NCBI GenBank assembly: GCA_016787285.1
Contig: JAEUUV010000265.1
Location: 1-48,391 of the forward strand
Source: Saprospiraceae bacterium
GTDB taxonomy: Bacteria; Bacteroidota; Bacteroidia; Chitinophagales; Saprospiraceae
DNA length: 48,391 nucleotides
Direction: 5' to 3'
Positions 1-48,391 of this stretch are shown one piece after another. The notes under the pieces were generated by a model. That model was not told the DNA's origin. It ran no database searches and saw nothing but the letters and a program-made list of their open reading frames with translations. A program made the translations under genes and the position numbers. Positions within the stretch are counted from its first letter, which is position 1. Every line of letters begins with the position of its first letter.

Positions 1-584
1 CGCAATTTGCGACCGCCGACTTTCACATACTTGTCGAGTGCTTCAACGCCTTCAGGAAAGAGGCCTTCGGCAATTTTGGCGCCGATGATGCAGACGTCGC
101 TGCCGTTGTAAAATTCGGTAGGGGAGAAGAAGCGCCCGTCCTCCTGAAATTCGAGCCGGAATATTTCGCTGCAGTCCTCGGTCATGCTCAGGAAGGGGAC
201 AAACTCCATGCTGTACGATTGCCACTTAAGCGTTTTGCTGCCCAGGAACGACCAGTAGCCTACATGTGAAGCGGTTTTCAAACGATTTTTCAGGGCTTCG
301 TATTCGCGAAAACTCTGGTTGGGGCGGCGCATCCATTTCCAGAAATTCTGGCCCGGGTCTTCCGACCAGGAAAATTTGTCGAGATAGATAACATCGTTAC
401 CGAGTTTGGATAAACTTCCCCGGATGTTGTCCTCCAGCGAGTTGACCGCGCTTTTTACGCCTATAATGCAGAATATACCGATGGTGATGCCAAGCAGCGA
501 CAGGAAGGAGCGGAGTTTGTTGGCAATCAATTGTTGCCAGGCCTGGGCGGCGCCTTCGGAGAGGATGCGGAGAATTTGGCGCAT
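1..584 (-). CDS. MacB-type ABC transporter permease, partial (3' end outside window)
   Basis: This is the N-terminal part of an FtsX/MacB-like permease, an inner-membrane protein that works with a separate ATPase in mechanotransmission-type export or efflux. Translation from the ATG at 584 begins MRQILRILSEGAAQAW and continues with LIANKLRSFLSLLGITIGIF, the typical first transmembrane helix of this family. A periplasmic MacB-like core domain follows, with aromatic-rich segments such as DKFSWSEDP and WMRRPNQSF. The gene runs off the left edge, so the remaining membrane helices and the partner ATPase cannot be seen. A nonamer repeat array lies 10 bp upstream of the start. Assignment to the family is firm; the substrate is unknown. 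Confidence 0.85.
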   Translation of the reverse strand, partial: MRQILRILSEGAAQAWQQLIANKLRSFLSLLGITIGIFCIIGVKSAVNSLEDNIRGSLSKLGNDVIYLDKFSWSEDPGQNFWKWMRRPNQSFREYEALKNRLKTASHVGYWSFLGSKTLKWQSYSMEFVPFLSMTEDCSEIFRLEFQEDGRFFSPTEFYNGSDVCIIGAKIAEGLFPEGVEALDKYVKVGGRKL

Positions 585-593
585 GTGCTGGAG

Positions 594-647
594 GATTCGA
601 TTGATTCGATTAATTCGATTGATCCGATTGGTATGATTGATTCGATT
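594..647 (-). repeat. Nonamer tandem repeat array upstream of permease start
   Basis: Six consecutive 9-bp units are seen. Read on the minus strand they are AATCGAATC, AATCATACC, AATCGGATC, AATCGAATT and two more AATCGAATC. The array ends 9 bp before the permease ATG, inside its presumed 5' untranslated region. The same unit in the same orientation relative to the start codon occurs before the gene at 24517. Confidence 0.9.
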
Positions 648-730
648 GGGCTTGCTGAAAAACCGTTGCGAAAGTCGGCTATGAGCTGATAATTCAGCCG
701 GCGTTTCGATCAAGTACCACTTTGGCTCTA

Positions 731-2269
731 TCAAAAATGCCCGCTCGAGTGCAAATAGGATTCCCAACTCTGTTTGGCGTCTCCTTTCAGTACGCGTGGA
801 ATCTTGGCTTGACCATTCAGTTTGCCCTTTTCTTCCAGCCAGCGGTAGAACACGCCATGGGGCAACACAGTCACCCGCACGGCGCGCAGGGCATAGCGGC
901 GTTCGACCGCGTAGTCGTCGTTTATTGTTTTTAAATGTTCGTCCAGTGCAGCGGCAAATGAGCCGGCATCAACGGTGGCCGGGTTGTCGGCGCTGATATA
1001 CCAATGGTGTGCCCAATGGCTGCCATCTTGCACGGCGGACACAGAAAACTCTTTCACACCAACACCTAACGCAAGGTCGGCTTGCCGGATGGCGGTGTTC
1101 ATATTGTCTACCGACAGGTGCTCGCCCACCACGCTGAGGTAGTGCTTGACCCGGCCGGTCACTTTGAACAGGAGGCGTTTTGTGTCGGCAAACTCAATGG
1201 TGTCGCCCAGCAGGTAGCGCCAGGCGCCGGCATCGGTGCTCAGCAGAATGGCATAGTGCTTGCCCGGCTCCACTTCGCCGACAGTCAGGGTGTGGGCTTC
1301 GGGGCGCGGGTTGCCGTTTTCATCAAAATTGGCTTCGTTGAAGGGGATAAATTCAAAGAAAATACCTGCGTCGGTGGCCAAGCGCATTAGACGGGAATCA
1401 GGCCCCGGCTGGTAGCCCATGAAGCCCTCGGAGGCCATATAACTGTCCACGTACTGTACTGGTTTGCCCAGTAATTGTTCGAAGGTTTGCCGGTAAGGTT
1501 CGAAAAAAATGCCTCCGTGGCACAGCAGGGAAAAGTTGGGCCAGATTTCGTGGATGTTTTTCAGCCCGTGGCGCTCTATGATGCGTTCGAAAATCATCTG
1601 TACCCAGGCGACATTGCCCACGATAAAGCCGATGTCCCACTTGGGAGCCTCCTCGGCGATGCGTTCGATGCGGTCGCTCCATTCGGGCAGGTCGGTGATT
1701 TCCCGGCCTGGGCGGTAATATTTTTTAAGCCAGAACGGTCGGTTAAGCCCGATGATACCCGACAGGTCGCCTACCCAGTGGCGGCCCTCCGGACTGAGTG
1801 TGGTGCAGCTGCCCACCATCAGCATTTGTTTGGTGAACACGTCGGCGGGCAACCGGAAGAGCGCCATATCGCAGAACAGCCGGCGGGTCACTTTGCGCAT
1901 GGATCGGATGATGTCCGGCGTGACCGGGATGTACTTGGACGCGGCGTTGGATGTGCCGCTACTCAGGGCAAACCACGGCACCCGGCCCGGCCAGCACACG
2001 TCTGCCTCGTCGGCGCGGGCGCGATGCCACCATTCGTTGTAGATTTTATCGTAGTCGTGGATTGGGACGCGTTCGCGGAAGGCGTCCACCGGAGTGGGGT
2101 GGGACAGGATTTGCCGGAAACCATATGTCTGACCAAAGGCGGTATCGCCGGCCTTTGTAAGCAGGCGAATGAGCGTTTTCCGTTGTTTGGAAACCGGCGA
2201 CCTCCAGGTTACCCGGGGGGTAGCCCCAAGACGAATACCGGTTTTGATGACATGTCCCAGTAGGTACAT
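731..2269 (-). CDS. GH3 auxin-responsive promoter family protein (acyl-adenylate / amido synthetase-like)
   Basis: The product is a 512-residue member of the GH3 branch of the ANL adenylating superfamily. GH3 enzymes activate a carboxylic acid with ATP and, in plants, conjugate it to an amino acid; the bacterial substrates are unknown. Visible motifs are the phosphate-binding LSSGTSNA near residue 103, YMASEGF near 275 (the adenine/acid-binding Y.ASEG motif) and LGDTIEF near 354. I chose the ATG at 2269 (MYLLGHVIKTG), which fits the usual family N terminus. A frame extension to 2446 would run through an inverted repeat and encodes low-complexity, non-family sequence. The gene stands alone between the export operon and the permease. 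Confidence 0.9.
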   Translation of the reverse strand: MYLLGHVIKTGIRLGATPRVTWRSPVSKQRKTLIRLLTKAGDTAFGQTYGFRQILSHPTPVDAFRERVPIHDYDKIYNEWWHRARADEADVCWPGRVPWFALSSGTSNAASKYIPVTPDIIRSMRKVTRRLFCDMALFRLPADVFTKQMLMVGSCTTLSPEGRHWVGDLSGIIGLNRPFWLKKYYRPGREITDLPEWSDRIERIAEEAPKWDIGFIVGNVAWVQMIFERIIERHGLKNIHEIWPNFSLLCHGGIFFEPYRQTFEQLLGKPVQYVDSYMASEGFMGYQPGPDSRLMRLATDAGIFFEFIPFNEANFDENGNPRPEAHTLTVGEVEPGKHYAILLSTDAGAWRYLLGDTIEFADTKRLLFKVTGRVKHYLSVVGEHLSVDNMNTAIRQADLALGVGVKEFSVSAVQDGSHWAHHWYISADNPATVDAGSFAAALDEHLKTINDDYAVERRYALRAVRVTVLPHGVFYRWLEEKGKLNGQAKIPRVLKGDAKQSWESYLHSSGHF

Positions 2270-2363
2270 AAGTGTGGGTACAGTTTGGTTGGATTGAAGG
2301 GCTTTTTCAAATTTGCCCCAGGAATACGCGCAAAAATAAGCACAAATCCGAACCGCAACCCAG

Positions 2364-2481
2364 TGTGACAACAATAGCACCGCAGATGACGCAGATAAAA
2401 AAGCGGATGCCCACAGATTTTTTTTACTATCCGTGGGTGTCCACACAAATCCGCGTCATCTACGGTGCTATTGTTGTCACA
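2364..2481. repeat. Long near-perfect intergenic inverted repeat
   Basis: The arms at 2364-2392 and 2453-2481 are complementary over 29 positions with a single mismatch (outer arm TGTGACAACAATAGCACCG...). A second, inner complementary pair sits at about 2404-2418 and 2429-2443. Together they could form a cruciform or a long RNA hairpin. It fills most of the 259-bp gap between the GH3 gene and the tolC-like gene. It resembles the dispersed palindromic intergenic elements of Bacteroidota; no protein is encoded in it. Confidence 0.85.
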
Positions 2482-2528
2482 AAGGGCAATAAGTCTGTGA
2501 AAATCTGTACAATTTGCGTCCTGCTTTG

Positions 2529-3944
2529 CTATTCTGCCAACTGCCCGGCGGCCCAACGCAGGGCGGCTTCCGTTTTTCGGTATTCCGACAACAGTTTCAG
2601 ATACTTGATCCGGGCTTCGAGCCAGCGCTGTTCGCGGGTGTTGATGAGGAAAACGGAACTTTCGCCGAAACGGAATTTTTCGTTTTCCCCGTCGAGCAGG
2701 GCACGGTAGTTGGCGGTGATGTCGCGGTAGAGCGAGGCCTGCTGGGCGAGAGTGTTCAGTTCGTTCAGGTACTGGCGGACTTTGTTCCCGACTTCGAGGC
2801 GTTTTTGCTGGATAGCGAGGTCGGTTTGGGCAATTTTTACCTGTGTGACCTGCCAGTCGCCGCGTGCCTTGCGGTTCAGGATCGGGTAACTGAAACGCAG
2901 ACTCCATTTAACGTCGTTGACGAACACTCCCGGGCCTTCGAGGCCGGGCGTGGAAAAAAACTGCCAGCCGTTGCCCAGTATTTGGTAGCCGAGATCAAGC
3001 ACGGGTTTGCGTTTTTCCAACTTGAGGCGGCGCTCCACGTCGAGCGCGCGCAGTTTGGCTTCGTAGGCGAGCAATTCGGGGTGGCTTTGCAAGGCGGCTT
3101 GCAAGAGGTATTCGGCATCGGTTTCGGCGAGTGGCGGGTACGAACCGGTTTCCAGCGGTTCCGGTGGAGCAGGCAGGGCGGCACCTGCGGGTATACCGTT
3201 GGGTTCCCAGCGGAAATTGGCCAATTGCAGGGTGGCATTTTGCACTTCGACCCGGGCTAGGTTGACATCGAGTCGGCGGTTTTGCACCTGGATGAAGGCT
3301 TCGAGGGTGTCAATGGCGGGTTTGTCGCCCTGCGCAAAACTTTCTGCAATACCGGCGTACCGGATTTCGGCTTGACGCCGTGCCTCTTCAAAAATGCGTA
3401 CGGAATTCTCGGCCACCACCCAGGTCCAGTAGGTTTTGGCTGCTTCGAGGAGCAGGTCATTTCGGACGGCTCGGCGTTCGGCTTCGTACTGTTGCAGGGC
3501 AATTTGGCTTTGCCGCAAATCGGCGCGCCGTTCGTCCATGAGCAGGCCTTGCCCGAGCGTCCAGTTGAACCCGGCGGCAATCTGGCCGGCTTCGGGCAGG
3601 CCGGATTCCGGGTTGAGAAATGCGCCGGTTGCGCGGTTGTAGTTCCCTTTGAATTCCAGTCCGAACCAGGTGGGCCACTTCACTCCGGCCTCGGTGTACT
3701 GGAAGTAGGTTTTGTCGTTGAAGTTTTTGCCCTCCAGGTCGCCATACAGTTTGGGATCGAATCCGCCTTTTGCCCGAAGCAGTTGAAAACGGGCTTGCTC
3801 CGTCAACAGGTCGGCCTGCCGGGCAGCCGGGTGCTGCCGGAGCACCTGGCTGCGGAATTCCTGCCAGGTAAAATTGGCCGGCTGTTGTGCCTGGAGCGCT
3901 CCGGGGAGCAGGCCAAAGAGCAGCATGATGGTTTTTTTCAACAT
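2529..3944 (-). CDS. TolC-family outer-membrane efflux protein
   Basis: A 471-residue outer-membrane factor that would form the exit duct of a tripartite exporter. The N terminus is a signal peptide (MLKKTIMLLFGLLPGALQAQQ), and the body contains the long alternating helices typical of OEP/TolC proteins, with two similar halves (ARFQLLRAKGGFDPKLYG in the first, LKYLKLLSEYRKTEAALRWA at the C terminus). The GGFDPKLYG segment is characteristic of Bacteroidota TolC homologues. It is the last gene of a three-gene minus-strand unit after the ABC transporter and HlyD genes, separated from the HlyD gene by 13 bp. Confidence 0.92.
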   Translation of the reverse strand: MLKKTIMLLFGLLPGALQAQQPANFTWQEFRSQVLRQHPAARQADLLTEQARFQLLRAKGGFDPKLYGDLEGKNFNDKTYFQYTEAGVKWPTWFGLEFKGNYNRATGAFLNPESGLPEAGQIAAGFNWTLGQGLLMDERRADLRQSQIALQQYEAERRAVRNDLLLEAAKTYWTWVVAENSVRIFEEARRQAEIRYAGIAESFAQGDKPAIDTLEAFIQVQNRRLDVNLARVEVQNATLQLANFRWEPNGIPAGAALPAPPEPLETGSYPPLAETDAEYLLQAALQSHPELLAYEAKLRALDVERRLKLEKRKPVLDLGYQILGNGWQFFSTPGLEGPGVFVNDVKWSLRFSYPILNRKARGDWQVTQVKIAQTDLAIQQKRLEVGNKVRQYLNELNTLAQQASLYRDITANYRALLDGENEKFRFGESSVFLINTREQRWLEARIKYLKLLSEYRKTEAALRWAAGQLAE

Positions 3945-3957
3945 GGTGGGCGCCGGG

Positions 3958-5346
3958 TTATTTCGTCTTTTTGATGGGGGCTTTCGGGGCGAGACCCTCG
4001 CCTTTGGGGTCTTTGCCGGAGGCGTCGTCCTGGTAGAGGTCGGGCGGGAATCCGTTGAGAATTCGCCAAAGTTCGTACCACAGCGGCACGTTTTTCAGCA
4101 GGGCAATGCCTTTGGCGCCGCCGCCCACCTGCAGCGCATCAGGCCAGGGTTGCTCGTTTTTGTCGGGCGCTATGAGAACCCGGAATTTGCCGTTGGTGCT
4201 GATGTTTCGGTCAATGGCCACTACGCGTCCGGCGAAGGTGCCGAGCGAGATACCGGGCCAGCCGCTGAAGAAAAATGCCGGCCAGCCGTCGAACAGGAAT
4301 CGCACCTGCCTGCCTGTACTGATGAGCGGCAGGTCCATCGGGCGGATGTACATCTCGACGGCCAGTTCGTAATCGGAGGGGAGGATACTCACGACAGGGT
4401 CGCCTTCCTTGACGATTTCGCCGATACCCGGTGTGATGGCCTGCACGATGTAGCCGTCCTGCGGGGCGAGAATATGGTAAAAAGAATTCCGACGGCTATA
4501 GTTTTCGCGTTCGATCCGCAGTTTGTTTACCGAGGCCTGGGCGTCGAATTTTTCGGAAATGGTGCTGAATTTGTCGCTTTGCGTCTTGGCAATTTTATTG
4601 GCGTACTCGTTTTGGGTCAACTGGAGTTCGGTTTTGTAAATCTCCAGGTCATTTTGGCTGGACGCGAGTTTGTTTTCGGCACTCACCATTTTGGCTTCGC
4701 TTTCCTGAAGTTTTGCCTTTTTTTCTTCCAGTTCTGTGAGCGACTTCAGGCCTTTGTCGTACAGGTTTTTGATGCCGTCGAACTGGCGTTTGGCGATCTG
4801 GACATCTACTTTGGCTTGCGTCACCCCGGCCTGATCGGACTCGATTTTGAGTTCGGCCTGGCGGATTTTGTTGGCGATCTGCGCTACTTTGTTGATCAGT
4901 TCGCGTTCCATGGCGGCGATCTGGCTTTCCAGTGCACTCACCTTGTTGTCGTAGGAGGTGATTGCCGATTCTTTGGCCAGCACCTGATTGCCGACGCGTT
5001 GTACGAGAGCGGGATCGAAATAGTCGGCCTTGACCTCGGAAAGGAATACGATGGTATCGCCGGCGCGAACTTTTTGGCCCTCCACGACATACCATTTTTC
5101 CACTCTTCCGGCGATGGTGGCATGGATGGTTTGTGGGCGGTGTTCGGGCCTGAGAGTGGTTACTTTGCCGGTGGCCTGAATGTTTTGCGTCCAGGGCAGA
5201 AACAGAAAAACCAGGAACAAGGCCAGGAGCAATAGAAATAGGTTGCGGGCCGAAATATGCCATTGTGCCAGTCTGTTCCGGAGTGGCGCCTGTAGGCTGC
5301 GAATATCATCTTCGCAATGGACGATGTTATTGGTGATGTTCAGCAT
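3958..5346 (-). CDS. HlyD-family membrane-fusion protein
   Basis: A 462-residue periplasmic adaptor linking the inner-membrane ABC transporter to TolC. It has a single N-terminal membrane helix (about residues 33-52, LFLLLLALFLVFLFLPW), a lipoyl half-domain with the usual ATIAGRVEKWYVVEGQKV stretch at about 75-95, a long coiled-coil hairpin at about 125-285, the returning lipoyl half (ILAPQDGYIVQ) and a beta-barrel domain. The C-terminal tail is lysine- and proline-rich. It lies between the transporter and TolC genes with gaps of 19 and 13 bp, so co-transcription is very likely. Confidence 0.92.
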   Translation of the reverse strand: MLNITNNIVHCEDDIRSLQAPLRNRLAQWHISARNLFLLLLALFLVFLFLPWTQNIQATGKVTTLRPEHRPQTIHATIAGRVEKWYVVEGQKVRAGDTIVFLSEVKADYFDPALVQRVGNQVLAKESAITSYDNKVSALESQIAAMERELINKVAQIANKIRQAELKIESDQAGVTQAKVDVQIAKRQFDGIKNLYDKGLKSLTELEEKKAKLQESEAKMVSAENKLASSQNDLEIYKTELQLTQNEYANKIAKTQSDKFSTISEKFDAQASVNKLRIERENYSRRNSFYHILAPQDGYIVQAITPGIGEIVKEGDPVVSILPSDYELAVEMYIRPMDLPLISTGRQVRFLFDGWPAFFFSGWPGISLGTFAGRVVAIDRNISTNGKFRVLIAPDKNEQPWPDALQVGGGAKGIALLKNVPLWYELWRILNGFPPDLYQDDASGKDPKGEGLAPKAPIKKTK

Positions 5347-5365
5347 TTTTTTTCGTCAGGGTGGT

Positions 5366-7114
5366 TTATTCGTTGAGTTTTTCGCGGAAAATACGTTCGT
5401 AGTGTTCGGTTTTTTGCACGTTGTCGAAGTCTCCTTCAGAAATGATTTGCCCGTCGCGCAGCACGATGATGCGGTCGCAGAGGGAAGCCAGCAATGGGTC
5501 GGTGGTGACGCACACGAGCGTCCAGTTATGGCTACGGTCGGTCAGCAGTCGGCCAATGCGGAGCCGGTCGCGGAAGGTCAGGTTCCCGAGGGGTTCTTCC
5601 ATGACCAGCAGGTTGGGTTCGGTGATGATCGAGCGGGCAATAAGTATTTTGGTGATGATGCTGCGCGGGATGTTTTTGCCGCCCGGGAGTAGTTCGGTGT
5701 CAATACCCTGAGGGCTGTTCCGGATAAATTCCGTGAGGCCTACGTTTTCGGACAGTTTGAGCACCTGCTGGAGGGAAATGCTGGAGCGGCCAAGGGTTAT
5801 ATTTTCCAGGATAGTGCCCCTAAACACATCTTCCTGCGAAGAGTAGTCGCCGATGTGCTCGCGCAGGCTGCGCAGGTTGATGTTTTGTTTGGGCAGTCCG
5901 TTAAAGAGCAGGGATCCGGTAAAATCGCGTTTGATCACCGAAAGTACCTGGGTCAGGGTGCTTTTCCCGGAGCCGGGATAACCGGTGATGGCTACCCGCT
6001 CGCCGGCTTTGAAGGAGGTAGTCAGGTCTTTCAGTACCGGAGCATCGGCGTCGCTGAACTGGTAGGACAAGTTTCGGAGTTCGACTGCAAGGGGCTCCCG
6101 GTTGTTGCAAAAATCTTCCACGCGCACGCCGTCTTCGCGTTCGATGGGCAGGTCGGATACCTGACCGATTTTTTCGGTAGCGGTGAGTACATCGTAGCCG
6201 GTTTCGTGCAGCAGAATGAGTTTTTCTACCGACTCCACAATGAACAGGACGAGGATTTCGGCGGCTACAAACTGGCCAAGGTTCAGTTCGTTGTTCATCA
6301 CCATGAGGCTGCCGAGCACCAAAAATCCACCCAGCACCAATGCGCGAAATACCACGCTGCTGCTAAACTGGGTAAGCAGTATGCGCCAGTGTTTGGCCCG
6401 GGCATCGAGGTAGTCCACCGTAAGTTCGTCAGTGCGGCTGATCGGAAAACGGTTTTCTCCCGCCAGTTTGAAGGTGGACGACACTCGGCTAACTTCCTCC
6501 AACCAGTAGGCAATTTTGTATTTATACTTGGATTCCTTGAGGCTGGTAGCCATTCCAAGCGGCACCGTCCACCAGAACAAAATACCCAGAACTCCGAGCA
6601 ACAGCAAGGAGGTGAGCACAAATGTGGAGTGGTAAAACGACAGCAGGAGCAGGCTGAACAGGATTTGCAGGATGGCAGTGCTCCCGTCAATCAACAGTTT
6701 CGGGAGGCCTTTTTGAATATTTTGGGTGTCAAAAAAACGGTTGACAAGTTCCGGTAAGTACTCTTTTCGCAACATCTCGAGGTTGAGGCGCGGGATGCGG
6801 ACGGCAAATTCGATAGCCGAATCTGTAAAAATTTGTCGCTGCATATGTTCCATGATGGACAGTTGCATGAGGCGCAAACCGCCGGTAAAAACGGCGCCGA
6901 TGATGACAAAAGCAACCAATAGCCCCCAGGAAGCCGATATGGCGCCGCCTGCGATGAGACCGATGATTGCCTGAATACCGAGCGGAAGGGACAGATTGAT
7001 TAGGCCCGCAACGACTGCATACAGGAGGATATAGCGCATTTCGCGCCTGTATTTGGACAACAGCCTGAGCAGGCGTTGAACTGGTGTTAGTGTGTTCGGA
7101 TTTTGGACTGCCAT
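5366..7114 (-). CDS. ABC transporter with fused membrane and ATPase domains, atypical ATPase motifs
   Basis: A 582-residue half-transporter: an N-terminal six-helix exporter domain (about 1-310) and a nucleotide-binding domain (about 345-582). With the adjacent HlyD and TolC proteins it forms a type I-secretion-like export set. Walker A is intact (GYPGSGKST near 377). The signature motif is LLPGGK near 474 rather than LSGGQ, Walker B reads LLVMEEP with Glu in place of Asp near 501, and the H-loop has VTTD near 535 with no His. There is no N-terminal peptidase domain. The start is the ATG at 7114 (MAVQNPNTL); a 14-residue upstream extension is not needed. The substrate is unknown. Confidence 0.88.
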   Translation of the reverse strand: MAVQNPNTLTPVQRLLRLLSKYRREMRYILLYAVVAGLINLSLPLGIQAIIGLIAGGAISASWGLLVAFVIIGAVFTGGLRLMQLSIMEHMQRQIFTDSAIEFAVRIPRLNLEMLRKEYLPELVNRFFDTQNIQKGLPKLLIDGSTAILQILFSLLLLSFYHSTFVLTSLLLLGVLGILFWWTVPLGMATSLKESKYKYKIAYWLEEVSRVSSTFKLAGENRFPISRTDELTVDYLDARAKHWRILLTQFSSSVVFRALVLGGFLVLGSLMVMNNELNLGQFVAAEILVLFIVESVEKLILLHETGYDVLTATEKIGQVSDLPIEREDGVRVEDFCNNREPLAVELRNLSYQFSDADAPVLKDLTTSFKAGERVAITGYPGSGKSTLTQVLSVIKRDFTGSLLFNGLPKQNINLRSLREHIGDYSSQEDVFRGTILENITLGRSSISLQQVLKLSENVGLTEFIRNSPQGIDTELLPGGKNIPRSIITKILIARSIITEPNLLVMEEPLGNLTFRDRLRIGRLLTDRSHNWTLVCVTTDPLLASLCDRIIVLRDGQIISEGDFDNVQKTEHYERIFREKLNE

Positions 7115-7356
7115 GTGCTGGTGTTTAGTGTGTCTTGGCAGCCCTGTAAACGACAAGTCGGAGGAATGGTTTAGCGAAAATCAAGTGCATGCATACGGAA
7201 CGTAGTCATGTGGTCTTCATTTATCCAAAAAATACGGGTTAACGGCGACGAAACAGGGTAGTCTATCCGGGATTCGCAGCATTTTTGGCCCTTGTTTGGG
7301 CATGGTTGTCCCTATGGAAGTTCACATTTCTTACATTTTTTTAAATAAAGTTGAAA

Positions 7357-7551
7357 ATGAACGACTTACTTAAGAATCCGGTAGCGGTGTTTCTGGCCGG
7401 GCTGTTGTTGCTCTGGCTGATTTTTAAATTACTGAAGGTGATGATCAGCGTGTTTTGGGTGTTTGTGCTGGCCTTCGTGATACTTTTTTTTGTAAACGAC
7501 CGCTTCCGGCGTGCGGTGCGCATGTTTTTGGGCAGTATCTTTCGCCGGTAA
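7357..7551 (+). CDS. Small hydrophobic membrane protein
   Basis: A 64-residue protein of unknown function. Two closely spaced membrane helices (about 8-24, VAVFLAGLLLLWLIFKL, and 29-47, VMISVFWVFVLAFVILFFV) are followed by a basic tail (NDRFRRAVRMFLGSIFRR). The ATG at 7357 is preferred over a TTG six bases upstream. It lies 52 bp before the coiled-coil membrane protein gene on the same strand, so the two are probably expressed together. Confidence 0.65.
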   Translation: MNDLLKNPVAVFLAGLLLLWLIFKLLKVMISVFWVFVLAFVILFFVNDRFRRAVRMFLGSIFRR

Positions 7552-7603
7552 TACGGGAGTACACATCTTTTTCGAAACACATACCCAACTAAATTTTTCA
7601 TCA

Positions 7604-8638
7604 ATGAGTACAGAACTGCAACCGATCAAACCCAAAGGGTTTTGGAACCGTCCGGAAGGCTTAACCGGCGGACTTTTTATGGCCGCCATACTGCTTGGAG
7701 GAGGATACTTGTTTTACAAAGCGTTGCCTACGTTGATCAATCTGGCGCAAAATACACTTTATCTGGCCGGGCTACTGGCAGCGCTTGCCGGCGTTGTGTA
7801 TATGGTGCTGGATCCCAAAATGCGCAACCTGGTATGGTACATGTACAAGTCGGTCATGCGCTGGATCACGGGGTTGTTTGTTCAACTTGACCCGATCGGC
7901 ATTTTAAAAAGTTACATTGAGGATTTGAAAAACAACCTCGGCTCCATGAACGAACAGATCAGCAAACTCAAGGGCCAGATGTACAAACTATCGGAAATGA
8001 TCCGGCAAAACCAGCGCGAAATTCAAACGAATCTCGGCATTGCCAGCAAAGCCAAAGAAACCGGAAAAGATGCCATCATGGTGCTCAAGGCACGCAAGGC
8101 TGGCCGGCTGCAGGAATCCAACATGAAATTGGACGACCTGTACAAACGTATGGAAGTACTGTACCGGGTACTCACCAAGATGTACGAAACTTCGGAGATC
8201 ATGCTGGAAGACCTTCAGGATCAGGTGGTCGTGAAGGAACAGGAATACAAGGCGATCAAGGCAAGTCACTCCGCTATTCGCTCGGCCATGTCCATTCTGA
8301 GTGGCAACAACGACAAGAAGTACATGTACGACATGGCGTTGGAAGCCATGGCGGAAGATGTCGGCCAAAAAGTAGGCGAGATGGAGCGCTTCATGGATAT
8401 GTCGAAGGGCTTTATGGATTCCATTGACCTGCAAAACGGCGTTTTCGAGGAAGAAGGCCTTCAAATGCTGGAGAAATGGGAAAAGGAGGGGGTATCGTTT
8501 TTGCTTGGTAAGGAAAAGTCGTCCATAATATCAAAAGCGGAAAACCCGAAGGAGATACTCGACCTGAATACACCTATAAGAATACCTACCAAGGAATCGC
8601 GGGGCGGAAATCAGTACGACTCGTTTTTCGACAGTTGA
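7604..8638 (+). CDS. Membrane-anchored coiled-coil protein of unknown function
   Basis: A 344-residue protein. Two hydrophobic segments near the N terminus (about 25-45 and 52-69) are followed by a long, charged, predicted coiled coil (about 100-290) rich in Lys, Glu, Gln and Met. The C-terminal tail is polar and ends YDSFFDS. The coiled coil (LKNNLGSMNEQISKLKGQM) recalls PspA/IM30-like membrane-associated proteins, but I see no diagnostic motif. The start is the ATG at 7604 (MSTELQPI); upstream codons in frame belong to the untranslated leader. It follows the small membrane protein gene and is closed by the hairpin at 8667. Confidence 0.75.
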   Translation: MSTELQPIKPKGFWNRPEGLTGGLFMAAILLGGGYLFYKALPTLINLAQNTLYLAGLLAALAGVVYMVLDPKMRNLVWYMYKSVMRWITGLFVQLDPIGILKSYIEDLKNNLGSMNEQISKLKGQMYKLSEMIRQNQREIQTNLGIASKAKETGKDAIMVLKARKAGRLQESNMKLDDLYKRMEVLYRVLTKMYETSEIMLEDLQDQVVVKEQEYKAIKASHSAIRSAMSILSGNNDKKYMYDMALEAMAEDVGQKVGEMERFMDMSKGFMDSIDLQNGVFEEEGLQMLEKWEKEGVSFLLGKEKSSIISKAENPKEILDLNTPIRIPTKESRGGNQYDSFFDS

Positions 8639-8666
8639 GCCACTGCACCTGAATCCAGTTTAAGTC

Positions 8667-8707
8667 ATATCCCTTGCACCTGCCCAAAGGTGCAGGGGAT
8701 ATTTTTT
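8667..8707. terminator. Bidirectional intrinsic terminator
   Basis: A stem of about 15 bp (ATATCCCTTGCACCT paired with AGGTGCAGGGGATAT) with a short loop is followed by TTTTTT. It lies between the convergent genes ending at 8638 and 8706 and could stop transcription from both sides; its T-run touches the stop codon of the minus-strand gene. Confidence 0.8.
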
Positions 8708-10226
8708 ATGAGGATTTCAGGAGCATTTCGAGCAAGTCTTCATACGGGATAACTTCCACGGCAAAAGATTGCCGGGACATTTGCGGCGGCTCCTGTTTGA
8801 GCAACTGAAGTTCCTTCTGGATTTTTTGTTCGGCGCGTGGGCCTTCAAATTCCTTTTTTGCCAGTGTCAGGAGCAGTTTCAGGAAAATGGCGCTTCGGCG
8901 ATTCGTCTCGTTTTCGAGGTGCCGCTGGCGGTATTTGTCCAGGGCTTCGATGCTTCTGCGGAATGCTTCCTCATCGTACATGCCTTTTGCTACGCTGTAA
9001 AGGACGGGCAAGAGCACAAGGGGAATATTCATGCCTTCCTTTTCCTTGTCCAGCACTTCAAAGTCGTTGATATAGCGTGTGGTGGAAGGCATGTAGTAGC
9101 CCGCTACCTGCTCCACCTCGGCCGGGTTCAGTTGGCCGAGTACAGCCAGCAGATTCAGGTAACCGCCCAGCATGACCCAGATATCGCGATTGCTGCCGCT
9201 GAGTTGGTTATACCGCTCGTGCGTGATAGCCTTTTCGAAAATGGCCAGGGCCTCTTGGTATTGTTTGAGGTAGGTGAAGTAGTAAAACTGCGTTTCCAGA
9301 ATCCGGAACCAGTTGTAAGTGCCCTCATTCACCAAACTCAGGCAATATTCGGAGGTCTTGTGGCCTTCGTCAAAGATGCGGAGTTGGGTGAGGCAAGCCA
9401 ACTTCTGAGAGGCAAACTTGGTTAATGAACCACGGTTTGTGTTGGGCCTGTCCTTAAGAGTGCGTAGCGCCAGATCACACATCTCAATGGTACTTTTGCA
9501 GTCATTTGTGGAAAGGTGCTTAATTACTCCAATTTGGTATGTGCTCGACAAGAATTGCGTAGTTTCAACCTTTTCGACTAAGGGAAAGAGTTCGTCAAAG
9601 TACTGACTTGCCAGTAGATGAACATCATTGTTCGGTGACCTTCGCGTGATGTAGTGGTGAATCAGGTTTTCGGAATAATCATAGGCTTTGGCTTCCCAGT
9701 AGCGCTTGTCTTCGTACAGGCGGTGCAACCGGCTGTATTTTTCGTGACTTATGATATCTCCGGGACTAAGGGCAGCTTGTTGGCGGAGAATGCGACAAAT
9801 ATCGGCGCTTAGTTCGGTGAACTCGAATTTTATGGTTTGCTCCAGTAACTGCTGAAAGAGGTAGTGGCTGGCTTTAGTAGCATCCTTGCTCCAAAGGATG
9901 TAGGCAGCCGCATAATCCCGGTAACAACTGAACCGGGCTTTTCCGCGCTCATTGTACATGGATTGCTGGGCATCCACAAAAAAGGAGGTGTTGATGAGTT
10001 GGCGGATGAGCCGGTTGCGGAGTTTGCGGTAATTGGGATCTTTGGCATTGGCGCCGGTGAAATGCCGTGCAGCATCCTCGTCCGAATGGAACTGCCCTTT
10101 GGCAATACCCTCGTACAAAGCAAAAACCCGGTTATTCTCCTGCCCCGGATTCCCCAGAACCTCAATTTGTTTAATTTTATTTCGGGTGATGGTTTGTGCC
10201 AAATCTTTGAGCACGTCAAATTCCAT
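8706..10226 (-). CDS. Conserved helical protein of unknown function
   Basis: A 506-residue soluble protein, mainly alpha-helical, with no signal peptide. I do not recognise a named domain. The N terminus (MEFDVLKDLAQTITRNKIKQIEVLG) followed by NRVFALYEGIAKGQFHSDEDAARHF and the YRKLRNRLIRQLINTSFF segment resemble a Bacteroidota-restricted family with repeat-like, TPR-type helices. Aromatic residues recur at helix ends (YWEAKAYDYSENLIHHY; FYYFTYLKQYQEALAIFEKA), as expected of TPR. The ATG at 10226 is the only good start. It is a single-gene unit with a possible promoter about 240 bp upstream. Confidence 0.7.
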   Translation of the reverse strand: MEFDVLKDLAQTITRNKIKQIEVLGNPGQENNRVFALYEGIAKGQFHSDEDAARHFTGANAKDPNYRKLRNRLIRQLINTSFFVDAQQSMYNERGKARFSCYRDYAAAYILWSKDATKASHYLFQQLLEQTIKFEFTELSADICRILRQQAALSPGDIISHEKYSRLHRLYEDKRYWEAKAYDYSENLIHHYITRRSPNNDVHLLASQYFDELFPLVEKVETTQFLSSTYQIGVIKHLSTNDCKSTIEMCDLALRTLKDRPNTNRGSLTKFASQKLACLTQLRIFDEGHKTSEYCLSLVNEGTYNWFRILETQFYYFTYLKQYQEALAIFEKAITHERYNQLSGSNRDIWVMLGGYLNLLAVLGQLNPAEVEQVAGYYMPSTTRYINDFEVLDKEKEGMNIPLVLLPVLYSVAKGMYDEEAFRRSIEALDKYRQRHLENETNRRSAIFLKLLLTLAKKEFEGPRAEQKIQKELQLLKQEPPQMSRQSFAVEVIPYEDLLEMLLKSS

Positions 10227-10274
10227 GTCGGACGGTGTTTAGGAAAAGATGACAAATTCTGCTGGATTAAATTA

Positions 10275-10310
10275 AATCTGCATGGATTGAAACGTGTGAA
10301 TGTGTCCTTT
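10275..10310 (+). repeat. 36-nt repeat, copy 1 (CRISPR-repeat-like)
   Basis: This 36-nt segment aligns without gaps to 10498-10533 at 28 of 36 positions: the first 18 bases differ once (AATCTGCATGGATTGAAA here), the last 10 (TGTGTCCTTT) are identical, and the middle diverges. Read on the plus strand it contains GGATTGAAAC, similar to the ATTGAAAC 5'-handle of many Cas6-processed CRISPR repeats. The copies are 223 bp apart, too far for a functional array. It may be a relic or an unrelated dispersed repeat. Confidence 0.5.
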
Positions 10311-10465
10311 CCCGAAAAAAAGCGGGAGACGACTTTTGTAGCCGAAATTTGAACGTGAAATTAGAACAACAAAATCAGATTTGTAATATGGAATAACAAA
10401 GTAGCCGCCATTCACCAAATCCAGCAATTTACGACAATTCATGTTCCAAACCGCCCTGCCCGAGG

Positions 10466-10473
10466 CAAAGGTA
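10466..10473 (-). promoter_or_regulatory. Possible Bacteroidota -7 element (TACCTTTG)
   Basis: TACCTTTG on the minus strand matches TAnnTTTG and points toward the gene starting at 10226, giving a leader of about 230 nt if real. It sits in the loop of a small 7-bp inverted repeat (CCTGCCC/GGGCAGG). The long distance makes this a weak call. Confidence 0.3.
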
Positions 10474-10497
10474 GGGCAGGTAGGTGTTTTAATGCTC

Positions 10498-10533
10498 AAT
10501 CTGCACGGATTGAAATGAACAGTTGTGTCCTTT
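10498..10533 (+). repeat. 36-nt repeat, copy 2 (CRISPR-repeat-like)
   Basis: Second copy of the repeat at 10275-10310, in the same orientation. Here the handle-like segment reads GGATTGAAAT. The identical 3' block TGTGTCCTTT shows that the similarity extends well beyond the ATTGAAA core. No third copy was found between the two or up to the cas6 gene. Confidence 0.5.
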
Positions 10534-10596
10534 TTTGAGGGCCGGCTTCGTTGGACTTTTGACCCAGGTTTTTTAACAATCAAAACGTTCATCGCC

Positions 10597-10740
10597 ATGC
10601 CATTTTTCGTTGTACTATTTAGCCTTTTTCTCGCCACTTCCGGTTTGGGTGGTCGTGTGCAGTCCTCAGAGGATAACCAATTGAAGAAGCCAACGCAAGA
10701 TCGGCCGGAGTATATTATAATTGACGAAAATACACCCTGA
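10597..10740 (+). CDS. Possible small exported peptide
   Basis: A 47-residue open frame beginning MPFFVVLFSLFLATSGLGG, which reads like a signal peptide or short membrane helix, followed by a polar tail with QSSEDNQLKKPTQDRPEY. It is not recognisable as a family. The hydrophobic start and its position in an otherwise empty region make it a candidate small gene, but chance cannot be excluded. Confidence 0.3.
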   Translation: MPFFVVLFSLFLATSGLGGRVQSSEDNQLKKPTQDRPEYIIIDENTP

Positions 10741-11205
10741 GTTACCGCATATGGACGGATTTTCAATATGATTTATACGGCATAGGCCCCCGCCCTTAGT
10801 CTTTTTTTAATCCTGTTTAGTTCAGTCCGATAATCTCCTGAAAGGCTGAACTCTTAACACGCTCAGTTTTTCTCGATACTCCCGGATGGAAGTCACGCGA
10901 TGATGGATGGCAAAAGCGATTATGCGCGTCGCAATTGCGGGTAGCAATGACTTACGTTAAAAGAGACGTATTGTTCCCCGGCTCATCCTCGTGCGACTTT
11001 CCCGGGAGTTTTTCGTTTGCCCTCCATGCATTTGCGGGGTGGGAGTCTCCGTTTTTTCATCAAGCGGCGGGCATTTCTTAATTTTTTGTTTGCCGATACC
11101 GATTTATGCGTACTTTTCGCGGCGAAAAAACGGCAGTGGCCGTTTTTGACCTTAAAAATACCGTGAAGCAGGGCGTAATCTTTTCTTTAATCACAATACA
11201 TACTT
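10741..11205. other. Gene-free stretch upstream of cas6
   Basis: No convincing coding sequence is seen. The only structures noticed are a palindrome TTTTCGC-G-GCGAAAA at 11114-11128, a box TACTTTTC at 11111-11118 (one mismatch from TAnnTTTG) that could drive cas6 about 90 bp downstream, and the hairpin at 11126-11147. Confidence 0.5.
11126..11147. terminator. Terminator-like hairpin upstream of cas6
   Basis: AAAAACGGC pairs with GCCGTTTTT around an AGTG loop; the T-run forms part of the stem. It would sit in the cas6 leader about 60 nt before the start codon, so it could act as an attenuator, or as a terminator for upstream transcription. The stem has only four GC pairs. Confidence 0.4.
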
Positions 11206-11997
11206 ATGCGCATCCAGTTCAGCCTTTCCTGCCAAAAAGGCGTTATCATTCCAATCAACTACCAATCCGAAATCTCCAACTGGATATTTTCGGTGCTTTC
11301 CAATGCCGGGGCCGAACTTTCCGCCCACATTCAGCAATTAGGCTTTGATACGGCTTCCCGCAATTTCAAGTTGTTTACCTTCAGTCCGTTGGCGATTTAT
11401 CCGTATGAAATGGATCAGGTAAAACAAGAGTTCAGGCTGCTTGGGAATCAGGTCAAAATCAGCATTTCTCTTTACCTGGATCATGCATTCGAGCAACAGA
11501 TCGTCCACCTTTTCAGGCAATTACCCCTGACTCTGGGTACCTACGAAGGACACCCTGCGCAGTTTGAGGTCAAGCACTGGCAGATCATGCCGCGCATCCA
11601 GTTTAAAGAAACGATGCAATTTAATGCCGTGTCGCCGATCTCGGTGACCACCGTGGAAGAGGGCAAACCGGCAAACTCCTACCTTTTGCCCGACAATGAA
11701 CTTTATGACGTCAGTTTTTTCAACCATGCGGTGCGACGTTTCAAGGCAGCCATGCAGTACAAGTCACTTGCTGCACTAAAGATGCTTGATCCTTCTTTCC
11801 CGATGAGTTACCGGCTGATCGGGCAAGCCAAGTCTCGCCTGATTCACCTGAAACCCAATCCGGAAGGAATAGCCCAACTACGCGGATTCGTTTTTGAATT
11901 TGAAGTCAGTATGCCGATACCGCTCATGGAGTTCTGCTACTGTGCCGGATTCGGCGAATTTCCATACCTGGGATTCGGATATGTGGAGATTAAATAA
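11206..11997 (+). CDS. cas6: CRISPR-associated endoribonuclease Cas6 (orphan)
   Basis: A 263-residue Cas6, the metal-independent RNase that cuts CRISPR precursor RNA within the repeat. The two-ferredoxin-fold architecture fits: the N-terminal block has the AHIQQLGF...FKLFTFSPL pattern (about residues 40-62) seen in archaeal-type Cas6, and the C terminus carries the glycine-rich loop GFGEFPYLGFGYVEI. Candidate catalytic residues by alignment to the Pyrococcus enzyme (Tyr-His-Lys) are Tyr19, His41 and Lys55. Length is normal and the frame is intact. No other cas gene and no CRISPR array are in the window; the nearest repeat-like sequences are at 10275 and 10498. It may act in trans on arrays elsewhere. 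Confidence 0.88.
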   Translation: MRIQFSLSCQKGVIIPINYQSEISNWIFSVLSNAGAELSAHIQQLGFDTASRNFKLFTFSPLAIYPYEMDQVKQEFRLLGNQVKISISLYLDHAFEQQIVHLFRQLPLTLGTYEGHPAQFEVKHWQIMPRIQFKETMQFNAVSPISVTTVEEGKPANSYLLPDNELYDVSFFNHAVRRFKAAMQYKSLAALKMLDPSFPMSYRLIGQAKSRLIHLKPNPEGIAQLRGFVFEFEVSMPIPLMEFCYCAGFGEFPYLGFGYVEIK

Positions 11998-12025
11998 TTC
12001 ATTCGGTGTGAAAAACTTCCTTGAA

Positions 12026-12490
12026 ATGAGCCGACGTTTCATCTGCCTGCGATTTCTGTTATTTCTGCTGGTTCTTATGTGTGTTTGGGCCTGCGAAGAC
12101 GATCCAAAATTCAACGCCGCTTCCGTGGAAGGCCGTTGGGAAATTACCCGGGGACTTCGCAATGGCCAGGAAACAGGTACCCTGTCCGGAACCTATTTCC
12201 GGTTTGGCGCCGACGGAAAAATGATTACTAATCTGCCTGTTGGCCCGGAGGTTTCTGTCGACTATGAAATCGTCAAGTCAACTATTTTTCAAAAAAGTGC
12301 TGCTCCCATTGAGTATGCCATTCGCTCCTTAAGCGATAGCGCAATGGTGTTGGGTTTTGAACTTCGGGGCATGCAATTTGAAATTTATCTGCAACGAAAA
12401 GAGGCCGAAGTACCCGCACCGGAAGTTCCATTTCCTGATGAACCGGACACTCCCGATACCATGCCGACGGATGGTTCTTCCGAAGAATAA
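12026..12490 (+). CDS. Lipocalin-like lipoprotein
   Basis: A 154-residue predicted lipoprotein. The signal peptide (about 1-21, FLLFLLVLMCVWAC) ends at a cysteine followed by EDD, so the mature protein would be lipid-anchored. The body begins VEGRWEITRG and continues with GTYFRFGADGKMI, the pattern of the lipocalin-like beta-barrel domains common in Bacteroidota lipoproteins. The C-terminal tail is Pro-, Glu- and Asp-rich (PFPDEPDTPDTMP). I chose the ATG at 12026; an earlier in-frame start would overlap cas6. It lies 28 bp after cas6 on the same strand, but nothing links it to CRISPR function. Confidence 0.75.
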   Translation: MSRRFICLRFLLFLLVLMCVWACEDDPKFNAASVEGRWEITRGLRNGQETGTLSGTYFRFGADGKMITNLPVGPEVSVDYEIVKSTIFQKSAAPIEYAIRSLSDSAMVLGFELRGMQFEIYLQRKEAEVPAPEVPFPDEPDTPDTMPTDGSSEE

Positions 12491-12515
12491 CTCAAGAATT
12501 TCGGGAAGTAAATAC

Positions 12516-13727
12516 CTATCCTGCTTTTTCCAGAATCACAGCATATCCCTGTCCCACGCCGATGCACATGGTGCACAGGGCATAGCGCCCTCCTTGCCGG
12601 TGCAAGGTGCGAGCAGCAGTCAACAAAATGCGGGCGCCCGACATCCCGAGGGGATGCCCAAGGGCAATTGCACCACCATTTGGGTTTATGCGCTCGTCGT
12701 GGTCGTCAAGGCCCAATTGCCGGGTACATGCCAGCACTTGTGCCGCAAAGGCTTCGTTAATTTCCACGACCGACATATCTCCCAGCGATAGGCCGGCTTT
12801 TTCCAGGGCTTTTTTCGAGGCCTGAACCGGTCCGATACCCATTATTCGCGGTTCCACGCCGACGACCGCCGAACTGACAATGCGTGCCAGAGGACGCAAT
12901 TTGTGCTGCTGCACACCGGTTTCGGAGGCAATTAACAAAGCGGCAGCACCGTCGTTCAGGCCGGAGGCGTTGCCGGCTGTTACGGTGCCCTCCTTGCGGA
13001 AAGCCGGGCGCAACTGCGCAAGCACCTCGAGCGTGGTCTCAGGCTTGATGAATTCATCCTGGGCAACGATTGTCGGAGCGCCTTTTTTGGCTGGAATTTC
13101 TACGGGAGCGATTTCTTCTGCAAACCACCCGGCAGCCCGGGCAGCGGCAGCCTTTTGCTGGCTCCACAGCGCAAAACGATCCTGATCTTCGCGACTAATT
13201 TGGTACAATTCTGCCAGGTTTTCTGCGGTTTCGCCCATGGCTTCGGTACCGTACAAGGCTTGCATCTGTGGGTTGATGAATCGCCAGCCAAAACTGGAAT
13301 CATACAATTTGGCATCGGAACCGAAGGGTTTGGCACTTTTGCTCAGGACGTAAGGGCCGCGGGTCATATGCTCTACGCCACCGGCGATAAACAGGTCGCC
13401 GTCGCCGTTCCGAATGGCGCGACAGGCATGCACAGCCGCCGCCATGCCACTGGCACACAAGCGATTGACGGTTTCGCCGGGTACGGAGACTGGAATTCCG
13501 GCAAGCAAAAGCGCCATGCGGGCCACGTTTCGATTGTCTTCGCCGGCCTGATTGGCGCAACCCAGGATAACATCGTCAAGGGCTGTCGCATCCAGACCAG
13601 GGTGGCGCTCAAGCAGTTTTTGAAGAACATGGGCGGCCAGATCGTCGGTGCGAACCGGCGCCAGGCTGCCTCCGAAACTCCCGATGGGGCTTCGGATACC
13701 GTCAATAATAAAAGCCTCTTTACTCAA
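12516..13727 (-). CDS. Thiolase (acetyl-CoA acyltransferase, 3-oxoadipyl-CoA thiolase type)
   Basis: A 403-residue degradative-type thiolase, which cleaves a 3-oxoacyl-CoA with coenzyme A or catalyses the reverse condensation. The nucleophilic cysteine is in RLCASGM near residue 90, the catalytic His is in GHPLGMSG near 355 and the second cysteine is in [10 protein letters not shown] near 384. The N-terminal [12 protein letters not shown] and [17 protein letters not shown] are closest to the PcaF/PaaJ subgroup, but no aromatic-degradation genes are nearby, so general beta-oxidation is equally possible. It converges on the lipoprotein gene, with 25 bp between stops. Confidence 0.88.
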
Positions 13728-13847
13728 GGAAAAGGGAAATCAAGGTGAAAAAATCAGTTGCTCGGCTCGCTGGAAGAACCGGCGCAAAGGTCAACATTCA
13801 GGCCGGAAACAGCCAAACAAACACGCAAGTCAAATGGAATGTTTTTT

Positions 13848-13855
13848 TACCTTTG
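13848..13855 (+). promoter_or_regulatory. Bacteroidota -7 element (TACCTTTG)
   Basis: TACCTTTG follows a T-rich run and points toward the haloperoxidase gene, whose ATG is 149 bp downstream. The 276-bp gap between the divergent thiolase and haloperoxidase genes contains no other recognisable feature. Confidence 0.45.
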
Positions 13856-14003
13856 CCGGGTAATAATCCGCCACAACAACTACTGGAATTGTACCGATTT
13901 TTCATTGTCGTTGAGCGTAATCCTGAACGGTTTGAGTCGCCTCTGAACGTTTTCAAACCACTCTCAAGTTATCTTTTCCCGTTAACGTTTCACGAATTGA
14001 AGT

Positions 14004-15437
14004 ATGAAATTTTTTCACCCGTTTAAATCATTCCTCCTCCTGGCCGGCATCAGCGCCGTGTTTTTTCAATCTTGCCGGGAATATGAGGTGGAGCAGTCCC
14101 GAACACTTGTCCGGGCACATGGCAATGAGGTCACCATGCGTTGGAACGACGTTTTTCTACAACTGGATCGCTATGCGGTAGGCTATCGCCCAGGCCCTGT
14201 TCCGCATGCCCTGGGATATCTCGGTTTTGCCGCTTACGAATCCGTGGTGCCGGGCATGCCGGAATACAACAGTCTGGCCAATTTGTACAGCGGCCTCACC
14301 GTGCCCCAGTTTGACGAAACACTGGAATACCACTGGCCAACCGTCATCAATGAAGTTTACGCTTTCATGATGAAACGGTTCTTTTTCCACATGGAAAATT
14401 CCTACCCGACCGAGTTTGGCCTGATTGAAAAGACGCACCAGGAACTTTATGCCAAATACGCCGCCGAAACCTCTCCGGAGGTTATGGAGCGTTCTGTTCA
14501 GCGCGGGCAGGATGTCGCCCGTGTTTTTTACGACTGGGAACGCACCGACGAAGCCGCACACAATGCCTTCCTGACGCCACGACCTCCATACAATGCCCCC
14601 ACAGGTCCGGGGTATTGGGCGCCGACGATTCCCGACTTTGCTCAAGCAATGTTTCCCTTCTGGGGGCAGGTGCGCACCTTCGCACTCCGGGAAGAAGAGC
14701 AACTGTCCCGCCCGCCCATACCGTATAGTGAGCACCCCGAATCTTTGTTCTTTGCTCAAGCCTTTGAGGTGTACAGCATGGTGAAAAATATCAAGAATAA
14801 TGGTCCGGAAGCCTACGAACAGCGCTGGTTGGCCGAGTTCTGGAGCGACGACATCCTCGGGCTTACGTTCTCTCCGCCGGCACGCCTCATCGCCGTGGCC
14901 GATCAGGTGGTAAAAGCCGAGAACCTGAATCTTGAAGAAACAGTCGAACTGTATGCCAAAATGGGTATGGCCCTGAACGACATCAGCGTGGCCATCTGGC
15001 AGTCCAAATACGTGTACAATCTGGAGCGTCCGGTGTCCTACATCCGCCGGGTTATGGCCCAATACTACCCGGATGCTGCTAACTGGACCACTATTCTGAA
15101 CAACCCTATTGACGGATTTCAAGGCGTCACGCCGTCTTTTCCGGCTTATCCGTCCGGGCATTCCGGCTTTGGCGGCGCAGGTGGGAAAATCCTGTCTTCC
15201 ATGTTTGAGTTCAATTCCAAACGCCCCGGTACGTACACGTTCACGGATCAGTGCCATCTGTACCGCACCGAGTTTAACGGCAAACCCCGGACGCTGGCCT
15301 CTTTCAAAGACCTTGCGTATGAAGATGCCTACTCGCGTATTCCGCTTGGTGTGCACTTCCGGATGGACTGCGATGCCGGTGTGCTTTTGGGCGAATTGGC
15401 GGCACAACGTGTGTTGGAATTGCCCTGGAAAAAGTAA
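14004..15437 (+). CDS. Vanadium-dependent haloperoxidase-like (PAP2 superfamily) lipoprotein
   Basis: A 477-residue protein of the vanadium haloperoxidase / PAP2 acid phosphatase fold, which binds vanadate and oxidises halides with peroxide, or in some members hydrolyses phosphate esters. The signal peptide ends in FFQSC followed by REYE, giving a lipoprotein. Active-site motifs are ordered as expected: KYVYNLERPVSYIRR (Lys/Arg pocket) near 335, AYPSGHSGFG near 380 and RIPLGVHFRMDCDAG near 445, with the His that ligates the metal. Many Bacteroidota genomes carry these lipoproteins with unknown substrates. The gene ends at the hairpin terminator at 15462. Confidence 0.87.
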   Translation: MKFFHPFKSFLLLAGISAVFFQSCREYEVEQSRTLVRAHGNEVTMRWNDVFLQLDRYAVGYRPGPVPHALGYLGFAAYESVVPGMPEYNSLANLYSGLTVPQFDETLEYHWPTVINEVYAFMMKRFFFHMENSYPTEFGLIEKTHQELYAKYAAETSPEVMERSVQRGQDVARVFYDWERTDEAAHNAFLTPRPPYNAPTGPGYWAPTIPDFAQAMFPFWGQVRTFALREEEQLSRPPIPYSEHPESLFFAQAFEVYSMVKNIKNNGPEAYEQRWLAEFWSDDILGLTFSPPARLIAVADQVVKAENLNLEETVELYAKMGMALNDISVAIWQSKYVYNLERPVSYIRRVMAQYYPDAANWTTILNNPIDGFQGVTPSFPAYPSGHSGFGGAGGKILSSMFEFNSKRPGTYTFTDQCHLYRTEFNGKPRTLASFKDLAYEDAYSRIPLGVHFRMDCDAGVLLGELAAQRVLELPWKK

Positions 15438-15461
15438 ACGAACCTGTGCCTGAAAAATGAA

Positions 15462-15497
15462 CAGGAGCCATCCCGTCCGGGGTGGCTCCTGTTTTTT
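15462..15497. terminator. Bidirectional intrinsic terminator
   Basis: CAGGAGCCATCCC pairs with GGGGTGGCTCCTG across a short loop and is followed by TTTTTT. It lies between the convergent haloperoxidase and thioredoxin-like genes. Confidence 0.88.
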
Positions 15498-15523
15498 AGA
15501 GCATGTTGGGCGACTCGCTGTAC

Positions 15524-16063
15524 TTACTGATTGCGATACACTTCCCAATCGGTGGTTTTGTACTTTTCTTCCGCAGCAAATTTGAGTTCCTTGAGCATGT
15601 CGGGCGCTTCTTTATAGCCGGGAGAGATCATAATGCGTTCGTATTTTTCATTCAGATACACCATTGAGGGATAGCCCATTTTGCCGTCCAAAAGTGCGTA
15701 TGCCAGCGTGTTGACCCCTTTGCCGTTGCCCGTCTCGACGAACTTGAACGTTTCGCCGTTGAACAGGATGTCTTCCCGTTGCTCGGCATTCAGTTTTACC
15801 GGGTAAAAGTTCGCAGCCAGATAAGCCGCAACTTTTTCGTCCACAAACGTGGATTTATCCATGCGTTTGCACCAACCGCACCAATCGGTGTACACATCCA
15901 CGAATATTTTCTTAGGCTTGGTTTTATTCAACGCCGCCGCTTCTTCCCAGGTGTACCATTTCAGTTGGACTGGTGGGGCCGGTGCTTGGGGGGAGAAGGT
16001 GAAGGCAGTCAGTATACCCAAACCAACACTTGACAGAAGAAAAGTGAATACCTGTTTTTTCAT
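15524..16063 (-). CDS. Exported thioredoxin-fold protein
   Basis: A 179-residue periplasmic protein. It has an N-terminal signal peptide (VFTFLLSSVGLGILTAFTFS) and a thioredoxin fold with the redox motif WCGWCK near residue 63 in the context VDVYTDWCGWCKRMD, typical of the thioredoxin_7/DUF255-like group. The cis-Pro loop appears as MGYPSMVYLNE. It could reduce or isomerise disulfides in the periplasm, or receive electrons from the DsbD encoded at 33060. It is a single-gene unit converging on the haloperoxidase gene. Confidence 0.87.
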   Translation of the reverse strand: MKKQVFTFLLSSVGLGILTAFTFSPQAPAPPVQLKWYTWEEAAALNKTKPKKIFVDVYTDWCGWCKRMDKSTFVDEKVAAYLAANFYPVKLNAEQREDILFNGETFKFVETGNGKGVNTLAYALLDGKMGYPSMVYLNEKYERIMISPGYKEAPDMLKELKFAAEEKYKTTDWEVYRNQ

Positions 16064-16064
16064 C

Positions 16065-16072
16065 TACTTTTG
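16065..16072 (+). promoter_or_regulatory. Bacteroidota -7 element (TACTTTTG)
   Basis: A perfect TAnnTTTG match pointing at the gene starting at 16177. It abuts the start codon of the minus-strand thioredoxin gene, so the two transcription units are divergent. A second, one-mismatch box (TATCGTTG, 16164-16171) lies right before the start codon. Confidence 0.4.
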
Positions 16073-16176
16073 CTTTTTTTTAAACCTGAAACAATCGAAG
16101 ATTGTGCCGGAATTATTGTGTCTGTAGGTAGTTCCGAAGATGTTTTCATTTTGTTAAACGCTGTATCGTTGTCCGC

Positions 16177-18186
16177 ATGGCTGCAAAAAAAACGGGAACC
16201 CCTACGCCTTCCAAACGCTCGTCAACTACTCAATCCCAGCATACCGCCTCGACAAATTCCCGGCTCCTGGAGCCTGGCTTTTTTCAGGATAATTGGGGGC
16301 AAGTACTCGGTCTGCTCCTTTTTGCATTTGTGCTGTATGGCGCCACTCTCGGCTTTGGGTATCTGCAGGACGATCAGGTTTTCATCTGGGACAACGATTT
16401 CGTGCAAAAAGGGTTTGCAGGCTTGCGCGATATCTTTTCGAACGACAGCCTCCTGGGGTATTACAAGGATGTCAAAAATCTCTACGAAGGCGGCCGTTAT
16501 CGCCCATTACCACTCGCGACGTTTGCCGTCGAGATCGGGTTGTTTGGGAAAAACCAGCCGGGTCTTGCTCATGCTGTAAATGTGTTGCTGTACGGCTTTT
16601 CCGCAATATTGCTCTACCGGGTTCTGTTGGCGCTGATTCCACAAATTACCGGAAAAACCGGGGGCGCCTGGTATCATAGTGTGCCGTTTTGGACGGCGGT
16701 TTTGTTCCTCGCGCATCCGCTTCACACCGAAGTGGTGGCCAACATCAAAGGCCGGGACGAAATTCTCGCTTTGCTCGGTGCGCTTGGTGCATTGTACGCC
16801 GGTATGCGCTACGCCGATACCGGCGAAACACGCTGGCTGGCGTACTCCGGCCTGGCTTTTTTCCTCGGACTTTTATCGAAGGAGAACGTCGCGACATTTT
16901 TGGCCGTCATCCCGCTTACTTTCCGGATGTTTTCCACAGTGCCGCTTAGCCGCATCGTCAAAATCGGGTTGGTACTGCTCGGAGTTACCGCCCTGTACTT
17001 GTTTGTGCGTTACAAAGCGCTGGGCTACATGGTCAGGCCGGCCAATCCAGTGGAGGAACTGGTGCTGAACCCGTTCATGGGCATGAATATCGGGGAAAAA
17101 TTTGCCACGATCTTCCTGTCACTCGGCTGGTACCTGAAGTTGCTCGTGTACCCGCACCCGCTCACAATTGACTACTACCCCTACCATGTCCCGAAAGTTA
17201 CCTGGGCCGACTGGCGCCCTGTGGTATCGCTCGGGCTGTACCTCGTTGCCGGAGTTTGGGCTGTCCGGCAGTTGTTCGTCAAACGATCAACAGGCGATGC
17301 CGGCGACGGTAGCATATCCGGAAACAAAGTGGCCGCTTATAGCATCCTGTTCTACTTGCTGACAATCAGTGTCGTGTCAAATATTTTCGTGAGCACAAGC
17401 ACCTTTATGAACGAGCGCTATGTGTACATGCCCTCGGTGGGCTTTTGCCTGCTTGCTGCCTGGATGCTGGTCGAAGGTTTGCCGGGCCGCTTGGCGGGTA
17501 AATCTTCCGGGCCGGGCATGTTGGGTATCATTCTGGCAGGTGTAGTGGCACTTCTGTTTGCGTGGCGCGTGTTCGTCCGGGTACCCGACTGGGGCGGCGA
17601 CGGCTCAATATTGGTCGAGAAGGCCGTGCAGGTTTCCAAAGACAGTTACCGGGCCAACTACTATTACGCAGCCATGTTGTTTAAAGAGCGCTATCAAAAG
17701 CAACTGGCCGGTCCCGATCCTGCTGCCCGCACGGCCCTGCTGGAGGAAATCAGCCGGCACATTAACCGCTCTCTGGAAATAAATCCCGGTTACCGCCTGG
17801 CAGGTACGATGAAAGTGGAAGTGTCTGCCGCCAAATACCGGGAAAACCAACAGCCTGCTCCTTTGCTGGCCGATCTGGAGGATTTAGTCCTGAAGCAGCC
17901 TTACAACGGCGACATGTTGGTGCAACTTTTGGCTGTATTAAAAGCACTAAAAGGCGCCGATCCCAACCTCTACAACCGCTTTTGCTTCCGCGTCGGCTAC
18001 GAGTTTTACTACAAACAGAAAGGCGACATGAACGGCGGAATTGAGTTCTTGAAGATGGCGTTGGATAATCATCCGCGTGATCTGGGTGCCATGCAGGGAC
18101 TGATAGAAATTTACTCCGTACAGGGAGATCAGGCCAAGGCTGCCGATATGCAGCAACGTCTACAGGCCATGCAACAAGGGCAGTAG
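16177..18186 (+). CDS. TMTC-like polytopic membrane protein with C-terminal TPR region
   Basis: A 669-residue protein with a GT-C-type membrane domain followed by a soluble TPR-like tail. The first luminal/periplasmic loop has YLQDDQVFIWDN, the acidic DD motif typical of dolichyl- or polyprenyl-phosphate-sugar-dependent mannosyltransferases, and the later HPLHTEVVANIKGRDE is diagnostic of the TMTC/PMT-like group. About ten hydrophobic segments run to residue 470. The tail (about 490-665) contains helical repeats ending DQAKAADMQQRLQAM. A role in protein or glycan glycosylation is inferred from the fold. The stop is one base from that of cutA on the other strand. Confidence 0.8.
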   Translation: MAAKKTGTPTPSKRSSTTQSQHTASTNSRLLEPGFFQDNWGQVLGLLLFAFVLYGATLGFGYLQDDQVFIWDNDFVQKGFAGLRDIFSNDSLLGYYKDVKNLYEGGRYRPLPLATFAVEIGLFGKNQPGLAHAVNVLLYGFSAILLYRVLLALIPQITGKTGGAWYHSVPFWTAVLFLAHPLHTEVVANIKGRDEILALLGALGALYAGMRYADTGETRWLAYSGLAFFLGLLSKENVATFLAVIPLTFRMFSTVPLSRIVKIGLVLLGVTALYLFVRYKALGYMVRPANPVEELVLNPFMGMNIGEKFATIFLSLGWYLKLLVYPHPLTIDYYPYHVPKVTWADWRPVVSLGLYLVAGVWAVRQLFVKRSTGDAGDGSISGNKVAAYSILFYLLTISVVSNIFVSTSTFMNERYVYMPSVGFCLLAAWMLVEGLPGRLAGKSSGPGMLGIILAGVVALLFAWRVFVRVPDWGGDGSILVEKAVQVSKDSYRANYYYAAMLFKERYQKQLAGPDPAARTALLEEISRHINRSLEINPGYRLAGTMKVEVSAAKYRENQQPAPLLADLEDLVLKQPYNGDMLVQLLAVLKALKGADPNLYNRFCFRVGYEFYYKQKGDMNGGIEFLKMALDNHPRDLGAMQGLIEIYSVQGDQAKAADMQQRLQAMQQGQ

Positions 18187-18187
18187 T

Positions 18188-18499
18188 TTATGGTTGAGTT
18201 GCAGTGGTGATCCAGTGTTCGTAGTCCGCATTGGCGCGTACTTCATAGCGCAATATGCAGGGTACGTCATACGGGTGCAGTTCCCGGATGGCGGCTTCCA
18301 GTTCCTGTTCCAGTTCCAGGCGCGTTTTCAGAATCGAAACCCACTCGTTTTCCTGTTGCACAGCCCCTTGCCACCAATAGGCACTGCCGACCGGGAAAAT
18401 ATTCGCGCAGGCGGCAAGGCGTTCCTGTACCATCCGGCCGGCAATTTGTTTGGCCGTTTCTTCATCCGGGTGCGTGACGTAAAACAGTAAAAAAGCCAT
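18188..18499 (-). CDS. cutA: CutA-family divalent-ion tolerance protein
   Basis: A 103-residue trimeric CutA1-type protein, a small ferredoxin-like fold implicated in divalent metal tolerance with uncertain biochemistry. Family blocks are clear: YVTHPDEETAKQIAGRMVQERLAACAN at the start, YWWQGAVQQENEW in the middle and ELHPYDVPCILRYEV near the end. I chose the ATG at 18499 (MAFLLFYVT), which gives normal length. It is 13 bp downstream of tsaD on the same strand and probably co-transcribed with it. Confidence 0.92.
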   Translation of the reverse strand: MAFLLFYVTHPDEETAKQIAGRMVQERLAACANIFPVGSAYWWQGAVQQENEWVSILKTRLELEQELEAAIRELHPYDVPCILRYEVRANADYEHWITTATQP

Positions 18500-18512
18500 A
18501 CAAAAGGGTCGT

Positions 18513-19553
18513 TTATCCGGTAAAACCTCGTGCATACGGGGCAGCATCCTGACCACAGAATTCACCCCGGAGGTATTTGTAGTAACCCGCGATGCCGATC
18601 ATTGCAGCATTGTCGGTGCAGTAATCGAAGGCCGGGATGTAGGTTTGCCAGCCTTCTTTTTCCCCCAGAACCCCAAGCGCAGTGCGCAAACCCGAGTTGG
18701 CGCTCACGCCTCCGGCCAGCGCGATTTGCCAGATGCCGGTTTGCTTCGCAGCCTTGCGCAATTTTTTCAGCAGGATCCTGACGATGCTCTGCTGAACGGA
18801 AGCACAGATGTCCGCCAGATTCTCATCCACAAACCCGGGCTTGAGTGCCGTCTGATCCCGCAAGAAGTACAAAATGGATGTTTTCAACCCGCTGAAACTG
18901 AAATTCAACCCCGGCACAGCCGGTTCCGGAAACTCAAAACGTGGATTTCCGGAGCGTGCCAACCGGTCAATTTCCGGGCCAGCCGGATAGCCGAGACCCA
19001 TCATTTTACCCGCTTTATCAAATGCTTCGCCGGCGGCATCATCGAGCGTTTCGCCGATCACCTCCATGTCGGAGTAATCCACGACCCGCACGATCTGCGT
19101 ATGCCCGCCGCTGACCGTCAGGCACAAGAACGGGAACTCCGGCCTGGGCGATTCCGTAAAATGCGCCAGTACGTGCGCCTGCATGTGATTGACCTCAATC
19201 AGCGGCAAGCCGTGGCTCAGGGCAAATGCCTTGGCAAAAGAGGTGCCGACCACCAGCGAGCCCATCAGGCCCGGCCCCCGGGTGAATGCCACAGCGGTTA
19301 TGGATTTTTTGTCAATCCCGGCCTGGAACAACGCGAGGTCAACCACCGGAACAATATTTGCGAGGTGCGCCCGGGAGGCTACTTCGGGTACCACGCCACC
19401 GTATTGCCGGTGCGCTTCCTGATTGGCCACACAATTCGACAGCACCTGCCCGTCGCGGACAACGGCTGCCGATGTGTCGTCGCAGGAGGATTCGATAGCC
19501 AGAATAGTAATTGGAGCGGAATGTCTGATAACGGCAAAATTTTTCTGCCGCAA
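18513..19553 (-). CDS. tsaD: tRNA N6-adenosine threonylcarbamoyltransferase TsaD
   Basis: The product transfers the threonylcarbamoyl group to A37 of ANN-decoding tRNAs, working with TsaB/TsaE. ASKHA-fold signatures are present: AIESSCDDTSAAVV at the N terminus, the metal-binding HMQAHVLAH, the SGGHTQIV loop and the C-terminal AGGVSANSGLR and DNAAMIGIAG. Length is normal. The start is unclear: the only conventional codon in frame is the TTG at 19553, which overlaps a perfect -7 promoter box. A rare ATT at 19511, giving ITILAIESS, would match the usual family N terminus. The annotated end therefore may be about 14 codons too long. Confidence 0.93.
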   Translation of the reverse strand: MRQKNFAVIRHSAPITILAIESSCDDTSAAVVRDGQVLSNCVANQEAHRQYGGVVPEVASRAHLANIVPVVDLALFQAGIDKKSITAVAFTRGPGLMGSLVVGTSFAKAFALSHGLPLIEVNHMQAHVLAHFTESPRPEFPFLCLTVSGGHTQIVRVVDYSDMEVIGETLDDAAGEAFDKAGKMMGLGYPAGPEIDRLARSGNPRFEFPEPAVPGLNFSFSGLKTSILYFLRDQTALKPGFVDENLADICASVQQSIVRILLKKLRKAAKQTGIWQIALAGGVSANSGLRTALGVLGEKEGWQTYIPAFDYCTDNAAMIGIAGYYKYLRGEFCGQDAAPYARGFTG

Positions 19554-19558
19554 AAGTA
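19551..19558 (-). promoter_or_regulatory. Bacteroidota -7 element (TACTTTTG) overlapping the tsaD start
   Basis: On the minus strand TACTTTTG matches TAnnTTTG exactly and includes the TTG that would serve as the tsaD start codon. If it is a promoter, transcription begins downstream of that TTG and translation must start later. Confidence 0.4.
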
Positions 19559-19669
19559 GGACTTTTGCCGGGGCACCCGGGTATCTGCCGCTCCCGATTT
19601 TGGCATGATTCTTCCTTGTTGTTTTTCAAACTTCGTTTAATCCCGATCGTTCATTACACACCACGTTGT

Positions 19670-20083
19670 ATGTTCTCATCTATATCAAAAGACAAAAAGA
19701 ATTCCAGCCCATCCACGACCTTGCCGACCGGCCCCGACAAAGACGGCGCGCAAACCACGGTGATTGCCAAGGGTACCGTAATCGAAGGCAAATTTGCCTG
19801 CTCGGATAATGTACGCCTCGATGGCGCTATCCACGGAGAAGTTAAAGTGGACAAGCGCTTTGTAATGGGCGAAGGCAGCCACGTAAAAGGCAATATCCAT
19901 GCCCGCGATGCGGCAATCAAAGGGAAGATCAACGGCGACGTATTCGTGCAGGAAGCCTTGCACCTGCTGGAAACGGCTGTCATCGAAGGCAACATCAGCG
20001 CTAAAACTATGGTGGTGGACGAAGGCGCCCGCTACAACGGTTCGTGTAAAATCGGCGAATCGGCAGCCTCCGCTAAAAATTGA
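19670..20083 (+). CDS. Bactofilin (polymer-forming cytoskeletal protein)
   Basis: A 137-residue bactofilin. These proteins polymerise without nucleotides into filaments that position cell-wall or polarity factors. A polar, disordered N-terminal tail (1-30) leads into a right-handed beta-helix marked by regularly spaced hydrophobics and glycines: GTVIEGKFACSDNVRLDGAI, GEVKVDKRFVMGEGSHVKGN, GKINGDVFVQEALHLLETA. The start is the ATG at 19670 (MFSSISKDKK). It is followed by the DUF3822 and rsmD genes on the same strand with gaps of 45 and 6 bp. Confidence 0.92.
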   Translation: MFSSISKDKKNSSPSTTLPTGPDKDGAQTTVIAKGTVIEGKFACSDNVRLDGAIHGEVKVDKRFVMGEGSHVKGNIHARDAAIKGKINGDVFVQEALHLLETAVIEGNISAKTMVVDEGARYNGSCKIGESAASAKN

Positions 20084-20128
20084 TGTTGCATCTTTACGGG
20101 GAAAAATTTGAACACCCCCCGTACGGAC

Positions 20129-20977
20129 ATGGATAGACATTTCCTGGACCTGAAAGACGACAAACTGAGTGCTGATTCGGCACCCCAAGCACAACTATAC
20201 GTAGTGCTGGGCAATGAGAGCCTGTCTACTCTGGCGATACAGACAACAAACGAGGTGCTGGCTGTGGAGTCCTGGCAATATGTCGGCGCAGGCAAGCCAT
20301 TCGCACAAATCCAGCAGGATGTGCGCAGTCTGCTGAAAGACACTGCTACCTGGGGACTGCCCTACGGGCGGATACAGGGCTATTTGTTCCATCCCAACAC
20401 CACGCTGGTGCCCCGGCGCCTCTTCCAGCACGGTGACCTCTCCGGATATTTCAACCTGCTGCTTCCGCCGGGTGATTATGTTTACGCTTACGAGGAATTA
20501 CCGGAATTCGATGCCTACCTCGTGCTGGCCACGGAAAAAGCACAGGCCAACCTGTATGCCGATTTATTTCCGCAAACCCGGCAGCGCCATCTGGCTGCGC
20601 CCCTCCTGCAATACTCCCGCGAACTGGCCGGTACGGCTGAGCACACCATTTTTCTGAATATACGCTACCAAACGGCGCAACTCATCGTGCTGGAACGTCA
20701 GAACCTGCTGTTCTACAACACGTTCCCATTTGCTACGGCTTCCGATCTGCTGTATTTTGTTCTGCTGGCGTACGACCGGTTCCGGATAAACCCGGCTGAA
20801 CTTCCGCTGACGGTTGCCGGCAACATGCTGCCCGACTCCGAACTGTACCGAACGCTGTACCGATTTGTTCGTGAAATTCGATTTGCATCCCCACCTGCTC
20901 CGTTTGCATCGTTGGAAGGAACCGAAAAACTACCCGCACACTGCCTGGTAGATTTGCTTTGTTTGAAAAAAAACTAA
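20129..20977 (+). CDS. DUF3822 family protein
   Basis: A 282-residue member of DUF3822, a Bacteroidota family with an actin/RNase-H-like fold and no proven activity. Recognisable stretches are LFQHGDLSGYFNLL, YAYEELPEFDAYLV and NIRYQTAQLIVLERQNLLFYNTF. Its position just before rsmD is the usual arrangement in this phylum and was part of the identification. The ATG at 20129 (MDRHFLDL) is preferred over a TTG seven codons earlier. The rsmD start follows six bases after the stop. Confidence 0.85.
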   Translation: MDRHFLDLKDDKLSADSAPQAQLYVVLGNESLSTLAIQTTNEVLAVESWQYVGAGKPFAQIQQDVRSLLKDTATWGLPYGRIQGYLFHPNTTLVPRRLFQHGDLSGYFNLLLPPGDYVYAYEELPEFDAYLVLATEKAQANLYADLFPQTRQRHLAAPLLQYSRELAGTAEHTIFLNIRYQTAQLIVLERQNLLFYNTFPFATASDLLYFVLLAYDRFRINPAELPLTVAGNMLPDSELYRTLYRFVREIRFASPPAPFASLEGTEKLPAHCLVDLLCLKKN

Positions 20978-20983
20978 CCACCT

Positions 20984-21529
20984 GTGCGTATCATCGGAGG
21001 AAAATTCAAGGGACGGCGTTTCGATCCGCCGGCAGACAAGTGGCCGACGCGGCCCACCACAGATTTTGCCAAAGAGGCCCTGTTCAATATCCTGAACAAC
21101 CGCCTTGATTTTGAAGAAACCAAAATGCTCGACCTGTTTGGCGGCACCGGAAACCACTGCTATGAGTTTATTTCCCGCGGCTGCACCGATGCCACTTACG
21201 TGGACAAATTCCCCGGCTGCGTGCAGTTTGTCCGCAAAATCGCCGCCCAACTCAAAATCGAAGCGTACCTGAAAATTTTCCACATGGACGTATTTCGGTT
21301 CATGGAGTACACTTCGGAGCAATACGACTACATTTTCGCCGGGCCGCCGTATGCGCTGCCGACGATTGACACCATTCCGAACCGGATTTTTGAAAAAAAA
21401 CTGCTGCGCCCCGATGGCTTGTTCGTGATGGAGCACAACCCTGAACACGAATTTGTACACCACCCGAACATCGTGGACGTGCGGAATTACGGCTCTACCT
21501 ATTTCAGTTTTTTTGAAGACAAGTCCTGA
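20984..21529 (+). CDS. rsmD: RsmD-type 16S rRNA (guanine-N2) methyltransferase
   Basis: A 181-residue Rossmann-fold methyltransferase that would methylate G966 of 16S rRNA with S-adenosylmethionine. The N terminus MRIIGGKFKGRR and RPTTDFAKEALFNIL are family hallmarks, and the cofactor loop reads DLFGGTGN. The catalytic [ND]PPY motif appears as AGPPY near residue 121, with Gly in place of Asp or Asn; the surrounding FMEYTSEQYDYIF is normal. The start codon is GTG. It is tightly linked to the DUF3822 gene, and its stop is 5 bp from that of the convergent lipoprotein gene. Identity is secure; the active-site change deserves attention. Confidence 0.9.
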   Translation: MRIIGGKFKGRRFDPPADKWPTRPTTDFAKEALFNILNNRLDFEETKMLDLFGGTGNHCYEFISRGCTDATYVDKFPGCVQFVRKIAAQLKIEAYLKIFHMDVFRFMEYTSEQYDYIFAGPPYALPTIDTIPNRIFEKKLLRPDGLFVMEHNPEHEFVHHPNIVDVRNYGSTYFSFFEDKS

Positions 21530-21534
21530 GTTTG

Positions 21535-22041
21535 CTACTTGCAAATCAGTCCGATCCACGGCGTTCTGATTTCATTGCTGATGTTGCCCGCCCGGTCTTT
21601 TATGCTGATTTTGTAAAACACGCTGTCCATAGCCATCGGCACATCGGCACAAGCGCGTTTGAAACCGGTCACCGGATCCACGAAAATGCAGCAGGTGGAG
21701 GTCAGTTCGAAAGTGATTTCACCGGAAATACCGTTGCCGGCGCCTTGCTGCTCAATGTACGGAATACTCAGCGAGGGCCGGGAGACATTGTCGCGACCGT
21801 CCTTGATGAGGATACTTTCGCTGGCTTCTTCAAACCCGAGGTCGCCGTCACCGTCGGTGAAAGAAATTGTGATAAGTATCGTGTCGGTGCCGAGCGGTGT
21901 TTGCCGCATGAGGTTTTTGGACATGTTCAAAAACTCGATGACAGGTTCCTTGGGGTAGTTGGGCGGTTTGACACAAAACTGAAATGCAGCGGCCAGCACG
22001 ATGAGCGAAAGGATGCCCAACAAAAAGACAGTTTTTTTCAT
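21535..22041 (-). CDS. Exported protein with DGDGDLG motif, probable lipoprotein
   Basis: A 168-residue exported protein of unknown function. The signal sequence (VFLLGILSLIVLAAAFQFC) contains a cysteine at the expected position for lipid attachment, although the lipobox is unusual (AFQFC). The mature part has the Bacteroidota DGDGDLGFEEA motif within an Ig-like beta-sandwich pattern, a pair of adjacent cysteines (TSTCCIFVDP) and the C-terminal DRAGNISNEIRTPWI. This type of lipoprotein is frequent in Saprospiria-like genomes. It stands alone, converging on rsmD. Confidence 0.72.
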   Translation of the reverse strand: MKKTVFLLGILSLIVLAAAFQFCVKPPNYPKEPVIEFLNMSKNLMRQTPLGTDTILITISFTDGDGDLGFEEASESILIKDGRDNVSRPSLSIPYIEQQGAGNGISGEITFELTSTCCIFVDPVTGFKRACADVPMAMDSVFYKISIKDRAGNISNEIRTPWIGLICK

Positions 22042-22081
22042 GGCTATGAATTTTGTGCCGAAAATTGCGGCTTTTTAGGCA

Positions 22082-23092
22082 ATGCAAACTCCCGACAGGC
22101 AAGAATTATTGTCAAAACTGGCAGACGCCTCACCCGAGCGTTTTGATGCTCCGGCTATGCAGGTTTTTTGGTATCAAGCAGAAAATTGCGCGCTGTTCGG
22201 GCAGTACCTGCACTTGCTTGGGCGTTCGCCTGAACGGATTGCCTCGGTGTCTGAAATTCCGTTTTTGCCGGTCGGGCTATTCAAAAACCACCACATTCAG
22301 TCGGGCAACTGGAACCCCGAGACGTATTTCACGAGCAGCAGCACCACGGGGCAAACCCCTTCGCGCCATGCCGTGCGCGATCTGGATTTTTACCTGCAAA
22401 ACACCCGGCGGGGCTTTTCGCAGTTCTACGGCGACCCATCCGAATGGTGCGTGCTGGCTTTGCTGCCCTCCTATCTGGAGCGAACCGGGTCGTCGCTCGT
22501 GGCGATGGCCGACTATTTCATCCGGCTTTCCCGGTACCCGCAAAGCGGGTTTTTTCTGTACAATTTTGACGAGTTGCGGCACACCCTTCAGGCTTGTCAG
22601 GACGCCGGCACCAAAACCCTGCTGCTCGGCGTCAGCCATGCGCTGCTGGATTTTGCCGAAAATCACCCCATGAATCTGAGCGGTATCACGATTATGGAAA
22701 CCGGCGGCATGAAGGGCCGCAGGCGCGAAATAACCCGTCAGGAATTGCATGAAACGCTCTGCAATGCATTCCGCGTGCCGGCCATTCATTCCGAATACGG
22801 TATGACGGAACTGTTTTCGCAAGCATACAGCCTGCCGATAAATGCCGGACAAACACCCCGATTCATACCCGCCTCCACGCTCCGGGCCATCGCCTTTGAG
22901 TTGTACGACCCGCTGTGCCCAGCGCCCCCGGGACGCACCGGCGTTTTGGCTTTTGCCGACCTCGCCAATGTGGATACCTGTAGTTTTATCGTCACGGAAG
23001 ACCTCGGGAAGGTACATCCCGACGGATCGTTCGAGGTGCTGGGCCGCCTGGATGCCGCCGAGTTGCGCGGCTGCAATTTGATGGTAGAGTGA
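22082..23092 (+). CDS. LuxE/PaaK-like acyl-protein synthetase domain protein
   Basis: A 336-residue ANL-superfamily protein of the LuxE acyl-protein synthetase type, which activates a carboxylic acid as an adenylate. It carries a phosphate-binding loop FTSSSTTGQTPSRH near residue 82, METGGMKGRRREIT near 204 (the LuxE TGG.K signature) and SEYGMTELFSQAY near 237. There are no luxCD or other bioluminescence genes; Bacteroidota homologues are usually annotated simply as acyltransferase. The gene begins 40 bp from the divergent lipoprotein gene. The substrate is unknown. Confidence 0.82.
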   Translation: MQTPDRQELLSKLADASPERFDAPAMQVFWYQAENCALFGQYLHLLGRSPERIASVSEIPFLPVGLFKNHHIQSGNWNPETYFTSSSTTGQTPSRHAVRDLDFYLQNTRRGFSQFYGDPSEWCVLALLPSYLERTGSSLVAMADYFIRLSRYPQSGFFLYNFDELRHTLQACQDAGTKTLLLGVSHALLDFAENHPMNLSGITIMETGGMKGRRREITRQELHETLCNAFRVPAIHSEYGMTELFSQAYSLPINAGQTPRFIPASTLRAIAFELYDPLCPAPPGRTGVLAFADLANVDTCSFIVTEDLGKVHPDGSFEVLGRLDAAELRGCNLMVE

Positions 23093-23136
23093 GGTTTTGG
23101 GGTTTCTGGTTGGAAGGTTTCTGGTTGGAGTAACCT

Positions 23137-23721
23137 TCAGGTGTTGGATAAAAACTGTTTTGCTTTGTCTAGCATTTCCGGGAAAAATGCATCGAAGTCT
23201 GCTGAAAACGTATCAATATTTTCAAAAAAGAAAGGCAGCAAGGCGTCAATCTGAAGGCCGGCGGGCAAACGCCTGCGGAACATGTTCATCACCCATTCCA
23301 GTCCGGCACGTGTTCGGTAACCGTCCAGAAAGTGCCCGGCCCGCATGTCGGGCCAGCGTTTTTGCAGGGGAGGAGGCATCAGATCAAAGCCGGTATTCAA
23401 CCCCTCGTAGGCCCATTCTGCGAAGTCCTCAAAGGGAAGCGGTGTATACTTTTCCCAATTCAAACACAACAAGTGATCGTACAAAATATCCACCACAGGT
23501 GCCGAAAAGCGGCCTGCAAAGGGTCGTATCCGTGCCACGCTCGCACGAACAGCCGCATGATTGTCGGTAAAACTGTCAATGGTGCGGTGCAGCAGGATTC
23601 CCCGTTGCACCTCCGGTGAATACGCCTCCCACGTCCGGCCTTTGACATAGTCGCCGATGAAATTGCCGAGAAGCACCTGTTCGTCGGGGTAGGAGAGGAG
23701 GCAATGGGCGGTGTGGTTCAT
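23137..23721 (-). CDS. acpH: Acyl-carrier-protein phosphodiesterase (AcpH/DUF479 family)
   Basis: A 194-residue HD-like hydrolase that removes the 4'-phosphopantetheine arm from holo-ACP. The family start MNHTAHCLLSYPDEQVLLGNFIGDYVKG, the metal-site LLHRTIDSFTDNH and the VVDILYDHLLCLNW segments are clear, and length matches AcpH. It is divergent from the trpF-like gene with 96 bp between starts. Confidence 0.88.
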   Translation of the reverse strand: MNHTAHCLLSYPDEQVLLGNFIGDYVKGRTWEAYSPEVQRGILLHRTIDSFTDNHAAVRASVARIRPFAGRFSAPVVDILYDHLLCLNWEKYTPLPFEDFAEWAYEGLNTGFDLMPPPLQKRWPDMRAGHFLDGYRTRAGLEWVMNMFRRRLPAGLQIDALLPFFFENIDTFSADFDAFFPEMLDKAKQFLSNT

Positions 23722-23780
23722 TTTTTCGGAAATGCTTGGTTTGCCGTTGACGCAGGCTGCAAACTTCTGAAATGTTGGCT

Positions 23781-23788
23781 TATCTTTG
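23781..23788 (+). promoter_or_regulatory. Bacteroidota -7 element (TATCTTTG)
   Basis: Perfect TAnnTTTG match ending 29 bp before the trpF-like ATG at 23818, the spacing expected for a short leader. Confidence 0.5.
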
Positions 23789-23817
23789 CGCCCGCTTCAA
23801 CCAAAAGCGCCGTCGGC

Positions 23818-24468
23818 ATGACAACCAGAGTTAAAATTTGTTGCATCAGCAGTGAAAACGAGGCCCGCATGGCCATTGCTGCCGGCGCTTCGGCTTTAGG
23901 TTTGGTGGGCGCCATGCCCAGCGGGCCGGGCATCATCGGGGATGAACAAATTGCAGCGATTGCCCGAACGGCGCCGCCAGCGGTGTCCACGTTTTTGCTC
24001 ACAAGCGAAACAGATGCATCGGGAATTATCAACCATGTGCAGCGGGTGCAAACCAATACGGTTCAAATTGTTGACCGGGTGCCGGTTTCCGTGTATACCG
24101 CCATTCGAAAAGCATTGCCCTCGACAAAAATCGTGCAGGTTGTGCATGTAATCAATGAAGCATCGGTGGAGGAAGCCCTGTCGGTAGCCCCGTTTGTGGA
24201 TGCACTTTTGCTGGACAGCGGCAACCCGAACCTGCCGACCAAAGAACTCGGCGGTACCGGACGAGTGCATGACTGGCGGTTCAGCCGCCGCATTCGCGAA
24301 CAAACCCTGGTACCGGTCTTTTTGGCCGGTGGCCTGAGCCCCGACAACGCCCGGGCTGCCATCGAAGCCGTCGAACCCTTCGGCCTTGATCTGTGCAGCG
24401 GCGTGCGTACCAACGGACATCTCGATGCGCTCAAACTAGAAAAATTTTTTCACGCCGCCCGCGCATAA
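23818..24468 (+). CDS. Phosphoribosylanthranilate isomerase-like (TrpF fold)
   Basis: A 216-residue TIM-barrel protein of the TrpF family, which performs the Amadori rearrangement in tryptophan synthesis. The first strand RVKICCISS holds the catalytic-type cysteine, LLLDSGN near residue 137 holds the candidate general acid, and VFLAGGLSPDNARAAIE plus DLCSGVRTNG form the phosphate site. MPSGPG replaces the usual PKSPR. No other trp genes are nearby, so the protein could be a stand-alone TrpF or a paralogue with another role. The ATG at 23818 (MTTRVKIC) is supported by the promoter box; the longer frame starting at 23704 would overlap acpH. Confidence 0.75.
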   Translation: MTTRVKICCISSENEARMAIAAGASALGLVGAMPSGPGIIGDEQIAAIARTAPPAVSTFLLTSETDASGIINHVQRVQTNTVQIVDRVPVSVYTAIRKALPSTKIVQVVHVINEASVEEALSVAPFVDALLLDSGNPNLPTKELGGTGRVHDWRFSRRIREQTLVPVFLAGGLSPDNARAAIEAVEPFGLDLCSGVRTNGHLDALKLEKFFHAARA

Positions 24469-24481
24469 ACCCGTGGGCTGG

Positions 24482-24516
24482 AATCGAATCAATCGAATCA
24501 ATCGAATCAATCGAAT
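24482..24516 (+). repeat. Nonamer tandem repeat array abutting ychF start
   Basis: Three perfect AATCGAATC units and a fourth missing its last base end exactly at the ychF ATG. The unit is the same as that at 594-647, in the same orientation relative to the gene. There is no ribosome-binding sequence other than the repeat itself. Confidence 0.92.
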
Positions 24517-25623
24517 ATGGCTCTTCAGTGCGGCATCGTCGGCCTGCCCAACGTCGGCAAATCTACCCTTTTCAACGCCCTTACCAGCGGCAAGGCCCTC
24601 GCGGCGAACTACCCTTTTGCCACCAAAGACCCCAACGTGGGTATCATCACCGTGCCGGATGCGCGGCTGGATAAACTTGCAGAATTAGTCATCCCGCAGC
24701 GGACGGTGCCTACCACGGTTGAAATCGTGGATATTGCCGGTCTGATCAAAGGCGCCAGCAAAGGCGAGGGACTCGGCAACCAGTTTTTGGCCAATATCCG
24801 CGAGGTAGACGCCATCGTGCACGTCGTCCGGTGTTTCGACGACGACAATGTGGTACACGTGGACGGCGACGTTAATCCCGTGCGCGACAAGGAAATCATT
24901 GACTTTGAACTCGGCCTCAAAGACCTCGAAACGGTGGAAAAACGCATGGACAAAGTGGCCCGCGCCGCCAAAGCCGGCAACAAGGAGGAACTCCGGAACC
25001 TCGAAATCCTGACCGCCGTGAAAAAACACCTCGAAAGCGGCAAACCCGCCCGGGAACTGCTCGCCGAAATGGACGAGGACGGCAAAATTCTCATCGCCAA
25101 AGAATTGTCGCTGCTGACCGCCAAGCCCACGCTGTACGTCTGCAATGTGGACGAGTCGTCGGCCCTGACCGGCAACACCCATTCGGAAGTTCTGCGCAAA
25201 GCCGTAGCCAACGAAGATGCCGAAGTCATTTTGATCTGTGCGGGCATCGAGGCGCAAATTGCCGAGATGGATTCCGCCGAAGAACGCGAGGAGTTTCTGG
25301 AAATGATGGGCCTGAAAGAGCCGGGCAAAAACCTGCTCATTCGCCACTGCTACTCCCTGCTGAATCTGATCACGTATTTCACTGCCGGCGAAAAAGAAGT
25401 GCGGGCCTGGACAGTGCGCAAAGGCGCCAAGGCGCCCGAAGCCGCCGGGGTGATCCACTCCGATTTTGAAAAAGGCTTTATCCGCGCCGAAGTCATCAAA
25501 TACGACGACTTCCTGCGCTACGGCTCCGAAGCCAAGGTGAAAGAGGCCGGAAAAATGGCTGTGGAAGGAAAGGAATACGTAGTGACCGACGGCGACATCA
25601 TGCACTTCCGGTTCAACGTGTAG
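24517..25623 (+). CDS. ychF: Ribosome-binding ATPase YchF (OLA1 family)
   Basis: A 368-residue Obg-related P-loop protein that prefers ATP and binds ribosomes; linked to stress responses in other bacteria. G1 is GLPNVGKST, G3 is DIAGLIKGASKGEGLGNQFL and the G4 position is the family NVDE, which explains the ATP preference. A coiled-coil insert (about 125-195) and the C-terminal TGS domain (AWTVRKGAKAPEAAGVIHSDFEKGFIRAEV) complete the protein. Length is standard. The upstream trpF-like gene ends 48 bp before, with the nonamer array between. Confidence 0.96.
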   Translation: MALQCGIVGLPNVGKSTLFNALTSGKALAANYPFATKDPNVGIITVPDARLDKLAELVIPQRTVPTTVEIVDIAGLIKGASKGEGLGNQFLANIREVDAIVHVVRCFDDDNVVHVDGDVNPVRDKEIIDFELGLKDLETVEKRMDKVARAAKAGNKEELRNLEILTAVKKHLESGKPARELLAEMDEDGKILIAKELSLLTAKPTLYVCNVDESSALTGNTHSEVLRKAVANEDAEVILICAGIEAQIAEMDSAEEREEFLEMMGLKEPGKNLLIRHCYSLLNLITYFTAGEKEVRAWTVRKGAKAPEAAGVIHSDFEKGFIRAEVIKYDDFLRYGSEAKVKEAGKMAVEGKEYVVTDGDIMHFRFNV

Positions 25624-25631
25624 GTTGATTG

Positions 25632-25824
25632 GTGTCACAGAGGCTCGCAGAGTGAATAGTGGCTCACAGCATTTTTTGCCGAATAAGAGTAAAAGGTGTC
25701 ACAGAGGCTCGCAGAGTGAATGGAGGCTTACAGAGTTTTTTTTGTCATTCCGTAGGAATCTGACCGCTCTTAATCGGCAAAAAACTCTGTGAGCCTCCAT
25801 TCACTCTGTGAGCCTCTGTGACAC
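25632..25824. repeat. Compound direct and inverted intergenic repeat
   Basis: Two direct copies starting GTGTCACAGAGGCTCGCAGA (25632 and 25696) are each complementary to one inverted copy at about 25779-25824. The first also matches the inner part of the inverted copy (TTTTTTGCCGAATAAGAG against CTCTTAATCGGCAAAAAA). Two mutually exclusive long hairpins are therefore possible. The element fills the space between the convergent ychF and lipoprotein genes, so it may also terminate transcription. Confidence 0.88.
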
Positions 25825-25832
25825 TATATCAC

Positions 25833-26042
25833 TCACTTACCTTTTTTCATCTTTTTGGACATACTCTTGGGGAATAGTCCGGACTTGGCGCCCTTGGACT
25901 TTTTGATATTTCCCTTGCTATCCACCGGCGCGCGCAGGCTTTCGTTGGCCTGGCAGCCCGATTTGGTACTGCACGCCGGAGCCAGGGCGCCGACGGCAAA
26001 AAACAGGAAGCAGATCAGGGCGGCAAAGCGGTATTTGCTCAT
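25833..26042 (-). CDS. Small basic lipoprotein
   Basis: A 69-residue protein with a signal peptide (FAALICFLFFAVGALAPAC) and a lipobox-like APAC, followed by a short mature region rich in Lys and Ser (SKGAKSGLFPKSMSKKMKKGK). Function unknown. It shares a strand with the polytopic membrane protein gene 23 bp upstream, and they may be one transcript. Confidence 0.65.
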   Translation of the reverse strand: MSKYRFAALICFLFFAVGALAPACSTKSGCQANESLRAPVDSKGNIKKSKGAKSGLFPKSMSKKMKKGK

Positions 26043-26065
26043 GGTTGTGTATTTATTCGCGTGAG

Positions 26066-27721
26066 TTATTCGACTTCAATCCATTTGTTTCCAACCGGGT
26101 AGATCACGGCGGTATTCTGGCGTTTTTCCTTGAGTTGCATCTCGACGTGCCATTGCTGCATTTTGAAGGTGTAGCGGTCATTTTCGTAGTCGGTGGCGCC
26201 GATGCCGTTGCGCCACCACCAGTTTCCGTCCTGTTTGAATCCGATTTTGTACAGCAGCCCGGTGCTGTCTTTTTCGGCGGTGATCGCATAATCCGGCGAC
26301 ACCACGTTGAACTGCACCACTTCCCACATATTGCCTTTGAACGGCTTGCCCCGGCGCAGTTCCAGCGCTTCGTTGAAGCCGTTGATCTGGCCGATGATGC
26401 GGAACATGAACACGCCAAGGTAGTTGTCGGGCGAAGCCAGAATGATGACCTCGTCGCGGTCGTACCAGCGGAAATCCTCCACAAGGCCCGCACAAATTTT
26501 TTCAGATTCGATCCAGCAGTGGTTGATGTTCATCAAAAACCATGCGGAAACGGCCACGTAACCCACGATTATTGCCCGAAAGAACATTTTTGGCAAAAAC
26601 GACAACAACAGCAGCAGCCCTATCCAGCCAAAGCCGTTGGCAAAGTAGCCGTAGCGGTCATTCTCGGAGTATTGCAGGGCGTAAAAAAACAAATTGGATA
26701 CCGGCAGCAGCGCCACGAAAAACCAGACGAATGCCGCGCCCGCCCACCGGAGCCGCAGGTTCAGGCGGCGGAAAAACAGCAGCCAGACCGCAGCGGCCAG
26801 CAGCACGATGCCAGTGCCAATCCAGAATGGTCGGCCATCGGCCAAACTTTCAAAAAACGGCGCCTTGAGGTTGTGCTCCCAGTCGCGGGCAAAAGCAAAC
26901 TGCTTGACGGTGTACCGCAGCATGTTGGCCGACATGTACTTCGGGTCCATGTTCAGGTGGGTGTCCGCACCGTAGTGGCCTACCCAGTCGCCGATCTTGA
27001 TCTTGTTCAACAAAAAATACAAGGCCCACAAACCCGCCTGCGGCGCAAACAACTTGCCGAACAAGGCCGGCGATAACGGCATTTTTGGGGCAAAAAACCA
27101 CACCAGTACAAGCGTCGCCAACAGTACCGGAATGACTAACGACCACTCAAAAGTGAACAGCGCAGCCAAAACCAGCAGATGAATTTGCCACAGGACGGAC
27201 TTGCGCGGCTCGGTCAGGTAGTCGAGGGTACGGTGCATGGCCAGCAGGGCAAACAAGAGCGCGAGCAGGTAGTGCAGGCATACCCGCCAAACTACTACCT
27301 CGGCGGCATAGGGTGACAGGAGGAACAAAGTCCCTGTAGCGAAACCGATTATGGCCTGCTGAAGCGCCGGAGTTTGTAACGGCAAACGCAAAACCAGTCG
27401 GGCCAACAGCCAGGCATTCAGCCCGTGCAGGCAGGCAAACACCCCGTACCAAACCGGCGAATTGGCTCCGAAAAGCCAGTACATTGTGTAATTGCCGAGG
27501 TGCAGTACCGGGTGCAAGCCGGGGTAACCGAAACTGCCGGGTACCCCCGCCCAACCGTCGCGGTTGTAGGCATACTGCCAGCCCAACCAGTCCATCACAA
27601 ACCCGGCATGGCGGGTCGGCCAGTAAACGGCCAGCGCAAACGAGACAAAAAGCAAGGCCCCGGGCCATCGTTTGGCGCCTTGCAAGAGGTAATCGAGTTG
27701 TTTTTCAGCCTGTTCCTGCAT
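26066..27721 (-). CDS. Polytopic membrane protein, GT-C-like
   Basis: A 551-residue inner-membrane protein with about ten transmembrane segments. The pattern (FVMDWLGWQYAYNRDGW in the first loop with an Asp, then LSPYAAEVVVWRVCLHYLLAL) recalls GT-C glycosyltransferases of the PMT/TMTC sort and the TMTC-like protein at 16177, but the DD motif is not evident. The C-terminal 120 residues are soluble, with NDRYTFKMQQWHVEMQ. The gene ends in a small operon with the metalloprotease (7 bp upstream) and the small lipoprotein. Function not assigned. Confidence 0.65.
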   Translation of the reverse strand: MQEQAEKQLDYLLQGAKRWPGALLFVSFALAVYWPTRHAGFVMDWLGWQYAYNRDGWAGVPGSFGYPGLHPVLHLGNYTMYWLFGANSPVWYGVFACLHGLNAWLLARLVLRLPLQTPALQQAIIGFATGTLFLLSPYAAEVVVWRVCLHYLLALLFALLAMHRTLDYLTEPRKSVLWQIHLLVLAALFTFEWSLVIPVLLATLVLVWFFAPKMPLSPALFGKLFAPQAGLWALYFLLNKIKIGDWVGHYGADTHLNMDPKYMSANMLRYTVKQFAFARDWEHNLKAPFFESLADGRPFWIGTGIVLLAAAVWLLFFRRLNLRLRWAGAAFVWFFVALLPVSNLFFYALQYSENDRYGYFANGFGWIGLLLLLSFLPKMFFRAIIVGYVAVSAWFLMNINHCWIESEKICAGLVEDFRWYDRDEVIILASPDNYLGVFMFRIIGQINGFNEALELRRGKPFKGNMWEVVQFNVVSPDYAITAEKDSTGLLYKIGFKQDGNWWWRNGIGATDYENDRYTFKMQQWHVEMQLKEKRQNTAVIYPVGNKWIEVE

Positions 27722-27728
27722 ATCGGTA

Positions 27729-28973
27729 TTAGTCCAGGTTTTCCAAAACGGGTGGACGCAGCACCCGCACTTCGCCGCGCAACCCGTTTTTTTCTTCGAT
27801 AAAAATGCCTTGCCAGGTTTTGCCGCAGGCGTTGTGCAGGCGGCAGCCGTCGAGCCAGAGCACGGCGCCGGGCTGCACCGTGATGCGGCCTCCCGGCGGA
27901 AGGGAAACGCGGCAACTCAGCCGCAGGCTGCCTCCCGGGGCGAGGGTCAGATGCCCGTCGAGGTCGCGGGCGCCCGTCCAGGCTACTGTGTCGGCGATAA
28001 CGATTTCCCGGTCGCGGTGCAAGGTACACCACTCGGGCACGAGGCAATTCCGAACGGGGCTTCTTTCGTTGGAAAAAACTGCGTGCACCTTTCCGATCTG
28101 GCAGGGCGTCAGCGCCATTTGGTAGGCGTTGTAATCCATCATATTGTTGGTGGCCTGTTCATTGCAGGGTGGGTGGGGTGTCCAGTCCCAGCATTTGTTG
28201 GGGTGGTCGTTGGTGTCGGAGCAGCCGTCGTACGACCAGGCGTGGCTGAGGCTGAGGATGTGCCCGATTTCGTGGTTCAGCAGCCCGTCGAAACTGCGCG
28301 GCCCCTCGTTGCTTTCCAAAACGCCGGCCATTTTAAGGGCGGTGCCCAGCGCAATACCCTGACCGTTGGCCCGGTACGTCGGCGAACGCATACTGTCGGG
28401 GTGGTGCACCAACAGAAAAATGTTGACGATGCTGTCCGTACCGATGCCGTACTTGTCCACGACGGTGCGGGTGTGGTTGTTCTGGTGTTTGCCCATGGAC
28501 ACGAAGTAGTATAGCGTGTCATCGTAGTGAAAATAAATGCCCTCGTCGCCGGGAATGTGGGCTTGGGGTGTCAGTTGGTAGCGGAAACCTTTGGGCAACA
28601 CCGGCGTACCCCAGGGCGAGCGCCAGTTGAAAGCGTTGGTGTCGAGTTCGGCGTTGGACAGGCGGAGCAGTTCGTGTACGAAGGTGCGCAGGGAATCTTT
28701 TGGCCGGTGGGCGTTTCCGGCGGCATTGTCGAGCACATGCACATTCACCCGGAGGGTACGCAGACGCAGATGGTCGGGGTGCGCGGGGTCGGGAACGTAG
28801 CCTTCCCAACTGTTGCAGGGGCTTGCAGCAAATGCTCGTTGAGCGGGTGCGGCCACGCCGGGCGCTGCCTGAGGTAGCACAAATCGCTCGGTTCTCAGCC
28901 TTGGGCTGCATGCGGTCCCGAGCAGCGCGGCCAGGATCAAAACCCGGAAGATGCCTGAGAAAGATTCCGGCAT
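27729..28973 (-). CDS. Exported zinc metalloprotease (pappalysin-like) lipoprotein
   Basis: A 414-residue lipoprotein: signal peptide with the lipobox GTAC near residue 20, then a metzincin catalytic domain containing HEIGHILSLSHAW (about 225-237; the two His and the Glu are the zinc-site and catalytic residues, and the third His follows the Gly-type turn). The conserved CNEQATNNMMDYN is the Met-turn region. The C-terminal 130 residues form a small beta-rich domain (GGSLRLSCRVSLPPGGRITVQPGAVLWLDGC). I chose the ATG at 28973 (MPESFSGIF) because it yields a proper signal peptide; an earlier start would overlap the rhodanese gene. Confidence 0.82.
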   Translation of the reverse strand: MPESFSGIFRVLILAALLGTACSPRLRTERFVLPQAAPGVAAPAQRAFAASPCNSWEGYVPDPAHPDHLRLRTLRVNVHVLDNAAGNAHRPKDSLRTFVHELLRLSNAELDTNAFNWRSPWGTPVLPKGFRYQLTPQAHIPGDEGIYFHYDDTLYYFVSMGKHQNNHTRTVVDKYGIGTDSIVNIFLLVHHPDSMRSPTYRANGQGIALGTALKMAGVLESNEGPRSFDGLLNHEIGHILSLSHAWSYDGCSDTNDHPNKCWDWTPHPPCNEQATNNMMDYNAYQMALTPCQIGKVHAVFSNERSPVRNCLVPEWCTLHRDREIVIADTVAWTGARDLDGHLTLAPGGSLRLSCRVSLPPGGRITVQPGAVLWLDGCRLHNACGKTWQGIFIEEKNGLRGEVRVLRPPVLENLD

Positions 28974-28983
28974 GGGAAAAATA

Positions 28984-29289
28984 TTAACTGCCGAACGCCT
29001 CCTTCCAGGCGAGCACGCCGCCCACGAGGTTGCGCACATTCGAAAACCCCTGGGCCTGCAACAGCGCCTGCGCCATGCCGCTGCGGGCTCCCGAGCGGCA
29101 GTATACCACGACCTCGTCGTTTTTGTGGTCTTCCAGTTCCCAGGCCCGGTTCATGATTTCGCCGACAGGGATCAGTTGGCCGCCGACGTTGAATTCCTCG
29201 TGCTCCCAGGGTTCGCGCACATCCACGAGGGTGAACAGAGTGCCGGATTCGAGTTTTTGTTTTAATTCGTGTACGGAAATGTAGTCCAT
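28984..29289 (-). CDS. Single-domain rhodanese-like protein
   Basis: A 101-residue cytoplasmic rhodanese domain, which transfers sulfane sulfur through an active-site cysteine. The loop VVYCRSGARS near residue 67 holds the catalytic Cys, and the N-terminal VDVREPWEHEEFN is the second conserved block. No signal peptide. It lies 10 bp upstream of the metalloprotease gene on the same strand. Confidence 0.9.
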   Translation of the reverse strand: MDYISVHELKQKLESGTLFTLVDVREPWEHEEFNVGGQLIPVGEIMNRAWELEDHKNDEVVVYCRSGARSGMAQALLQAQGFSNVRNLVGGVLAWKEAFGS

Positions 29290-29339
29290 TGGATCGGTGT
29301 GAAGCGCGGCAGAGCGCGGTGCATTGTTTTTTTGCGCGG

Positions 29340-29347
29340 CAAAGGTA
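29340..29347 (-). promoter_or_regulatory. Bacteroidota -7 element (TACCTTTG)
   Basis: Minus-strand TACCTTTG, a perfect TAnnTTTG match, about 50 bp before the rhodanese start. It would drive the rhodanese, metalloprotease, membrane protein and small lipoprotein series. Confidence 0.5.
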
Positions 29348-29433
29348 GGCAGGCAGAAGTTGTGCGGCGTTTGTCTTTTTAAAAAACATTCGCTCCACGG
29401 TAGTCATGCATGCATGAACGGCTACTGCAAACA

Positions 29434-31338
29434 CTACCCAATCCCCAGGCGCCCGTCTTCCTCCTCTACCAGCCGCCCTTCATCCAGCAGGTATGACAAC
29501 ACCTTGTCCACCTGCTCCTGTTGGCGCGCCGAAAACGCAGCCAGCAGTTCGCTCGCCGGGAGTTTTTCCTTTTTCAGCAAGGCCATGATTTTGCGCTCCA
29601 GCGCTTCGAACACATCTTCGGGGACTTCAGAGCGGTTGCGCCCTGTGCAAACATCGCAGATGCCGCAGGGTTTGGTGTCGGTTTGCCCGAAGTAAGCGAG
29701 CACTTGCCGGCTGCGGCACTTGCGCGTTTCGGCGTAGCGTATGGCTTCCGCCGTGCGCGCCTCGGCGCGTTGTTTTCGGAAGTTAAAGCGCTCGGTGTCA
29801 ATGGTCAGATTTTCAGCGGCTACACGCTCATGGGTAAAGGTCAGTTGCGGCTGGTTCAGGGCGGGCTGGTATTCCACAATGCCCTCTTTTTGGGCGGTGA
29901 GCAGAGTTTGTTCCACGGCTTCCGGTTCCATTTTGGCGTAGCGGGCCAGCGTGGGCAGGCTGATTTCCACCCAATCGCGCTGCACACCGGGATAGGCGCG
30001 GAGCAACACTTTGGTCACGGTGTCGGCTTGTTTGTGGCGCAACTGGTAGTCGTACAGCGCTTCCCGCGCGGCGGAAATGAACACCCGTGGCATGGCGCCT
30101 GCCGCGTCGGAAAGCGCGATCCAGCCTTCCTGCTCAAGCAGTTTAAGGGCGGAAAAGGCCGGGCCTTGTTCGAATTTGTATGTCAGACAAAAATGCTGCA
30201 AATCGAACGGGAGGCTCTCGCACAGCCCGGCGCCGATGGCCAACTGGGAAAAACTGCCGAGCGCGGAGTACACCCTGCGCACCAGTTCCATGTCGGGATA
30301 CGCCGATTTCAGGTGAAAACGCAGCGTATCGGCATCGCCGGGGGCGTAGAGCAGCACGGCGTAGGATTTTTTTCCATCCCTGCCGGCGCGGCCAGCCTCT
30401 TGAAAATAGGCTTCGAGGCTGTCAGGCAGGTTCAGGTGGGCAACGAGGCGCACATCGGGTTTGTCAATGCCCATGCCGAACGCATTGGTGCAGGCCATGA
30501 TGCGGGTGCGTCCACTGACCCAGGCATCCTGTTTTTGACTGCGTTCTTCCATGGACAGGCCTGCGTGGTAAAAGTCGGCGCTGATACGCTGCTCCTGCAA
30601 AAAGCGGGCTATGTCCTTCGTTTCGCCCCGGCTGCGCAGGTAAACCAACCCGCTTCCAGGCACATTGCGCAGGATGTCGAGTAGTTTTTCCCGTTTTTGG
30701 GTTTCGTAGAGGACCGAATACGACAGGTTTTGGCGCTCGAAACTTTGCTGGAAAATTTTCCCTGTACCGAAGCCGAGTTTCTCTTGAATGTCGCGCACCA
30801 CCTCCGGCGTAGCCGTAGCGGTGAGGGCGAGAAGCGGTGTTTTCGGCAGCAGTTTTTGTCGGAAGTCGGCGATTTGCAGGTATGGCGGCCGGAAATCGTA
30901 GCCCCATTGACTCACGCAGTGCGCTTCGTCTACGGCCAAGAGGTTCACCTGCATGCGTTTGACCCGTTCGAAGGCGAGGTCGGTTTGCAGGCGTTCGGGG
31001 CTGAGGTAAAGCAGTTTATACGAGCCGTTGCAGGCATTTTCAAACACAATATCCAACTCGCGGCGGCTCATGCCCGCGTAGATGGCTGCTGCCGGGATGC
31101 CGCGTTGTTTCAGTTGAGCCACCTGGTCTTTCATCAGGGCAATGAGCGGGGAAACAACAAGGCAAAGACCCTCCCGGCACAGCGCCGGCACCTGGTAGCA
31201 GATGGATTTACCACCGCCCGTAGGCAGCAGCGCCAGCGTATCCTGCCCGGCCAGCACCGAGCGGATGATGTCTTCCTGGAGCGGGCGGAAGGCTGGATAT
31301 TTCCAGTACTGTTGAAGAATGGCTAATGGCTCGGTCAT
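29434..31338 (-). CDS. recQ: ATP-dependent DNA helicase RecQ
   Basis: A 634-residue superfamily-2 3'-5' helicase used in recombination and repair. Walker A is LLPTGGGKSICYQ near residue 38, the DEAH box is VDEAHCVSQWGYDFRP near 137, and motif VI is QEAGRAGRDGK. The zinc-binding RecQ-Ct domain has its cysteines in RKCRSRQVLAYFG...KPCGICDVC (about 540-570). The end lacks a clearly recognisable HRDC domain and instead has a short winged-helix-like tail. The ATG at 31338 (MTEPLAILQQYW) is supported by an upstream promoter box; the longer frame to 31566 would run into the antiporter gene region. Confidence 0.93.
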   Translation of the reverse strand: MTEPLAILQQYWKYPAFRPLQEDIIRSVLAGQDTLALLPTGGGKSICYQVPALCREGLCLVVSPLIALMKDQVAQLKQRGIPAAAIYAGMSRRELDIVFENACNGSYKLLYLSPERLQTDLAFERVKRMQVNLLAVDEAHCVSQWGYDFRPPYLQIADFRQKLLPKTPLLALTATATPEVVRDIQEKLGFGTGKIFQQSFERQNLSYSVLYETQKREKLLDILRNVPGSGLVYLRSRGETKDIARFLQEQRISADFYHAGLSMEERSQKQDAWVSGRTRIMACTNAFGMGIDKPDVRLVAHLNLPDSLEAYFQEAGRAGRDGKKSYAVLLYAPGDADTLRFHLKSAYPDMELVRRVYSALGSFSQLAIGAGLCESLPFDLQHFCLTYKFEQGPAFSALKLLEQEGWIALSDAAGAMPRVFISAAREALYDYQLRHKQADTVTKVLLRAYPGVQRDWVEISLPTLARYAKMEPEAVEQTLLTAQKEGIVEYQPALNQPQLTFTHERVAAENLTIDTERFNFRKQRAEARTAEAIRYAETRKCRSRQVLAYFGQTDTKPCGICDVCTGRNRSEVPEDVFEALERKIMALLKKEKLPASELLAAFSARQQEQVDKVLSYLLDEGRLVEEEDGRLGIG

Positions 31339-31361
31339 GTTTCTTCGGCAGATGGCCGGTG

Positions 31362-31369
31362 CAAAAATA
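31362..31369 (-). promoter_or_regulatory. Bacteroidota -7 element (TATTTTTG) for recQ
   Basis: Minus-strand TATTTTTG, a TAnnTTTG match, 24 bp before the recQ ATG. It is 26 bp from a divergent box serving the antiporter gene, so the two promoters overlap back to back. Confidence 0.45.
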
Positions 31370-31395
31370 CATGCAAACCCAGCAGCGGTACACCG

Positions 31396-31403
31396 TACTT
31401 TTG
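31396..31403 (+). promoter_or_regulatory. Bacteroidota -7 element (TACTTTTG) for antiporter
   Basis: Plus-strand TACTTTTG, 38 bp before the GTG at 31442. Its position supports that start over longer frames reaching back into recQ. Confidence 0.5.
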
Positions 31404-31441
31404 CTGCACAATCTTCCTCAGAACCTGAAAAAGCGACAACA

Positions 31442-32914
31442 GTGAGTTTGACATTAGAAAACTTTCTTCTGATAGGCTCGATTTTGCTGGTAATCAGCAT
31501 AGTTGCCGGCAAGACTTCGCACAGATTCGGTGTGCCCGTTCTGCTGTTTTTTTTGGCGATTGGCATGTTGGCAGGGTCGGAAGGTATTGGCGGAATCTAT
31601 TTCGACGATCCGCACATCGCCAACTTTATCGGCATTATTTCCCTGAATTTTATCCTTTTTTCCGGAGGGCTTGAGACAAGTTGGGTGACCATAAAACCGA
31701 TTTTGCGGCAAGGCATCCTGTTGTCTACGGTTGGCGTGTTGATCACGGCAATCGTGTCCGGTCTTTTTATCTGGAAAATCACAGACTTCACGCTGTACGA
31801 AGGACTGCTTCTCGGAGCAATCGTTTCGTCCACAGATGCAGCAGCCGTTTTTTCAATTCTTCGCTCCAAAAACCTGGCACTGAAAAGTAAATTGCGTCCG
31901 ACGCTGGAACTGGAAAGCGGCAGCAATGACCCGATGGCGTATGTACTGACTATTGCCCTTTTAGGGTTAGTGCTTCATCCGGAACAGGGAGTTTTAAACG
32001 CTATTCCGTTGTTCATCAAGCAAATGGCACTTGGTGCAATTGCCGGATTTGCTTTTGGCAAGTTGAGCGCGTTGATGATTAACAAAATTCACCTGGATTT
32101 TGAAGGACTGTACCCGGTACTGGTTATTGCCCTGATGTTCGTGACATTCTCCGCTACAGATGCCATAGGTGGCAACGGTTTTCTGGCTATTTACCTGTGT
32201 GCGGTCTACCTGGGAAACCAGGAGTTGATCCACAAAAAGACCATTCTGAAGATGTTTGACGGCTTGGCATGGCTCATGCAAATTGTGTTGTTCCTGACCC
32301 TCGGGCTATTGGTGTTTCCAAGCCAGATACCACCGGTCGTTGGGGAGGGCATTTTGATTTCGGCATTTTTGATCTTTGTAGCGAGGCCCTTGAGTGTGTT
32401 TGTTGCATTACTGCCGTTCAAAATGAAAATGCGCCGGCGCTGGTACATTTCCTGGGTAGGACTTCGGGGTGCCGTCCCAATTGTATTTGCCACTTACCCG
32501 CTACTGGCAGGCGCCGAAAAGGCCAACATGATTTTCAACCTCGTATTTTTCATTTCAGTGACCTCAATTCTGGTGCAGGGAACCACGTTGTCGGTTGTGG
32601 CTAAATGGCTGCATGTGGCGCTTCCGGCCAAAGCAAAGCCGCGAACACCAATTGATTTGTTGCTGACGGAGTCGGTCAAATCCCGGATGACTGAACTCGG
32701 CATACCGGACGGCGCCTATTCGGTGGGCAAAAAAATTGTAGATTTAATCTTGCCGGTAAGCATCAACATCGCTGTAATCAAACGGAGCGACAAATACATT
32801 TCGCCGACGGGGGCAACCGAGATCGAATCGGGGGACGTATTGCTCATTCTGGCGAACGACCAACGGGACATGGATCGGGTTCGGTCCTGCCTGCTGGAAG
32901 GGAAGCAGGGTTAA
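31442..32914 (+). CDS. Potassium/proton antiporter, CPA1 (NhaP2/CvrA) type
   Basis: A 490-residue cation:proton antiporter with 12 or more membrane segments. The core has SSTDAAAVFSIL (ion-binding Asp region) and ESGSNDPMAYVL (the ND motif of CPA1), plus the AGKTSHRFGVP first helix typical of the Bacteroidota K+/H+ group. A C-terminal RCK_C-like domain (about 400-485, LILPVSINIAVIKRSDKYISP and ESGDVLLILAND) suggests ligand gating. GTG at 31442 (VSLTLENFLLIG) is the likely start, supported by the promoter box. Confidence 0.9.
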   Translation: MSLTLENFLLIGSILLVISIVAGKTSHRFGVPVLLFFLAIGMLAGSEGIGGIYFDDPHIANFIGIISLNFILFSGGLETSWVTIKPILRQGILLSTVGVLITAIVSGLFIWKITDFTLYEGLLLGAIVSSTDAAAVFSILRSKNLALKSKLRPTLELESGSNDPMAYVLTIALLGLVLHPEQGVLNAIPLFIKQMALGAIAGFAFGKLSALMINKIHLDFEGLYPVLVIALMFVTFSATDAIGGNGFLAIYLCAVYLGNQELIHKKTILKMFDGLAWLMQIVLFLTLGLLVFPSQIPPVVGEGILISAFLIFVARPLSVFVALLPFKMKMRRRWYISWVGLRGAVPIVFATYPLLAGAEKANMIFNLVFFISVTSILVQGTTLSVVAKWLHVALPAKAKPRTPIDLLLTESVKSRMTELGIPDGAYSVGKKIVDLILPVSINIAVIKRSDKYISPTGATEIESGDVLLILANDQRDMDRVRSCLLEGKQG

Positions 32915-33059
32915 AGTTTTAACACTCCTTTTCCAAAAATGTGTATTCGGCTTAATTCCGGCATGCTCACCGGTTAAAGTTGTTTTAAGGCAAAAATCCG
33001 CGTTAAATCCGGGCAAAAACGCCGTTTCTTTGCAGTCCAATTTTTAGAACAACCGAGGC

Positions 33060-35210
33060 ATGAAACTTCGACAACTTTTTTTGACCCTGCTTGCCCTGCC
33101 GCTTGTGACGGCACTCCTTTCCCAGAACCCTGTCAAATGGGCTTTCACTTCAAAAGATGCCGGAAACGGCGAGTACGACCTGATCCTGACCGCAACCATA
33201 GATGAAGGCTGGACGACCTACTCCCAATTCCTCGAAAGCGAAGACGGTCCGGTACCTACGGCGCTTACCTTCGAAGAGGGCGCTCACTTCAAACTGAAAG
33301 GCAAAGCCAAAGAAAGCGGCAACAAGTTCACCAAGTACGACAACGTATTTGGCATGAACCTGACCAAGTTCGCAGGGAAGGCCATTTTTACACAGCGTGT
33401 GACGGTGTCGGATGCCACCAAGTCCATCACCGGGTATGTCACTTTTATGGTGTGCAACGACGAAATGTGTCTGCCACCCAAGGATGTGGACTTCAAATTC
33501 ACGCTCCCGGCGGCAGGCAAACCGGCAGAAGCAGCGCCGAAAAAAGACGAAAAAGCGCCTGCTGCTACTCCTGTGACTCCAGCAGGTGAATCGGGCGGCG
33601 ATACCGGCGCTGCGCCGGCCCCGGATACCACCGCGCAGGCAACCGCAGCCGCTGAACAAGGGCCGGAAAAGCCTGCCGACCCCAACTTTCAGGGCTTTTT
33701 CGATTCAAAACGCCCGATTAACCCCGATGAATATGTCAATGCCTGTGCGGCCGAACCGGAGGAAAGCGGGTCGGCCTGGTGGGTGTTTATTGCGGGTTTT
33801 CTGGGCGGGCTGATCGCTCTGCTTACGCCCTGCGTGTTTCCGATGATCCCGCTCACGGTGAGTTTTTTCACCAAACGTTCCCGCGACCGCGCCACCGGGT
33901 TGCGCAACGCCATGTGGTACAGTTCCAGCATCGTGCTCATCTACGTCGGAATCGGCATTTTGCTGACGTCCATTTTCGGCCCTACTATTCTGAACGAGAT
34001 GAGTACGGACATGTACTTCAACCTGCTCTTTTTCGTCGTTTTTGTGGTGTTCGCGCTCTCGTTTTTCGGGTTGTTTGAAATCACATTACCCTCGTCCTGG
34101 GTGAATCAGAGCGATAAAATGGCCGATAAGGGCGGCATGCTCGGTATCTTTTTCATGGCGTTCACGTTGGCATTAGTTTCGTTTTCCTGCACTGGCCCCA
34201 TCGTGGGTACCCTTCTGGTGGAAACGGCCAAGGCCAATGCCGGCGATGCGCTGTTCGGGCTGGTGCCCATACGTCCGCTGATCGGCATGACCGGTTTCGG
34301 GCTGGCGCTGGCCTTGCCGTTTGGGCTGTTTGCCATGTTCCCGGGCTGGCTACAAAGTTTGCCCAAATCGGGCAACTGGATGGACAACGTGAAGGTCACC
34401 CTCGGCTTTGTGGAATTGGCTCTGGCCCTCAAGTTCCTGAGCACCGCCGACATGGTGCGCCACTGGGGTATCCTCAAATTTGAACTGTTTCTGGCGCTCT
34501 GGTTTATCTGCGCTTTTCTGTTGGCGCTGTATCAATTCGGTCTGTTGCCCAAACTCAAGGGCGCCGCAGGCCGGCCCGGTGTAGCGCGATTAGTGGTTGG
34601 CTTTTCTTCCCTGGCATTTGCTGCATACCTCGGCTACGGGCTGCTCCAATACAAATCACTGAGTGCACTCAGCGGCATCGCTCCGCCGGTGCACTACAAT
34701 TATTTCCGCCCGATGGAGTGTCCGCACGAACTGGACTGCTACCACGACTTCGACGAGGGGCTGAAAATCGCTCAATTAGAGAACAAGCCGCTTTTTGTGG
34801 ATTTCACCGGTTACGGCTGCGTAAACTGCCGGAAAATGGAAGAAAATGTGTGGAACAAGGAAGAGGTGCTCAAGCAACTGCGCAACGACTACGTGGTTGT
34901 GTCGCTGTATGTGGACGATCAGGCACGGCTTTTCCCGGACAGCAAACTCAAGTACCTGCTGGATCAGCACACCGGAGAAAAAATTCGCACTGTGGGAGGC
35001 AAATGGAGCAGTTTCCAGATCAATAATTTCAACCGAAACTCCCAGCCCTGGTACGTGCTGATGCACCATGACGGCAAAACCGTGCTGAATCAGCCGCGCG
35101 GGTACACCCCCGATGTGGAAGAGTACCGGGCATTTCTGCAATGTGGCTCCGATGCGTTTGCAGAATTGAAATCCAAAGAGGAAGGGAAATCGTTGATCGG
35201 TTCTAACTGA
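33060..35210 (+). CDS. dsbD: Thiol:disulfide interchange protein DsbD-type
   Basis: A 716-residue three-part electron carrier moving reducing equivalents from cytoplasmic thioredoxin across the membrane to periplasmic partners. The N-terminal periplasmic domain contains VCNDEMCLPP; an Ala/Pro-rich linker (about 155-215) follows; the eight-helix core holds the redox pair in LLTPCVFPMIP and SFSCTGPIVG; and the C-terminal thioredoxin-like domain has GYGCVNCRKMEE. The signal peptide is MKLRQLFLTLLALPLVTA. A box TTTCTTTG about 25 bp upstream of the ATG is one mismatch from the -7 consensus. The exported thioredoxin encoded at 15524 could be a client. Confidence 0.93.
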   Translation: MKLRQLFLTLLALPLVTALLSQNPVKWAFTSKDAGNGEYDLILTATIDEGWTTYSQFLESEDGPVPTALTFEEGAHFKLKGKAKESGNKFTKYDNVFGMNLTKFAGKAIFTQRVTVSDATKSITGYVTFMVCNDEMCLPPKDVDFKFTLPAAGKPAEAAPKKDEKAPAATPVTPAGESGGDTGAAPAPDTTAQATAAAEQGPEKPADPNFQGFFDSKRPINPDEYVNACAAEPEESGSAWWVFIAGFLGGLIALLTPCVFPMIPLTVSFFTKRSRDRATGLRNAMWYSSSIVLIYVGIGILLTSIFGPTILNEMSTDMYFNLLFFVVFVVFALSFFGLFEITLPSSWVNQSDKMADKGGMLGIFFMAFTLALVSFSCTGPIVGTLLVETAKANAGDALFGLVPIRPLIGMTGFGLALALPFGLFAMFPGWLQSLPKSGNWMDNVKVTLGFVELALALKFLSTADMVRHWGILKFELFLALWFICAFLLALYQFGLLPKLKGAAGRPGVARLVVGFSSLAFAAYLGYGLLQYKSLSALSGIAPPVHYNYFRPMECPHELDCYHDFDEGLKIAQLENKPLFVDFTGYGCVNCRKMEENVWNKEEVLKQLRNDYVVVSLYVDDQARLFPDSKLKYLLDQHTGEKIRTVGGKWSSFQINNFNRNSQPWYVLMHHDGKTVLNQPRGYTPDVEEYRAFLQCGSDAFAELKSKEEGKSLIGSN

Positions 35211-35220
35211 AACCGGATTG

Positions 35221-35598
35221 TTACTTCACCTGCTCCCACAGTTCAATCTTGTTGCCTTCCGGGTCCATGATCCAGGCAAACTTACCGAACTCATCGGCCA
35301 TAGGTTCGCCGACAATCGTTACGCCCTCTGCGCGCAATTGCTCCAGCAGCGCATCAAGGTCGGCTACCCGAAAGTTGATCATAAACGATGCCTCGGAAGG
35401 GGCGAGGTAATCGGTTGATTCTTCAAACATACTGAGCACGCTGTAGGGTTTGATCGAGTCTTCGGTAGTTTCCTCCGGATAAAACTGGGCACCCCAGGGT
35501 TGCATCGGAATTCCGAGGTGTTTTTCATACCAGGCCATGGTGTTTTTTCGGTCGCGGCATTTGAAAAAGATGCCGCCGATGCTGGTTACGCGTTTCAT
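35221..35598 (-). CDS. VOC-family (glyoxalase/bleomycin-resistance-like) protein
   Basis: A 125-residue single-domain vicinal-oxygen-chelate protein. It has the usual pattern: GGIFFKCRDRKNTMAWYEKHLGIP at the start, FMINFRVADLDALLEQLRAEGV in the middle and WIMDPEGNKIELWE at the end, where the Glu is a predicted metal ligand. The substrate cannot be predicted. It converges on dsbD, with 10 bp between stops. Confidence 0.88.
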   Translation of the reverse strand: MKRVTSIGGIFFKCRDRKNTMAWYEKHLGIPMQPWGAQFYPEETTEDSIKPYSVLSMFEESTDYLAPSEASFMINFRVADLDALLEQLRAEGVTIVGEPMADEFGKFAWIMDPEGNKIELWEQVK

Positions 35599-35826
35599 AG
35601 CAAAATTTGTTTAGGTTAAGGATGATCCGTTTGTCATTATGGAGAAATCCGTCCGCATCACGGGTGAATGCGCGAACGTAATTGCCCTGTTGGATGCGGA
35701 CGCGGATTTCTTCAAAATGACAAATGGAGTGCGATATTTTCAGGTCGTGAAGATAGGCTTTTATGAAACAAATTATATCGAAATTTTTGACTTGTTTTTG
35801 GTGCACCGCACCACGAGCAACTTTGT

Positions 35827-35834
35827 TACTTTTG
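35827..35834 (+). promoter_or_regulatory. Bacteroidota -7 element (TACTTTTG)
   Basis: Perfect TAnnTTTG match ending 11 bp before the ATG at 35846, so the leader would be only a few bases. The rest of 35599-35845 contains no gene; a 9-bp inverted repeat (GTCCGCATC at 35651 and its complement at 35694) is the only other structure noted. Confidence 0.5.
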
Positions 35835-35845
35835 CGCCGCCAATC

Positions 35846-36385
35846 ATGGAAAAAACCCGGCAAGAGTTCCGAACCGTTGTGTCGCGCTGCCGCGATCTGT
35901 TCCTGAAAAAAACACAGGACTACGGCACGGCGTGGCGCATCCTGCGTCCGTCGAGCATCACGGATCAGTTGTACATCAAGGCCCTGCGAATTCGCAGTAT
36001 CGAGGAAAAGGGTGAACAACGGGTGGCCGATAGCGTTGAGTCGGAGTTTGTCGGGTTGGTCAATTACTGCGTGCTGGCGCTCATTCAGTTGGAACTCCCG
36101 GCCGATGCCCCGCTGGAACTTGGGGCCGAGCAAGTCAGAGCACTTTACGACCACCATATCGAAGAAAATATCCGACTCTTGCAAGCCAAAAACCACGATT
36201 ACGACGAAGCCTGGCGTCTGATGCGCATTAGCAGCATGACCGACCTGATCCTGCAAAAACTGCTGCGCATCAAACAAATTGAAGACAATGCCGGACAAAC
36301 GCAAGTTTCCGAAGGCCTCGAAGCCAATTACCGGGACATCATCAATTACGCCGTTTTTGCCCTGATCCGTCTGGAATCGAAATAA
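35846..36385 (+). CDS. DUF1599 protein with two tandem copies of the domain
   Basis: A 179-residue cytoplasmic protein of DUF1599. It contains two similar halves: residues about 1-85 (KTQDYGTAWRILRPSSITDQ, then NYCVLALIQLE) and about 95-179 (KNHDYDEAWRLMRISSMTDL, then NYAVFALIRLE). The fold may resemble phage-type nucleotide-modification or MazG-like helical proteins, but no catalytic role is established. The ATG at 35846 is supported by the promoter box just upstream. Lpd is encoded 37 bp downstream on the same strand. Confidence 0.85.
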   Translation: MEKTRQEFRTVVSRCRDLFLKKTQDYGTAWRILRPSSITDQLYIKALRIRSIEEKGEQRVADSVESEFVGLVNYCVLALIQLELPADAPLELGAEQVRALYDHHIEENIRLLQAKNHDYDEAWRLMRISSMTDLILQKLLRIKQIEDNAGQTQVSEGLEANYRDIINYAVFALIRLESK

Positions 36386-36422
36386 TCACAAGTTGCCCAT
36401 CACCAGCACCAATACATCTCGC

Positions 36423-37823
36423 ATGAACTTCGACCTTATCGTTATCGGCAGCGGCCCCGGCGGCTACGTGGCTGCCATCCGCGCTTCCCAACTCGGCCTC
36501 AATACCGCCGTCATCGAACGCGAAAGCCTCGGCGGCATCTGCCTCAACTGGGGCTGCATCCCCACCAAAGCCCTGCTTAAAAGCGCCTCGGTGTTTGAAT
36601 ACCTCAGCCATGCCGCCGACTACGGGGTGACCATCGAGGGCAAAGCCGGCGCCGATTTTAATGCCATGATCAAGCGCAGCAGAGGTGTGGCCGACGGCAT
36701 GAGCAAGGGCGTGCAGTTCCTGATGAAGAAAAATAAAATCACCGTCATCACCGGTACCGGTAAACTCGTGAAAGGCCCGAAAGTCGCCGTGACCGACGCC
36801 GAGGGTAAAGTGACGGAATACACCGCCAAACACATCATTGTGGCTACCGGAGGTCGGGCAAAGGAACTGCCCAACCTCCCGATTGACGGCCAAAAAATCA
36901 TCGAATACCGCAAAGCCATGTCGCTGGAGCAACAGCCCAAACGTATGGTCGTAGTAGGCGCCGGCGCCATCGGGGTCGAATTCGGCTATTTTTACCACAC
37001 CCTCGGCACCGAGGTCAGCATCGTGGAATTCCTGGAGCAGGGCCTCGTGCCTCGCGAAGACCCCGATGTGTCCAAGGAATTGGCCAAGCTGTACACCCGC
37101 AAAGGCATGAAAGTGTACGCCGGCTGGGCAGTGGAAAGCGTGGACACTTCGGGCAAGGAAGTCAAGGTCAACATGAAAAGCCGCAAGGACGGTAAAACAG
37201 AAACCATCGTGTGCGATGTGGTGCTCAGCGCTGCCGGCGTCACGCCGAACACGGAAAATATCGGCCTCGAAGACCTCGGCATCGCCACCGAACGGGGTTA
37301 CATCAAGGTGGACGAATACTACCGCACCAACGTGCCTGGCGTGTATGCCATCGGCGACGTATTGGCTACCCAGGCCCTTGCGCACGTAGCCAGTGCCGAA
37401 GGCATCACCTGCGTGGAAAACATCGCCGGGCATCACCCTGAGCCGATTGACTACAACAACATCCCGGGTTGCACGTACTGCTCCCCCGAAATCGCCTCTG
37501 TCGGCTACACGGAAGCAGCCGCCAAGGAGGCCGGATACGAGGTGCTGGTGGGCAAATTCCCGTTCACCGCATCCGGGAAGGCCAAAGCCGCAGGTGCGCC
37601 CGAAGGTTTTGTCAAAGTTATTTTTGACAAAAAATACGGCGAGTGGCTCGGTGCGCACATGATCGGATACAACGTCACCGAGATGATCGCTGAAGTGGTG
37701 GCGGCGCGCAAATTGGAAACCACCGGGCATGAAATACTCAAGGCGATACACCCGCACCCGACGATGAGCGAGGCAGTGATGGAGGCAACGGCTGCGGCGT
37801 ACGGGGAGGTAATTCACCTTTGA
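36423..37823 (+). CDS. lpdA: Dihydrolipoyl dehydrogenase (E3)
   Basis: A 466-residue FAD-dependent enzyme that re-oxidises dihydrolipoamide in the pyruvate, 2-oxoglutarate and branched-chain oxo-acid dehydrogenases and the glycine cleavage system. FAD site VIGSGPGGYVAAIRA at the N terminus, redox disulfide GGICLNWGCIPTK near residue 37, NAD site VVVGAGAIGVEFGYF near 178, second FAD site GVYAIGDV and the catalytic His-Glu pair in HPHPTMSEAVMEA near 443. The start ATG at 36423 (MNFDLIVIG) is preferred over a frame extension to 36393. No E1/E2 genes are adjacent. Confidence 0.96.
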   Translation: MNFDLIVIGSGPGGYVAAIRASQLGLNTAVIERESLGGICLNWGCIPTKALLKSASVFEYLSHAADYGVTIEGKAGADFNAMIKRSRGVADGMSKGVQFLMKKNKITVITGTGKLVKGPKVAVTDAEGKVTEYTAKHIIVATGGRAKELPNLPIDGQKIIEYRKAMSLEQQPKRMVVVGAGAIGVEFGYFYHTLGTEVSIVEFLEQGLVPREDPDVSKELAKLYTRKGMKVYAGWAVESVDTSGKEVKVNMKSRKDGKTETIVCDVVLSAAGVTPNTENIGLEDLGIATERGYIKVDEYYRTNVPGVYAIGDVLATQALAHVASAEGITCVENIAGHHPEPIDYNNIPGCTYCSPEIASVGYTEAAAKEAGYEVLVGKFPFTASGKAKAAGAPEGFVKVIFDKKYGEWLGAHMIGYNVTEMIAEVVAARKLETTGHEILKAIHPHPTMSEAVMEATAAAYGEVIHL

Positions 37824-37881
37824 GCGCTACACAGCAAAAACAGGCGTCATCCCGGATTTGGGGCACACAACAAGGCCGGAT

Positions 37882-38802
37882 TCAGGAGAGTCGTTGACCT
37901 GCATCCAGCATACCTTCTTTCATTGAGTACACCGAGGTGTAAATTTCCTGCATGTTTCCGCGCTCCAGGATGTGTCGAATGAGGATCATGCCGACTACGA
38001 TCATTTCGCGGCGTTCAGGGATGAGGTTTTGCCAGGCTTCGCGCTCGGCAAGAGTGCTGCGTATGATTTTTTCGTAAAGCGGTTCAAAGTCGGCACGCGG
38101 AATCCAGCCGTACAGCGGAGGTTTGGTCGCAGGATCGAGCAATAAGTGATCAATGATGTCAAATGCCCCGGCTGCGCCCACGAGGGTAGGAGTGGGGTGT
38201 TTTGCCAGGATGCCCCACAAATCCCGTAGTTCCTCGTCCAGATAATTTTCGACGGCGGCGATTTCCCCTGCGGCTATCGGGTTGCTTTTGTGAAAACGAC
38301 GGAACAACACCGCCACACCCACCGGAAAACTCCGGCGCCACATCGGACCGCCGGCGTCGGCCAGAATCATTTCCACACTGCCGCCGCCGATATCCATGAC
38401 TAAAACCGGGTTGTCGGGAAAGGGTACGGCCTGGCGGACGCCCGCGTAAATGAGCAAGGCTTCCTGATCGCCGCTGATCGCCCGGGGCTGAATGCCGGTG
38501 CGAACCCGTGCTTCTTGTATAAATTCCGGGGCATTGGCTGCCGTGCGCAACGCTGCCGTACCAAATGCCGAGACTGTTTCCGGGGGTATATCGTAGTGAT
38601 CGAGGTGTTGCCGGAACAGAGCCAGGGCTGCCAGCCCGCGCTCGAAAGCCGCCGTACCGATTTGCTCGATGCCTTCTTCGGCCAATTTCACAAACACCCG
38701 CTCGCGCATGACCGGCATCCACGTTTGCCCATCGGCGTCGGTTTCCACGATGAGCAGGTGGAAGGTGTTGGTCCCGAGATCAATGACGGCGCGTTTGGGC
38801 AT
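37882..38802 (-). CDS. Ppx/GppA-family phosphatase
   Basis: A 306-residue ASKHA-fold exopolyphosphatase / pppGpp phosphohydrolase-like protein. Phosphate-1 motif VIDLGTNTFHLLIVE at the N terminus and phosphate-2 VLVMDIGGGSVEMIL near residue 133. Length matches the single-domain, shorter Ppx/GppA proteins. It starts within the stop codon of the outer-membrane protein gene upstream (TAATG), so translation may be coupled. The true substrate, polyphosphate or pppGpp, cannot be told from sequence. Confidence 0.9.
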   Translation of the reverse strand: MPKRAVIDLGTNTFHLLIVETDADGQTWMPVMRERVFVKLAEEGIEQIGTAAFERGLAALALFRQHLDHYDIPPETVSAFGTAALRTAANAPEFIQEARVRTGIQPRAISGDQEALLIYAGVRQAVPFPDNPVLVMDIGGGSVEMILADAGGPMWRRSFPVGVAVLFRRFHKSNPIAAGEIAAVENYLDEELRDLWGILAKHPTPTLVGAAGAFDIIDHLLLDPATKPPLYGWIPRADFEPLYEKIIRSTLAEREAWQNLIPERREMIVVGMILIRHILERGNMQEIYTSVYSMKEGMLDAGQRLS

Positions 38803-39458
38803 TAAAACACGTACATGGTTTGGAAAGCCAGAAAATGTTCGTTCAGGGTGTTGGCGAAGTTGGTTCCCGGCTTGCCCGGGCTGTACAGGTTGTTCAGGGC
38901 GCGGTGGTAGCGGAACGTGAACCCGATATTTTTGGTGGCAAAAAAACTGGCGCCGATGAGGAAGCAAAAACTGTCCTTGTTCAGGTCGGGCAGGGCAGGG
39001 GAAATACCGGCTACGGAGCCGTCCGAGTCGTCCACATAACTGAGCAGGCGCGCATACGACAACCCAACGTTGAAGTAAACCCGGAAAAAGTCGGGATTTT
39101 CCAGATCGCCGTTGGCGGCCCAGTCGCGGTAGTGCCATTGAATGGGCACCTCAACAAAGTTCAGCGTGGTGCTGAACACGGGCGGGTAATCCGGCTGGTT
39201 GCGCGAACCGCGTTGGGTGAACAGGATTTCGACGCTGGCCTCTTGCCGGGGCTTGAGTATAACAATGCCGCGCAGGCCGCCCTGCAAGCCCACTTTGTGG
39301 AACCCGGCGGAGGCGTCGCCGTCAATCTGGGAGGCTGTGACGCCGGCAATAACACCGGCCTTGAAACGCTGTTGGCGCTGCGCTTCCGAGCGGAAGGGCT
39401 GAAGCAGGATCAGGAATACAAACCCGAATACGGGCAGAAAAAAAGTAGTGGATCGCAT
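38802..39458 (-). CDS. Outer-membrane beta-barrel protein (PorT-like)
   Basis: A 218-residue predicted outer-membrane barrel. The signal peptide ends ...RSEAQ; the mature part alternates hydrophobic and polar residues with aromatic belts (FKAGVIAGVTASQIDGD, VEVPIQWHYRDW, FRVYFNVGLSYARLLSY) and ends in FQTMYVF with the terminal Phe typical of barrels. It matches the PorT/outer-membrane_beta-barrel family common in Bacteroidota. Its stop overlaps the start of the Ppx/GppA gene by one base. Confidence 0.8.
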   Translation of the reverse strand: MRSTTFFLPVFGFVFLILLQPFRSEAQRQQRFKAGVIAGVTASQIDGDASAGFHKVGLQGGLRGIVILKPRQEASVEILFTQRGSRNQPDYPPVFSTTLNFVEVPIQWHYRDWAANGDLENPDFFRVYFNVGLSYARLLSYVDDSDGSVAGISPALPDLNKDSFCFLIGASFFATKNIGFTFRYHRALNNLYSPGKPGTNFANTLNEHFLAFQTMYVF

Positions 39459-39493
39459 GGTGTGTGTATTCGTTGTGGTGTTCGATATTTAGA

Positions 39494-39501
39494 TACTTTT
39501 G
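39494..39501 (+). promoter_or_regulatory. Bacteroidota -7 element (TACTTTTG)
   Basis: Perfect TAnnTTTG match, 22 bp before the ATG at 39524. Confidence 0.5.
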
Positions 39502-39523
39502 CGCGGGCCAAGATAGAACGCTT

Positions 39524-39796
39524 ATGCGCTACACTCAAACATCGCTGAAAAAACTGGAAGACCTGTTTGCCGAACTGGACTACGCCATTCGGTATGAAAA
39601 GGGCAATTTCCAGAGCGGCTATTGCATCGTTGAGCACAGAAAGATAGCAGTGGTGAGCAAGTTTTTTGATACGGAAGCCCGCATCAACTGCCTGCTTGAC
39701 ATCCTTTCCAACCTGTCGTTCGACTCGGAAATGCTGTCCGACAAGTCGAAAGAATTACTGGGAAAATGGCAACAAACCCGACAGGAAACGGAGTAG
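39524..39796 (+). CDS. Small conserved protein of unknown function
   Basis: A 90-residue soluble protein that I recognise only as a Bacteroidota-type small protein. It begins MRYTQTSLKKLEDLFAELDYAIRYEKGNFQSGYC and continues with a hydrophobic strand HRKIAVVSKFFDTEARINCLLDIL. The arrangement helix-strand-strand-helix suggests a compact alpha/beta domain. The ATG at 39524 is supported by the promoter box. It converges on the DUF2452 gene, with 11 bp between stops. Confidence 0.75.
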   Translation: MRYTQTSLKKLEDLFAELDYAIRYEKGNFQSGYCIVEHRKIAVVSKFFDTEARINCLLDILSNLSFDSEMLSDKSKELLGKWQQTRQETE

Positions 39797-39807
39797 TTCT
39801 GCGGAAA

Positions 39808-40269
39808 TTACATGACCTCCCAGGTATGGTCGCCTAATAGCCGAACGGTGGCCAGATGTTCGTAAGGCTCCCGCTTACCCCATTCGTTGGGTGCTATCAT
39901 CGAAAGCAGGTGCGTGCCGTCGCTTTTGCGCTGGTACAGGTGGTAGAGGTGGTGAATGACCGGCTGGAACGGGATGTCGGCCTGGTAAATCGCCTCTGAA
40001 ATGCTCATCCGGTTTTGAAGGGACTTGGCCTGATTCACCAGCGTTTCCATCTGCCGGCGCAATTGCTCCATCTGGCGATCCGTCTGGTCGTACATGGCCG
40101 TCATGGCGTTGCCGCGAATGCGGCCTTTGTCTTCGGGTCGAATGACGGCCCCACCCGCAGTATGCGAGTAGGGAAGCAGCCCGGGATTTTCGGCTACTTT
40201 GTCCTTGTCAATCGGGTTGACGAAGGCTTCGTCGCTTTTTTTCTCTTCGTTCATCAGTGAAGTGTCCAT
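39808..40269 (-). CDS. DUF2452 family protein
   Basis: A 153-residue cytoplasmic protein of DUF2452. Diagnostic stretches are NPGLLPYSHTAGGAVIRPEDKGRIRG, YDQTDRQMEQLRRQMETLVNQAKSLQNR and PFQPVIHHLYHLYQRKSDGTHLLSMI, then APNEWG near the end. No function is established. The start is either the ATG at 40269 (15 bp after a promoter box) or that at 40254. It is divergent from the TIR gene. Confidence 0.82.
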   Translation of the reverse strand: MDTSLMNEEKKSDEAFVNPIDKDKVAENPGLLPYSHTAGGAVIRPEDKGRIRGNAMTAMYDQTDRQMEQLRRQMETLVNQAKSLQNRMSISEAIYQADIPFQPVIHHLYHLYQRKSDGTHLLSMIAPNEWGKREPYEHLATVRLLGDHTWEVM

Positions 40270-40283
40270 CAAAAGATGTGGTG

Positions 40284-40291
40284 CAAAAGTA
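40284..40291 (-). promoter_or_regulatory. Bacteroidota -7 element (TACTTTTG) for the DUF2452 gene
   Basis: Minus-strand TACTTTTG, perfect match to TAnnTTTG, 15 bp upstream of the ATG at 40269. Confidence 0.5.
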
Positions 40292-40381
40292 CGGAACCCG
40301 CTAAACAGCGCAAAGGCGCCGCCGGTTGCGATCTGCCGGTTTTGAGTTTTGAGTTTCAAAAAATCACGCACATTTGTTGCC

Positions 40382-41245
40382 ATGAAAAAACCGCTGCGCA
40401 TCTTTATCGTCTATGCCCGCGAAGACAGCGCGTACAAAGACGATCTCATCAAAGCCCTCAGCCCGCTCAAAAACCAGGGCTGGGTGGAGTCCTGGCACGA
40501 CGGCGACATCCGCCCCGGCGAAGCTTGGGATGCGCGCATCCGCGAACAAATCGAGGCCGCCGACCTGATTTTGCCGTTAGTCAGCAACGACTTCTTCGCT
40601 TCCGAGTATATCCAGAACGTGGAATTCCACGCCGCCTTCGAGCGCCACCAGGCCGGCTCCTGCCGGATCGTGCCGGTCATTATTCGCGCGGGTGAGTGGA
40701 CTGCCGACGACCGTCTGGCCAAATTGCAGGCACTGCCCGAAGGCGGTGTTCCGGTGGGCAGTTGGGCCAACCGCGACGAGGCATTCAAAAGTATCGCAGC
40801 GGGAATACGGAAACTGGCACAGCAGGAGGATTGGCTTCCGCCCATCGAAGCGCACCCGGACAAACCTCGCCGAACCATGTCCTGGCGACTTCCCGTGTTC
40901 CTGATCGGCAGCATCCTGGCCATATTCGCGGCCTGGAATTTTGCAAAAAAAAGTGCGGAAGCGGCGGCTGAAAAAAACATTTCGGCAGCCTACCGGACCG
41001 CCGCCGCAACGGGCACAATACCGGCCTTGCGCGATTTTTTGAAGGACTGCGATTCCGGGCCATATGCCGACTCGGCGCGAAATGCCATCATGCTGTTCGA
41101 ACGCAAACTTGATACGCTGGTGCTGGAGGCCGAAGCCCTGTACAAGGGTGGCCGAACGAGCGATGCCTACGAAAGCCTCGAACATGCCCGACGGATTGAT
41201 TCAAGCGACTCGCGGGTGGTGCGTTTGAGAGACACGTGGAGGTAA
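40382..41245 (+). CDS. Membrane-anchored TIR-domain protein with periplasmic helical tail
   Basis: A 287-residue protein in three parts. Residues about 4-140 are a TIR domain (RIFIVYAREDSAYKDDLI, WHDGDIRPGEAW, IEAADLILPLVSNDFFASEYI, then RIVPVIIR). Bacterial TIR domains often hydrolyse NAD+, and Glu81 in YIQNVEFHAAF is at the position of the catalytic Glu. A membrane helix follows (about 167-185, LPVFLIGSILAIFAAW). The remaining ~100 residues, probably periplasmic, hold a TPR-like repeat (PALRDFLKDCDSGPYADSARN), also seen in the protein encoded at 43300. It heads a four-gene plus-strand series, 108 bp before the next gene. Confidence 0.85.
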   Translation: MKKPLRIFIVYAREDSAYKDDLIKALSPLKNQGWVESWHDGDIRPGEAWDARIREQIEAADLILPLVSNDFFASEYIQNVEFHAAFERHQAGSCRIVPVIIRAGEWTADDRLAKLQALPEGGVPVGSWANRDEAFKSIAAGIRKLAQQEDWLPPIEAHPDKPRRTMSWRLPVFLIGSILAIFAAWNFAKKSAEAAAEKNISAAYRTAAATGTIPALRDFLKDCDSGPYADSARNAIMLFERKLDTLVLEAEALYKGGRTSDAYESLEHARRIDSSDSRVVRLRDTWR

Positions 41246-41353
41246 TGAATGCTTACATGTTTACTTAGATTCGGTTTTTTATTTCAACTTTGGGGCTGCA
41301 AAAGACATCTGCTTTGCTCCTTTTCACCATTTCTCAACTTAATCTGTGTGAAC

Positions 41354-43261
41354 ATGACTCGCTCTGCGGCAACCTTATTGCCTTTTTTTCTCCTTTACAT
41401 TTCAAGTGCTCGCGCTCAAAACTGCAGTCTGGATAGCAGGGTTGGTGCTGAAGCACCCTATATCAAAGAATCGCATCTTATCCCACAATTGGAAAGACAC
41501 AAACTGGATGTGTTTTACACGCAGGGGGAGGTTGAAAATGTGAGAAGAACCGTTGACAAGTGCAACCAGCAAAAGGCTGCTGAACTTTCGAAGGTTCTTG
41601 AAATGCGTCGGGATAAAATAACCAAAGCCAATACGCTCTTACGATATGCCGATGTAGCCAAAATACGGGAGCAAATCGCTGTACTGGAGCAAAGCAAAGC
41701 CGAAGCCGGAAAAAACCTGGAAAAAAGTCTCGACGGGAATGCCCCTTACGGACTATTCGTGGTGCTGATCAAAAATGTGAATGATCCCCAGAAACCCAAA
41801 CTCCAGGCAGCAGCCCAGGCAGCCCTTGCCCCCGAGGCTGTTAAAGACCTTATCGGCACTCACATTGAGCGGGTCACCAAGGTTTCCAGCATGTCTGAAG
41901 TCGAAGACCTTGTTAAATCCTACACAAATGGTGAAATGATGCCTGATGGTGGCGCTTTGATTGATCGTTTGGCGATTGCAAATCGGTATTACCTCTTTAT
42001 GGCTAAGGTTAATGTCAAACCGTTAAAACGCTCACCAACAGCCCAAAACACGAGTACAATGCCCTCAACGCTTGTTTTAAACCTTGAAATTGACGGCAAC
42101 TACGAAGCCAAACTGCAATCCGAGGGTGTAATCCGGGAACATCTGGATGAAATTAAGGCCTTGGCCAACATTCATTTGGAAAACGTAAAAAATAACAACT
42201 CCAGAGTTTTGGAACTGCTGCGTGCCGAAATCCAGAAAACAGAATCTGAGATAAGGAAGTACAACGAGAACATCGCCCAGAGAAAAAAGGATGAGGCGGC
42301 AAGCTCAAGCGAAATCAGGCGTATATGCACGGAGCTCGGGAGTTCGTTCAATCCACAGTCGCCGGAAGCAAGCGCAGCCGAAGCACAACGCAAACTCAAA
42401 CTGGAAATCGCCAACCTGGAGCGTCAGCGCATCGAAATCAACGACCGTGAAATATTCCCGCTTCATCAAATCCTGCGTGGCAGCACAGATGACGATTTGT
42501 ACAAAGACATTGCCCAGAAAATAGTGGAAGGAACGCGGAATCTGGAACAGCAGGCAGGCACTTCCTTCGAAGTGGACGAATACACCGAGGTGCGCAACGG
42601 GTTGGTAGAGCAGGATTTACAATCTACCAAGGTCAAATACATTCGCAAAATTCGTCGCATTTGGGCATATCCCATAGCCGGTAACAACAACGACTACCAA
42701 GTGGTACTTTTTGGGCAGTTCGCTTCTGAAAAAGGAGGAATCATACCTAACCAAGACCGAATACCGAAAGAAATCCCGAAGGAGAATGGTAACAAAATAA
42801 ATAATAATAAAGGCTCAGGTGTGGAAAGAAGACCTGTAGTGCGCGAAGGGCCAGGTTTTGGGGAGAGGCTTGGGGATTTTATTGAGTCATTTGAAGGCTT
42901 TGATTTATCATATCAGATCAATAGTAATTTCCAATCGGCCGATTTTGGCCTTAGGAGTGGTGATTATTTCGGCAAAATAGGATTCTCTTTGGGAGGTTAC
43001 TGGGCTAATGAAGAAGAAGATCGAGCGGGCATCCTTCTCAGGCTTGCGGCAGAAACAGCCATTGAAATAGATGAAGAATGGCGAATTGTGCTTTCTATGG
43101 ATACCTTTACGGGTTTAGGTAAGGGTTCGTTTCTAGGTATAGCACCTAAGATAGGGGTGGGATATTATTATTTATACCTCACTTTTGGGCCTGAGATCAC
43201 TACCATTTCATCAAGCAGATTCTCGGCACAAGTAGGCTTCTCCGCAAATTTTAACGAATAG
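41354..43261 (+). CDS. Exported coiled-coil protein with GTHI module and barrel-like C-terminal domain
   Basis: A 635-residue exported protein of no named family. Signal peptide MTRSAATLLPFFLLYISSARAQ; predicted coiled coil; the shared module DLIGTHIERVTKV with the HI pair near residue 168; a second coiled coil (about 285-370, LLRAEIQKTESEIRKYNENI); and RKIRRIWAYPI near 435. These match in order the N-terminal 460 residues of the protein encoded at 44429, so the two are paralogous over that part. The last 140 residues differ: glycine- and aromatic-rich strands (SGDYFGKIGFSLGGYWANEEE) suggest a beta-barrel or sandwich. DNA for this tail is noticeably AT-richer than the neighbours. I chose the ATG at 41354; an upstream frame start gives a poor leader. 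Confidence 0.75.
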   Translation: MTRSAATLLPFFLLYISSARAQNCSLDSRVGAEAPYIKESHLIPQLERHKLDVFYTQGEVENVRRTVDKCNQQKAAELSKVLEMRRDKITKANTLLRYADVAKIREQIAVLEQSKAEAGKNLEKSLDGNAPYGLFVVLIKNVNDPQKPKLQAAAQAALAPEAVKDLIGTHIERVTKVSSMSEVEDLVKSYTNGEMMPDGGALIDRLAIANRYYLFMAKVNVKPLKRSPTAQNTSTMPSTLVLNLEIDGNYEAKLQSEGVIREHLDEIKALANIHLENVKNNNSRVLELLRAEIQKTESEIRKYNENIAQRKKDEAASSSEIRRICTELGSSFNPQSPEASAAEAQRKLKLEIANLERQRIEINDREIFPLHQILRGSTDDDLYKDIAQKIVEGTRNLEQQAGTSFEVDEYTEVRNGLVEQDLQSTKVKYIRKIRRIWAYPIAGNNNDYQVVLFGQFASEKGGIIPNQDRIPKEIPKENGNKINNNKGSGVERRPVVREGPGFGERLGDFIESFEGFDLSYQINSNFQSADFGLRSGDYFGKIGFSLGGYWANEEEDRAGILLRLAAETAIEIDEEWRIVLSMDTFTGLGKGSFLGIAPKIGVGYYYLYLTFGPEITTISSSRFSAQVGFSANFNE

Positions 43262-43299
43262 ATGTACTACTAAACACTACCCCTCTCCTTGATTAAAAG

Positions 43300-44379
43300 A
43301 TGAAACAGATTACTCTATCTCTCCTAATTCTCTTTGCTTCCACCGCTCTCCACGCCACCTGCTTCCCCCTCCTCTACGCCGACGGCAAAACCGCCTGCGA
43401 ACGCCGCGAATTCAATACCGCGCTCAAGCGCCTCGAAGCCGCGCGCGGCTGCCCCGACAAACCCGCCGTGACCGATCTGGAGGACTGGATCGCCCGCGCT
43501 CGCCGTGGGCGCGACGAACGCACGGCCTGGAAACGCGCCCTCGAATCCGACAGCCGAACCGGCTGGGAGGTGTTTCTTAGCCGATTCCCCGACGGCTACT
43601 ACCGTGCCCGGGCAGAGGAGCGCTTGGACAAATGCAAAGAACAGGAGCGCAAACCGATCGTGCAGCAAACCCCCATCGGCGCTGTGGACTGGACGACCGA
43701 TATGGTGCAGGCTACCGGCGAAGCAATCATCAACCGCCAAAAATGGCCGCTCGAAGCCCAGGCCGTGCTCATGGCCAAACGCGGCGCCGAAGCCGTAGCA
43801 CGCGCCAACCTGCTCGAAACCATCGCGGGCGTACACATCCGGCGCACCACTACCGTGCGCGACCTGATGACTGAAAGCGATGAGGTGCAAACCTACGTTT
43901 CCGGCCTCGTGCGGGGGGCGCGCATCGCAGGCGAACCGCAGGTGGACAAGGACGTAGTGCGTGTCACCATGCAGGTGCCGGTGTTCGGCCCCGGAGGCGT
44001 GGCTTCGGTACTGCTTGCACCCCAGCCCGGCCCCTTTGCCGATAGCAGCGATACGCCCGATGCCGACCCGCTGGAATGGACCTTGCTGCTGCCGCCGGGT
44101 ACCGTTCCGACGTTCGCGCTTTTCCCCGTTTTTGCCGACCCGAAAGGCGCCCTGCTGTTCGACGGCGCTACGCTCAACGGGGCGGAAGAAGCGCCGCTTG
44201 CCCGCTGGAGCAAGGCAGCATCCGGAGAATATTTTACCGGAACCGACGCCTACGAGTCCGCTCTGGACGAGCAGGGGCGGCTCGTATTGCCCGATGCCGC
44301 CTTGCCGGTTTTTCAAAAATGGCTGGCACAGCGAAAGTCGGGCGGTGGGGCGCCGCCGGTGCGGGTGGTGCTGAAATAA
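43300..44379 (+). CDS. Exported LPP20/FlgT-like protein with TPR-like N-terminal repeat
   Basis: A 359-residue exported protein. Signal peptide (LLILFASTALHA); an N-terminal helical repeat with the W..A...(D/S)...G..FL..FP.GYY..RA pattern (about 75-110, RTGWEVFLSRFPDGYYRARAE) also found in the TIR protein tail; a central LPP20/FlgT-like alpha/beta domain (about 150-235, AKRGAEAVARANLLETIAGVHIRR); and a C-terminal region of unknown type ending VRVVLK. The GVHI core near residue 177 is the module shared with the flanking large proteins. Strongly GC-rich coding sequence. It starts 38 bp after the preceding gene. Confidence 0.75.
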   Translation: MKQITLSLLILFASTALHATCFPLLYADGKTACERREFNTALKRLEAARGCPDKPAVTDLEDWIARARRGRDERTAWKRALESDSRTGWEVFLSRFPDGYYRARAEERLDKCKEQERKPIVQQTPIGAVDWTTDMVQATGEAIINRQKWPLEAQAVLMAKRGAEAVARANLLETIAGVHIRRTTTVRDLMTESDEVQTYVSGLVRGARIAGEPQVDKDVVRVTMQVPVFGPGGVASVLLAPQPGPFADSSDTPDADPLEWTLLLPPGTVPTFALFPVFADPKGALLFDGATLNGAEEAPLARWSKAASGEYFTGTDAYESALDEQGRLVLPDAALPVFQKWLAQRKSGGGAPPVRVVLK

Positions 44380-44389
44380 CGTTTTTTCC

Positions 44390-44397
44390 TACTTTCG
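44390..44397 (+). promoter_or_regulatory. Possible internal -7 element (TACTTTCG)
   Basis: TACTTTCG, one mismatch from TAnnTTTG, lies 32 bp before the ATG at 44429. It could allow the FGE-domain gene to be transcribed separately from the genes upstream. Confidence 0.3.
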
Positions 44398-44428
44398 CCC
44401 CCGAACCAAACCACACAATCTCGCCTTT

Positions 44429-46642
44429 ATGCGCCATCTGTTTACCTCCGTTCTGCTCCTGCTGGCAGGCGCCGCCGCCGCACAGCCCGCCGCCCAACCC
44501 GCCGATTGCCTGCCCACTGCCCTCGTGACCGCCGACTACCCCGTGACCCCGGCGGCCCTCGAACGCCTGTTCTCCGAGGCCGGACACCGGGGCGAACTCA
44601 GCCCCGGCGGCTTCGACGACCTCAAGGCCCGCATCAACCGCTGCAACAACGAAATGGAGGTGGCACTCAGCGGCATCACCGCCCAGATGTCCGAACTCTC
44701 GCTCAAGTACCAGCAAATCCTCGGCTACAAGGATGTGGAGGGCATCGAAAAACAACTGCGCGACCTCGAAGAAAGCCGCAAAAAATCGCGCGCCGAACTG
44801 GAGCAAAACCTCGGCTATGTGAAGCATTCCGGCGTGTTCGCCGTGCTGCTCGAAGGCGTGGACTTTTACCAGGGCGAACAACGCGACCGCATCGCCGCCG
44901 CCTCCCGGGCCGTCACCGCCCGCGCCGTGGACGACCTCGTGGGCGTACACATCACCCGGGTGTCGGAAGTGCGCGACTTCGCCCCCGTGCGCGACGTGGT
45001 GCTGGAAATCAAAAACGGCGAAGTGCGCCTCGAACGCGAGTACTTCGCCGAACCCGACGGCTTCAAAAAACAGTTCCTGCTCGTGGGCCGCTTCGGCGCC
45101 ACGCCTACCCGTCAAAAACCCGCCGGCGCCGGCCCGGGCGATGCCGCCGCGCTGGTGCTGAATCTGAGCAAAGACACCGATTTCCGCGCCCGTCTCAGCG
45201 CCAAAGGCGTGAAGGAAAGCCTCATTCGCCGCATCGAGCAGGAGGTGTTGCCCTTCCTGCCCAACCTGCAGCGCGACAACAAAACCGCCGACGGACGCCA
45301 GGACTACATCCTCCAGAACGGCTCGGAGGAAATCCGCCGCATTGACCGCGACATCGAGGACGCCCGCGCCCGCCTTGCCCTGCGTTCGGCCAAAGTGGGT
45401 GAAATCTGCCGCGAACTCGGCGTGCCCTTCGCCAACAGCAACTTCGGCCAGTCGGTGAACGCCGCCCTGCAAAAAATCAAGGACCAGATGCGCGACCTGA
45501 CCGCCCAGTGGAACCAGACCGCCGAGCGCGAAGTGCTGTACAAAGACAGCCGCAGCACCTCGCTCGAAGGCTCCCTCACCCAAAGTCTCGCCGCCGAGGC
45601 CCTCAAAATCTGCGGCCAGATCGGGGAAGGCTACGGCAAACTCGACCGCGTGCTACAGGTGACCGAGGTGGAAAACCTCGACGTGAGCCGCTTCGAAAGC
45701 AGCCGAACCGTCACCGTGTTCCGCGCGCCCCGCAAAATATGGGCCTACGCCATCCCCAAAGACGACGGCTCCTACGGCGTGGCCGTGCTGGTGCAGCTCC
45801 GCGTGACGGGCGTGCAGGCGGACGGGACGGGGGGCAGCGGCACGGCGCCGCCCCCCGTCACCCGGCTGCCCTACGAGCCGGAAATGGTGCGTGTGGAAGC
45901 GGGAAAGTATGAGCAGGGCTGTACTGCCGAGCAGAGCGACTGCGATAGCGATGAGCGAAACGTCCACTCGGTGCAGATCAGCGCCTTCCAGATGGGCAAG
46001 ACCGAGGTGACCAATGAGCAGTTCGTGGCGTTTTTGAACGACGTGTACGAAGACATCTCTGTGGAGAACACACAGGTCACCTACAACGGTAACTTGTTCT
46101 TTGATCTCAGTTCAAAACTTGTTCACAGCAAACAAAACAAGTTCAGTGTCAAGCCGGGCTACGAAAAACACCCAGTGGTATATGTTTCCTGGATAGCGGC
46201 TGTGGAGTACTGTGCATGGCTGAACCAAAAGACCGGCAAAAAGTATCGGCTGCCGACCGAGGCCGAGTGGGAATATGCCGCACGCGGAGGCGCCAAATCC
46301 AAATCGTTCAAGTATTCTGGCAGCAACAACATCAACGAGGTAGGGTGGTACAACAATAATTCCGGCTCCGATACGCATCCCGTGGCAGAAAAAAAAGCCA
46401 ACGAACTCGGCCTGTACGACATGAGCGGCAATGTGTGGGAGTGGTGTGCGGACTGGTACGCCGAAAGTTACCCCACGACTGCGCAAACAAATCCTAAAGG
46501 CCCCACATCCGGAACCTACCGTGTGCTTCGCGGCGGGTCGTGGCTCCTCAATGTCAGGTACTGCCGGGTGTCGGTGCGTTACTGGGGCTTCCCGTACGAC
46601 AGGTACGGCTTCAACGGTTTTCGGGTAGCCCAGGATTATTAA
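44429..46642 (+). CDS. Exported coiled-coil/GVHI protein fused to an FGE (C-type-lectin-like) domain; candidate DGR target
   Basis: A 737-residue exported protein. Signal peptide (LFTSVLLLLAGAAAAQ); coiled coil; shared module VDDLVGVHITRVSEVRD near residue 172; second coiled coil (about 300-370) with EICRELG; RKIWAYAIPKDDGSYGVAVL near 435; then from about 485 a formylglycine-generating-enzyme domain (VRVEAGKYEQGC, KTEVTNEQFVAFLN, YRLPTEAEWEYAARGG, LYDMSGNVWEWCADW, RVLRGGSW). Catalytic FGE has two Cys spaced five apart; here the first is replaced by Leu and only YCRVS is left, so sulfatase activation is unlikely and ligand binding is favoured. The last ~30 codons look like a DGR variable region. 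DNA of the FGE part is AT-richer than the N-terminal part, as if grafted on. Confidence 0.88.
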   Translation: MRHLFTSVLLLLAGAAAAQPAAQPADCLPTALVTADYPVTPAALERLFSEAGHRGELSPGGFDDLKARINRCNNEMEVALSGITAQMSELSLKYQQILGYKDVEGIEKQLRDLEESRKKSRAELEQNLGYVKHSGVFAVLLEGVDFYQGEQRDRIAAASRAVTARAVDDLVGVHITRVSEVRDFAPVRDVVLEIKNGEVRLEREYFAEPDGFKKQFLLVGRFGATPTRQKPAGAGPGDAAALVLNLSKDTDFRARLSAKGVKESLIRRIEQEVLPFLPNLQRDNKTADGRQDYILQNGSEEIRRIDRDIEDARARLALRSAKVGEICRELGVPFANSNFGQSVNAALQKIKDQMRDLTAQWNQTAEREVLYKDSRSTSLEGSLTQSLAAEALKICGQIGEGYGKLDRVLQVTEVENLDVSRFESSRTVTVFRAPRKIWAYAIPKDDGSYGVAVLVQLRVTGVQADGTGGSGTAPPPVTRLPYEPEMVRVEAGKYEQGCTAEQSDCDSDERNVHSVQISAFQMGKTEVTNEQFVAFLNDVYEDISVENTQVTYNGNLFFDLSSKLVHSKQNKFSVKPGYEKHPVVYVSWIAAVEYCAWLNQKTGKKYRLPTEAEWEYAARGGAKSKSFKYSGSNNINEVGWYNNNSGSDTHPVAEKKANELGLYDMSGNVWEWCADWYAESYPTTAQTNPKGPTSGTYRVLRGGSWLLNVRYCRVSVRYWGFPYDRYGFNGFRVAQDY
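46541..46624 (+). other. Candidate DGR variable region (VR) at the 3' end of the FGE domain
   Basis: Within the constant frame GGSW...R.CRVS.R....P.DR....GFR the intervening codons are CTC, CTC, GTC, TAC, GTG, TAC, TGG, GGC, TTC, TAC, TAC, GGC, TTC and AAC. All but two end in C, as expected if they derive from template AAC codons mutated at adenines. The position, the last codons of an FGE/CLec domain, is the usual site in Bacteroidota DGR targets. No template repeat or reverse transcriptase is within the window, so the call rests on codon pattern and location. Confidence 0.45.
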
Positions 46643-46746
46643 CCTTTTTTCTTTTACGCTTTTTCCCTTTTCTTTTTTTGCGTGCAGCGCTTTTTTTCTT
46701 TTCGGCGAAGCCGGCGCGTTTTGATTAGTTATAATTCTCAAGCCAA

Positions 46747-46899
46747 GCCCTGAAAGGGCTATATGTTTATAGCATGGAAATGTGGCACATTCGAGAACCC
46801 CGAAGGGGTTTTATGTCCAACTAACGTTGTGACATACAACCCCTTCAGGGTTGATGCCCGAATAATTCCTCTTCTATAAACATATAACCCCTTCGGGCT
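46747..46899. repeat. Nested intergenic inverted repeats
   Basis: An outer pair (46747-46772, AGCCCTGAAAGGGCTATATG..., with its complement at about 46873-46899) encloses an inner pair (GAACCCCGAAGGGGTTTTATGTC near 46795 and its complement at 46831-46853). The CCCCGAAGGGG/ATATGTTTATAG composition is typical of dispersed intergenic palindromes in this phylum. It lies between the FGE gene and the transposase; the segment 46643-46746 before it is T-rich and shows nothing else. Confidence 0.75.
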
Positions 46900-46931
46900 A
46901 CGGTTCCTACATATCTTTACAGCAAAAACTC

Positions 46932-48391
46932 ATGGGCACAACGATATTCTTTCCCCAGAGTAGGTTAGACTTTAAGACTTCATTGGCTCCTGGTCAACGT
47001 TATCGCCATTGTTTTGGGGACAAGCGGCTTGCGGTTCGACATCAGGATATGTTGGCTGGCATGCTTGGCCAAGGGAGCATCGTGGTAAATCAGTTAAGTA
47101 AGGATAAGAGCGAACAGGCCGGTTATTACCGATTCTTGAGCAACGAGAAGGTCACGACCTGTGAGTTAATCTATGAGAGCACCCGTCTTGACATTGGATC
47201 GACCAAGGGCAAGGACATCCTCGTCCTTCAGGACAGCACATCAATCGGTCTGGACAGGAAGTTGAGATACAAGGATTACTGGCAGGACAAGATCGGGGTA
47301 ATAGATGACAACTGTACGCCCGGTTTTTATTTACACTGCTCTTTATCAATAGATTGGGAGAGTTTTTCTGTGCTTGGGCTTGGAGACATAGCACTTTACA
47401 CGCGGCCGTTGAACAGGCTGAGCCAAGAGGAAAGACTGAGGGCGCGCACGGCGCGCCGCAAACTTCCGTTGGAGCAGCAGGAATCACATGTGTGGGCGCT
47501 GTGCGCATCCAACAGCATCAGCCAGATGAAGGAGAGTCGCCGGGTCACTGTGGTGATGGATCAGGGAGGCGACAAGTATGAAGTTTTGGGCCGGATATTG
47601 GCCGACTCGTTCGTCGAGGCGCTGTGGCGATCCAAAGAAGACCGACAGGTAGTCGAGGGCGGCGTGGTGACGGGCCGGCGGCTTTCCGATGTGCTTGGCG
47701 GCTTGCCGTGGAGTCCGTCCCGCCCTACCGCAATCCGGGCGTTGGACCATTACAGCAAGAGCAGCGGCAAACGGGTTCAACGCGCCGGCAGGATCGCCCT
47801 CATACGGGTCCGCTATGCAAAGGTATGCCTTGCCCTGCCCAGTGGGCTGCGCCGGGAGTGTGCCGCCCTTCGCCGTGCGCTCTATGTGGTGGAGGCCGAA
47901 GAAGTCTCCTCCACGGTGCCCCCGGGGGAAGACCCGATCAAGTGGCGATTGCTGACCACTTGGGAGGTGTGCACTGATGGGCAGGCCTGGAAGGTGGTGG
48001 AGGCCTATCAGGCCAGATGGTTCATCGAGCAACTCTTCAGAATATTGAAAAAACAAGGTCTGCATATAGAGAACACACAGTTCAAGACCGTCCAGTCAAT
48101 TAAAAACCAGGCGATTATGGCAATATGTACATCCACCAAGGCCCTGCAGTTGACATTGGCCCGAGAGGGCACCCCTTTCATCCCAATAGAAACCATGTTT
48201 GATGAGGCGCAGCAAGCGGCGCTCATCATATTGAACAAGGAGTTCTCGGGAAAAACACAAAAACAACTCAACCCGCACGACCCCACAAGTTTGGCCTGGG
48301 CAGCATGGGTCATAGCAAGAATGGGGGGATGGAAGGGATATGCCACCCAAAGACCCCCAGGCCCAATAACTATGATGCGTGGGCTGGAGGC
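46932..48391 (+). CDS. IS4-family (Tn5/IS50-like) transposase, partial (runs off window)
   Basis: An uninterrupted frame of 486 codons from the ATG at 46932 to the window edge, encoding a DDE transposase of the Tn5-like branch of IS4. DNA-binding N terminus with SEQAGYYRFLSNEKV (compare YRFL.N in the family); first Asp in LVLQDST at residue 101; second Asp in VVMDQGGDKYE at 210; and the YREK-type motif YQARWFIEQLFRILKKQG with Glu366. W.LLTTWEV precedes the third motif as in Tn5. No stop codon or frameshift is seen, so the element may be active, but its 3' end and terminal repeats are outside view. Confidence 0.9.
   Translation, partial: MGTTIFFPQSRLDFKTSLAPGQRYRHCFGDKRLAVRHQDMLAGMLGQGSIVVNQLSKDKSEQAGYYRFLSNEKVTTCELIYESTRLDIGSTKGKDILVLQDSTSIGLDRKLRYKDYWQDKIGVIDDNCTPGFYLHCSLSIDWESFSVLGLGDIALYTRPLNRLSQEERLRARTARRKLPLEQQESHVWALCASNSISQMKESRRVTVVMDQGGDKYEVLGRILADSFVEALWRSKEDRQVVEGGVVTGRRLSDVLGGLPWSPSRPTAIRALDHYSKSSGKRVQRAGRIALIRVRYAKVCLALPSGLRRECAALRRALYVVEAEEVSSTVPPGEDPIKWRLLTTWEVCTDGQAWKVVEAYQARWFIEQLFRILKKQGLHIENTQFKTVQSIKNQAIMAICTSTKALQLTLAREGTPFIPIETMFDEAQQAALIILNKEFSGKTQKQLNPHDPTSLAWAAWVIARMGGWKGYATQRPPGPITMMRGLE
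46932..48391 (+). mobile_element. Insertion sequence, IS4 family, left part
   Basis: The region holds the transposase described above. The left terminal repeat could not be fixed: the nested palindromes just upstream may be a separate intergenic element rather than the IS end. The element lies 290 bp downstream of the FGE gene, where DGR template or reverse-transcriptase genes would often be found. Confidence 0.55.

Follow-up and report, generated by a model that had tools for sequence, protein, structure and literature searches.

The 3' end of a gene close to the right-hand side of the window (the whole stretch of DNA analysed, 48,391 nucleotides, contig C333 of a Saprospiraceae genome) is the variable repeat (VR) of a diversity-generating retroelement (DGR), whose template repeat (TR), reverse transcriptase (RT) and Avd gene are all found in the same genome; I put the probability of this reading at about 96%. 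A first-pass annotation, made from the letters of the window, had already recognised the end of this gene as a DGR target, and raw sequence together with a whole-genome search now confirms that the DGR is complete and that its target is a protein which is probably exported. The locus further shows that the helper gene of a DGR cassette can be flipped, in a layout that recurs in related bacteria. The coordinates of its parts are collected in Table 1.

Table 1. Features of the locus in the window and on contig C106
Feature	Position	Strand	Basis and remarks
DGR target gene	44429-46642	+	open reading frame, 737 aa
FGE/C-type-lectin domain in target gene	45875-46630	+	PF03781, E 4e-58, aa 483-734
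Variable repeat (VR), 113 bases	46521-46633	+	ungapped match to TR
IMH-like stretch	46612-46633	+	22 bases identical to TR; last changed base 46611; divergence beyond 46633
Candidate homing stem-loop	46703-46713	+	4-bp stem, GAA loop, ~70 bases 3' of VR; by eye, weak
IS4-family insertion sequence	46892-48391, runs off window end	+	~1.57 kb including C106 part; both ends estimated
IS4-family transposase gene	46932-48389, 3' end on C106	+	NF033590, 205 bits (cut-off 160)
Overlap with contig C106	48251-48391	+	141 bases identical to C106 start
Template repeat (TR)	C106:313-425	+	ungapped match to window 46521-46633
Spacer RNA	C106 ~435-596	+	covariance-model match, 3' of template
avd gene, 102 aa	C106:603-911	-	NF033474, 80.1 bits (cut-off 80); PF22296, 45.8 (cut-off 40)
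RT gene, 367 aa	C106:939-2042	+	RVT_1, 80.8 bits, over cut-off

The annotation had cautioned, correctly, that neither a template nor an RT lies in the window, and had proposed looking elsewhere in the genome for a near-identical copy of the gene's end, its variable codons reading AAC, adjoining a DGR-type RT. Both are found on contig C106, the copy lying on the same strand as the RT gene and about 510 bases upstream of it; the outcome that the annotation had named as refuting it, a genome lacking template or RT, did not arise. The template reads GGSWNNNDRNCRVSERNRNNPNNRNNNNGFR. It is identical to the VR at 93 of 113 bases, and all of the 20 differences fall on the template's 33 adenines (P = 7e-14), which are changed to T (13), G (5) or C (2). 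By codon position, 12 of the mismatches are at the first base, 8 at the second and none at the third. The 18 variable template codons comprise 12 AAC, 1 AAT, 3 AGG, 1 GAC and 1 GAG; in none of the 18 can adenine changes produce a stop codon, and the number of possible stop-free proteins is about 8.4e17. The extent first given to the pattern, 46520-46642, does contain the VR, which the template match confines to the slightly shorter interval of Table 1. By analogy with the Bordetella phage BPP-1, the identical bases at the 3' end of the VR may serve as an IMH-like stretch. In all five of the other loci looked at, short hairpins appear by eye to follow the VR; here, the 70 bases directly after the VR fold into none comparable to them.

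The invariant blocks that had drawn attention to the region (GGSW, CRVS, DR and GFR) and the C-ending codons stand where they had been placed, whereas the accompanying excess of NNC codons is not above chance: 14 of the 24 codons in 46544-46615 are of this form, compared with 51% over the whole gene (P = 0.31). Of 714 equal-sized stretches of the gene, 279 equal or exceed this one. The observation is real because of the template, with its adenine-confined mismatches, and not because of the codon pattern. Ordinary conservation in the FGE family, combined with C-ending codon use and without any DGR, would agree with these counts and with the fact that solved FGE-family chains likewise end in a GGS...GFR-like segment; it is nevertheless refuted by the template repeat, and the joint presence in one genome of an AAC-bearing template, an RT and an Avd gene leaves it with a practically negligible probability. 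Furthermore, the genome has 21 FGE matches, a number that includes the template, and of these only C333 and C48 are significantly template-like at the DNA level. When the template was compared with the whole genome at E <= 10, the significant ones among the 22 matches were, in the same way, the template itself, the VR and an FGE gene on C48. Two FGE fragments, on C275 and C259, have GGSW...GFR-like ends but gave no DNA-level match to the template in the genome search.

The RT matches the reverse transcriptase family of PHROG (E 2e-121) and carries the motif IGNQTSQ, which I take to be the exact form of the SQ motif of DGRs. An SQ motif is named in PMC3521204. The best NCBIfam match of this RT is a group II intron family, below the cut-off of that family, and it is the only RVT_1 match in the genome (5.56 Mb, 345 contigs). 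On the evidence of its motif and of the TR/VR-like pairs that accompany its relatives, it is of DGR type. Regarding these relatives, an RT search of 150 genomes of the family found matches at E <= 1e-20 in 33, the source genome included, with 40 places listed; in 20 of the 39 places outside the source genome the surrounding regions were compared. With a threshold of at least 80% of mismatches at the adenines of one strand, 19 of these 20 loci have an adenine-biased repeat pair (81-100% of mismatches at one strand's adenines), the exception being L092, which has none. As to the helper protein, the score of Avd sits right at the NCBIfam cut-off, and its product also matches the PHROG family 'Avd protein of DGR'. 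The avd gene lies between template and RT, antisense and head-to-head with the RT gene; an alternative Avd start at C106:950, as judged from the translation, would overlap the RT start. The reading frames of RT and avd are both uninterrupted.

The window and C106 are joined by an exact overlap inside the IS4-family transposase gene, of the length that an assembly graph with k = 141 leaves between neighbouring contigs. Target, insertion sequence (IS), template, antisense avd and RT, in this order, therefore most likely form a single locus, the physical linkage of target and template being inferred from the two contigs through that 141-base overlap within the IS. At E <= 0.001, the DNA of the IS has a single further match in the genome: its left end recurs, inverted, at C106:184-209. 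DGRs are thought to act in trans, with no need for linkage between target and template. VR and TR are separated here by 1929 bases as against 105-159 in four related loci, so that the IS seems to have been inserted into a once more compact cassette; the insertion left both repeats intact. Several short palindromic repeats, of units like CCCTGAAAGGGCTATATGTTTATAG and AACCCCTTCGGG, can also be made out by eye at 46740-46915, after the target gene and before the IS.

In the target protein, the PF03781 domain stops at the VR, which, judged from sequence, lies at the 3' end of a gene for a protein of C-type-lectin fold. The solved chain closest to this domain by sequence is 2y3c, the Treponema denticola variable protein 1 (TvpA; E 9e-32), itself a DGR target. 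TvpA is an FGE-type variable protein, and its variable segment aligns with that of the target described here; unlike TvpA, which comes from another group of organisms, the present target adds some 480 N-terminal residues, mostly common to the gene at 41249-43261. A Pfam search gave no match for these residues, and BLASTP aligns them to the product of the 41249-43261 gene at 26% identity over 410 positions (E 6e-32). Elsewhere in the family, the N-terminal region is found at E <= 1e-4 in one other genome of the 150 (G062), with two matches about 1 kb apart. By eye, the N-terminus looks like a secretion signal, and the protein is probably an exported sensor, adhesin or binding protein with a randomised lectin-like face, as far as its sequence can tell. 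The neighbourhood offers some observations of its own. The region common to the 41249-43261 and 44429-45868 genes, of about 400 residues, is without a Pfam match; the former gene seems, by eye, to run on into a membrane-barrel-like C-terminus; and between the two genes sharing this N-terminal region, the gene at 43300-44379 has a weak, sub-cut-off match to the LPP20 lipoprotein family (E 0.002).

A candidate for a second live target, the TIR-FGE gene at C48:1001-2323 (locus L049), was rejected. It differs from the template at 34 positions, 19 of which are adenines (P = 1e-4), and 17 bases near the end of its VR match the template exactly; as the other 15 differences fall on non-adenines, the gene is better read as a former target. 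Its product, which has an immune-type effector domain, was probably once diversified by the DGR. Palindromic units like those at 46740-46915 also follow this gene (by eye).

I infer for this DGR a chain of transcription, reverse transcription, homing, export and ligand binding, modelled on BPP-1. An RNA made from C106 would carry the invariant template repeat and, 3' to it, a structured spacer; RT and Avd, bound to the spacer, would make a cDNA of the template with errors at its adenines; and this mutated cDNA would then take the place of the target's 3' end, to which the 22 bases shared by VR and TR at their 3' ends would guide it. In this way, the 18 codons of the FGE (C-type-lectin) domain would vary and the binding face of the exported protein would be randomised. 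That the DGR is still working is likely, though I am less sure of it than of its identity. The competing view, which concerns its present activity only, holds that rewriting of the VR has come to an end, the cassette having since been silenced by the IS or by loss of expression. The long VR-TR interval produced by the IS and the C48 gene, which looks like an abandoned target, would fit such a history; set against it, RT and avd have kept intact frames, and VR and TR differ at adenines only, in all 20 cases, so that the two repeats have hardly drifted since the last rewriting. Inactivity is, on this evidence, rather unlikely.

With the DGR of the Bordetella phage BPP-1 (gene order mtd-avd-TR-brt), in which a structured spacer lies 3' of the template according to PMC12875486, the present system shares the VR at the 3' end of the target, the adenine-specific differences, the RT together with Avd, and the structured spacer. 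Unlike BPP-1, it is cellular and not phage-borne, its avd is antisense between template and RT, and an IS lies between target and template. 'Inverted' DGRs have been described in DiGReF as group 4, in Shewanella, Vibrio and Photobacterium, with part of the cassette flipped and the DGR features kept (PMC3521204); there, the RT runs against the direction of TR, VR and target, whereas here RT, TR and VR agree and it is avd that is opposite. In multicellular bacteria, DGRs are also reported to act on conflict systems whose sensors are of FGE type (PMC10907252). The FGE/C-type-lectin targets are common to both, and C48 codes for an older target that is a TIR-FGE protein; however, no effector or NTPase domain is recognised in the present target, which looks, by eye, exported, and a Pfam scan of a few neighbouring proteins found no conflict-system domains.

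The orientation of avd was compared in three sets of loci. In 21 family loci, this one included, avd is antisense and upstream of the RT in 3, on the same strand upstream in 5 and lacking in 13. The best 80 of 517 relatives in a collection of species genomes have it on the same strand upstream (46), on the same strand downstream (23), antisense upstream (7) or not at all (4). In 74 loci of viral contigs, it is on the same strand upstream in 61 and lacking in 13. Counting L102, which is the same contig as L082, once, and leaving near-copies in the other avd classes, antisense avd occurs in nine distinct loci out of 144 avd-bearing loci examined (the best 80 of 517 species-genome relatives included); all nine belong, as judged by record title or kinship, to Bacteroidota. 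That the source genome is a draft might suggest that the antisense gene is an artefact of assembly or binning, yet eight more distinct loci, spread over six other assemblies, have avd and RT head-to-head; the part of avd that was matched ends 30-46 bases short of the RT start, and in several loci the start codons of avd and RT look, by eye, adjacent or overlapping (in L137 and L165 they appear to overlap as CATG). An artefact is, for this reason, very improbable.

The order VR, TR, antisense avd and RT is common to the source locus, L082, L104, L136 and L165. Elsewhere the arrangement varies: L083 has its VR past the RT and on the opposite strand, L107 has a template-like repeat 3' of the RT, in L137 such a repeat lies 5' of avd with no VR within the stretch examined, and in L153 the repeat search found no repeat. 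Whether antisense avd arose once was addressed with 51 of 97 rows, chosen partly at random, on which a single origin (9 rows versus 42) was not rejected, at an AU p of 0.06; on a quick tree the nine antisense-avd rows need four changes, and in a first FastTree of all 97 rows they do not form one clade, the supports being weak. In the available parts of PMC6642488, PMC3521204, PMC10053308, PMC12875486, PMC8867640, PMC8144416, PMC10907252 and PMC7517822 there is no mention of antisense avd; PMC6642488 sorts cassette patterns by TR, VR and RT, and the term avd is absent from the corresponding text of PMC3521204, PMC8144416, PMC10907252 and PMC7517822. This uncommon orientation and the conserved spacer RNA are points that a specialist might follow.

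The 3' flank of the template encodes a structured spacer RNA. In six loci, 172-204 bases separate the end of the TR from the 3' end of avd (or from the end of the matched stretch), and the spacers align across the antisense-avd loci. A first alignment of seven spacers, based purely on sequence, gave 27 pairs with RNAalifold, 11 of them with two-sided changes, and a small covariation term (-1.42 of -19.89 kcal/mol). A covariance model built from seven loci with 14 template bases included (R1) was searched over 83 sources and matched many template flanks, other phyla included. When 27 R1 matches were aligned (E <= 0.001, from 27 sources picked for an earlier R1 match, by fitting to the structure, which favours structure), 24 of 27 pairs showed two-sided changes, and 87.9% of cells were paired versus 63.6% in shuffled alignments, with none of 500 shuffles as high; sliding the structure along the alignment lowers the figure to 39-50%. 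In helix 6, two-sided changes occur at all 12 pairs.

A second model, R2, built from the spacers of seven loci with no template base, was searched over 178 sources. At E <= 10 it gave 66 matches; discarding 11 whose E exceeded 0.01 left 55, the source genome's own among them; the 54 outside it consist of 6 training loci and 48 others. Among these 48, 40 stand on the strand of a TR detected independently and 5-120 bases beyond its 3' end, several of them looking like near-copies (L182/L183, L204/L205); in L089 the match begins 6 bases before the TR end; two, in L227 and L228, are far from the TR; and five have no detected TR, one of these being L137, which nearly duplicates the training locus L165. 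R2 misses most loci: a TR was detected in 132 of 175 loci (L102, the copy of L082, being outside the R2 search), and 46 of these 132, the source locus included, carry a match at E <= 0.01 on the 3' side of the TR. Rfam has no match in C106 at gathering thresholds, nor in C106:200-1200 at E <= 1. That a structured spacer follows the template is a concept already known; the addition made here is a searchable model that finds template flanks in several phyla, and which could locate templates without a nearby VR, such as pairwise repeat searches miss.

The reach of this RNA family to phages is suggestive. With default filters and E <= 10, R2 has no match in the phage DGR loci L260-L262; with filters off, over 1.1 kb of L260 (the BPP-1-like phage PV330005, in which the template was placed by eye), the best of 15 places is the template-RT interval, a weak match of 5.5 bits (E 0.064) which sets the phage spacer apart from the present one. 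As to the 3' end of the spacer, a simple scan places a terminator-like site at C106:570-586, overlapping helix 6, and this helix with its T-rich tail resembles an intrinsic terminator, the support being weak because four such sites occur in the region versus 1.7 expected. A broader proposal, tentative and on balance somewhat doubtful, is that in this group of Bacteroidota DGRs template and spacer may form an autonomous RNA gene with its own terminator-like hairpin (helix 6 and a U-rich tail), that avd and RT may be divergent genes with adjacent or overlapping starts, and that avd may be transcribed in the direction of the template RNA, perhaps overlapping it in antisense, so that the supply of helper would be coupled to that of template; the spacer would then be one ancestral RNA family, absent from Rfam, of cellular and phage DGRs that range over several phyla, Bacteroidota and BPP-1 included.

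Two kinds of spacer matches deserve separate mention. On two viral contigs, probably near-copies (L227, 1042-1152, and L228, 1800-1910), the R2 match lies about 4 kb from the detected template and perhaps marks a second, unpaired template. In L103 (7501-7659) and L106 (7517-7731), the spacer RNA match and the template are on the strand opposite to the RT, so that template and RT must be transcribed separately in these loci.
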